From positions 1 through 39,163 of the forward strand of contig JAFXAN010000154.1 in NCBI GenBank assembly GCA_017517035.1: a DNA stretch of 39,163 nucleotides. The letters run 5' to 3'. Source of the stretch: Clostridia bacterium (lineage in GTDB: Bacteria; Bacillota; Clostridia; Oscillospirales; CAG-272). Within the stretch, counting starts at the first letter, position 1, and each line of letters begins with the position of its first letter. Positions 1 to 39,163 of this stretch are shown here, in pieces. The position numbers and the translations under genes are program-made. Below the pieces are notes generated by a model that saw only the letters and a list, made by a program, of their open reading frames with translations, ran no database searches and was not told the DNA's origin.

Positions 1-295
1 CCTCACAGTTCTGTGTATCCAGCTTCTCAAGTATAGAATCGATAATTCTCTGCTCATGCATCACCCAACAAAAAATAATATTATCGTATGCAGAACATTT
101 CAGAAAATTATTGAGTAAGTAACAAATATTATTCGTCACCATTGCTTTTGTTTCATCGTTTACTTGGAACGGACTTGCATCCCAACACCAATCTCCGTCA
201 AGAAATACGCTATTCTGTAAATCTCGTTTTAACTGTTGGCACACGGTTGTTTTGCCCACTCCCATCGTGCCGCCAATCATGAATAATGTTTTCAT
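1..295 (-). CDS. P-loop nucleotide kinase-like protein, 3' end beyond window
   Basis: The reading frame is open to the window edge, so only the N-terminal ~98 residues are visible. The protein begins MKTLFMIGGTMGVGKTT, with a Walker A loop (GGTMGVGKTT) at residues 8-17, followed by a segment with DGDWCWD. This resembles small AAA-type or nucleotide kinases related to shikimate or gluconate kinase folds, but the substrate cannot be assigned. Two ATGs are adjacent (296-298 and 293-295). The Shine-Dalgarno GAGGGTG at 302-308 is 5 nt from the first and 8 nt from the second, so the second is preferred. It is the most distal visible cargo gene of the repeat-punctuated array and would be driven by the promoter in repeat copy R1. 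Confidence 0.7.
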   Translation of the reverse strand, partial: MKTLFMIGGTMGVGKTTVCQQLKRDLQNSVFLDGDWCWDASPFQVNDETKAMVTNNICYLLNNFLKCSAYDNIIFCWVMHEQRIIDSILEKLDTQNCE

Positions 296-336
296 CATTC
301 ACACCCTCGTCAAATTCAAGTTTATCTATTAGTTGC

Positions 337-365
337 ATTATACCATAAAAACGGTGAAAAGTAAA
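337..365 (-). promoter_or_regulatory. R1 promoter for the kinase gene
   Basis: Minus-strand -35 TTTACT (360-365) and -10 TATAAT (337-342) are separated by exactly 17 nt. The same promoter occurs in R2 and R3. The predicted start lies about 30 nt upstream of the kinase start codon. Confidence 0.8.
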
Positions 366-410
366 TAGGACGGCTCAATTCTTTACAAATTGAACCGCCA
401 TATAAAACGC

Positions 411-438
411 AAAAAGCCCTGCCGAAGCAGAGCTTTTT
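411..438 (-). terminator. R1 intrinsic terminator
   Basis: On the minus strand the hairpin AAAAAGCTCTGC-TTCG-GCAGGGCTTTTT has a UUCG loop. It differs from the loop in R2 and R3, while the stem is kept. It would end the nucleotidyltransferase transcript. Confidence 0.75.
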
Positions 439-600
439 GTATATCGAAACAATCCCAAACGGGTGATTATCTCTTTGAATTTTAGCAATACCGTTTGATA
501 TCGTGAATATCGTGAGTATCGCCAATAAAGTGTTGCACCAAATTTGCACCAAGATCACACCAACATTCAACGCCTATTCAGCTCAACAAATTGGGTTGGT

Positions 601-1260
601 TTAACTGTTTTTAGCAACCCACTTCTTTGCCCAGACAAATAAGGTTTCAGACATCGGTAAGAAATCAACTATCCCTCCATTTTTTAATTTCAAGAAGGTA
701 TCAACAATGACACGTTCATCGTGAAAAGCCACTTGAAGCAATTCTTTTTGATGTTTCATATAAATTCCTGTCTGCTTAAAGATGATTGCCTGCACCACAA
801 AAGAAGCGGATTTATAGAGTCCACGCAAAATTTCGCCACTCTTTTCGTGCAACATATTATGCACACATCCATGATAGATATTGCAAGCACCGATTTTGAT
901 CGCCCTGTTGATGGCACTTTCGTCAATCACCGACAGTAATTCGTCAAGACTTCCCTTAATCGGTGTTGTGTCATAATAAAACTGGAAGAGGTCGGACGGT
1001 TCCCAATGCATAATTTCATCTTTGCCCGAAAGAAATCCGCAAATCAGCTCTCTGTGTGGCAAACTGTCGAGCATTGCATTATAGGCTTGAATATCCAGGG
1101 CGGACAGTTGATCCAATATTACGACAATGTCAATATCGCTCGTTTCTGTTGCTTCACCGCGACCATAACTCCCCTGCAAGCCAACAAACCATACACGATT
1201 TTCAAAAGTTTTACTTACCTCTTGCAAGAAATTATTCATCCAGGCAGTAATATCTATCAC
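601..1260 (-). CDS. MNT/ANT-type nucleotidyltransferase
   Basis: This is a 219-residue protein of the DNA polymerase beta-like nucleotidyltransferase superfamily. The signature is GSYGRGEATETSDIDIVV: the GS pair (about residues 30-31) is followed by the metal-binding DID (Asp42, Asp44). The C-terminal half is helical and HEPN-like. Family members include aminoglycoside and lincosamide adenylyltransferases and MNT antitoxins; which applies here cannot be told. A longer frame starts at GTG 1267-1269, but that start would overlap the ribosome binding site. The sequence GAGGTG-attaag-GTG supports the GTG at 1258-1260. It is flanked by repeats R1 (downstream) and R2 (upstream), so it is probably a monocistronic cargo gene. 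Confidence 0.8.
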   Translation of the reverse strand: MIDITAWMNNFLQEVSKTFENRVWFVGLQGSYGRGEATETSDIDIVVILDQLSALDIQAYNAMLDSLPHRELICGFLSGKDEIMHWEPSDLFQFYYDTTPIKGSLDELLSVIDESAINRAIKIGACNIYHGCVHNMLHEKSGEILRGLYKSASFVVQAIIFKQTGIYMKHQKELLQVAFHDERVIVDTFLKLKNGGIVDFLPMSETLFVWAKKWVAKNS

Positions 1261-1300
1261 CTTAATCACCTCGTCAAATTCAAGTTTATCGATTAGTTAG

Positions 1301-1329
1301 ATTATACCATAAAAACGGTGAAAAGTAAA
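1301..1329 (-). promoter_or_regulatory. R2 promoter for the nucleotidyltransferase
   Basis: Minus-strand TTTACT (1324-1329), a 17-nt spacer, and TATAAT (1301-1306). It is identical in both hexamers and spacing to the promoters in R1 and R3. Confidence 0.8.
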
Positions 1330-1374
1330 TAGGACGGCTCAATTCTTTACAAATTGAACCGCCATATAAAACAC

Positions 1375-1401
1375 AAAAAGCCCTGCAATGCAGAGCTTTT
1401 T
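1375..1401 (-). terminator. R2 intrinsic terminator
   Basis: Minus-strand hairpin AAAAAGCTCTGC-ATT-GCAGGGCTTTTT, then GTGTTTTAT. It would end transcripts from the acetyltransferase gene just upstream of the R2 promoter. Confidence 0.75.
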
Positions 1402-1461
1402 GTATATCGAAACAATCCCAAACGGGTGATTATCTCTTGGAGTTTTAGCAATACCGCCCCA

Positions 1462-1547
1462 TATCGTGAATATCGTTAAATATCGTGTGATATCGTGCAT
1501 TTATCGTGTGATTTCGTGCAATATCGTGAATATCGTGAGTATCGTCG
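1462..1547. repeat. Tandem TATCGTG iteron tract in R2
   Basis: About nine copies of TATCGTG or one-base variants start near 1462, 1471, 1481, 1491, 1502, 1512, 1522, 1531 and 1540. The spacing is 9-11 bp, close to one DNA helical turn. The equivalent place in R1 has only about three copies. R3 lacks the tract. Confidence 0.85.
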
Positions 1548-1632
1548 CATAAAGTGTTGCACCAAATTTGCACCAAATTTGTACCAAAATCAAACCAACG
1601 CTTAACGCCTATTCAGCTCGACAAATTGAAAT

Positions 1633-2145
1633 TTATAAGTCTGTTTTCAATTTTGAGTACATCTTCATATCGAACACATTGCCGTTTTTCAATGCGTTAC
1701 TTCGAAGTGTGCCTTCATACTGAAAACCCGCTTTTTCAAGCACACGGCAAGAGCCGATATTATAGGCAAACGGCTCTGCATAAATACGGATAATATCAGT
1801 ATTCGAGAAAACATAATCACAAAGCTGCTTGACTGCTTCGGTCATAATTCCTTTACCCCAATATTCTTCCGCTATATAGTAGCCAAGCTCTGCGGTCTGC
1901 CTGTGAATATTTCCTTGACGAAAAGCTCCGATACTGCCGATTACTTTTCCATTTACCGTAATTGCAAAGGCAAACGTATCGTTTTCATTAGCGGCAAGCA
2001 TTGCAGAAATAAATTCCTTTCCATCCTGCTCAGTATAGGGGTATGGTAATCCATCTCGTAAATTATCCTGTATTTTTTTATTAGAAAGAGCTGTCGCCAA
2101 ATCTCTCGCATCGGACAACTCCCATCTTCTTATTTTGCAGTTCAT
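1633..2145 (-). CDS. GNAT family N-acetyltransferase (RimJ/RimL type)
   Basis: A 170-residue acetyl-CoA-dependent N-acetyltransferase. It starts with a beta strand MNCKIRRWELSDA typical of RimJ/RimL-like proteins. It carries the acetyl-CoA pyrophosphate loop WGKGIM at residues 96-101 and the C-terminal pattern N129-x2-S132 with VLEKAGF. The acceptor is unknown: ribosomal protein, small molecule or toxin-like target are all possible. The start ATG at 2143-2145 is preceded by GAGGTG with 7 nt spacing. The leader contains the GTCAAATT octamer shared with the other cargo genes. It lies 56 bp downstream of the XRE regulator gene without a terminator between them, so the two are probably cotranscribed. 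Confidence 0.88.
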   Translation of the reverse strand: MNCKIRRWELSDARDLATALSNKKIQDNLRDGLPYPYTEQDGKEFISAMLAANENDTFAFAITVNGKVIGSIGAFRQGNIHRQTAELGYYIAEEYWGKGIMTEAVKQLCDYVFSNTDIIRIYAEPFAYNIGSCRVLEKAGFQYEGTLRSNALKNGNVFDMKMYSKLKTDL

Positions 2146-2164
2146 TATTTGTCACCTCGGTACT

Positions 2165-2182
2165 GTCAAATTGGAATTTGAC
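2165..2182. repeat. Perfect inverted repeat between regulator and acetyltransferase
   Basis: GTCAAATT-GG-AATTTGAC is an 18-bp near-perfect palindrome. Its left half is the GTCAAATT octamer that also ends the leaders in R1 (309-316), R2 (1273-1280) and R3 (2914-2921). It may be an operator, or the scar of a gene insertion. Confidence 0.7.
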
Positions 2183-2201
2183 GCTCTCTCAATTTGAAAT
2201 C

Positions 2202-2810
2202 TTATTTCTTTATTACTTTTTTGCACCAAGTACGTTTGTTGCAATTCGGACACTTTAAATAACGGGTAAATCCCATGTGCATTGCATTCATTGCTTCTTT
2301 ATAAGTAGGCACTATTTCGCAACCGCAATTTTTGCACTTGTAAGCACCTACACTTACCTCAAGCTTTAATGCATAGAAGCACGGTATCAAAAATACAATG
2401 CAAATCCCAAGAATTGTAACGAGCTGCCATATCCCTTCGGGTATCAAAAATGCAGCAATTAAGATACCGGCAAACAGGGCCGTCATACTTACGATCATAA
2501 TTGCCCACATAGAAGACCAAATTGTTTTATTTTTTCTCTCTAATTCTTTCGCCATATCAAGCAAAAGCTGTTCGTTTTTTTGATTGTTGTTTTCCATACT
2601 GATTTTCTCCCCACATAATAATTCATTTACACTGATGCTGAGAATATCACAGAGTTCAAGCATAATCGAGGAATCCGGCATTGCGATGCCTCGCTCCCAC
2701 TTAGATATTGCTTTGTCGGTGATACCGAGTTTTTCTGCCAACTGCATTTGCGTTAAGTTTTTCCGTTTTCTGCAATCGGCAATAAATTTTCCTATTTTCA
2801 ATTGATCCAT
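2202..2810 (-). CDS. XRE-family regulator with membrane segments and zinc ribbon
   Basis: A 202-residue protein. An N-terminal Cro/C1-type helix-turn-helix (about residues 6-62, with LTQMQLAEKLG and ISKWERG) is followed by two hydrophobic segments (about 98-123 and 127-149). A C-terminal putative zinc ribbon has Cys159, Cys162, Cys187 and Cys190. This suggests a membrane-tethered repressor whose C-terminal domain may sense or bind a ligand; that is inference. ATG at 2808-2810 has a strong AAAGGAGG Shine-Dalgarno. It has its own promoter (2832-2860) overlapped by a small palindrome, as expected for autoregulation. It could also be read from the R3 promoter. The acetyltransferase gene follows. 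Confidence 0.85.
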   Translation of the reverse strand: MDQLKIGKFIADCRKRKNLTQMQLAEKLGITDKAISKWERGIAMPDSSIMLELCDILSISVNELLCGEKISMENNNQKNEQLLLDMAKELERKNKTIWSSMWAIMIVSMTALFAGILIAAFLIPEGIWQLVTILGICIVFLIPCFYALKLEVSVGAYKCKNCGCEIVPTYKEAMNAMHMGFTRYLKCPNCNKRTWCKKVIKK

Positions 2811-2830
2811 AGGCGACCTCCTTTCGCATA

Positions 2831-2841
2831 CAGTATAACTG
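2831..2841. promoter_or_regulatory. Possible operator of the XRE regulator
   Basis: CAGT-TAT-ACTG on the minus strand is an inverted repeat with 4-bp arms that overlaps the -10 hexamer of the regulator's promoter. It is a candidate autoregulatory site. The arms are short. Confidence 0.4.
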
Positions 2842-2860
2842 CTATATCACATAAAGTACA
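2832..2860 (-). promoter_or_regulatory. Gene-proximal promoter of the XRE regulator
   Basis: Minus-strand TGTACT (2855-2860), 17 nt, TATACT (2832-2837). The -35 is weak, but the spacing and the overlap with a palindrome support it. Confidence 0.5.
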
Positions 2861-2941
2861 CCCACCGTTGGTTTAGCGAGGAGAAGTAAACCGTTGGTAG
2901 AGTGGATTTGACCGTCAAATTCAAGTTTATCTATTAGTTGT

Positions 2942-2970
2942 ATTATACCATAAAAACGGTGAAAAGTAAA
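2942..2970 (-). promoter_or_regulatory. R3 promoter
   Basis: Minus-strand TTTACT (2965-2970), 17 nt, TATAAT (2942-2947). It re-initiates transcription about 50 nt past the rpsI terminator, toward the XRE regulator and acetyltransferase. Confidence 0.8.
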
Positions 2971-3014
2971 TAGGACGGCTCAATTCTTTAAAATTGAACC
3001 GCCATATAAAACAC

Positions 3015-3041
3015 AAAAAGCCCTGCAATGCAGAGCTTTTT
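3015..3041 (-). terminator. rplM-rpsI terminator within R3
   Basis: Minus-strand hairpin AAAAAGCTCTGC-ATT-GCAGGGCTTTTT, then GTGTTTTAT. It lies 28 nt past the rpsI stop codon. Confidence 0.85.
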
Positions 3042-3069
3042 GTATATCGAAACAATCCCAAACGGGTGA

Positions 3070-3471
3070 TCATCTCTTTGAGAACTGAGGAGCACGACGA
3101 GCGCCCTTGAGTCCGTACTTCTTTCTTTCCTTCATACGAGGGTCACGAGTGAGAAGTCCTGCCTTCTTGAGTGCGGGTCTATTTGCTTCGTCTGCCTGGA
3201 GAAGAGCACGTGCTACACCGTGACGGATAGCGCCTGCCTGTCCGGAAATACCACCGCCGCATACATTTGCGATGATATCAAACTTGCCCTCTGCGCCAAT
3301 TACGCCGAAAGGCTGATTTACGATGAGCTTGAGTGTCTCAAGTCCAAAATAATCGTCGATATTGCGTCCGTTGATTGTTACGTTACCTGTGCCGGGAACG
3401 AGACGAACACGAGCTACAGACTTCTTTCTTCTGCCTGTGCCGTAGAAATAAGGCTTTGCACTTGTATACAT
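3070..3471 (-). CDS. rpsI: 30S ribosomal protein S9
   Basis: A 133-residue S9/uS9 of normal length. It has the family N-terminus [17 protein letters not shown], the central [14 protein letters not shown] segment, and the invariant C-terminus ending FSKR that reaches the ribosomal P site. It is downstream of rplM (20-nt gap), the usual L13-S9 operon. The last codons belong to the sequence shared with the R1 and R2 repeats: CAAAGAGAT recurs there, but out of frame. This marks the end of rpsI as the boundary of the accessory array. Confidence 0.98.
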
Positions 3472-3491
3472 ATCCTATTTACCGTCCTTCC

Positions 3492-3920
3492 TTAAACTTC
3501 ATAAGGAGTAGGCTTCTGAGCCTGCTGATTATGTTCTGCGCCTGCATATACCTTAAGGCGTGTGATTGCGGTTCTTCCGATAGAGTTGTGAGGAAGCATT
3601 CCCTTTACTGCGAGCTGCATTGCAAACTCGGGCTTTGTTGCCATAAGAGTCTTATAGTTAACTTCCTTAAGACCACCGATATAACCGGAATGGTGACGGT
3701 AGAACTTCTGCTCAAGCTTCTTACCTGTGAGTACTGCCTTTGAAGCGTTGATGATTACAACGAACTCACCGCAGTCAACGTGAGGTGTGAACTCGGGACG
3801 GTGCTTGCCTCTGAGGATAGTTGCAGCAGCTACTGCTGTCTTACCGAGGGGCTTATTTGCAGCGTCGATCACATACCACTTACGCTCTACGGTTTCTTTC
3901 TTTGCCATGAATGTGGACAT
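3492..3920 (-). CDS. rplM: 50S ribosomal protein L13
   Basis: A 142-residue L13/uL13. It contains [30 protein letters not shown] and the conserved [10 protein letters not shown] segment. The ORF is open further upstream, but ATG 3918-3920 is chosen because it has a GGAGG Shine-Dalgarno at 8 nt and gives the usual length. L13 is an early assembly protein of the large subunit. First gene of the rplM-rpsI operon, with a short leader of about 40 nt from a consensus promoter. Confidence 0.97.
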
Positions 3921-3965
3921 TTTAGAATCCTCCGTAAATAATATAGTAATTTTTTTGACCCACAT

Positions 3966-3994
3966 ATTATAACACTTCTCTCACCTTTTGTCAA
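3966..3994 (-). promoter_or_regulatory. rplM-rpsI promoter
   Basis: Perfect minus-strand sigma-A promoter: TTGACA (3989-3994), 17 nt, TATAAT (3966-3971). Confidence 0.92.
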
Positions 3995-4120
3995 TAGGTT
4001 TTTCAAAACTTTTTTGAAAAAATCCGAATATTTTGATTTAGATATTCACAAGCTCGTTTTTTCTCCGTTTTTCATATCATTTCCTCGTTTTTTCTAAAAA
4101 ATGATTTTCAAAAAAATTTT

Positions 4121-4149
4121 GGATAGGCTCAAAAAATTTGAGCCTATCC
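4121..4149 (-). terminator. Terminator of the esterase gene
   Basis: A 13-bp perfect stem GGATAGGCTCAAA / TTTGAGCCTATCC with a 3-nt loop. On the minus strand it is followed by AAAATTTTTTT. The AT-rich stretch 3995-4120 shows no other feature. Confidence 0.85.
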
Positions 4150-4176
4150 TCATATATTTCGTTTAGTATATCGCTT

Positions 4177-6276
4177 TTAGTTCACAGATGCTTCTCCAAG
4201 TTCGAATCTTTGCTGAATCTTGTTTGCATTCGGGTATGTATGCCCCATATTCTGGACATAAGTTACTTGCTTATCGCATTTCAGCTGATTATACATCGCC
4301 GTGATTCCCGAGGGAACGCAGGTTACATCTCCAAGTCCCACCATCAGCTTTACGGGGCAGGTGATTCTGCGTGCAAAGAAACAAGCATCATAATAAAGTG
4401 ACGCAGGAGTTGACGGACCATAGCTCTTCTTTCTTCCGGTATTTACGCCCTGTTTATCACACATTGCGGGAACATCTGCAGTGCAGAGGGAAACATCCTT
4501 ATCAAGTGCAGCGGTAAAGAGTGCCTGGAATCCGCCCTCACTCATTCCCGCAACCTCAAGCCGCTCTCCATCCCAAAGATTTTCTCCTCTCTCACCGAAG
4601 CATGACTTGACAAAACGGAGTGCTTGAAGATCACGCATCACCATATAGCTGTAAAATACCTCTGCAGGATCATCGGGAGCATTTTTTGTTGCATAACCGC
4701 TGAGGGTCGTTGCATAGAGATTGCTGTAAAAATCATCGCCCATTTTGCTTGGAATACTGTGTCCATTTACCGCCACACAGATATAATCGGATTTTTTAGC
4801 AAGATGAGACTCGGTGCTTCTGACACCTGCGCCCATGAATTTAACATAAATTCCGAGTGACTCCTCGTCAGCATTCTTAGGAACACTCACATAAATGGCA
4901 GAATATGTTTCACCCGTCCATTTTGTGTTACCGGGACAATCCACCTTTATATCATAAATATAATAATCGTTATTTGAACCGGATTCATACATATCAATAG
5001 CCATAGGAGCTACGGCATCAAGCCGCTTTAGCTGCTTTTCCCAAAATTCATCAAAATCATCCGGCTCGTCTGCCGCAGGCATTATATCTCCAAATCCGGC
5101 ACAAGCGCCTGCACTGCATTTATCAACCGCCTCGATGACATTTCCTTCCGCATCGCAAGCCTGAACTGTTACAAGAACGAACCCAGGCTCATCCATTTCA
5201 GCTTCAAGCTCGAGCTTTCCGGAGCCACCGGCTGAAATACCGGACACAGCTTCTCCGCCCTCGGGACTGATGCTCCATTTAAACATTGGACAAGAACGGA
5301 TCTCATCTCCCGATGTCAGAACGATCTCAAATTTCATTTTTTCGCCGACCTTATAATCAAGAGCATCCTTATCGGTGTTGACAACAAAGTATTTGACAGA
5401 AGAATTACCCGAGGCAATATCATCAAAAATCGAAGGTGCGATGATTCCCTGCTTTGTGATGTCAAGTGAAATTGCCTCTCCTTCCTCCGCAGAGCTTGGA
5501 ACGAGCTTCAGAAGCTCATCAAATGCAGTTCCGAGAGCAACGCTGTCGGAGCCTGTTATATAGACATTTTCGCCTTCAACATAGTTTCTATAACTTCCTG
5601 CATCAAGGGTTTCATCAATCTTAATAAGAATATTCTTTTCTCCCTCGGTATCCGTGAGAGGCATTTCATAGCCGAAAACATCCTTGATCCTGCTTCTGAG
5701 AATGCTGACAAAATCTGCGCTGAGCCTGTTTTTATTGACTATGGTATAGTCCTTCATATTAAGCCCACCGAGAATGAGATCGGGATAATCAAAGGCATAT
5801 TCGTATTTTTCGCCCTCTTTGAGCTTTATCGCATCATCACCGTGGTCAAGATAGTTTTCAAGGAAATAGTCAACCGCCGCGACGGTATCGGCATTTGTGC
5901 CGCCCAAAATCACGATCTTTGTGCCGACATAGTCGATAACAAAGCTTTTTGGCGACATTTTCGAATATGTCTTGCTTGCCTCACGCTTGGTTATTCCAAC
6001 AAGGATCTCGTGCTTTGTCTCCTTGGTGAAGCCGGTATAGTCTGTGCCGATCTTAACATCCTTCCCCGCAGCTTCTTCAAGAGCCTTCTGAAGCTTTGTT
6101 GCGGCAGATACCACTTCTTTTGCGGCATTATCGCCTCTTATTATTGTAAATTCAAAATAGTCGGGAGCTTTAACTGCATTATCCTTTTCCGAATCAGCAC
6201 CGGAATTGGTGTTATCACCGCAAGATGCGCAGAAAACAAGCATCAAAACCGCTAAAACAAGCAATATTTTTTTCAT
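4177..6276 (-). CDS. Lipoprotein acetyl xylan esterase-like protein (CE7/AXE1 type)
   Basis: A 699-residue predicted lipoprotein: hydrophobic signal with a Cys at residue 19 (CASC). The middle holds a domain like the N-terminal alpha/beta domains of some glycoside hydrolases (AATKLQKALEEAAG ... EILVGITKR) and a beta-rich region. From about residue 405 there is an AXE1/cephalosporin-C deacetylase alpha/beta hydrolase. The likely triad is Ser579 in GMSEGG, Asp650 in GLGD and His679 in NMGH. CE7 enzymes remove acetyl groups from xylo-oligosaccharides or other small acetyl esters. The usual CE7 protein is about 320 residues, so the N-terminal half is an addition. ATG 6274-6276 has GGAGG at 10 nt. 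Monocistronic. Confidence 0.85.
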   Translation of the reverse strand: MKKILLVLAVLMLVFCASCGDNTNSGADSEKDNAVKAPDYFEFTIIRGDNAAKEVVSAATKLQKALEEAAGKDVKIGTDYTGFTKETKHEILVGITKREASKTYSKMSPKSFVIDYVGTKIVILGGTNADTVAAVDYFLENYLDHGDDAIKLKEGEKYEYAFDYPDLILGGLNMKDYTIVNKNRLSADFVSILRSRIKDVFGYEMPLTDTEGEKNILIKIDETLDAGSYRNYVEGENVYITGSDSVALGTAFDELLKLVPSSAEEGEAISLDITKQGIIAPSIFDDIASGNSSVKYFVVNTDKDALDYKVGEKMKFEIVLTSGDEIRSCPMFKWSISPEGGEAVSGISAGGSGKLELEAEMDEPGFVLVTVQACDAEGNVIEAVDKCSAGACAGFGDIMPAADEPDDFDEFWEKQLKRLDAVAPMAIDMYESGSNNDYYIYDIKVDCPGNTKWTGETYSAIYVSVPKNADEESLGIYVKFMGAGVRSTESHLAKKSDYICVAVNGHSIPSKMGDDFYSNLYATTLSGYATKNAPDDPAEVFYSYMVMRDLQALRFVKSCFGERGENLWDGERLEVAGMSEGGFQALFTAALDKDVSLCTADVPAMCDKQGVNTGRKKSYGPSTPASLYYDACFFARRITCPVKLMVGLGDVTCVPSGITAMYNQLKCDKQVTYVQNMGHTYPNANKIQQRFELGEASVN

Positions 6277-6308
6277 CGTCTTTTGTCCTCCGTTTTTTCG
6301 TTTATATT

Positions 6309-6337
6309 ATTATACCTTACAGAAAAAAGCTTGTCAA
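6309..6337 (-). promoter_or_regulatory. Esterase promoter
   Basis: Minus-strand TTGACA (6332-6337), 17 nt, TATAAT (6309-6314): consensus. No comparably clear plus-strand promoter was seen for the divergent S1 gene. Confidence 0.92.
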
Positions 6338-6404
6338 GGAGTAATAATATTTATTCTGCTTTCATAGTATTTACCAAGAATAAAACAAACGGAGGAAAAA
6401 ATCA

Positions 6405-7376
6405 ATGTCATCAAACAACTATTTTCCCGAGGGAATGAGATTTGGAAATTCCGAAAACAGAGAATACATTTCATCGCTTCAAGGGCTTGAAAAGGCGATG
6501 AATCAAGGAAAGATCCTTGAATCCACCGCAATTATATGCGATAGAGATATGAATCTTCATGTTGATCTATACGGAATCGAGGGTATCATCGAGAAAAACG
6601 AGGCTCTGCTCACAAAAGACGGCGAGGAAATAAAGGATATCGCCATAATTACAAGAGTCGGCAAGCCTGTTTGCTTCAAGGTTCTATCAATTGACAAAAG
6701 CGGTGAAAGACCGAGGGCATATCTTTCAAGAAGAGCTGCGCAGCTTGAATGCAAGGAAAATTTTCTTTCGGATCTTATTTGCGGTGATATCATAAAGGCA
6801 AAGGTTACTCATCTCGAAAGCTTCGGTGCTTTTGTTGATATCGGTTGCGGAATCCCCTCCCTGCTCTCTGTTGATTCCATTTCGGTTTCGAGAATTTCTC
6901 ACCCATCAGACAGACTTTCTTGCGGGGATATAATTGATGTTGTCATTAAGATGATAGACGAAGAAAACAAGAGAATTTTCGTTTCAAGGCGCGAGCTTCT
7001 CGGAACTTGGGAGGAAAATGCAGCACTTTTCAGCCCCGGTCAAACTGTTGCGGGGATAGTCAGGAGCATTGAAAGCTATGGCGTTTTCGTCGAGCTTGCT
7101 CCGAATCTTGCAGGACTTGCAGAATTTCGTGATGAAAGGCTTGGCTGCTCGGTAACGGTTGGACAAAGTGCCGCGGTTTACATAAAAAGCATTATTCCCG
7201 AACGGATGAAGGTTAAGCTTGTGCTTATTGACTCCTGTAAGGGTGAGCCTGCTTCCCCAAGATGCGCTCCCGAGAGAGTTTTTATCGACACTGAAAAGAT
7301 CAAGCATATCGATTATTGGAAATACTCCCCGGATGGTGCTTCAAAGGTTATCGAAACATTTTTTGACAACAAGTAA
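6405..7376 (+). CDS. S1 RNA-binding domain protein (short ribosomal S1 homologue)
   Basis: A 323-residue protein with two clear S1 OB-fold repeats: about residues 125-196 (GDIIKAKVTHLESFGAFVDI ... IFVSRREL) and 210-277 (GQTVAGIVRSIESYGVFVEL). A weaker S1-like region lies near 35-110. This layout matches the short S1-like proteins of Firmicutes, which bind mRNA or the 30S subunit. It is shorter than the six-repeat proteobacterial S1, so I do not assign rpsA firmly. ATG is preceded by GGAGG at 9 nt. Divergent from the esterase gene, and 78 bp upstream of the metallo-beta-lactamase-fold gene, which has its own promoter. Confidence 0.88.
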   Translation: MSSNNYFPEGMRFGNSENREYISSLQGLEKAMNQGKILESTAIICDRDMNLHVDLYGIEGIIEKNEALLTKDGEEIKDIAIITRVGKPVCFKVLSIDKSGERPRAYLSRRAAQLECKENFLSDLICGDIIKAKVTHLESFGAFVDIGCGIPSLLSVDSISVSRISHPSDRLSCGDIIDVVIKMIDEENKRIFVSRRELLGTWEENAALFSPGQTVAGIVRSIESYGVFVELAPNLAGLAEFRDERLGCSVTVGQSAAVYIKSIIPERMKVKLVLIDSCKGEPASPRCAPERVFIDTEKIKHIDYWKYSPDGASKVIETFFDNK

Positions 7377-7399
7377 GCACAAAATTATGTAAAATCTCA

Positions 7400-7428
7400 T
7401 TGACTTTTATATATTGTTATGATACAAT
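7400..7428 (+). promoter_or_regulatory. Promoter of the MBL-fold gene
   Basis: TTGACT (7400-7405), 17 nt, TACAAT (7423-7428). Confidence 0.85.
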
Positions 7429-7454
7429 TATAAAAAACCAGTGAGGAATGAAAA

Positions 7455-8774
7455 ATGTCTTTTAAACCACTTTTAACACAGATAAAACCAACATATTTCT
7501 CGTTTGACTGCGGAATGTCTTATGTCATCCGTACCTCTGACGGCAAATTTATAATAATTGATTCTTGCTACGGTGAATATGACGAACCGAAAAAGCTTAT
7601 TGAGCTTTTAAATTCTCAAGCTCCCCAAGGCGAAACACCCACTGTTGCCGCTTGGTTTTTCACTCATCCTCATAATGACCATATGGGAGCTTTTATAAAA
7701 CTTTGTGACTTTGGTAATGATGTAATAAAAATAGAAAAGGTTTACTACAGCTTCCCGGAATATGATTGGTGCGCTAAAACCTGTAAAATTGATGATTTCT
7801 ATGCTGCCATTGACTTTTTCGGTGCTGAAACGGTGACACCAAAAACCGGTGACGTGATAAAAATTTCTGATGCTGTCTTCCATGTGATCTACACCGCTCC
7901 TGATTGTCCCGAAGGTACTTCGAACATAAATGAAACCTCACTTGTTATGAAGATGAATCTTGGAAAATACAGCATTATGTGGCTTGCGGATATACAAGAG
8001 GTTGGTTCCGAGGTTCTTCTCAAAAAATACCCAAAGGACTTTTTCAAATGTGACATTTTGCAGGTAGGACACCACGGATATTGGGGAGGCTCGGATGAAC
8101 TTTATCGCCTGACAGACCCGGAATATCTGCTTTGGCCCGTTCCCGAAACCCGTTATTTGGAGTCTCTTGATTTCCCTACAAACAGCTACCTGAAAAATTC
8201 AAAGAAAATCAAAGAAATTTTCGTCAGCGGCATTGAAGAAACCACCATCGATATGTCAGAGCCAATTCCGAGTGCTTACAGATATGAAAAATCAAAAATC
8301 ATTGCAAACTTCGTGAAACACAGTGTTTCTGAACTTAATTGGCAATGTGTCTGGGGTGGCGACCTGGGATATGACTCGGTACTTGTTTCATTTGAAGATG
8401 AAATATGTAAAATAAAAAGCAAAGAACGTCATTCGCTTTTACAAATAATTCAGCGAGGTCAAGTTGCCGTATCTGAGAAATGCAAGCTGCACTTAAAAGC
8501 AAAAATAACCGAGCATTGTGAAGAATTCGGAATTATGCCAGACATCATAAAACCCGTTGATTTTACCTCAATAGAACATTACCCCGTTGAGTACAGGTTA
8601 AATGAGGAATTCACCCTGGATCTGTATATTGACCGTTCTCTCGAAATTGCAAAGCTTTCCTTCGGAGATGTTGAAAAAGAAATAAAGCTGAAAACAAATG
8701 AGCCATGCCCAATTATTATATATATTAAGGGCGGTGCAATGGAATTTCACGAAACTGTTTTTGAAAATTTATAA
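7455..8774 (+). CDS. Metallo-beta-lactamase-fold hydrolase
   Basis: A 439-residue protein. The N-terminal MBL fold has the metal motif THPHNDH (His71, His73, Asp75, His76), a later metal Asp in WLADIQ and His in QVGHHGYWGG. These are the features of ComEC/Rec2-like MBL domains, but there are no membrane segments, so this is not ComEC itself. The C-terminal ~180 residues are not recognised. No signal peptide is visible, so it is probably cytoplasmic. Substrate unknown; phosphoesters or nucleic acids are typical for the HxHxDH group. RBS GTGAGGA precedes ATG 7455. Single-gene unit between its own promoter and a downstream hairpin. Confidence 0.82.
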   Translation: MSFKPLLTQIKPTYFSFDCGMSYVIRTSDGKFIIIDSCYGEYDEPKKLIELLNSQAPQGETPTVAAWFFTHPHNDHMGAFIKLCDFGNDVIKIEKVYYSFPEYDWCAKTCKIDDFYAAIDFFGAETVTPKTGDVIKISDAVFHVIYTAPDCPEGTSNINETSLVMKMNLGKYSIMWLADIQEVGSEVLLKKYPKDFFKCDILQVGHHGYWGGSDELYRLTDPEYLLWPVPETRYLESLDFPTNSYLKNSKKIKEIFVSGIEETTIDMSEPIPSAYRYEKSKIIANFVKHSVSELNWQCVWGGDLGYDSVLVSFEDEICKIKSKERHSLLQIIQRGQVAVSEKCKLHLKAKITEHCEEFGIMPDIIKPVDFTSIEHYPVEYRLNEEFTLDLYIDRSLEIAKLSFGDVEKEIKLKTNEPCPIIIYIKGGAMEFHETVFENL

Positions 8775-8784
8775 CAGACAAAAG

Positions 8785-8820
8785 AGGCTTCGAAAAAGAA
8801 AGATATCTTTTTCGAAGCCT
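8785..8820 (+). terminator. Hairpin after the MBL-fold gene
   Basis: A 15-bp perfect stem AGGCTTCGAAAAAGA / TCTTTTTCGAAGCCT with a 6-nt loop. No strong U-tract follows on either strand, so it may act bidirectionally between the convergent MBL gene and tsf. Confidence 0.6.
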
Positions 8821-8859
8821 TATCTGTGTGTCGAGACCTGCTCGGCAAATACTTTTAAA

Positions 8860-8887
8860 AAACTCCGATCCCTAAAGATCGGAGTTT
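8860..8887 (-). terminator. rpsB-tsf terminator
   Basis: Stem AAACTCCGATC / GATCGGAGTTT with a 6-nt loop. On the minus strand it runs straight into a T-rich tract (TTTTTTAAAAG). Confidence 0.88.
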
Positions 8888-8897
8888 CCTATTTAAA

Positions 8898-9833
8898 TTA
8901 TTTCTTACCTGTGAGCTGAGCGATCTCTTCAGCAAAGTTATCTTCTCTCTTTTCGATACCTTCGCCCTTTTCGAAGATGTAGAACGCCTTAACAGCAATG
9001 TCAGCACCGAGAGCCTTTGCGCAAGAAGCAACATACTTACCAACGCTCATGCTATCGTCCTTAACATAGGGCTGCTCAAGGAGACAAACCTTCTCGAAGA
9101 AGAGCTTACCGAGCTTACCTTCGATGATCTTTGCAAGAACTGCATCGGGCTTGTTTGCAAGCTTTTCGTCGTTCTTTGCAGCTGCGATCTGAATGTTCAT
9201 TTCCTCGTCAATTGCGCTCTGAGGAACATCAGCCTTTGCAACATATGCAGGGGGATTACCTGCAGCGATCTGAAGAGCAACATTCTTTGCGCACTCAACA
9301 AACTCTGCCTTCTCTGCTGTAGCGTCGTCAGCATCGAATACAACGATAACGCCTGTGTTACCTGCGCCGTGGATATATGTGCTCATAACGCCCTCTGCGA
9401 GAACGAAACGGCGGATGCTGATCTTCTCACCGATCATTGCGATCTTTTCAACAAGTGCATCTGCAACTGTTGTTGCTGTGTCGTCGAAAGCGCAAGCCAT
9501 GAATGCATCAAGATCTGCAGGCTTTGCTGCGAGAAGAGTTCTGAGAAGTCCCTTAACGAACTCCTGGAATGTTGCGTTCTTTGCAACGAAGTCTGTCTCT
9601 GCATTAACCTCGATCATAGCGGCATTCTTGCCCTCTACCATGATATCAACAACGCCCTCAGCGGCGATTCTGCTTTCCTTCTTTGCAGCGGTCGCAAGAC
9701 CCTTTTCACGAAGGATCTTTACAGCTGCCTCAACGTCGCCATCAGCCTCAACAAGTGCCTTCTTGCAGTCCATCATACCAAGACCGGTCTTTGCACGGAG
9801 AGCCGCAACGTCTTTTGCTGTGATCTGTGCCAT
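8898..9833 (-). CDS. tsf: Elongation factor Ts
   Basis: A 311-residue EF-Ts. It starts MAQITAKDVAALRAKTGLGM, with the conserved TGLGMMDCKKAL segment and the TDFVAKN motif of the core. It is the guanine nucleotide exchange factor for EF-Tu. The ORF could be extended upstream, but ATG 9831-9833 has GGAGG at 8 nt. It follows rpsB by 50 nt in the usual S2-EF-Ts operon and is closed by a strong terminator. Confidence 0.97.
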   Translation of the reverse strand: MAQITAKDVAALRAKTGLGMMDCKKALVEADGDVEAAVKILREKGLATAAKKESRIAAEGVVDIMVEGKNAAMIEVNAETDFVAKNATFQEFVKGLLRTLLAAKPADLDAFMACAFDDTATTVADALVEKIAMIGEKISIRRFVLAEGVMSTYIHGAGNTGVIVVFDADDATAEKAEFVECAKNVALQIAAGNPPAYVAKADVPQSAIDEEMNIQIAAAKNDEKLANKPDAVLAKIIEGKLGKLFFEKVCLLEQPYVKDDSMSVGKYVASCAKALGADIAVKAFYIFEKGEGIEKREDNFAEEIAQLTGKK

Positions 9834-9883
9834 TTTATTTTCCTCCAAATATTTATAATTGAGTAGTTTTTAGACCAAAAAAA

Positions 9884-10639
9884 TTATTCAGCATCCTCTG
9901 CTGCTTCCTTTTCCTCTACAGCAGCTTCGATATCAGCCTCTTCGGTTGCCATTTCCTCACCCTGCTTGCCTTCGATAACAGCATCTGCAAGAACAGAAGA
10001 AATGAGCTTGATAGCGCGGATAGCGTCATCGTTACCGGGAATTACATAATCAGCATCGTCGGGATCGCAGTTTGTATCAACGATAGCAACAACGGGAATA
10101 CCGAGCTTCTTTGCTTCGAGAATTGCATTCTTCTCTTTTCTGGGGTCAACTACGAAAATTGCGCTGGGGAGCTGCTCCATTGTCTTGATACCGCCGTAGC
10201 TCTTCTCAAGATCGAACATTTCCTTCTGCATTCCTGCAACTTCCTTCTTGGGAAGAAGATCGAATGTTCCGTCTTCCTGCATCTTTTCGAGGCTGTTGAG
10301 ACGAGCGATGGACTTCTTGATTGTCTTGAAGTTTGTCATCATACCGCCGGGCCAACGAACGTTTACATAGTACATACCGCATCTTGTTGCCTCTTCCTTG
10401 ATTGCTTCTGCGGCCTGCTTCTTTGTACCTACGAAGAGAACTGTGCCGTTCTGAGCGGCGATGTCTCTGATGAACATGTAAGCTTCTTCAAACTTCTTAA
10501 CAGTTTTCTGAAGGTCGATGATGTAGATACCGTTTCTTTCTGTGAAGATGTATTCAGCCATCTTAGGGTTCCATCTTCTTGTGTGATGTCCAAAATGGAC
10601 GCCAGCTTCGAGAAGCTGCTTAATTGAGATTACAGACAT
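9884..10639 (-). CDS. rpsB: 30S ribosomal protein S2
   Basis: A 251-residue S2/uS2. It contains [19 protein letters not shown] near the N-terminus, LFVGTKKQA, and the VDTNCDPD segment. An acidic, Glu/Ala-rich tail follows. The ORF runs on upstream, but ATG 10637-10639 has GGAGG at 8 nt and gives the family N-terminus. First gene of rpsB-tsf. Its leader of about 120 nt is structured, suggesting autogenous control. Confidence 0.97.
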
Positions 10640-10667
10640 TTTAATGTCCTCCTTCGGTTTTTTCCAC

Positions 10668-10723
10668 CACAGAGGCACCTCGCCAAAAGCCATAGGGCAC
10701 CGACAGCGGTCAAGCTCTCTGTG
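10668..10723 (-). promoter_or_regulatory. Structured rpsB leader (possible autoregulatory RNA)
   Basis: In the leader upstream of rpsB the helix CACAGA (10668-10673) / TCTGTG (10718-10723) can enclose the hairpin ACCG-acag-CGGT (10699-10710) and a small GCC/GGC stem. Another hairpin (10739-10759, TTGCG/CGCAA with CACA/TGTG) lies near the transcript start. Control of rpsB by S2 is known in other bacteria. That this leader does it is inference. Confidence 0.4.
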
Positions 10724-10767
10724 TGTGTATTATTTATTTTGCGTCACAAATGTGCGCAATACAAGAT

Positions 10768-10796
10768 ATTTTAACATTATATTCCCTACTTGTCAA
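10768..10796 (-). promoter_or_regulatory. rpsB-tsf promoter
   Basis: Minus-strand TTGACA (10791-10796), 17 nt, TAAAAT (10768-10773). Confidence 0.88.
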
Positions 10797-10836
10797 CAGC
10801 AAAGAAAATTATTTACATTTTTTTAACATTTTTTCA

Positions 10837-11130
10837 TCAAAAAAACCGTCTTTTTCTTTTTTCATGTTCATCATAATGTCTTTTACATTCATTTTCATTT
10901 ATTCTGACAAGCACGGTATCTTCTCCTATACACTCGACTTTTTCCCATGGTATTATCAGACATTCACATTTTCCCACAGAGAAGATCCCGCAGCATTTGG
11001 GAACAACAAGTGCGCATATTTTCCCCTCCTCTGTTGAGAACCTGACATCGCACACATATCCAAGGTCTTTTCCGTCGCATAAATTGATGACACTTTTCTC
11101 CCCTAAGGTCTCAAGATCGCATATTGCCAT
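10837..11130 (-). CDS. YlmC/YmxH family PRC-barrel protein
   Basis: A 97-residue protein with the PRC-barrel pattern LGEKSVINLCDGKDLGYVCD and a following IIPWEKVECIGEDTVLV strand, as in the small YlmC/YmxH sporulation-associated family of Firmicutes. It ends in a basic, charged tail. ATG 11128-11130 is chosen because of GGAGGTG upstream; the ORF is open further. It lies 39 nt after the P-type ATPase homologue, so it is probably the last gene of the long ruvC-led operon. A TATAAT-like hexamer just upstream may give it a promoter of its own. No terminator was seen after it, so readthrough into rpsB is possible. Confidence 0.82.
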   Translation of the reverse strand: MAICDLETLGEKSVINLCDGKDLGYVCDVRFSTEEGKICALVVPKCCGIFSVGKCECLIIPWEKVECIGEDTVLVRINENECKRHYDEHEKRKRRFF

Positions 11131-11169
11131 AAAAAACACCTCCATATAAATATTATATGAAGGCATTTT

Positions 11170-13869
11170 TTATATGTACCTATCGGTCACAAGTAAAATT
11201 ACATAACCGATAACAGAAATCAGAACTGCCGCCGAGCAAACCTGCCATCCGGGGAAGCTTATACCGAGAAATGCACCGAAAGACGGCAGCGAAAGTGCGA
11301 GCACCAAGAATAGCAGAACCAAGACAAGCATCCCTGAAACGAATATTTCTTTGAATCTTCCCTCGCCCCTTCTTGCAATTATAAAAATTGCGAAAATCTG
11401 CGAAAGGATAGCGGAAACAAAGGCAAAAGTTGAGAGATGTTCAACTGATACGGTTCCTGTAGATCCGAAAACTGCTGCAAGCATCAGCATAACAGCACCG
11501 AGAGCAGCTCCCGAAATCAAATATTTCATAAGCTTCTTCAAAGGCGATGACACGAGGGTTTCAACATCCTCTATTCGGTCACCGAAGCTGTTTGTATGAG
11601 ATGACAAAGCAAAGCAAAGCATTGCCGGGATGTCAACAAGAGCAAACAGGAACATTAGCTGTACGGCACTTAAAATCATTTTCCCCACAAAAAGCGGAAG
11701 AAGCGTCAGCACCAACTTAAGAGCAGATGAGAAAGCAAGATATTTGATGAATCCGCCAAGCCCTACACAGGCATTCTTTGACATGAGAACGGAATTGCAG
11801 AAGGATTCAAATCCTCCGCTTTTCTTTCTTGCAAAGGGGACAAGAACATCCGCATTTTTACGCATTATTTCAGAGCTGCTTCTGATGGTATCAAGTGCGG
11901 TGCGTCTTTCATATGTATCCGCTTCTGTTACTGCAATATTGGCTCGGTTGAGAAGTGAAAGATAATCAGTTGCCGAAGCAATAACAGCAAGAGTACCGTC
12001 ATCCCCTCGGATCTCCTTGACAAGCGCTTCAAGCTCACGCTCGCTAAATCCAAGATATGCTTTATACCGTCCGAAATCGGAAAGAATGTTCTTTCCTGCC
12101 CGTCTGAATGCAGAAGCATATGCGATCTCTTGTTTACTCTTTACAGCTCCTATATTGAATGCCGTGATCACAGAATCGGCGCACTCATCGGCAGCATAAT
12201 AGAATGTTATATCCGCTTCTCGCATCTCCTCGATGCGTGCGGCAAGATCCTCATGATAAGGATCGGAATAAACAATATATCCCTCAAGAACGAGCTGATT
12301 TTGAACAAGACCAAGTCTTTCAAGCCTTGCTATAGGGCTTATTCTTGATGCCACAAGAGTAACGCTCTTTGATTTTTTCGTAAGCTGTGTGCAAGCTCTG
12401 ATGATGTCGGACTTTTTATCCTCATCAAGCTCAATTGCACCGTCAGGTGTTCTGATATAATCGCAAAGTGCAAGAAGAGATGCATTATCCGAGGTGCATA
12501 TAACTCTATATTCTTCACCGTCGCTTATAAGTGTTGTATCATATCCCGAAACTCCTGCCGGTGAAAACTCCACTCTTTTATATTTTTCCTCAAGAACGCT
12601 TCGGTTTATGACGCATCCTTCGGCAAATTTTGCAATGGCTGCCGCGCAGAGTATTTCGTTATCAGAGCCTTCAAAAATACTACCGATTCCCGTCTCGAGA
12701 TAATGCGCACTTCCGAGAAGAGCAAGATCAAGGAAGCAGAAAAGTCCTTGATTTCCTTCAGCATCGGTACTTTTTCCGTCATAGAAATTATTTGAAGCAA
12801 AAACACTTTCAACGCTCTTATCGCTATCACAAAGGGCATCATTTCCGACCACAAGAACAGAATCTATATAATTCATCTCCTGAACCACATGGGGAAATTT
12901 GATCTGAGCATCATTTTCCGCATGGTCGCATTTACTCATAGCTATCGCAGGAAAGATATATGTAAGTGCGCTTATGATCTCGCCTCCGAGACTTACCGCA
13001 AGTGCCAGCAAAGACAGAAGTACATCAAACAGTCCAAGTTCTCCTCTGCCTGAGATCATCGCTATGATAACAAAAGGCACTGCGGCGATCACAAGTGCAA
13101 GATTGACTCTTGAGAGAACCTTTGAAAGATCCGAAAGAAGCTTTATCTCCTTTTTTCTCTCGGGAACTATATCAAGCTCACCGAGAAGCAACGAAAGAAA
13201 TGTTTTTCTTCCTGTTCTGACAGCTATTGCTCTTCCGCTTCCCGATACGATAACAGAAGAAGCCACGAGCATATTTTTCTGTTCGGAAACATTGGGCTTG
13301 TTTTCGGGGCGGCAGATAAATTCTGCATCCTTTTCATTAAGTCCTCTTTTTTCCTTTCCTGCGATCTTTCCCACAAATTCGACCGCACGCATTCCCGAGG
13401 AGCTGACAAGCCTGCAATCGCAAGGTACGATATCTCCCTTTTCCAAAAGAATAACATCGCCGCTTACCACAAGATCATGGTCGATCACATAGACCTTTCC
13501 GCCTCTTATGACCTTTGATCTGGGATTTGAAAGCTCTGCCCCCGTCTCAAAGCGTCGCATTGAGAGCAGATATGCTATGGCTGAAACTGAAAAAGCAAAA
13601 AGAACAAGTCCAAGAGCCACCCCTGCGCGCCTGCCGTCATCAAGAAATGCGCTTATAAGAGCTGCAATAACAAAGAGAATAAAGGTGATATCAATCGCTA
13701 TTCTCGCAATATGCTGAAGGATCGGCAAGCGAGCACTGCTATAAACAGAGCCACCCTCACCTCGTCTTCTTCTGCGTTCGGCTTCCTTGAGGTCAAGACC
13801 CGATGAAGCGTTTGTATTCAGTTTTTTCTCAACATCGGAAATTGGCAGTGAATACCATCTCTCATTCAT
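11170..13869 (-). CDS. P-type ATPase homologue lacking the catalytic motifs
   Basis: An 899-residue intact ORF with the architecture of a P2-type cation ATPase. It has the cation-ATPase N-terminus (W5 ... GLDLKEAERRRRRG), paired membrane helices near 51-105, an actuator-like domain, helices at 253-310, a large cytoplasmic region, and about six C-terminal helices from residue ~707. The signatures are missing: TGES is AGKE (170-173), the DKTGT phosphorylation site reads GNDAL (342-346), and GDGVND is replaced by IASATD (630-635). The DPPR-like segment survives as SDPYHED (535-541). There are no frameshifts or stops, and codon use looks normal, so it is more likely a pseudoenzyme than a decayed gene. 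RBS AAAGGAGG. Role unknown. Confidence 0.8.
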   Translation of the reverse strand: MNERWYSLPISDVEKKLNTNASSGLDLKEAERRRRRGEGGSVYSSARLPILQHIARIAIDITFILFVIAALISAFLDDGRRAGVALGLVLFAFSVSAIAYLLSMRRFETGAELSNPRSKVIRGGKVYVIDHDLVVSGDVILLEKGDIVPCDCRLVSSSGMRAVEFVGKIAGKEKRGLNEKDAEFICRPENKPNVSEQKNMLVASSVIVSGSGRAIAVRTGRKTFLSLLLGELDIVPERKKEIKLLSDLSKVLSRVNLALVIAAVPFVIIAMISGRGELGLFDVLLSLLALAVSLGGEIISALTYIFPAIAMSKCDHAENDAQIKFPHVVQEMNYIDSVLVVGNDALCDSDKSVESVFASNNFYDGKSTDAEGNQGLFCFLDLALLGSAHYLETGIGSIFEGSDNEILCAAAIAKFAEGCVINRSVLEEKYKRVEFSPAGVSGYDTTLISDGEEYRVICTSDNASLLALCDYIRTPDGAIELDEDKKSDIIRACTQLTKKSKSVTLVASRISPIARLERLGLVQNQLVLEGYIVYSDPYHEDLAARIEEMREADITFYYAADECADSVITAFNIGAVKSKQEIAYASAFRRAGKNILSDFGRYKAYLGFSERELEALVKEIRGDDGTLAVIASATDYLSLLNRANIAVTEADTYERRTALDTIRSSSEIMRKNADVLVPFARKKSGGFESFCNSVLMSKNACVGLGGFIKYLAFSSALKLVLTLLPLFVGKMILSAVQLMFLFALVDIPAMLCFALSSHTNSFGDRIEDVETLVSSPLKKLMKYLISGAALGAVMLMLAAVFGSTGTVSVEHLSTFAFVSAILSQIFAIFIIARRGEGRFKEIFVSGMLVLVLLFLVLALSLPSFGAFLGISFPGWQVCSAAVLISVIGYVILLVTDRYI

Positions 13870-13892
13870 GATCCGGACCTCCTTTCGTTTTT

Positions 13893-16178
13893 TTACTTAC
13901 AAGTTATCTTAAGCTCACCGTTTTCTGCCGATATTTCAGCTTCGGAGAAGCTTCTGTTATAGTCCGAGATAATAAGCTCTGCCAGCTTATCCTCGATCTC
14001 CGTCTGAATGAATCTTCTCATATTTCTCGCACCGAATTTTGCGGAATATGATCTTTCGGCAATAAGTGCAAGAGCATCGTCACTATACTTAAGCCTGATA
14101 TCCTTCTCACCGAGAACCGATTCAAGCTCACAAATCATAATGCCCGCAATTTTTGCAAAATCCTGTTTATCAAGCGAACGGAATGTGATGATCTCATCGA
14201 CTCTGTTGATAAATTCGGGACGCAGGAAGGAAGATAGCGCCTTCTCGGTCTTTGCTTCCGCAACATTCTCACTGCTTGCAGAGAAGCCTGCGGATGATGT
14301 GTTTCTATCAGAGCCTGCGTTGGTTGTCATAACGATTACTGTATTTTCAAAATTGACCGTCTTTCCGTGTGCATCGGTAATTCTTCCGTCATCAAGAATC
14401 TGGAGAAGAATATTGAGAACATCGGGGTGTGCCTTTTCGATCTCGTCAAACAGAATTACAGAATACGGCTTGCGTCTTATCTTTTCCGTAAGCTGTCCCG
14501 CCTCGTCATAGCCCACATATCCGGGAGGCGCTCCGATTATTCTCGAAACCGAATGCTTCTCCATAAATTCAGACATATCAAGGCGAATGAGAGTTTCGGG
14601 AGAATTGAAAAGATCATTTGCAAGAGTCTTTACAAGTTCGGTTTTTCCTACACCTGTTGGACCTGCGAAAATGAAGGATACCGGCTTCTTTTTATAGGAG
14701 ATGCCCGCTCTTGAGCGCTTTATTGCTCTTGAAACGGCTTCAACAGCCTTATCCTGACCGATGATGCGTGCCTTCAAACGCTCCTCAAGCTTATCTATCT
14801 TCGCAAACTCATTTTCGGTGATGTTTGTTGCGGGAATCCCCGTCCATATCTCAATTACAGAAGCAAGATCCTCAACTGTCAATGTTACATTTTGGCATTT
14901 CGGTTCTATTTCGTTAAGTCTTTCGGAAAGGCGCATTTCCTCAGACTTATATTTTGCAATAAGCTCATATTTTTTAGTTTCAGCCTCTGCGCCCTCTGCG
15001 TTTTCAGCCTCGCACTTTTCTCTTGCTTCCTTTACGGAAAGGAGCTTATCTCTGATCTCATAACTTTCGTTTATCTCTGCGGTATTGAGAGAAAGATTTG
15101 CTGCTGCCTCATCAAGAAGGTCGATTGCCTTATCGGGCAGATATCTGTCTGTTATATATCTTTCACTCATTTTAACAGCCTTATCGAGCACAGAGGAAGG
15201 AACCTTGATTCTATGGAAATCCTCATAATAATGCTTGATACCCTCAAGCATCTTGATACTTTCCTCAATGGAAGGCTCATTAACAGTTACAGGCTGGAAG
15301 CGTCTTTCAAGAGCCGAGTCCTTTTCAATATATTTTCTATATTCTCTGAGTGTTGTTGCACCAATGACCTGGATCTCTCCTCTTGAAAGTGCGGGTTTCA
15401 TTATATTTGCAGCATTCATGCTTCCCTCGGCATCACCCGAGCCGACTATATTATGAACCTCGTCGATAACGAGAATAACATTTCCCGCTTCTCTAACCTC
15501 ATTTATAAGCCCCTGCATCCTCTGCTCAAACTGTCCTCTGAACTGAGTTCCCGCAACAAGAGCGGTAAGGTCAACGAGATAGACCTGATGATCCTTCAGC
15601 TTATAAGGAACATCATTTGCCGCAATTTTCTGTGCAAGAGCTTCTGCGATTGCGGTTTTACCTACGCCCGGCTCACCGATAAGGCAAGGATTGTTCTTCT
15701 GACGGCGGCAAAGGATCTGAATAACTCTATTTAGCTCTCTTTCCCTGCCGATTATTCTGTCAAGTTCACCGCGCTTTGCTTTTTCTGTCAGATTTCTGCA
15801 ATAGGTATCAAGAAATTTTCTTTTCTTTTCTCCTGTATTTTTTGCGTTCTGTTGCTTTTTTGGCGGAATATTTCCACTGACATTTCCCTGATTTCCCATC
15901 AGCTTATGAAAATCTATTGCAGGCGCACCGCCATCAATATTATCAGGGTCAAAATCCTCGCTCTCAATGAGCTGGGTCATCCCCTCCTCCATCTCCTCAA
16001 GCTGCTCGGGATCAAGTCCGAATTTTCCAAGCACTCCGCCAAGCATATTGTCAATGGGTATTCCGATCTCCTTGGCGCATTTTATACAATATCCTCGACT
16101 TTTGCTCTCACCGTTTTCGTTTGTGGTGGCAAAAATCACTGCCATTCTCTTCTGGCATCTGGAACAACGAGCTACCAT
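13893..16178 (-). CDS. ClpE-like Clp/Hsp100 AAA+ unfoldase with N-terminal zinc finger
   Basis: A 761-residue two-AAA-domain unfoldase. The N-terminus has a four-cysteine zinc site (Cys5, Cys8, Cys31, Cys34), as in ClpE, instead of the ClpC N-domain. D1 has Walker A GEPGVGKT (168-175) and Walker B LVIDE. A short coiled middle region spans about 373-430. D2 has GPTGVGKT (506-513), Walker B VILFDE (574-579) and sensor [10 protein letters not shown] loop with AGF (630-632) is placed like the ClpP-binding loop, suggesting work with ClpP in protein unfolding and degradation. A linker rich in acidic residues follows the zinc finger. It lies 3 nt after the CvpA-like gene and is embedded in a housekeeping operon. 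No CtsR-type operator was noticed upstream. Confidence 0.88.
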
Positions 16179-16181
16179 TTT

Positions 16182-16907
16182 TTAAGAATTTCCTCCTTTG
16201 GCAAAACCAAACATATAATTTTCGCTGATGTATTTAACTATAAAGGTATTATCAATAACATTTTCACCGAGAATGCCCGGCTTCAAAATTTCAATGGTTT
16301 CAAGGGCATAGGTCATAAGATTTGAATATACCCATACGAGAAGTATTCCCGAAATAAGCCCAAAGATAAATCCAAGCCCCTTGTCAATGCTTGAAAGCAC
16401 GGGAAGCTTAAGTATAAATCCCATAAGCCAAATAACAAGCGTCAGTATTACAAGACCTCCGACAAAAAGCGTTGCAAAAGCAAGTGTATCGGAAATGCCG
16501 TGTACCACTTTTGATGTGATAGAGCTTGCAAGATCGTTTACGCTGTCAAGTGCCGCATCCTCTATTACGCCGAAGCGCTCGGCAAGCTTTTCGCCGTCCG
16601 CTCCGTATCTGCTGAGTATATCGGAAAACTCCGAGGGCATATCAGAAAAAAGCTTACTTAGATTCAAGCCGTCTGCGGTCTTTTGCGCAAGAACATTTAT
16701 TCTCTCCGCAACATTTTTTGAAACAAGCCTCTCAACAAAGCTCGTTCTATAGAAATATGCAACCGTCGGCATAAAAATATATGCCACAACAAGTGCGAGA
16801 ACAACCTTGATAAGTCCGAAAAATGACTTGAAAAAGCCTTTTCTCTGACAGGAAATAACTGTTATCAGGAAAATTGCAAGAGCAATAACATCAAGTAAAA
16901 AATACAT
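16182..16907 (-). CDS. CvpA family membrane protein
   Basis: A 241-residue protein with an N-terminal hydrophobic pair (MYFLLDVIALAIFLITVIS ... RKGFFKSFFGLIKVVLALVVAY), typical of CvpA, and two further membrane segments (about 143-165 and 175-200). Family members are inner-membrane proteins linked to colicin V production, stress tolerance and biofilm in other bacteria. Start ATG with GGAGG upstream. Gaps to neighbours are 2 and 3 nt, so translational coupling is likely. Confidence 0.85.
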   Translation of the reverse strand: MYFLLDVIALAIFLITVISCQRKGFFKSFFGLIKVVLALVVAYIFMPTVAYFYRTSFVERLVSKNVAERINVLAQKTADGLNLSKLFSDMPSEFSDILSRYGADGEKLAERFGVIEDAALDSVNDLASSITSKVVHGISDTLAFATLFVGGLVILTLVIWLMGFILKLPVLSSIDKGLGFIFGLISGILLVWVYSNLMTYALETIEILKPGILGENVIDNTFIVKYISENYMFGFAKGGNS

Positions 16908-16909
16908 TT

Positions 16910-18169
16910 TTATCCTCCACTTTCCGAAAAATCAAAATATTCTGCATAAGAACCGGAGCAAACAAACACATCGTCCTCGGAATATACCACCATACTTTTT
17001 CCACCGGAGGAAGTCTTTTTTGTTATCGTCGAAAGACTGTTTACATCGGTAGAGGCAAGCATATTTCCCGCAAGGGTAAACACTTTTCCATCCTTATAAT
17101 CGAGCAAAGTTATCTTTCCTTCAAAATCTTTAGTAAAAACAACATTTCCCTTTGTATCCAGCAATATAACCGTGCTGCCCGTGGTAACTGCATTTTTCGG
17201 AAGCGCAATAATTGCGCCCTCTTCCGTAAGCTTTGCAGCCTCAATATCGCCGCTCGGCGAATAGCTTCCGAGAAGATTTCCGTCAGAATCATAAAAATAA
17301 AGTGCTTTATCGCAGAAAACCGTCAGATTTCCATCGGAAGTATATTCACATGAAAGAGGGAAAGCATCGCCAAGAGAAAGTGTTGTTATCGGCTTATCCT
17401 CTCCCGGCTTCGAGATCTTGATTTTGGTAACAAAGGACGAATTTTCCGCATCAAATGTAAGAATGCAAATTCTGCTTCCGTCATCGTTTATTGAGACATC
17501 AATAACTCTATCTTCCGAAAGATATCGGTTTTTCAGCTTGCAGTTTTTGGTATAGAGCATGACGGCAGAGTTATATTCCTTTGTTTTTGTTACGATGGCA
17601 AACATTCCGCTATCCGAAATATCGCCGCCCGTGATCTCATAATCTGTCTTTTCCGTATATATTCTCGCAAAGGAATTATAGAGAGCGAAAGAATTGCCGC
17701 CAAAATCGTAAAGAAGCAGATATCTGCTTGAATTTTCAATGTGCGGATTTGAAAATTTATCCTTTCCCTCGAATATGAGAGAACCGTCGCCTGCGTAAAT
17801 ACGAAGTCCTGCGGAGGTCGCAATTGCAAGATTACGCCTGAAGCCTGAAAATGAAAGCGTGGTATCGGGATTATAGGTTACATTTCCAAATTCCACATTT
17901 GAGGCATCATGAACGCTTCCAAGATCCTTCAAAAGAAACATCAGATTATCATATGAAATGCTCTCCGGGTTTCTCAGAGCTGCAAAGAGCATGAAAATCA
18001 CAAGAAAAATAAGCAAAGCATAGCGGGCAGCACTATATTTTCTTGCCACACCGTCGTAATAGGGATTTCCTGCATGGGAGGCTTCCGACATTTCGTCATC
18101 GCTTATTCTGATCTCATCCGCAGCTGTATTTTGCTTTTTTATTCTTTCCCTATAGTTTTTATCTGCCAT
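16910..18169 (-). CDS. DUF5711-type membrane-anchored beta-propeller protein
   Basis: A 419-residue protein. A short charged cytoplasmic N-terminus, one transmembrane helix (about 51-67, LLIFLVIFMLFAAL) and then an extracellular region of repeated beta strands (for example RNLAIATSAGLRIYAGDGS, YLLLYDFGGNSFALYN, VIDVSINDDGSRICILTF). This is the layout of the DUF5711 family common in Clostridia next to cvpA-like genes. Function not known; a sensory or scaffold role is possible. Overlaps no gene, 13 nt after truA. Confidence 0.75.
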   Translation of the reverse strand: MADKNYRERIKKQNTAADEIRISDDEMSEASHAGNPYYDGVARKYSAARYALLIFLVIFMLFAALRNPESISYDNLMFLLKDLGSVHDASNVEFGNVTYNPDTTLSFSGFRRNLAIATSAGLRIYAGDGSLIFEGKDKFSNPHIENSSRYLLLYDFGGNSFALYNSFARIYTEKTDYEITGGDISDSGMFAIVTKTKEYNSAVMLYTKNCKLKNRYLSEDRVIDVSINDDGSRICILTFDAENSSFVTKIKISKPGEDKPITTLSLGDAFPLSCEYTSDGNLTVFCDKALYFYDSDGNLLGSYSPSGDIEAAKLTEEGAIIALPKNAVTTGSTVILLDTKGNVVFTKDFEGKITLLDYKDGKVFTLAGNMLASTDVNSLSTITKKTSSGGKSMVVYSEDDVFVCSGSYAEYFDFSESGG

Positions 18170-18182
18170 GCTTATTCTCCTT

Positions 18183-18944
18183 TCATCGGTATTTTACAAA
18201 ATTGAGATATAGTCCCTCGGGCGGTGCGGTCATTCCCGCTCTTGTTCTGTCACCGCTCTCGGTTATAGAAGGTATTTCATCGGGCGAAATTTTTCCAAGA
18301 GCAACATTCACCAGAGTTCCCGTCATTATTCTGACCATGTTATAAAGAAATCCGTCACCTGCAACCTTGAAAATTATATTTTCTCTGTCCCTTATCACAT
18401 CGGTATAGAATATCGTTCTGACTGTGCTTTCCACAGGTGATCCCTGTGCCATATAAGCGGAAAAATCATGAGTTCCTTCAAAATGCTTTGCCGCTTTTTT
18501 CATTTTTTCGATGGCTGAATCATCAAGCTCTCTCGGATAATGCCAGCATCTGTCCGAAAGAAAGGGATCTCTCTCATGTGAGCATCTTATCTTGTAGATA
18601 TATTCCTTATATTCAACATCATGTCTTGCATGAAAATCCTCGCTCACCCATTCCGCTTCATAAACAGCGATATCGGGTGGCAAGAAAGCATTTATGGCCC
18701 TCGGAAGTCTATCCATCGGGAGAGTGGTTTCGATTTTGTTCTCACCATGGCGTACAACGGTCGCGCAAAACATATTCGCATGAACTCCGCTATCGGTACG
18801 GCTGCAGCCGGTTATATCACATTCAAATCCGAAAAGCTTTTCCGCAGCTTTGCAAAGCTCGCCCTGCACGGTTGGTGCGTTTTTTTGCACCTGATATCCC
18901 GAATATGCGCTGCCGAGATATTTTAGCTTTATAAATATCTTCAT
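18183..18944 (-). CDS. truA: tRNA pseudouridine synthase A
   Basis: A 253-residue TruA, which makes pseudouridine at positions 38-40 of tRNA anticodon arms. The catalytic Asp51 sits in GCSRTDSGVHA. The MVRIMTGTLVNVALGK segment is typical. The gene starts 1 nt after the ecfT stop with a weak Shine-Dalgarno inside ecfT, suggesting coupled translation. In many Firmicutes truA follows the ecf genes. Confidence 0.95.
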   Translation of the reverse strand: MKIFIKLKYLGSAYSGYQVQKNAPTVQGELCKAAEKLFGFECDITGCSRTDSGVHANMFCATVVRHGENKIETTLPMDRLPRAINAFLPPDIAVYEAEWVSEDFHARHDVEYKEYIYKIRCSHERDPFLSDRCWHYPRELDDSAIEKMKKAAKHFEGTHDFSAYMAQGSPVESTVRTIFYTDVIRDRENIIFKVAGDGFLYNMVRIMTGTLVNVALGKISPDEIPSITESGDRTRAGMTAPPEGLYLNFVKYR

Positions 18945-18945
18945 T

Positions 18946-19764
18946 TTACATCGAATATCCTATGCTTAAAATATTGAGTGCTATAATGGAAGCGCCAAAT
19001 GCGATCATGATAAAGAGCCAAACAAAGTCAGACGCCCGATAATGCAGAATGCTCATTCTGGTCCTTCCCTCTCCGCCGTGATAACAGCGGCATTCCATTG
19101 CCGTTGCAAGCTCGTCTGCCCGTCTGAACGAGGAAACGAAAAGCGGTATCAAAATCGGTATCAGTGCTTTTGCACGCTTTATGAGACTTCCGCTTGTGAA
19201 ATCCGCTCCTCTTGCCTTTTGCGCCGACATAATTTTGTCGGTTTCATCAATGAGAGTTGGTATAAATCGCAGAGCGATGGTCATCATCATAGCAAATTCA
19301 TGAACCGGAATCTTTATCTTTTTTAGCGGTGCAAAAAGCTGTTCGATGGCATCCGTCAGTGCAATGGGTGTTGTGGTATAAGTCAAAAACAGGCTCGCAC
19401 CCACGATAAGCACAAATATACGAAGCACAATAAATATCGCATTCATCACGCCCTCAAGATAAATATGGATAAAGCGCCATTCAAAGAGCACTGTCTCACC
19501 GCTTGTCCAGAAAATATTGATAACAACGGTAAATGCAAGTATAAAAAGTATTGGCTTTATTGACCTCATTATAAGTCCCATGGGTATTCTGCTGACAAAT
19601 ATCAGCAAAACAGCCGAAAATAAAAGCAATACAAAGCTTAAGATATTACTGCAAAGAAACGAGCAGATTATATAGAGAAACGAGAAAATGAGCTTCATTC
19701 TCGGGTCTGCTCTGTGAACTGCCGAATTTCCCGGGTAATACTGTCCAAGAGAAATGTTTTTCAT
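18946..19764 (-). CDS. ecfT: ECF transporter T component EcfT
   Basis: A 272-residue integral membrane protein with several hydrophobic helices, starting with LGQYYPGNSAVHRADPRMKL, the standard EcfT N-terminus. Coupling motifs contain ARGADF and RADELATAMECRCY, the Ala-Arg-Gly type sites that contact the two ATPases. It transmits ATP hydrolysis to exchangeable substrate-binding S components. No S component is encoded in this window. Twelve nt after ecfA2. Confidence 0.95.
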   Translation of the reverse strand: MKNISLGQYYPGNSAVHRADPRMKLIFSFLYIICSFLCSNILSFVLLLFSAVLLIFVSRIPMGLIMRSIKPILFILAFTVVINIFWTSGETVLFEWRFIHIYLEGVMNAIFIVLRIFVLIVGASLFLTYTTTPIALTDAIEQLFAPLKKIKIPVHEFAMMMTIALRFIPTLIDETDKIMSAQKARGADFTSGSLIKRAKALIPILIPLFVSSFRRADELATAMECRCYHGGEGRTRMSILHYRASDFVWLFIMIAFGASIIALNILSIGYSM

Positions 19765-19776
19765 TTTTTTCCAATC

Positions 19777-20622
19777 TTAAAGAAGTTTATATATTTCGTT
19801 CAGCGCATCATCAACGGTATAGACCGAATCCGACACGGGGATTCCCATTTTTGTGAGAAGATTCATCATTTTCGTTATCTGCGGAACATCAAGTCCAACG
19901 CTTGTCAGTTCTTCGCTTCTGCCAAAGACCTCTTCCTTTTTTCCGGACATAAGAAGCTTTCCCGAAGACAAAACAATAAGCTCATCACAATATTTCGCCA
20001 TGTCCTCCATGCTGTGGCTGACGATAACGATGGTTGCACCTGTTCTTGCTTTATAGCCCATGATGCTTTTCATTATCATCTCTCTGCCCGAAGGATCAAG
20101 ACCCGCAGCTGGCTCATCGAGAACAAGCACCTCGGGGCGCATTGCGATGATTCCCGCAATGGCGGCTCTTCTCTTTTGACCGCCTGAAAGATCAAATGGG
20201 GATTTATCGAGAAGATCATGCGCAAGTCCGACGAAATCCGCAGCCTCAAGAACTCTTTCGCCGATCTCTTTTTCGTCTATCCCCATATTCTTTGGACCAA
20301 AGGCAATATCTGCTCTTATAGTCTCCTCAAAGAGCTGATATTCGGGGTACTGCATAACAAGTCCGACTTTTGCTCTTATCTTGCCGATTTCCTTTGGCTT
20401 TTCCCATATATCCTCGCCATCGAGAAGAACCTTTCCGGCAGAAGGCTTTACAAGTCCGTTCAGCATCTGAACAAGAGTGGACTTTCCCGAGCCTGTATGC
20501 CCTATTATTCCCGTCACAGAACCGCTTTTTATGCAAACATTTATATCATCAAGTGCGCTTATCTCATATGGTGTTCCTTCACTATAGACATATGAAACAT
20601 TTTCGAGTCTGATCTCAGCCAT
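19777..20622 (-). CDS. ecfA2: ECF transporter ATPase EcfA2
   Basis: A 281-residue ABC ATPase beginning MAEIRLENVSYVYSEGTPY. It has Walker A GHTGSGKST (41-49), Q-loop MQYPEYQLFEETI, signature LSGGQKRRAAIAG and Walker B VLVLDEPAAGLDP. A longer in-frame ORF exists upstream inside ecfA1, but ATG 20620-20622 has GGAGG and gives the family N-terminus. It overlaps the ecfA1 stop by 8 nt, so translation is coupled. Forms the heterodimer with EcfA1. Confidence 0.95.
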   Translation of the reverse strand: MAEIRLENVSYVYSEGTPYEISALDDINVCIKSGSVTGIIGHTGSGKSTLVQMLNGLVKPSAGKVLLDGEDIWEKPKEIGKIRAKVGLVMQYPEYQLFEETIRADIAFGPKNMGIDEKEIGERVLEAADFVGLAHDLLDKSPFDLSGGQKRRAAIAGIIAMRPEVLVLDEPAAGLDPSGREMIMKSIMGYKARTGATIVIVSHSMEDMAKYCDELIVLSSGKLLMSGKKEEVFGRSEELTSVGLDVPQITKMMNLLTKMGIPVSDSVYTVDDALNEIYKLL

Positions 20623-21496
20623 TAGCACCGCCTCCAATAAAATTTGCCAGAAGAGCCGCACATTTTTCGGGTGTTGTACATTCACCTGTAATCTTATATC
20701 CCTTACGGCGAAGCTCCTGTATAAGTGCGGTACATTGAGGAACCTCAAGTCCCGCAAGCTCCAGCTTATAAGGCTCACCGAAGATCTCTTCGGGTGTGCC
20801 GTCCATATATACCTTTCCGTCATTCAGAACGATAACTCTGTCGGCTCTCACCGCCTCGTTCATATGGTGGGTAATATTGATCACCGTTATTCCCTTTTCA
20901 CGGCGAAGCATATCAATGGTTTCCATGACCTCACGCCTTCCTATTGGGTCGAGCATGGCGGTGGATTCATCAAAGATCATACAGTCAGGCATCATTGCGA
21001 TAATTCCCGCAATGGCAACTCTCTGCTTCTGACCGCCTGAAAGTCTATGAGGCTCATGGCGAGCATATTCGGTCATTCCAACGATTTGGAGCGCCTCGTC
21101 CACTCTCTTTCTTATCTCGTCCGAGGGTATGCCGAGGTTTTCGGGGCCAAAGGCAACATCCTCCTCAACGATGGTGGCAACAAGCTGATTATCAGGATTC
21201 TGAAAGACCATTCCGACCTTTCTTCTGATATCATAGATATCTCTTTCTGTCATCTCATCGCTCGTGATATCAACACCGTCAATATAGATTTTCCCCGAAT
21301 CGGGCATATGGATCATATTGAGAAGCTTTGCAAATGTGGATTTGCCCGAGCCGTTATGCCCAAGCACCGCAACATATTCGCCTTTTTTGATCCCAAGGGA
21401 AATGCCGCAGAGAACCTGCACCCTTTTTCCGTCGTCCTCTTCATAAGAGGCATATAGATCTTCTGTTTTTATAAAAAATTCATTCATTTCGTTCAT
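20615..21496 (-). CDS. ecfA1: ECF transporter ATPase EcfA1
   Basis: A 293-residue ABC ATPase with Walker A GHNGSGKST (46-54), Q-loop VFQNPDNQLVATIVEEDVAFGPEN, signature LSGGQ (152-156) and Walker B CMIFDE (172-177) followed by STAMLDP. The QNPDNQ and EEDVAFGPEN segments are typical of EcfA1. ATG 21494-21496 overlaps the upstream stop by one base; an in-frame ATG lies 9 nt downstream, so the start is uncertain by three codons. Confidence 0.95.
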   Translation of the reverse strand: MNEMNEFFIKTEDLYASYEEDDGKRVQVLCGISLGIKKGEYVAVLGHNGSGKSTFAKLLNMIHMPDSGKIYIDGVDITSDEMTERDIYDIRRKVGMVFQNPDNQLVATIVEEDVAFGPENLGIPSDEIRKRVDEALQIVGMTEYARHEPHRLSGGQKQRVAIAGIIAMMPDCMIFDESTAMLDPIGRREVMETIDMLRREKGITVINITHHMNEAVRADRVIVLNDGKVYMDGTPEEIFGEPYKLELAGLEVPQCTALIQELRRKGYKITGECTTPEKCAALLANFIGGGANG

Positions 21497-22374
21497 TATT
21501 TCTCGTCTGCTCCGTCAGACTGCCAGCGTGCGCTTGCTCCGCAAGGCAGATATCCGCCCGTTTGAGTGACCTTAAGCCCAAGCTCACCGACCTCGGTTTT
21601 ACCTCCGAATCTGTTTGCAACACGCATATCAATTATATATTTCATGGTCAAAGGAGAAAGCCCCGTTGTATAAGAGTTTATTAGGAAAAACAAAGGCTTG
21701 TCCGACATGACCTGCGATACAAGTGTCACAAATTCATCAACGCTGTCCTCGATCTTCCAGACCTCTCCTCCCGGACCTCTTCCGTATGAAGGAGGGTCCA
21801 TTATGATACCGTCATATTTATTTCCGCGCCTTATCTCACGCTCAACGAACTTCTTGCAATCGTCAACGATATATCTGATAGGCGAATCCTCAAGTCCCGA
21901 AAGCTTTGCATTCTCCTTCGCTTGCGCCACCATTCCCTTTGCCGCATCAACATGGCAAACCGAAGCTCCTGCTTTTGCCGCCGCAACGGTTGCACCGCCC
22001 GTATATGCGAAAAGATTGAGGACCTTTATCGGTCTTCCCGCATTTTTGATAAGCGATGAAAACCAATCCCAGTTTGCCGCTTGCTCCGGAAAAAGTCCGG
22101 TATGCTTGAATCCCATGGGGCGAAGAACAAAGCCAAGATCACCGTATTTAATATTCCACTGCTCACTCATCTTATTCTTTATCCATCCGCCGCCTCCGCT
22201 GCTCGATCTGCGATAGATCCCGTCAGCATTTTTCCATGCGGGGTGATTTTTTGCGCCCTTCCAGATTATCTGAGGATCGGGTCTTATCAGTATGTATTTC
22301 CCCCATCTTTCAAGCCTCTCACCGTCAGATGTATCGAGAAGCTCATAATCCTTCCAATTTTCGGAACACCACAT
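21496..22374 (-). CDS. Class I SAM-dependent methyltransferase (RlmI/RlmK-like)
   Basis: A 292-residue methyltransferase. The SAM-binding motif is VLNLFAYTGGATVAAAKAGA, with an acidic residue in VCHVDAAKGMV. The catalytic motif IMDPPSYGRG resembles those of 23S rRNA methyltransferases of the RlmI/RlmK type. It lacks an obvious PUA domain, so the exact rRNA target is not assigned. It lies 15 nt after ruvC and overlaps ecfA1 by one base. Confidence 0.83.
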   Translation of the reverse strand: MWCSENWKDYELLDTSDGERLERWGKYILIRPDPQIIWKGAKNHPAWKNADGIYRRSSSGGGGWIKNKMSEQWNIKYGDLGFVLRPMGFKHTGLFPEQAANWDWFSSLIKNAGRPIKVLNLFAYTGGATVAAAKAGASVCHVDAAKGMVAQAKENAKLSGLEDSPIRYIVDDCKKFVEREIRRGNKYDGIIMDPPSYGRGPGGEVWKIEDSVDEFVTLVSQVMSDKPLFFLINSYTTGLSPLTMKYIIDMRVANRFGGKTEVGELGLKVTQTGGYLPCGASARWQSDGADEK

Positions 22375-22389
22375 ATATGCTAAAACTCC

Positions 22390-22887
22390 TTATTTGTTAT
22401 AGTATTCAGCAAGCCTTGAAGAACCGCTGTGACCGTGACAGATAGCAATCGCAAGTGCATCTGCCGTGTCATCCGGCTTTGGTGGCTCGGGAAGTCCCAA
22501 AAGCATTGTCACCATCGTTATTACCTGCTTTTTCTCGGCTCTTCCGTATCCCACCACCGCTTGCTTTACCTGCAAAGGTGTATATTCAAATATTCCCATA
22601 TGAGCCTGCTCGCATATGAGAAGTATGACCCCTCTTGCCTCGCTCACTCTTATGCCCGTTGTGGTGTTGGTGTTGAAAAACAGCTCCTCGATCGCCACAT
22701 GCTCGGGACGGTATTTTTTGATTATCTCCGCAAGATCGTCATATATCTTTTTTAGGCGTTGCTGAGTATTCATTTCCTTTGGAGTTGTAATTGATCCATA
22801 GCCGAGTGTTTTGAATCTTGCGTTTTTATATTCAACCACTCCCCAACCCACGATCGCAAGACCCGGGTCGATCCCAAGAATTACCAT
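22390..22887 (-). CDS. ruvC: Holliday junction resolvase RuvC
   Basis: A 165-residue RuvC endonuclease with the four acidic metal ligands expected: Asp7 in GIDPG, Glu67 in AIEELF, Asp140 and Asp143 in DDTADALAIAICH. The ORF is open upstream, but ATG 22885-22887 has GGAGGTG. It is the first gene of the 11-gene operon. ruvA and ruvB are 8 kb away on the other strand, so resolvase and branch-migration genes are controlled separately. Confidence 0.96.
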   Translation of the reverse strand: MVILGIDPGLAIVGWGVVEYKNARFKTLGYGSITTPKEMNTQQRLKKIYDDLAEIIKKYRPEHVAIEELFFNTNTTTGIRVSEARGVILLICEQAHMGIFEYTPLQVKQAVVGYGRAEKKQVITMVTMLLGLPEPPKPDDTADALAIAICHGHSGSSRLAEYYNK

Positions 22888-22918
22888 TTCACACCTCCAA
22901 AACAATTTGCCAACTTAC

Positions 22919-22947
22919 ATTATAACACAATTTACCGATAAAGTCAA
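22919..22947 (-). promoter_or_regulatory. Promoter of the ruvC-to-ylmC operon
   Basis: Minus-strand TTGACT (22942-22947), 17 nt, TATAAT (22919-22924). No other clear promoter or terminator was found between here and 11169. Confidence 0.9.
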
Positions 22948-22971
22948 TAATTTATATATAATATAATAAAA

Positions 22972-23000
22972 GAAATCCGCCAAAATTGATGACGGATTTC
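22972..23000 (-). terminator. Terminator of the dockerin protein gene
   Basis: Stem GAAATCCG / CGGATTTC, extended by two pairs with one wobble. On the minus strand it is followed by TTTTATTATATT. Confidence 0.8.
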
Positions 23001-23022
23001 GTTTTTATATTTGTTAAATTGA

Positions 23023-26000
23023 TCATTTGCCGAGAGTTACATCCCATTTTGCAAGGAACTGTGCAAGAAGCACCGCATCCTTTGTGTCAACTACGCCGTC
23101 GGCGTTGCAATCTGCAGCGGAAGAATCAACTTCAACCTCCCATTTAGCAAGATACTGCGCAAGAAGCACTGCATCCTTCGTATCAACAGCACCGTCAAAG
23201 TTTGTATCGCCATAAACAACGCTTTGACCTTTGGCAAGCTCAACAAAGGCATAATTATCCAGCATAAACAGTTCTTCTTCGCTTGGGATAAACTCAACAT
23301 AGACACTCTTTACCGACTTATCCGAAAGCTTGATGAGGACTGCCTTTTCGCCCTCCGCTTCCAGCTTCATTCCTTCGCTGTAAAGTATCTCGCCGTTCTT
23401 GTCACCCGAGCGCACATTCATTATACCGCTTCCAACAAGATTACCGATATTTTTCACGGTTGCGCTGAGATAAACATCATCAGAGACAGCCATGCTATCG
23501 GTATTTACGGAAAATTCGGGGCAGAACAAAATCACATGGTTATATGATATATTGGCATTTTCGTCGATGACCATAACGACCGGATCTTTTTTGTCCGCAA
23601 GTGAGAAATTATATTTAAATGTTCTGATCTCACCCGGCAAAATCTGAACATCATAATCTACCCCATCATCGTTGACTTTAAGTTCAAATTCGCCCGAGCT
23701 TGCAGTTCCGATGTTTTCAACTTGAATTTCAAGTGTTATATCACCTTCGCCATAAACCTGCTCGATATCATAATCAACATCCCTCAAAACAAGATGTGCA
23801 CCGACTTCATGATGATCAGAAACAAGGCTTGATTCAACCTCAAGTCCGCTTGCTGTGAAGCTGACATCGGCAAACGAAGCGATGGTATAAAAATAGCCGG
23901 GGAAAGAGAACGCAGTGAAGCCATCAACATATTTTCCGTCCTCATGCATAAGAGGTACGGGATCGGTCCATGCACCGTCCTTATTTATGATGCCGTAAAG
24001 ATCACAGCAGCCTTCCTCGCCATCAGAGCTATAGCTACGATAAACGATCATAAGCTCTCCGTCGATGTCCATCACAATAAAGTCGGAAGCACCGCCGTTG
24101 CTGATTTTGTCCGTTACAAGTACCGCCGTGGAATTGCTCTCATCGAGAGTATATATCTTTCCGTCGCTATACCAATAAAGCGAGTCATTATATATCTCAA
24201 GGTTTGCGCAAAGTCCGCTGTCAAGCTCTGTTGCATTTCCTTTTTTATCGTACAAAACGACCTTTTTATCATTTTCGGTTGTGAAATCGCTGTCCAAATC
24301 ATGAATTGCCGCAATGCAGAGCGCATCACCGAGAGCAAACGCCTTGAGATCGCTTACCGCAGCGCAATTTTCAGCAACTTTGGCAGATTTACTCCACTCT
24401 CCGCTGATATATCTGTTAAGGTAAATGGTATTATTCTCTGTCATTCCGAGGAAATGATTATCCGAGTTTTCAACATAAGCGGCAGTAAGATATCCGTCGG
24501 CTGTGGTAAGCGAAATGTTTTTCTCGAAATAATTGTTGCTTGTGAGACGGACAGGAGTGCCGAATTTTGAGGTGCTTGAGTTATATTTTGCAACATATAC
24601 CTCTGCTTTTGATGCAATTTCCGCAAAATCTTCAATATCCGCAACATAAGATTTTGCTTCGGTGAAAATCACCCATATATCCTTTCCGTCGGTATAAAAA
24701 TCGAACTCAAAATCAGAGTTGCTGTTGATATTCACATTTACTGACTGCTTCCAGCCCGCAGACTGAAGAAGTGAGAAATTGAGTTTTGAGATACCCGAAG
24801 AATTTTCCGTGATATATCCAAGCAGCTTAGCACCGGACGAATTCACGCTTTTTGGCTTAATTCCCTGGTGAAGTCCGGTTTGGAGTACACCGTCATAGGT
24901 CTGTGTCCAGAGAGAAGCTTTCTTTGCCTCGGCTGCAGAATAATTCTCTGCGCTGTAGATCATGCTGTAATCATCCATCATCAAATTTTGAGCTTCGCCC
25001 TTTTCATAGATCACAAATTCACCGTCTGCGATCTTGAATTTCGTTTCTCCGAAGCCAACAGCCTTACAGTAAACTCCAAGCTCACCTCTGCCAACAATAG
25101 AATCAACAAGGAATTTCGGCAGAATGTTCATCTTGAAGGTTGCACCGACCTTTCCGTAAATACCCACCGAGGCTATCGCCATTCCGACACCGCCCTTTGC
25201 GGTGATATCAACGGGAACGCTCAGATCAAGTGCGGGATAGATCAGCTTGCTGTTCTCGATATCATATCCGATAGCTGTTATTTCAAGCTCACCCGATGCG
25301 TTAAATTCTATCTCGATTCTGATAGGCACCACCCAGCCAACAATCGTCTTTCCCACATCGTTCTTATATTTAACACAAAGCTCAACTTGTACCTTTGAAT
25401 CCTTGATTCCGTTGTTTCCGACCTCAAAGATCGCATAACCTCCAACCTCAAATGAAACGGTTGAGGAATGGACAGTTTTGTTATGCTCATCCATCCATTT
25501 TCTGAGCCCCTTATTGAGCTTTGAAAGATCTACACCGTCTCCGATCTCCTGATTGAATCCGATCTTAAGCTCCTCATTATTGATCTCAAAATTCATTTTG
25601 ACCTTATCTGTAAGCTCAAAATCAAGCTCCATTCCGCCAAAAATGTTGACGATTTCCGGCACCTTGATCTTTTCGGAAATTGCAGGGAACGAGGGAGATG
25701 TAAGTCCAAAGGAAACGACATCTATGTTGAGACGGCAAGTGACGACCTCTCCCTCATCGGTGATAAGAGCTGCTTCAAGTGAAGCACCCTTTTTGAATCT
25801 GTCATTTTTAACGCTGAAGCTTCCGCTTGAGCTTTCCGAGAGCACGGAACCATCCTGAAGAAGCTGATATTTTACTATCTTATTCTGTGATGATCCTGCG
25901 ACCTTTATAGAAGCCACAAGATTTGCTTTAGTATTGATTTGTGCAGATCCCGAAGAGATGTTCTTTCCATTGCAGGAAACGGGAACGATCTTCGTTTCCT

Positions 26001-27216
26001 CAATTTTTGTCATGGCAACAACATCAAAGGATGCGCCCTTCCCCACCTTATAGTTATCTATCACAACCTCAATATAATCCGAATGTTTAAGGGAAAGCGT
26101 AACAGTTTTTTCTTCATCAACTCCAAAGCCGGCACAACCGCTGAAGTCGGTGATTTCACTATCTCCGCCAAGGCTGACACTCACGCCGGAGATCGGTTCT
26201 TTTGTTTCGAAATCTACAGCCTTAACTGTAAGTCCTCCATTGTCATCATCTTCTTTTTCGGCTGAATCATCGGCAAATATGATACCATCAGCCTTGATAT
26301 TACCGATCGTCCAATGAAGCTTATCATATCCATCGGATTTCAGCGTTATAACAAGCTGTTCAACCCCGATAAGATTGAGCTTTACGGGAAGGATTATATC
26401 ATTCCATTTCAGCTCTTTTTCCGAATATCCTGCAACGGTAGCACCATCGGCTTCAATTGTAAGATAAGCAGAACGAAGATATGACTCACCTTTTCCGTTG
26501 AAGAATTTCGCTATGTCAAAGGAAAAAGAACGGCACTCACCCGCAAAATTAAAAGCTACCTTTGCATAAGGTCCGTCAGAATAGCCGTTATATCCCATTG
26601 TAAGCTTATAACCGTTTTCATAGTCATATCCGCCCATTGAGAAAGGCTCTTCAAGGAGCTTTGCATTCTGCAAAAGATATCTCTTTGAGTCAAAGCCTTT
26701 TTGAGAAATGCGCACCTCATCGTCCTTTTCAGCACTGCGTGTGAAATTCACATTTCCGATAGCATAATGAGTTTTGTCATATGCAGAGCTGTCAAAAACG
26801 ATACAAAGCTGATGTACGCCCGAAACAGAGAAAGTGAATTTTCTTGCAATATTTTCATATTTAAGCTCAACAGCATCCGCAAGAACTGCACCGTCTGCCG
26901 TAACCGTCATCTTTGCATTTCGCTGATCACCCTTATAAAAGCCGGCAGAAAAGGAAACGGAGCTATATTCCCCTTTGAGATTGTATGTTACCTGACCGTA
27001 TCTACCGTTATCTAGTCCATTATACCCCATCATAAAATCTATAGCATCTGAATAGCTTGTGCCGCCCATTGAAATATCATCCGAGCATAAGGAAGCATTT
27101 GAGCGTGCAAAGGGCAAAAGCGTCTCTGCACCTACCGTCAAAGCAAGTGTAAATGCCAGAGCCGTCAAAAGCAATATAAGCAGAAGAATTTTACGGTAAA
27201 TTTGTTGTTTTTTCAT
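23023..27216 (-). CDS. Very large secreted dockerin protein with NPCBM-like and CARDB-like domains
   Basis: A 1,397-residue exported protein. A signal peptide ends near residue 30 (ALTVGAET). Two related beta-rich domains (about 33-163 and 175-315, each with MGYNG and a final IGN) look like NPCBM-type carbohydrate-binding modules. Next come a carboxypeptidase-like fold (about 328-405), long beta regions without an assignable family, two CARDB-like repeats (about 1165-1325), and a type I dockerin (1335-1397). The dockerin has two Ca-binding repeats (DTNFDGAVDTKD and DCNADGVVDTKD). No catalytic domain was recognised. It could be a cellulosome-like scaffold partner or adhesin. Single-gene unit. 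Confidence 0.85.
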   Translation of the reverse strand: MKKQQIYRKILLLILLLTALAFTLALTVGAETLLPFARSNASLCSDDISMGGTSYSDAIDFMMGYNGLDNGRYGQVTYNLKGEYSSVSFSAGFYKGDQRNAKMTVTADGAVLADAVELKYENIARKFTFSVSGVHQLCIVFDSSAYDKTHYAIGNVNFTRSAEKDDEVRISQKGFDSKRYLLQNAKLLEEPFSMGGYDYENGYKLTMGYNGYSDGPYAKVAFNFAGECRSFSFDIAKFFNGKGESYLRSAYLTIEADGATVAGYSEKELKWNDIILPVKLNLIGVEQLVITLKSDGYDKLHWTIGNIKADGIIFADDSAEKEDDDNGGLTVKAVDFETKEPISGVSVSLGGDSEITDFSGCAGFGVDEEKTVTLSLKHSDYIEVVIDNYKVGKGASFDVVAMTKIEETKIVPVSCNGKNISSGSAQINTKANLVASIKVAGSSQNKIVKYQLLQDGSVLSESSSGSFSVKNDRFKKGASLEAALITDEGEVVTCRLNIDVVSFGLTSPSFPAISEKIKVPEIVNIFGGMELDFELTDKVKMNFEINNEELKIGFNQEIGDGVDLSKLNKGLRKWMDEHNKTVHSSTVSFEVGGYAIFEVGNNGIKDSKVQVELCVKYKNDVGKTIVGWVVPIRIEIEFNASGELEITAIGYDIENSKLIYPALDLSVPVDITAKGGVGMAIASVGIYGKVGATFKMNILPKFLVDSIVGRGELGVYCKAVGFGETKFKIADGEFVIYEKGEAQNLMMDDYSMIYSAENYSAAEAKKASLWTQTYDGVLQTGLHQGIKPKSVNSSGAKLLGYITENSSGISKLNFSLLQSAGWKQSVNVNINSNSDFEFDFYTDGKDIWVIFTEAKSYVADIEDFAEIASKAEVYVAKYNSSTSKFGTPVRLTSNNYFEKNISLTTADGYLTAAYVENSDNHFLGMTENNTIYLNRYISGEWSKSAKVAENCAAVSDLKAFALGDALCIAAIHDLDSDFTTENDKKVVLYDKKGNATELDSGLCANLEIYNDSLYWYSDGKIYTLDESNSTAVLVTDKISNGGASDFIVMDIDGELMIVYRSYSSDGEEGCCDLYGIINKDGAWTDPVPLMHEDGKYVDGFTAFSFPGYFYTIASFADVSFTASGLEVESSLVSDHHEVGAHLVLRDVDYDIEQVYGEGDITLEIQVENIGTASSGEFELKVNDDGVDYDVQILPGEIRTFKYNFSLADKKDPVVMVIDENANISYNHVILFCPEFSVNTDSMAVSDDVYLSATVKNIGNLVGSGIMNVRSGDKNGEILYSEGMKLEAEGEKAVLIKLSDKSVKSVYVEFIPSEEELFMLDNYAFVELAKGQSVVYGDTNFDGAVDTKDAVLLAQYLAKWEVEVDSSAADCNADGVVDTKDAVLLAQFLAKWDVTLGK

Positions 27217-27265
27217 CTCTATCCACCCTGATGTTTAATTTATGCGCAGATCACACACGAGCGAT

Positions 27266-27294
27266 ATTATATCACATTTTCCATTTAATGTCAA
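27266..27294 (-). promoter_or_regulatory. Promoter of the dockerin protein gene
   Basis: Minus-strand TTGACA (27289-27294), 17 nt, TATAAT (27266-27271): consensus. Confidence 0.92.
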
Positions 27295-27353
27295 TGATTT
27301 TCAGTTTGAAAACAGTTACGGCACCACATTTTTTCTTTAATTGCCGATTTGTA

Positions 27354-27382
27354 TTTACAAAATTAAAAATATATGGTATAAT
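27354..27382 (+). promoter_or_regulatory. Promoter of the DUF951-yfhO-ruvAB operon
   Basis: TTTACA (27354-27359), 17 nt, TATAAT (27377-27382). Its -35 lies 60 bp from the divergent dockerin gene promoter. Confidence 0.88.
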
Positions 27383-27412
27383 AATAATATATTGCCAATT
27401 TCGGAGGATGAA

Positions 27413-27625
27413 ATGAAGCCGAATATAATGAAATTTGCTGTTGGCGATACGGTTGAGATGAAGAAAAATCACCCATGCGGAGGTAAGCTTTTTAAGATTC
27501 TGCGTGTGGGAAGCGACATTCGTATCGTTTGCGAGGGCTGCGGAAGAGACATGGTCATCGACCGCTTGAAGCTCGAAAAATCTGTAAAGAAGCTCATTAA
27601 AGGAGAAGATGATAACAATGGATAA
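27413..27625 (+). CDS. DUF951 family small protein
   Basis: A 70-residue protein beginning MKPNIMKFAVGDTVEMKKNHPCGG. It has a Cys-containing CGG turn and CEGCGRD; together these make a putative zinc site as in the DUF951 family. ATG 27413 follows CGGAGG. Another ATG at 27408 runs into a stop. It overlaps the yfhO start, suggesting coupling. Function not known; family members are often near translation or chromosome genes. Confidence 0.85.
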   Translation: MKPNIMKFAVGDTVEMKKNHPCGGKLFKILRVGSDIRIVCEGCGRDMVIDRLKLEKSVKKLIKGEDDNNG

Positions 27626-30569
27626 CGAAATCAAAAAGCTCGAAGAGGTAAGCGAGGAAATAGAGATTTCCTGCGAGGCGGTTCCCGAAGCTGCCCCTTC
27701 CGAAAATGAGGCTGAAGAAAAGAAAAAAGTATCCGTTTTTTCTAAGATATTCAGAAGCCCGAATCTTTATCTTTCGCTTTGCTTTATTTTGCCTGCCGTC
27801 ATTATGTATCTCATCTATCTTTCAAGAGAGATACATCCTTTCGGTGACGGCTCGGTGCTTGTTCTTGACCTTAACGGTCAGTATGTTTATTTTTTTGAGG
27901 CACTTCGCAATTTTGTACATGGTGATGCCAGCCTGCTCTATTCCTTTTCCCGTGCGCTTGGCGGAGAATTTATGGGCATTTACGCATATTATATCGCAAG
28001 CCCTCTTTCATATCTTGTTTGTCTTTTTCCAAAGGAAAGAATGCTTGAAGCACTTCTTGTTCTTTTCCTTCTTAAAACAGGCGGATGCGGTCTGACATTC
28101 GGTTATTATCTGCACAAAACCAGTGAAAAGATGAACAGAGTTTCGGTGATATGCTTCTCAATGCTTTATGCTCTTTCCGCTTACTGCGTCGTTCAGCAGC
28201 ATAATACCATGTGGATCGACTGCGTTATGTGGCTTCCTCTCGTTGCACTCGGCATTGAAGAGCTGATAAAGAACAAGAAATATAAGATGTTTACCATCTT
28301 TCTTGCTCTTTCCGTTTTCAGTAATTTCTATATCGGATATATGGTCTGCATCTTTGTTGCCGTATACTTCTTCTACTACTATTTTGCCGCAAAGGACAAC
28401 AATCCCATAAAGGAAAAATGTCATTTTATCGCTTCGCTTTCAAGAACTGTCCTCTATTCTGCTTTAGCGTGCGGAATGGCGATGATCATCATTCTCACCG
28501 CTTATTATTCACTGCAGTTCGGCAAGAGTGATTTCTCAAATCCAAGCTTTGTTCCTTCTGTCAAGCTTGATTTTCTCGACCTTCTTACCAAATTTTTCCC
28601 AGGCTCATACGATACCGTTCGTCCCGAGGGCTGGCCTTTCCTTTATTGCGGCGTTATCACACTTTTCCTCGTTCCCGTTTTCTTTGTTTCAAAGAAATTT
28701 TCAGCAAAGGAAAAGATTCTTGCCGGATGCCTCATTCTCTTCTTTGTCCTCAGCTTCTGCATGAGCACAACCGATCTTGTCTGGCACGGCTTCCAGCGTC
28801 CCAACTGGCTAAACTACAGATACAGTTTCATGCTTTGCTTCTTCCTTTTGGTGCTTGCTCACAAAGGCTTTTCCGCAATTGAGAGCGTCACATCAAAATT
28901 CTTTGTTGGCATTGCAGCAGCCCTTTCGTTCTTCCTCATACTTGTTCAGAAAATGGAATATGAGAACATGAGTGATTTTGAAGGTATCTGGCTTTCTCTC
29001 TTCTTTGTTGGGCTCACGCTTGTGCTTCTTTGCCTGCTGAAAAAAGAATCTCTGAAAGAAAATGTTACGCTCATTCTCGTGATCTTCATCTGCCTTGAGA
29101 CCTTCTGCAACGGTCTTTCAAACTGCCTCGATCTTCACGATGATGTTTACTATTCAAAATACAGCTCGTATAACAATTTTGTCTCCGGACTTCGTCCGAT
29201 AGTTGAGGAGATCAAAGAAAATGACACCTCATTTTACCGCTTTGAAAAGACAAAGCACAGAAAAACCAATGACAATATGGCTCTTGGTATAAGAGGTCTT
29301 TCAAATTCAACCTCAACTCTCAACAAAGAGACTATCAGATTCCTCAACAAAATGGGATATGCTTCAAAATCCCATTGGTCGAAATATCTCGGTGGAAATC
29401 CCGTAAACGACTCGCTTCTCGGCATAAAATATATCATCTCCCAGGATGGCTGGGACAGATATTATGAAGAGGCTTATAAGCTCGAGGATGACAGCTATAC
29501 GGCTTATCTCAATCCCTATGCCCTCTCTCTGGCTTACGGAGTTGATTCGGGAACCCTTTCCTATGATATGGAAAAGGCTAAAACCCCGCCTCTTCAGCTC
29601 AATTCCCTTGTCAGCGCAATGATAGGCGAGGAGGTTACGCTTTTCGTTCCCGTTGAATACAGCGATTATAATCTCTACAATCTGGAAGAGACATATATTT
29701 CGGGACATTACAAATATTCACCTCAAAACACTGCTACAGATGCAATCCTCAACTATTATTTTGATGTTCCGAGATCCGATGTTGAATACTATTTCTATCT
29801 CCCCAGCGACTATCCGCGCGAGGTCAAGCTGAAGGTTGACGGAATCCCCATGGATACCTTCTACGGAAACGAGACTTCAAGAATAGTAACTGTGGGCACA
29901 AGCTTCACAGAGGGCGATTCCATGAGGATCGGTCTTACAGTTGCGCAGAACGAAATCTATGTAAAAACCGATGTTCCGATGCTTTACTATCTCGATATGG
30001 ATGCTTTCAGATATGCCATCGGGAAGCTTGCCGAAACACAGTACAATATCGAGAAATTCACCGAAAGTCATTTTATCGGCAGTATCAAGACCATAAAGGC
30101 TGATCAGACGATCCTTACCACCATTCCTTATGACGAGGGCTGGAATATATACCTTGATGGTGAAAAGATCGAATATACAAAGACACTCAATGCTCTTATC
30201 GCATTCAATATTGAAGGTGAGGGTGAACACACTCTCGAAATGCGCTATATGCCAAAGGCGTTTGTTCTCGGTGCGGCTTGCAGTATAGTATGCACGCTCA
30301 TATTCCTCATGCTCTGCCTTATTGACCTTGTAAAAAAGAAAAGCCTAAAGTCCGAAGAAAACACAGAAAATGTAACTCTTTCGGAAGATGCGGCAGAGGT
30401 GATTCCGGATTTTGAGATCACGGAAATATCTGATGTCCCCGAAGAAAAATCAGAAAAGGAAGAAAAGGAAGAGCCTTCGGAAGAAATAAAAGAAGAAAAA
30501 AACGAAAAACCTAAAGAAACACCGAAAGCACAACCAAAAAAGAAGAAAAATAAGAAGAAAAAGAAATAG
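27618..30569 (+). CDS. YfhO family membrane protein (GT-C-like)
   Basis: A 983-residue protein. An acidic cytoplasmic N-terminus is followed by about a dozen transmembrane helices (to roughly residue 520), with DLNGQYVYFFEALR in the first loop, as in GT-C-type YfhO proteins. A large extracytoplasmic region comes next, then a last helix near 890-915. YfhO is linked to lipoteichoic acid or lipid-carrier glycosylation in Bacillus; the same role here is inference. The C-terminal ~65 residues are a Glu/Lys-rich low-complexity tail ending in a polylysine run, not expected for the family. ATG 27609 is also possible but is only 3 nt from AGGAG. Confidence 0.85.
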   Translation: MDNEIKKLEEVSEEIEISCEAVPEAAPSENEAEEKKKVSVFSKIFRSPNLYLSLCFILPAVIMYLIYLSREIHPFGDGSVLVLDLNGQYVYFFEALRNFVHGDASLLYSFSRALGGEFMGIYAYYIASPLSYLVCLFPKERMLEALLVLFLLKTGGCGLTFGYYLHKTSEKMNRVSVICFSMLYALSAYCVVQQHNTMWIDCVMWLPLVALGIEELIKNKKYKMFTIFLALSVFSNFYIGYMVCIFVAVYFFYYYFAAKDNNPIKEKCHFIASLSRTVLYSALACGMAMIIILTAYYSLQFGKSDFSNPSFVPSVKLDFLDLLTKFFPGSYDTVRPEGWPFLYCGVITLFLVPVFFVSKKFSAKEKILAGCLILFFVLSFCMSTTDLVWHGFQRPNWLNYRYSFMLCFFLLVLAHKGFSAIESVTSKFFVGIAAALSFFLILVQKMEYENMSDFEGIWLSLFFVGLTLVLLCLLKKESLKENVTLILVIFICLETFCNGLSNCLDLHDDVYYSKYSSYNNFVSGLRPIVEEIKENDTSFYRFEKTKHRKTNDNMALGIRGLSNSTSTLNKETIRFLNKMGYASKSHWSKYLGGNPVNDSLLGIKYIISQDGWDRYYEEAYKLEDDSYTAYLNPYALSLAYGVDSGTLSYDMEKAKTPPLQLNSLVSAMIGEEVTLFVPVEYSDYNLYNLEETYISGHYKYSPQNTATDAILNYYFDVPRSDVEYYFYLPSDYPREVKLKVDGIPMDTFYGNETSRIVTVGTSFTEGDSMRIGLTVAQNEIYVKTDVPMLYYLDMDAFRYAIGKLAETQYNIEKFTESHFIGSIKTIKADQTILTTIPYDEGWNIYLDGEKIEYTKTLNALIAFNIEGEGEHTLEMRYMPKAFVLGAACSIVCTLIFLMLCLIDLVKKKSLKSEENTENVTLSEDAAEVIPDFEITEISDVPEEKSEKEEKEEPSEEIKEEKNEKPKETPKAQPKKKKNKKKKK

Positions 30570-30580
30570 AGGAAGAATAA

Positions 30581-31210
30581 ATGTACTACTATATAAACGG
30601 AAAACTGACAATTCTCGAAAGCAGTATTGCGGTTGTTGACGCAGGCGGTGTGGGCTACAAGCTGACCGTCAGCGGAACGACGCATGATTCGCTTCCTGCG
30701 CCAAAATTCAATGCGTCGGATGCCCCAACCGTCAGGCTCTATACCTATCTTGCGGTGCGCGAGGACGGAATGGAGCTTTTCGGCTTCTATTCCTCAGAGG
30801 AGCTTGCGGCATTTAAGCTGCTGATCTCGGTTTCGGGCGTTGGTCCAAAGGCTGCAATGGCAATTCTCACATTGCTCACACCCGAAAAATTTGCTCTTGC
30901 AGTCTGCTCCGAGGACACAAAAACGCTCTCAAAGGCAAGCGGTGTCGGAGCAAAGACAGCAGCAAGGATCGTTCTTGAGCTTAAGGACAAGCTCTCAAAG
31001 GAAAATGCAAGTGCAGTCTCCGGCAGCAGCTCAAGTCAGATGACATCCTTTGCAGAAGCACCGAAAAACCGTCTTTCCGAGGCACAGGATGCTCTCGTTG
31101 TTCTCGGATATTCCAGAAGCGAAGCTGTTTCGGTCCTCAAGACCATCGACACGAGCGGTCTTGAGCTTGAGGATATAATCAGACTTGCGCTGAAAAAACT
31201 TATGAAATAA
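30581..31210 (+). CDS. ruvA: Holliday junction branch migration protein RuvA
   Basis: A 209-residue RuvA. N-terminal OB-fold (MYYYINGKLTILE ... GVGYKL), helix-hairpin-helix motifs including LLISVSGVGPKAAMAIL and ASGVGAKTAARIVLELKDKL, and a C-terminal RuvB-binding domain after a Ser-rich linker. Tetramers hold the four-way junction. Twelve nt upstream of ruvB. Confidence 0.96.
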   Translation: MYYYINGKLTILESSIAVVDAGGVGYKLTVSGTTHDSLPAPKFNASDAPTVRLYTYLAVREDGMELFGFYSSEELAAFKLLISVSGVGPKAAMAILTLLTPEKFALAVCSEDTKTLSKASGVGAKTAARIVLELKDKLSKENASAVSGSSSSQMTSFAEAPKNRLSEAQDALVVLGYSRSEAVSVLKTIDTSGLELEDIIRLALKKLMK

Positions 31211-31222
31211 AAGGAGCTTCTT

Positions 31223-32305
31223 ATGTTCGATTCGGATAACGAGTTTGATTTTGAAAACCGACTTATGGCGACCTCTGCCTCTCCCGAGGACGGCGAAAAT
31301 TCACCCGATAGCGAAAACTCTCTGCGTCCAAAGGAACTCTGTGACTATATCGGTCAGGAAAAGGCAAAGGAAAATCTGAAAATATATATCGAAGCTGCAA
31401 AGGTGAGGGGAGATTCCCTTGACCATGTGCTTCTCTACGGTCCTCCCGGTCTTGGTAAAACAACTCTTTCGGGAATAATTGCCAACGAAATGGGCGTAAG
31501 TATGCGTGTTACAAGCGGTCCTGCCATCGAAAAGCAGGGCGATCTTGCCGCACTTCTCACAAACCTCAATGAGGGTGATGTTCTTTTCATAGACGAAATA
31601 CACCGTCTTTCAAGAAATGTCGAGGAAATACTTTATCCCGCAATGGAGGACTTTGCTCTTGATATTATAATCGGTAAAGGGCCTGCCGCAAGAAGCATTC
31701 GTATTGATCTGCCAAAATTTACCCTTATCGGTGCCACAACAAGAGCAGGTCAACTTTCAACCCCGCTCCGTGACAGATTCGGAGTTGTGCTCAAGCTTGA
31801 GCTTTATACCCCCGATGAGCTTGCTCTCATCGTCAAGAGAAGCGCATCTATCCTCGAGATGGAGATCACAGATGACGGCGCATATGAGATTGCTTCAAGA
31901 TCAAGAGGAACGCCTCGTATTGCAAATAGACTTCTGAAGCGTGTGAGAGATTTTGCCCAGGTCAAGGGCAGCGGAAAGATAGATTCAAAAATAGCAAATT
32001 ATGCCCTCGGCAAGCTTGAGATAGATGAGCTTGGACTTGACAACACCGACAGGAAGATGCTTGAGACTATAATAAAATTCTACGATGGCGGCCCTGTTGG
32101 ACTTGAAACTCTTGCGGCAACCGTCGGAGAGGAAGCAATAACTCTTGAGGATGTTTATGAGCCTTATCTTATGCAGATCGGATATTTGAGCCGAACCCCA
32201 CGAGGCAGAGTTGTGACCAGAATGGCTTATGAGCATCTTGGGATTCCCTTTCCCATCTCAAAACAGCCCAACGCCCCTTCAGACCAGACTACCTTTAATT
32301 TTTAA
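31223..32305 (+). CDS. ruvB: Holliday junction DNA helicase RuvB
   Basis: A 360-residue AAA+ motor. Walker A GPPGLGKT (73-80), Walker B FIDEIHR (122-128), sensor [21 protein letters not shown], and a winged-helix C-terminus with [11 protein letters not shown]. Drives branch migration with RuvA. The first ~30 residues are acidic. ATG follows AAAAGGAG. Confidence 0.97.
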
Positions 32306-32317
32306 CGGAGAATTTAT

Positions 32318-33283
32318 ATGAAGAAGCTTAATATAGTTATACTCGATGCCGCTTCGATCGGTGATGATCTGGACTACTCGATCTTCGATAAATTCGGAAA
32401 TGTTACTATCTATGATAACACCACAGAGGAGCAATTTGAGGGAAGAGCGGCTGATGCCCATATAATTTTGCAGAACAAATATAAGCTCATGGAAAAGAGC
32501 CTCGTTAAAGCAAAAAATTTAAGACTTGTTTGCGAGGCGGCAACGGGATTTGACAATATTGACACAAAATATTGCCGTGAGCATGGAATCGCTGTTGCAA
32601 ACGTGCCGGGATATTCAACAGAATGCGTCGCTCAGCTTACTGTTGCCATGGTGCTTCAGCTAATAATGCATCTGCCCGAATATACCTCATATGTTAAGAG
32701 CGGCGCATATACCAAGTCCGGTATTGCAAACCGTCTCACTCCGCAGTTCCATGAGCTTTACGGAAAGACATGGGGCATTGTGGGACTCGGAAACATAGGC
32801 AGAAAGGTTGCAAAAATTGCCGACGCATTCGGATGTCATGTAATTGCCTGCAAGAGAACACCGGCAGAGGACATCGAATGCTTGGATATAGATTCGCTTT
32901 GCGAGAGAGCCGATATTATTTCCGTACATACTCCGCTGAATGATGAAACACGGTGTCTTATCGGCGAAAAACAACTTTCACTTATGAAAAAGGATGCGAT
33001 TCTCATCAATGTTGCAAGAGGCGCAGTCCTTGATGAGGCGGCAGTTGCGAAGGCTGTTCTAAGTGGAAACATTGGCGGCTTCGGATGCGATGTTTATTCT
33101 GTTGAGCCTTTCCCCGTTTCCCATCCATATAACGAAATTCTGTCACTTCCGAATGTTTGCATGACACCCCATATTGCTTGGGGCGGATATGAAACAAGAA
33201 TGAGACTTCTCGGTGAAATGGCGGAAAATATTTCCGCATTTATCTCCGGACACACTAGAAACAGAGTTGAAATCAATAATTAA
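32318..33283 (+). CDS. D-isomer-specific 2-hydroxyacid dehydrogenase
   Basis: A 321-residue NAD(P)-dependent dehydrogenase. Rossmann motif GLGNIG (156-161). Catalytic residues Arg234 in NVARG, Glu263 in SVEPF and His285 in TPHIAWGG. Related to hydroxypyruvate/glycerate, phosphoglycerate and lactate-type enzymes. It is too short for SerA with its ACT domain, so the substrate is not assigned. Last gene of the ruvAB operon, 12 nt after ruvB and followed by a terminator. Confidence 0.9.
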   Translation: MKKLNIVILDAASIGDDLDYSIFDKFGNVTIYDNTTEEQFEGRAADAHIILQNKYKLMEKSLVKAKNLRLVCEAATGFDNIDTKYCREHGIAVANVPGYSTECVAQLTVAMVLQLIMHLPEYTSYVKSGAYTKSGIANRLTPQFHELYGKTWGIVGLGNIGRKVAKIADAFGCHVIACKRTPAEDIECLDIDSLCERADIISVHTPLNDETRCLIGEKQLSLMKKDAILINVARGAVLDEAAVAKAVLSGNIGGFGCDVYSVEPFPVSHPYNEILSLPNVCMTPHIAWGGYETRMRLLGEMAENISAFISGHTRNRVEINN

Positions 33284-33308
33284 GAGCTGATATTTACAGC
33301 TCTTTTTT
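33282..33308 (+). terminator. Terminator of the ruvAB operon
   Basis: Stem AAGAGCTG / CAGCTCTT with a 7-nt loop, then TTTT. The stem begins inside the dehydrogenase stop codon. Confidence 0.85.
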
Positions 33309-33317
33309 GCTTTTTTG

Positions 33318-33346
33318 TTGACAAATCAACAAGATCGTGATATAAT
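33318..33346 (+). promoter_or_regulatory. Promoter of the GT8 gene cluster
   Basis: TTGACA (33318-33323), 17 nt, TATAAT (33341-33346): consensus. Confidence 0.93.
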
Positions 33347-33361
33347 TATCATCGTTGTCAT

Positions 33362-33390
33362 GCAAGCCCGGCTCCTTCGATTGCTTGCAG
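33362..33390 (+). promoter_or_regulatory. Leader hairpin upstream of the GT8 gene
   Basis: The 5' leader can fold as TGCAAGC / GCTTGCA around a 15-nt C-rich loop. No U-tract follows directly. It may be a stability element or just chance. Confidence 0.35.
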
Positions 33391-33425
33391 TTTCATTTTA
33401 AAGAACCAACAGAAAGGTATATCTA

Positions 33426-34364
33426 ATGATAAAAGATTCCGCAAAAAAGCATATCCCGATTTTCTTTTCAAGCGATGACAACTATATGCCTTATCTTGAT
33501 ATTGCTATTTCATCACTTATCGCAAATGCGTCAAAGGATTATGAATACAGAATTATTATTTTGAACACCGGTCTGTGTGAAGAAAACATAGCCAAAGTCA
33601 AACAAAACGAATGCAAAGGTTTTAAGATAGACTTTTTCGATATTTCAAAATTTGTTGAAGATATAAAATCTCGTTTTAAAAGCGTTTATCATTTCTCGAT
33701 AGTTACATATTATAGATTATTTATCGCCTCGATCTTCACCGAATATGAAAAAATAATATATCTGGATTGCGATCTTGTTGTTCTCGGTGACATATCAAGG
33801 CTTTATAGCATTGATCCCGGTGATAACATTTTTTGCGCTGTACCCGATATATTTGTCAGAAATACAAGCGAATTTCGTCGATATACATCCATGGCTATCG
33901 GTATTGATCCGGAAAAATATATCAACGCAGGTGTTTTGCTGCTCAATTTAAAAAATTTCAGAGAAAATCAAATTGAGGAAAAATTTATTAAACTGATCAC
34001 TGAATATGATTTTGACCTGCTCGATCCCGATCAGGCATATCTAAACTATCTATGCCGTGATAAAATTCTTCATCTTGAAAACAGTTGGAACAAGATGCCC
34101 GGCAATCTTCCGTCAGAAGGCGAAAAAAAAATCGTGCATTATGCGCTCTACAAAAAGCCTTGGCAATATGATGATGTTATCGACGGAGATTATTTCTGGA
34201 AATACGCTAAAAGTTCTCCCTTTTATGAAACAATACTGAACAATAAAAAAATGTTCGGTGAAAAAGAAAAAGCAGAAAAGGAAGCGGCAGCAACCGAAAT
34301 TCTTGCTCACGCTGAAAGGATCGTTGCTTCCGACAATACATTTTTGAAAAGGCTAAATAATTAA
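33426..34364 (+). CDS. Glycosyltransferase family 8
   Basis: A 312-residue GT8 enzyme (GT-A fold, retaining). N-terminal IPIFFSSDDNYMPYLDIAISS, metal-binding DCD in YLDCDLVVLG (Asp114, Asp116), INAGVLLLNLK, DQAYLN, and the C-terminal HYALYKKPW motif that binds donor phosphate and metal. A Lys/Glu-rich C-terminal extension follows. It likely transfers glucose or galactose from a UDP-sugar to a surface glycan or lipid. First gene of a three-gene unit with two lipid-related genes. Confidence 0.9.
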   Translation: MIKDSAKKHIPIFFSSDDNYMPYLDIAISSLIANASKDYEYRIIILNTGLCEENIAKVKQNECKGFKIDFFDISKFVEDIKSRFKSVYHFSIVTYYRLFIASIFTEYEKIIYLDCDLVVLGDISRLYSIDPGDNIFCAVPDIFVRNTSEFRRYTSMAIGIDPEKYINAGVLLLNLKNFRENQIEEKFIKLITEYDFDLLDPDQAYLNYLCRDKILHLENSWNKMPGNLPSEGEKKIVHYALYKKPWQYDDVIDGDYFWKYAKSSPFYETILNNKKMFGEKEKAEKEAAATEILAHAERIVASDNTFLKRLNN

Positions 34365-34373
34365 GGTGATTGC

Positions 34374-35204
34374 ATGGAAAAATCAGCGCACAAATTAGAG
34401 CTTCTCAGACGAATCGAAGAGCTTGAAAAAAATGAGCTATGGCATCTTGATGTGGAAGACGATCCCGAAACATATCCGCTTATGCCCGAAGATGTTGATT
34501 ATCTGAATAAAAAACTTTCAAACAAGATAAAAAACATACTTGCCAATATTATGGGTACTTGCTTTTTCGAGAAAATGCTTGCAGATAAACAGATGATCAT
34601 AAAAGAGGTCAAAGGCATCGAAAATTTCAAAGCTGTAAATGGAGGTAAAATCGTCACTTGCAACCACTTCAGCATATGTGATAATTATGCGGTCTGGAAA
34701 GCTCTTTGCAAGCATATGGGAGGTAAAATGCTTTACAAAGTGATACGCGAGGGGAATTACACAAATCCACCTCCTCACTTTGGTCTTTTTATGAGACATT
34801 GCAACACTCTTCCGCTCTCAAGCCAGGCTTCAACCATGAAAGAATTCATGAAAGCCTTTTCTACTTTGCTGAAGCGTGGTGAAACGATTCTAATCTATCC
34901 CGAGCAGGGAATGTGGTGGAACTACCGTAAGCCTCGACCGATGCAGGACGGAGCTTTTTCTCTTGCCGTAAAGAATAAAACACCCATTGTGCCAATATTT
35001 ATCACAATGGAGGACAGCAATATTCTCGACAGCGACGGATTTTTTGTTCAAGAATATACAATCAACATTCTTCCCGCAATTTATCCCGATGAAAATCTTT
35101 CATCTATCGCAGCAAGAAACAAAATGAAAGAGGAGAATTACGAGGCTTGGGTCAAGGTTTATGAAGATTTTTATAAAAAGCCTCTTGTTTACAGTGAAAA
35201 ATGA
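34374..35204 (+). CDS. PlsC-like 1-acylglycerol-3-phosphate acyltransferase
   Basis: A 276-residue acyltransferase. The HX4D catalytic motif is His98-Asp103 in CNHFSICD, and YPEQGMWW at 174-180 matches the acceptor-binding EGTR-like block. The N-terminus is longer than in minimal PlsC. The acceptor could be lysophosphatidic acid or a glycolipid. The context with GT8 favours envelope glycolipid, which is inference. Overlaps the next gene by 4 nt (ATGA). Confidence 0.85.
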   Translation: MEKSAHKLELLRRIEELEKNELWHLDVEDDPETYPLMPEDVDYLNKKLSNKIKNILANIMGTCFFEKMLADKQMIIKEVKGIENFKAVNGGKIVTCNHFSICDNYAVWKALCKHMGGKMLYKVIREGNYTNPPPHFGLFMRHCNTLPLSSQASTMKEFMKAFSTLLKRGETILIYPEQGMWWNYRKPRPMQDGAFSLAVKNKTPIVPIFITMEDSNILDSDGFFVQEYTINILPAIYPDENLSSIAARNKMKEENYEAWVKVYEDFYKKPLVYSEK

Positions 35205-35767
35205 AGTTATATCTTTCGATAATTTTAACGGCAATGCTTTTGATCTCCGCTATCAATATCATACTCGGCACAGGCATCTGGCATCTCATAGTTATTACAG
35301 TTATCGTTTGCACGGCTCTTCAATTTGCCCTTGACGGGCTTATTGCGATAATAATCAACAAAATGCCCGACAGACTTTTCGGCGTTGACAATGCGCTCTA
35401 CAGTGTATCCGATACGGAAATAAAGTTTTACAAAAAGCTGAAGGTCAGAAAATGGAAGGATAAGGTTTGGGAGCTTGGCGGGCTCGGTGGCTTCAGCAAA
35501 AAAAAGCTCACAGATCCCGGCAATCCCAAATATATAGAAAAATTTATCATCGAATGCAACAAAGGAGTGCTCACTCATCGGCTTTCCTATCCCGTCGGAT
35601 TTCTGCCAATGCTGTTTATTCCGAATATTTTTGCTTTTTCAATCGCACTTCCCGTGGCAATTGTTAATCTGTTTTTAAACATTTTGCCAACGCTTGCTTT
35701 GAGATATAATACCCCTAAATTGAAAATGATACTGAAAAGAATGGAAAAAACGAGCTGTTCCCGATAA
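35201..35767 (+). CDS. CrtO-like small membrane protein (possible acyltransferase)
   Basis: A 188-residue membrane protein with N-terminal and C-terminal hydrophobic helix pairs. A conserved-looking central part reads KLKVRKWKDKVWELGGLGGFSKK and ends with CNKGVLTHRLSY. The KWKD plus GxFxKK pattern resembles the glycosyl-4,4'-diaponeurosporenoate acyltransferase (CrtO) family. No other carotenoid genes are present, so the true substrate may be another glycolipid. The start overlaps the upstream stop. The stop codon sits in the loop of the terminator. Confidence 0.55.
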   Translation: MKLYLSIILTAMLLISAINIILGTGIWHLIVITVIVCTALQFALDGLIAIIINKMPDRLFGVDNALYSVSDTEIKFYKKLKVRKWKDKVWELGGLGGFSKKKLTDPGNPKYIEKFIIECNKGVLTHRLSYPVGFLPMLFIPNIFAFSIALPVAIVNLFLNILPTLALRYNTPKLKMILKRMEKTSCSR

Positions 35768-35781
35768 TGGGAACAGCTCGT
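35750..35781. terminator. Terminator of the GT8 cluster, overlapping the stop codon
   Basis: A 13-bp perfect stem ACGAGCTGTTCCC / GGGAACAGCTCGT with a 6-nt loop holding the TAA stop of the CrtO-like gene. On the minus strand it runs into TTTTTT, so it may work in both directions. Confidence 0.85.
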
Positions 35782-35831
35782 TTCGGTTTGCCAAATATCA
35801 CAAAAAATGATTTGCGCAGTTGTTGTGTTTC

Positions 35832-35997
35832 AAACAGGAATTTATCGAACAGTCGAAGCCGTAATCCGTAGGGGCGATCATTGATCGCCCGTCTCATAAA
35901 CAGCTCAAAATATCGTTATTTTACGCCGTTTGTTTTTTCGGGCGATCAATGATCGCCCCTACAAATTTTGTTTTCACTCACCGATAAATTATTGTTT
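35832..35997. mobile_element. MITE-like palindromic element 1
   Basis: Terminal inverted repeats AAACAGGAATTTATCG (35832-35847) and CGATAAATTATTGTTT (35982-35997) match at 14 of 16 positions. Inside, perfect 24-bp inverted arms (35868-35891 and 35939-35962, GTAGGGGCGATCATTG...) surround a 47-nt loop. Each arm is itself a near-palindrome around GGGCGATCA. No ORF. It occupies most of the gap between the GT8 cluster terminator and the end of sigF. Confidence 0.8.
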
Positions 35998-36035
35998 ATC
36001 AACAGGTAGTTTTATCATTCTACACTTCATATACA

Positions 36036-36803
36036 CTATGCAAGCTCTTCTCGGAGAAAAGCAAAAATTTTCTTCTCCTCTCTTGAAACCTTGACCTGTG
36101 AAAGTCCGAGAGCGTCGGCTGTTTCCTGTTGGGTATAGTCGCGATAATATCTGAGAAGAACGATCCTGCGCCAAAGGGGCTGCATTTTTGATATCGCCTG
36201 AGAAAGAGCAATGTTTTCACACAGTCTTTCCATTTCGGTACTGCTATCAACATCAGCAATCGTTCCCTCAAGTGTCATACCGTCCTCACCATAAATGCAG
36301 TCGGATAGCGAGCTGACGGGTGTTATCGAATCGAGAGCTACAGCTGCCTCCGAAACGCTTACACCGCAGATAGACGCAAGCTCCTCAATGTGAGGTTCTC
36401 TACCCTCTCCCGCCATTATATCGTTTTTTGCCTTCAAAAGCTGAACTCCAAGTCTTTTATAGCTCCTACTGACCTTGATGATCCCGTCATCACGCAGATA
36501 CCGCCTTATCTCTCCTATGATCAGCGGCACCGCATAGGTTGAAAAAACAGTCCCTCGGCAGAGATCAAAGCTCCTGATCGCCTTCAGCATTCCGATACTT
36601 CCTATCTGAATCAGGTCCTCATATTCAAGACCTCTTTCACGGAATTTTGCGGCTATGCTCCGAACCAGCCCCATGTTGCTCTTTATAAGCTCCTCTGTCG
36701 CCTTCTCGTCTCCGCTCTGCGCAAGAGAAATCAGTGCTTTATTCTTTGAATAGTCCTTTTCAATCAAATTTTCCACCTCACCAAATCGGCTATCGGTATT
36801 CAT
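36036..36803 (-). CDS. sigF: RNA polymerase sporulation sigma factor SigF
   Basis: A 255-residue sigma-70 family factor. Region 2 has GLEYEDLIQIGSIGMLKAI and FSTYAVPLIIGEIRRYLRDDG. Region 3 contains SRSYKRLGVQLLK. Region 4 has YRDYTQQETADALGLSQVKVSREEKKI. This is the typical SigF/SigG pattern. Its place as third gene after spoIIAA and spoIIAB identifies it as the forespore factor SigF (SpoIIAC). Two nt after spoIIAB. No strong terminator was seen downstream. Confidence 0.95.
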   Translation of the reverse strand: MNTDSRFGEVENLIEKDYSKNKALISLAQSGDEKATEELIKSNMGLVRSIAAKFRERGLEYEDLIQIGSIGMLKAIRSFDLCRGTVFSTYAVPLIIGEIRRYLRDDGIIKVSRSYKRLGVQLLKAKNDIMAGEGREPHIEELASICGVSVSEAAVALDSITPVSSLSDCIYGEDGMTLEGTIADVDSSTEMERLCENIALSQAISKMQPLWRRIVLLRYYRDYTQQETADALGLSQVKVSREEKKIFAFLREELA

Positions 36804-36805
36804 TC

Positions 36806-37252
36806 CTATCTCCTTTGCGTGAGCCTTTTGAGAAGAAGAACTGTTGTTCCCTTTTCCACCCTTGAGCGAACCTTCATTTCATCCATGAAGCTTTCCATCA
36901 CCGTGAAGCCCATTCCGCTTCGCTCTTCGCCCGGTGCTCCGGTATAAAGCGGGGTTTTTGCAAGGTCGATATCTTCAATTCCCCTGCCCTTATCCTTTAT
37001 TTCTATAAGGATCTTTCGCCCCTCAAGAATTTTTACCGATATGTATATCTCACCGATCGAATCGGGATAGGCATGAACAATGCAATTTGTCACAGCCTCG
37101 GAAACCGCACATTTTATATCAGCCAGCTCGGTGGTTGTTGGGTCTGCCTGTGCAGAAAACGCAGCCACCATCGCTCTTGCCGCAGATTCGTTTACAGAAA
37201 GTGACGGGAAATTCATTTTTATTGAGTTGATCACCTTATTTTTTGCTTTCAT
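36806..37252 (-). CDS. spoIIAB: Anti-sigma F factor SpoIIAB
   Basis: A 148-residue GHKL-type serine kinase and anti-sigma factor. N box EAVTNCIVHAYP, G1 box DKGRGIEDI and G2 GMGFTVMESFMD. It binds SigF and phosphorylates SpoIIAA. ATG follows GAGAGGTG. It overlaps spoIIAA by 17 nt. Confidence 0.96.
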   Translation of the reverse strand: MKAKNKVINSIKMNFPSLSVNESAARAMVAAFSAQADPTTTELADIKCAVSEAVTNCIVHAYPDSIGEIYISVKILEGRKILIEIKDKGRGIEDIDLAKTPLYTGAPGEERSGMGFTVMESFMDEMKVRSRVEKGTTVLLLKRLTQRR

Positions 37253-37589
37253 CTGCTTTCACCTCTCTTTTTTCGATTCTTATAACTTTTTCCATCCCCG
37301 CAAGAGTAAGTATTTTCTTTGCTCTCGGTGAAGGATTCAGAACAACAGTCTCGCCTCCAAGCTTTTTCATAAGCGAATATCGCCCCATGATAAGTCCAAG
37401 TCCCGAGCTATCCATAAAATCCACTCCCGAAAGATCAACATAGAGCAAATTGGGGCGTTTTTTCATAAGCGCCTCGTCTATCTCATGCCGCAGAATTGCT
37501 GCACTGTGGTGGTCTATCTCTCCAACAAGACGCAAATTTACTCTCTTCTTTTCTTCATCATAGCGAAAAACATATAATTCCTTTTCCAT
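37236..37589 (-). CDS. spoIIAA: Anti-sigma F factor antagonist SpoIIAA
   Basis: A 117-residue STAS protein. The phosphorylation site is MDSSGLGLIMGRY, where the first Ser (Ser61) matches the serine phosphorylated by SpoIIAB in Bacillus. First gene of the spoIIA operon. ATG 37587-37589 has AAAGGAGATG upstream. The upstream minus-strand region contains AGGATGT, reminiscent of a sigma-H -35, but no convincing -10 was found. Confidence 0.96.
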   Translation of the reverse strand: MEKELYVFRYDEEKKRVNLRLVGEIDHHSAAILRHEIDEALMKKRPNLLYVDLSGVDFMDSSGLGLIMGRYSLMKKLGGETVVLNPSPRAKKILTLAGMEKVIRIEKREVKADESKK

Positions 37590-37686
37590 TTCACATCTCC
37601 TTTGTTTTTCTTCTGTGCATATTTTATCACCTATGCCGTAAAAAAATTGTCACATCCTGCGTTTATGTTAAATTTTATTAAAAAAC

Positions 37687-37715
37687 TTGCTTTTATATGA
37701 ATTTTGTGCTATACT
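37687..37715 (+). promoter_or_regulatory. Promoter of the CapA-family gene
   Basis: TTGCTT (37687-37692), 17 nt, TATACT (37710-37715). Confidence 0.75.
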
Positions 37716-37742
37716 TATCTCTGTAATAAGCGAGGTATCACT

Positions 37743-38981
37743 ATGAAAAAAATTAAAAGCTTTTCTTTTCTGCTTGTTCTCATTTTGATTCTTTCCTCAT
37801 GCTCCACTATGGGCGGCTCAAAAAGAGCGCAAACAAATGAGGCAATAACAAAAGATCAGATATTAAATATTGAAATGCCGAGTGAAAAAGATGTTTTCGG
37901 TGAAACACGCATCAGTTTTGCGGCTGCTGGCGATAACATCATTCACGAGGCTGTATTTACCGACGCCAAAAATAATGCGGCAGTTTATGCTTCAAGCACG
38001 GGAAAAGATGTTAAATACCGTTTCACAGAAATGTATGAGGGCATAGCAGACATAATAAAAAATGCAGACATCTCATATGTAAACCATGAAACTCCCGTTG
38101 CAGGCGAGAGCTTCGGAATCAGCGGCTATCCCGATTTCAATGCCCCCTCCGAAATTGGAAACGATCTTGCGGAGGTTGGGTTTGACATCATCAATATCGC
38201 AAATAACCATATGCTTGATATGAAAGAAAAGGGACTTCGTAATTCCATTGATTATTGGAACGAAAAATCCGCAACTCACGGCATTACCATGATCGGCGGA
38301 TATACAAAAAACGATTATGACTCAATTCGATTCATCCAGCGTGACGGAGTTAAGATTGCACTCCTATCATATCTGACATTTGTTAACGATTCACACAAAA
38401 ATTCTCTTTCTTCATCAAGTGATCTGATAATTCCCTATGCAAATAAAAACACCATGACACGCCAGGTCGGTATAGCAAAGGAAATGGGTGCTGATGTTAT
38501 CATCGTTTCTATGCATTGGGGAACCGAAAATGATCTTACGCCAAGAGCATCGCAGAAAGATTATGCAAAGCATCTTGCTTCCCTCGGAGTTGATGTTATA
38601 ATTGGTACTCATTCACACACTCTGCAGCCTATTGAATGGATTGAGGGCGAGAGTGGGCACAGAACTCTCTGCGCTTATTCACTCGGAAATCTCCTCTCAA
38701 CAATGCACTATAACGAATATATGGTGGGTGGAATTTTAACCTTTGACATCGTAATGGATGATCTTGGAGAGATTAAAATTGAAAATCCGATTCTTATCCC
38801 AACAATGTGCCATTACAGCATGACAAGAGACAGCTTGAAGCTTTATACTCTTGAAAATTACACCGAGGAGCTTTTGATGGCTCACGGTTCTCAGCTAAAA
38901 AGATCGTTCACGATGAAAACGCTACTTGACAGATTGAAAAGCACCGTTTCAAGTGAGTTTTTACCCGAAGCTTTTAAATAA
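37743..38981 (+). CDS. CapA-family lipoprotein (metallophosphoesterase fold)
   Basis: A 412-residue predicted lipoprotein: signal MKKIKSFSFLLVLILILSSC with lipid-anchored Cys20. The body is a CapA/PgsA-type calcineurin-like fold: AAAGDNIIHEAV, YVNHETPVAG, NIANNHMLDM, VIIVSMHWGTEN and IGTHSHTLQP supply the metal-ligand Asp, Asn and His residues. CapA proteins act in poly-gamma-glutamate capsule assembly, but no capB/capC is present, so this role is uncertain. ATG 37743 follows GAGG at 7 nt; an upstream in-frame ATG at 37704 overlaps the promoter. Confidence 0.88.
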   Translation: MKKIKSFSFLLVLILILSSCSTMGGSKRAQTNEAITKDQILNIEMPSEKDVFGETRISFAAAGDNIIHEAVFTDAKNNAAVYASSTGKDVKYRFTEMYEGIADIIKNADISYVNHETPVAGESFGISGYPDFNAPSEIGNDLAEVGFDIINIANNHMLDMKEKGLRNSIDYWNEKSATHGITMIGGYTKNDYDSIRFIQRDGVKIALLSYLTFVNDSHKNSLSSSSDLIIPYANKNTMTRQVGIAKEMGADVIIVSMHWGTENDLTPRASQKDYAKHLASLGVDVIIGTHSHTLQPIEWIEGESGHRTLCAYSLGNLLSTMHYNEYMVGGILTFDIVMDDLGEIKIENPILIPTMCHYSMTRDSLKLYTLENYTEELLMAHGSQLKRSFTMKTLLDRLKSTVSSEFLPEAFK

Positions 38982-38984
38982 ATA

Positions 38985-39016
38985 AAAAAGTGCTGAACTT
39001 TTGTTCAGCACTTTTT
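38985..39016 (+). terminator. Terminator of the CapA-family gene
   Basis: A 14-bp perfect stem AAAAAGTGCTGAAC / GTTCAGCACTTTTT with a TTTT loop. Likely bidirectional. Confidence 0.92.
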
Positions 39017-39024
39017 CGTTAATT

Positions 39025-39163
39025 AAACAGTAATTTATCGAACTGTCAGAGATGTTTGTTTGTAGGGGACGGCGACCACGACGTCCCTAAAAGATGTGGA
39101 AATTCCGTTGATTTAAAATGATAAAAGGGACGTCGAGGTCGCCGTCCCCTACAGGTTTGCGTC
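39025..39163. mobile_element. MITE-like palindromic element 2, right end beyond window
   Basis: Starts with AAACAGTAATTTATCGAAC, matching the left end of element 1 (21 of 23 bases over 39025-39047). The internal 28-bp arms TGTAGGGGACGGCGACC... (39061-39088 and 39126-39153) have one mismatch and a 37-nt loop. The arm sequence differs from element 1 except for GTAGGGG. No ORF. Confidence 0.75.

Follow-up and report, generated by a model that had tools for sequence, protein, structure and literature searches.

The open reading frame at 11170..13869 matches cation pump models, and P-type ATPases are textbook primary pumps; pseudoenzyme forms are well known among kinases and proteases. The frame lies on the minus strand of the window, the whole 39,163-nucleotide stretch of DNA analysed here, and encodes 899 residues from an ATG start intact to the stop. 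Its start is 23 nt past the stop of a gene for a ClpE-like AAA+ unfoldase (13893..16178, minus strand), and a ylmC/ymxH-type PRC-barrel gene (TIGR02888; 10837..11166, minus strand) follows 3 nt beyond its end, the clp-ORF-ylmC order that an earlier sequence-only reading had described. Farther upstream in the operon, also on the minus strand, are a cvpA-like membrane protein gene (PF02674; 16182..16907), a DUF5711 gene (PF18975; 16910..18169) and, in conserved order, truA (18183..18944), ecfT (18946..19764) and ecfA (19777..20823). The ClpE-like protein contains an N-terminal four-Cys zinc finger, two AAA+ modules and an xGF ClpP loop, and ClpP is encoded in the window genome.

Pfam and NCBIfam class the 899-aa protein with the cation P-type ATPases, through Pfam matches to E1-E2_ATPase (1e-18), Cation_ATPase_C (1.7e-7) and Cation_ATPase_N (8e-5), and a sequence search of the PDB returned MgtA and LMCA1 as top matches. 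The AlphaFold2 model (pLDDT 83, pTM 0.79) resembled P-type ATPases in the PDB over its full length in Foldseek, with E values of about 1e-36 and TM scores of up to 0.73. These three lines of evidence (Pfam, AlphaFold2 and Foldseek) recover the A, P and N domains and the ten-helix membrane part of the superfamily, bearing out the proposal of an intact, full-length cation P-type fold over 899 residues. The same reading had reported AGKE at residue 170, GNDAL at 342 and IASATD at 630 in place of the catalytic motifs; all three strings are found there, and alignment confirmed the losses but shifted the exact site by one residue for two of them. The TGES site of the A domain reads AGKE (residues 170-173; 13351..13362, minus strand), the DKTGT site of the P domain reads VGNDA (residues 341-345; 12835..12849, minus strand) with the phosphate-acceptor Asp replaced by Val, and the GDGVND site of the P domain reads ASATDY (residues 631-636; 11962..11979, minus strand) with the Mg-binding Asp replaced by Ser. 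The aligned protein thus has none of the DKTG[TS], TGES and GDGxND motifs of an active pump. Two other P-type ATPases of the same genome (L002 and L003) are canonical with all motifs present, so the loss is specific to the 11170-13869 gene. Its status as a pseudoenzyme, judged from sequence, is well supported.

Relatives were sought in 146 genomes of the window genome's GTDB-level family, where the identities of full-length homologues were 66 and 40 percent in its own genus and mostly 24-30 percent in the rest; the best 29 all lack DKTGT and GDGxND. A profile of 26 members combined with targeted neighbourhood checks suggested that about 100 of the 146 genomes carry a family member, a count that mixes motif-checked loci with loci assigned by score, as the motif check did not cover every genome. 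Two further families of the order carry a member in 12 of 13 (f17) and 11 of 13 (f20) sampled genomes. The clp locus was read in 14 other families of the order, and within the available sequence none has a P-type ATPase behind clp. In a class-wide sample searched with a second alignment as query, the best 29 loci from other genomes all keep DKTGT and GDGxND, and weak family members could be hidden beneath such canonical scores. Because the family is divergent, the related-loci search with the window protein alone as query gave no match; an alignment query found the relatives. Some genomes have a large open reading frame behind clp that could have been a diverged member; on inspection, one proved to be an S9 peptidase and the others had no P-type match. 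Named relatives carry the labels Oscillospiraceae, Clostridiales and Clostridia bacterium.

In two trees, the pseudo-members formed one clade against the canonical pumps with a support of 100; both were quick LG+G4 trees, whose inner branching order is unsure owing to long branches. In a tree of the Clp proteins, the three host families formed one clade and four changes of carrier state were needed, a number that fits a single gain of the pseudo-ATPase and a few later losses. The dN/dS ratio was 0.08-0.29 in 19 of 20 related pairs and dS was saturated in the remaining pair, the values being rough as several dS estimates exceeded 1. Together with frames that are intact in scores of independent genomes, these ratios show purifying rather than relaxed selection on the gene, as the sequence-only reading had argued.

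We aligned 83 pseudo-members with 25 canonical pumps. DKTGT was present at the aligned site in 0 of the 83 members, so the motif loss is shared by the homologues. Asp occupies the acceptor column in 3 members, which all lack DKTG; Glu occupies the TGES-Glu column in 9 and Asp the D703 column in 5, and TGE is kept in some members. Across members, all three residues give way to many different ones. Among 853 columns, they rank 244 (acceptor Asp), 759 (TGES Glu) and 669 (D703) in conservation, the first rank being raised because Pro is common in that column. The best-conserved columns include those of the A-domain core and of a transmembrane site formed by M4 Glu, M5 Gln and the M6 residues Gly and Asp; D138 and D151 of the A domain are invariant in the 83 members. 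Proteins of 684 aa in genomes G057 and G110 and an open frame of 759 aa in G051 have the nucleotide-binding domain deleted, with the A domain and the helices remaining, and represent two lineages that lie far from each other in the tree, where their branches are long.

At the transmembrane site, M4 Glu297 of the window protein (12979..12981, minus strand), aligned with the PEGL Glu (SERCA E309), is Glu or Asp in 71 of the 83 members, and M6 Asp746 (11632..11634, minus strand), aligned with SERCA D800, is Asp or Asn in 69; the two columns are the 7th and 8th of 257 transmembrane columns in conservation. The M5 Asn is replaced by Gln in 52 of 83 members and the M6 Asn by Gly in 73 of 83, so that only M4 Glu and M6 Asp are kept from the P2A Ca2+-type site (M4 Glu, M5 Asn, M6 Asn and Asp). 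With both acids kept and the M5 Gln and M6 Gly common, the membrane site is still conserved, in a version particular to the family. At the positions of the M5 Gln and M6 Gly, the window protein carries Ser715 and Phe742, which makes a ligand site a weaker proposal for its genus.

Most loci have the order ecfA-ecfT-truA-DUF5711-cvpA-clp before the pseudo-ATPase, with cvpA undetected at several. Among the 84 distinct members having upstream sequence, 81 were scored by script as directly behind clp, and 82 with L284 added on inspection, the count carrying a slight bias from a few members that were found by looking behind clp, most having been found by sequence; the corresponding number for canonical, intact-motif homologues is 0 of 115. 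The gap between the two genes has a median of 19 nt, with nine 4-nt overlaps. Intact-motif relatives at the same locus were considered and rejected, since the pseudo-members there lack the motifs and the canonical homologues are not behind clp. In the rearranged genomes G117 and G240, clp is present elsewhere in the genome, and none of the examined genomes has the pseudo-pump and no ClpE-like Clp. Neither gene was found in G040, G141, G095, G320 and G231, whose congeners or family members have both, a joint absence for part of which contig breaks, incomplete genomes or joint deletion could account. Other families, and some f1 genomes, have the same Clp but no pseudo-pump, so Clp does not need it. 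The idea that the Clp of pseudo-pump genomes is without the zinc finger or the ClpP loop was rejected, as the four-Cys N-terminal zinc finger and the xGF loop are present in nearly all carriers and non-carriers. The proposed partnership with the Clp ATPase, a guess in the sequence-only reading, now has strong genetic support, through an association with the clp gene of the kind expected of a Clp adaptor or partner.

Correlation of tree distances, with the other operon genes controlled, does not single out Clp. The partial r with the pseudo-ATPase was 0.41 for the DUF5711 protein and 0.30 for Clp, and TruA distances showed no correlation after the same control, so the fast-evolving DUF5711 protein tracks the pseudo-ATPase more closely than Clp does. 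This result, with the common operon, would speak for a structural partnership with the other envelope proteins of the operon (DUF5711 and CvpA) instead of Clp. We consider that unlikely, given that the pseudo-ATPase comes directly after clp in nearly all loci while cvpA is undetected in several, and that the fast evolution of both DUF5711 and the pseudo-ATPase can inflate their correlation. Somewhat less unlikely, if still improbable, is a pump-derived protein that conducts ions passively or senses them on its own, with a membrane site that binds a ligand and a link to clp that reflects shared expression only. The conserved M4 and M6 acids, the re-specified M5/M6 site and the two lineages that have membrane and A domains but no nucleotide domain would fit such a protein, but it would leave unexplained why no examined genome with the pseudo-ATPase lacks a ClpE-like Clp and why a large cytoplasmic A domain is conserved.

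Two further explanations have very little probability. An active ATPase with unorthodox catalysis could be suspected from the isolated residues that a few members keep, such as the acceptor-column Asp and TGE described above, but it would be hard to reconcile with the varied replacements at all three catalytic positions and with the lack of a nucleotide domain in two lineages, and we regard it as highly improbable. Decay of a pseudogene, to which the divergence of 24-30 percent identity between genera and an eroded copy in G065 might point, has the least to be said for it, and was rejected because intact frames and purifying selection contradict it.

Taking these observations together, we tentatively favour a pseudo-P-type-ATPase family of single origin. 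Its members would act at the membrane alongside the ClpE-like unfoldase, probably in the role of an adaptor or sensor that responds to a ligand or ion; the partnership with Clp is suggested by the genetic evidence. A P2-like cation pump gene may have landed behind clp in an ancestor shared by the three Clostridia families. There it would long ago have lost the chemistry of phosphorylation and dephosphorylation, and been retained afterwards. The pseudo-ATPase would sit in the membrane and act there as a receptor, adaptor or scaffold for the ClpE-like unfoldase. An ion or another ligand that occupies the putative retained M4/M5/M6 site might carry the A domain from E1-like to E2-like positions and back with no ATP involved, and this shift could alter how ClpE(P) is recruited to the membrane or how active it is there. 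A bolder form of the proposal, that the whole bacterial family of motor-less pumps consists of ligand-gated membrane receptors for a Clp unfoldase, with E1/E2-like movements driven by ligand instead of ATP, is conceivable, though we hold it to be doubtful.

The closest known systems are the P2A/P3B cation P-type ATPases (LMCA1, SERCA/SPCA and MgtA), with which the family shares the full-length fold, the A domain, the ten-helix membrane part, M4 Glu and M6 Asp. By contrast with these pumps, it lacks TGES, DKTGT and GDGVND, has the M5 and M6 Asn replaced and in some members has no N domain. McsB and MecA are adaptors or partners of Gram-positive ClpC/ClpE that are soluble and have folds unrelated to P-type ATPases; as the link to Clp is known here from genetics, they would be functional analogues only if that link is physical. 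Human TMEM94/ERMA has P-type-like features and a disputed pump status, one study having detected no ATPase activity and another paper defining an ER Mg2+ ATPase (PMC12134183, PMC13322241). It differs from the present family in being eukaryotic, in having a proposed phosphorylation site, D417, and in having no link to Clp. P6 ATPases such as CtpE are likewise P-type relatives with an altered membrane ion site, but are described as active pumps that keep PEGL and lack the M6 Asp (PMC10654040), whereas the pseudo-family keeps the M6 Asp and has lost the Pro of PEGL.

Full-text literature searches, in a collection with few subscription journals or preprints, returned no account of a conserved P-type pseudo-ATPase in bacteria, an absence that is not proof of novelty. 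In these uncultured Clostridia, a former pump fold seems to serve a task that involves no pumping, and selection has kept it across three bacterial families. The family has done away with the motor, and two of its lineages with the nucleotide domain as well, while the membrane site and the A domain are retained. It can thus serve as a natural experiment showing which elements of the pump fold still work in the absence of ATP, and a physical link to Clp would make it a new kind of membrane input to an AAA+ unfoldase. Such genes match cation-pump models but should not be counted as transporters.

Several minor observations accompany these results. In G065, the open reading frame behind clp (L404:3564-5672; 703 aa) is eroded further: it matches the family weakly and only in membrane and C-terminal parts, and the A domain, too, seems to be missing. 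The record L057, titled Candidatus Colimorpha enterica, carries a Clostridia-type ecfA-ecfT-truA-DUF5711-clp-pseudo-ATPase operon; NCBI puts that name in Bacteroidota, and the label is probably wrong. Elsewhere in the window, the product of 4177-6276 is a putative secreted lipoprotein; it contains an AXE1 esterase domain and matches GH20b weakly. Finally, L017, L021, L058, L059 and L060 form one subclade whose members bear a charged, low-complexity C-terminal tail of ~300 aa with no Pfam match.
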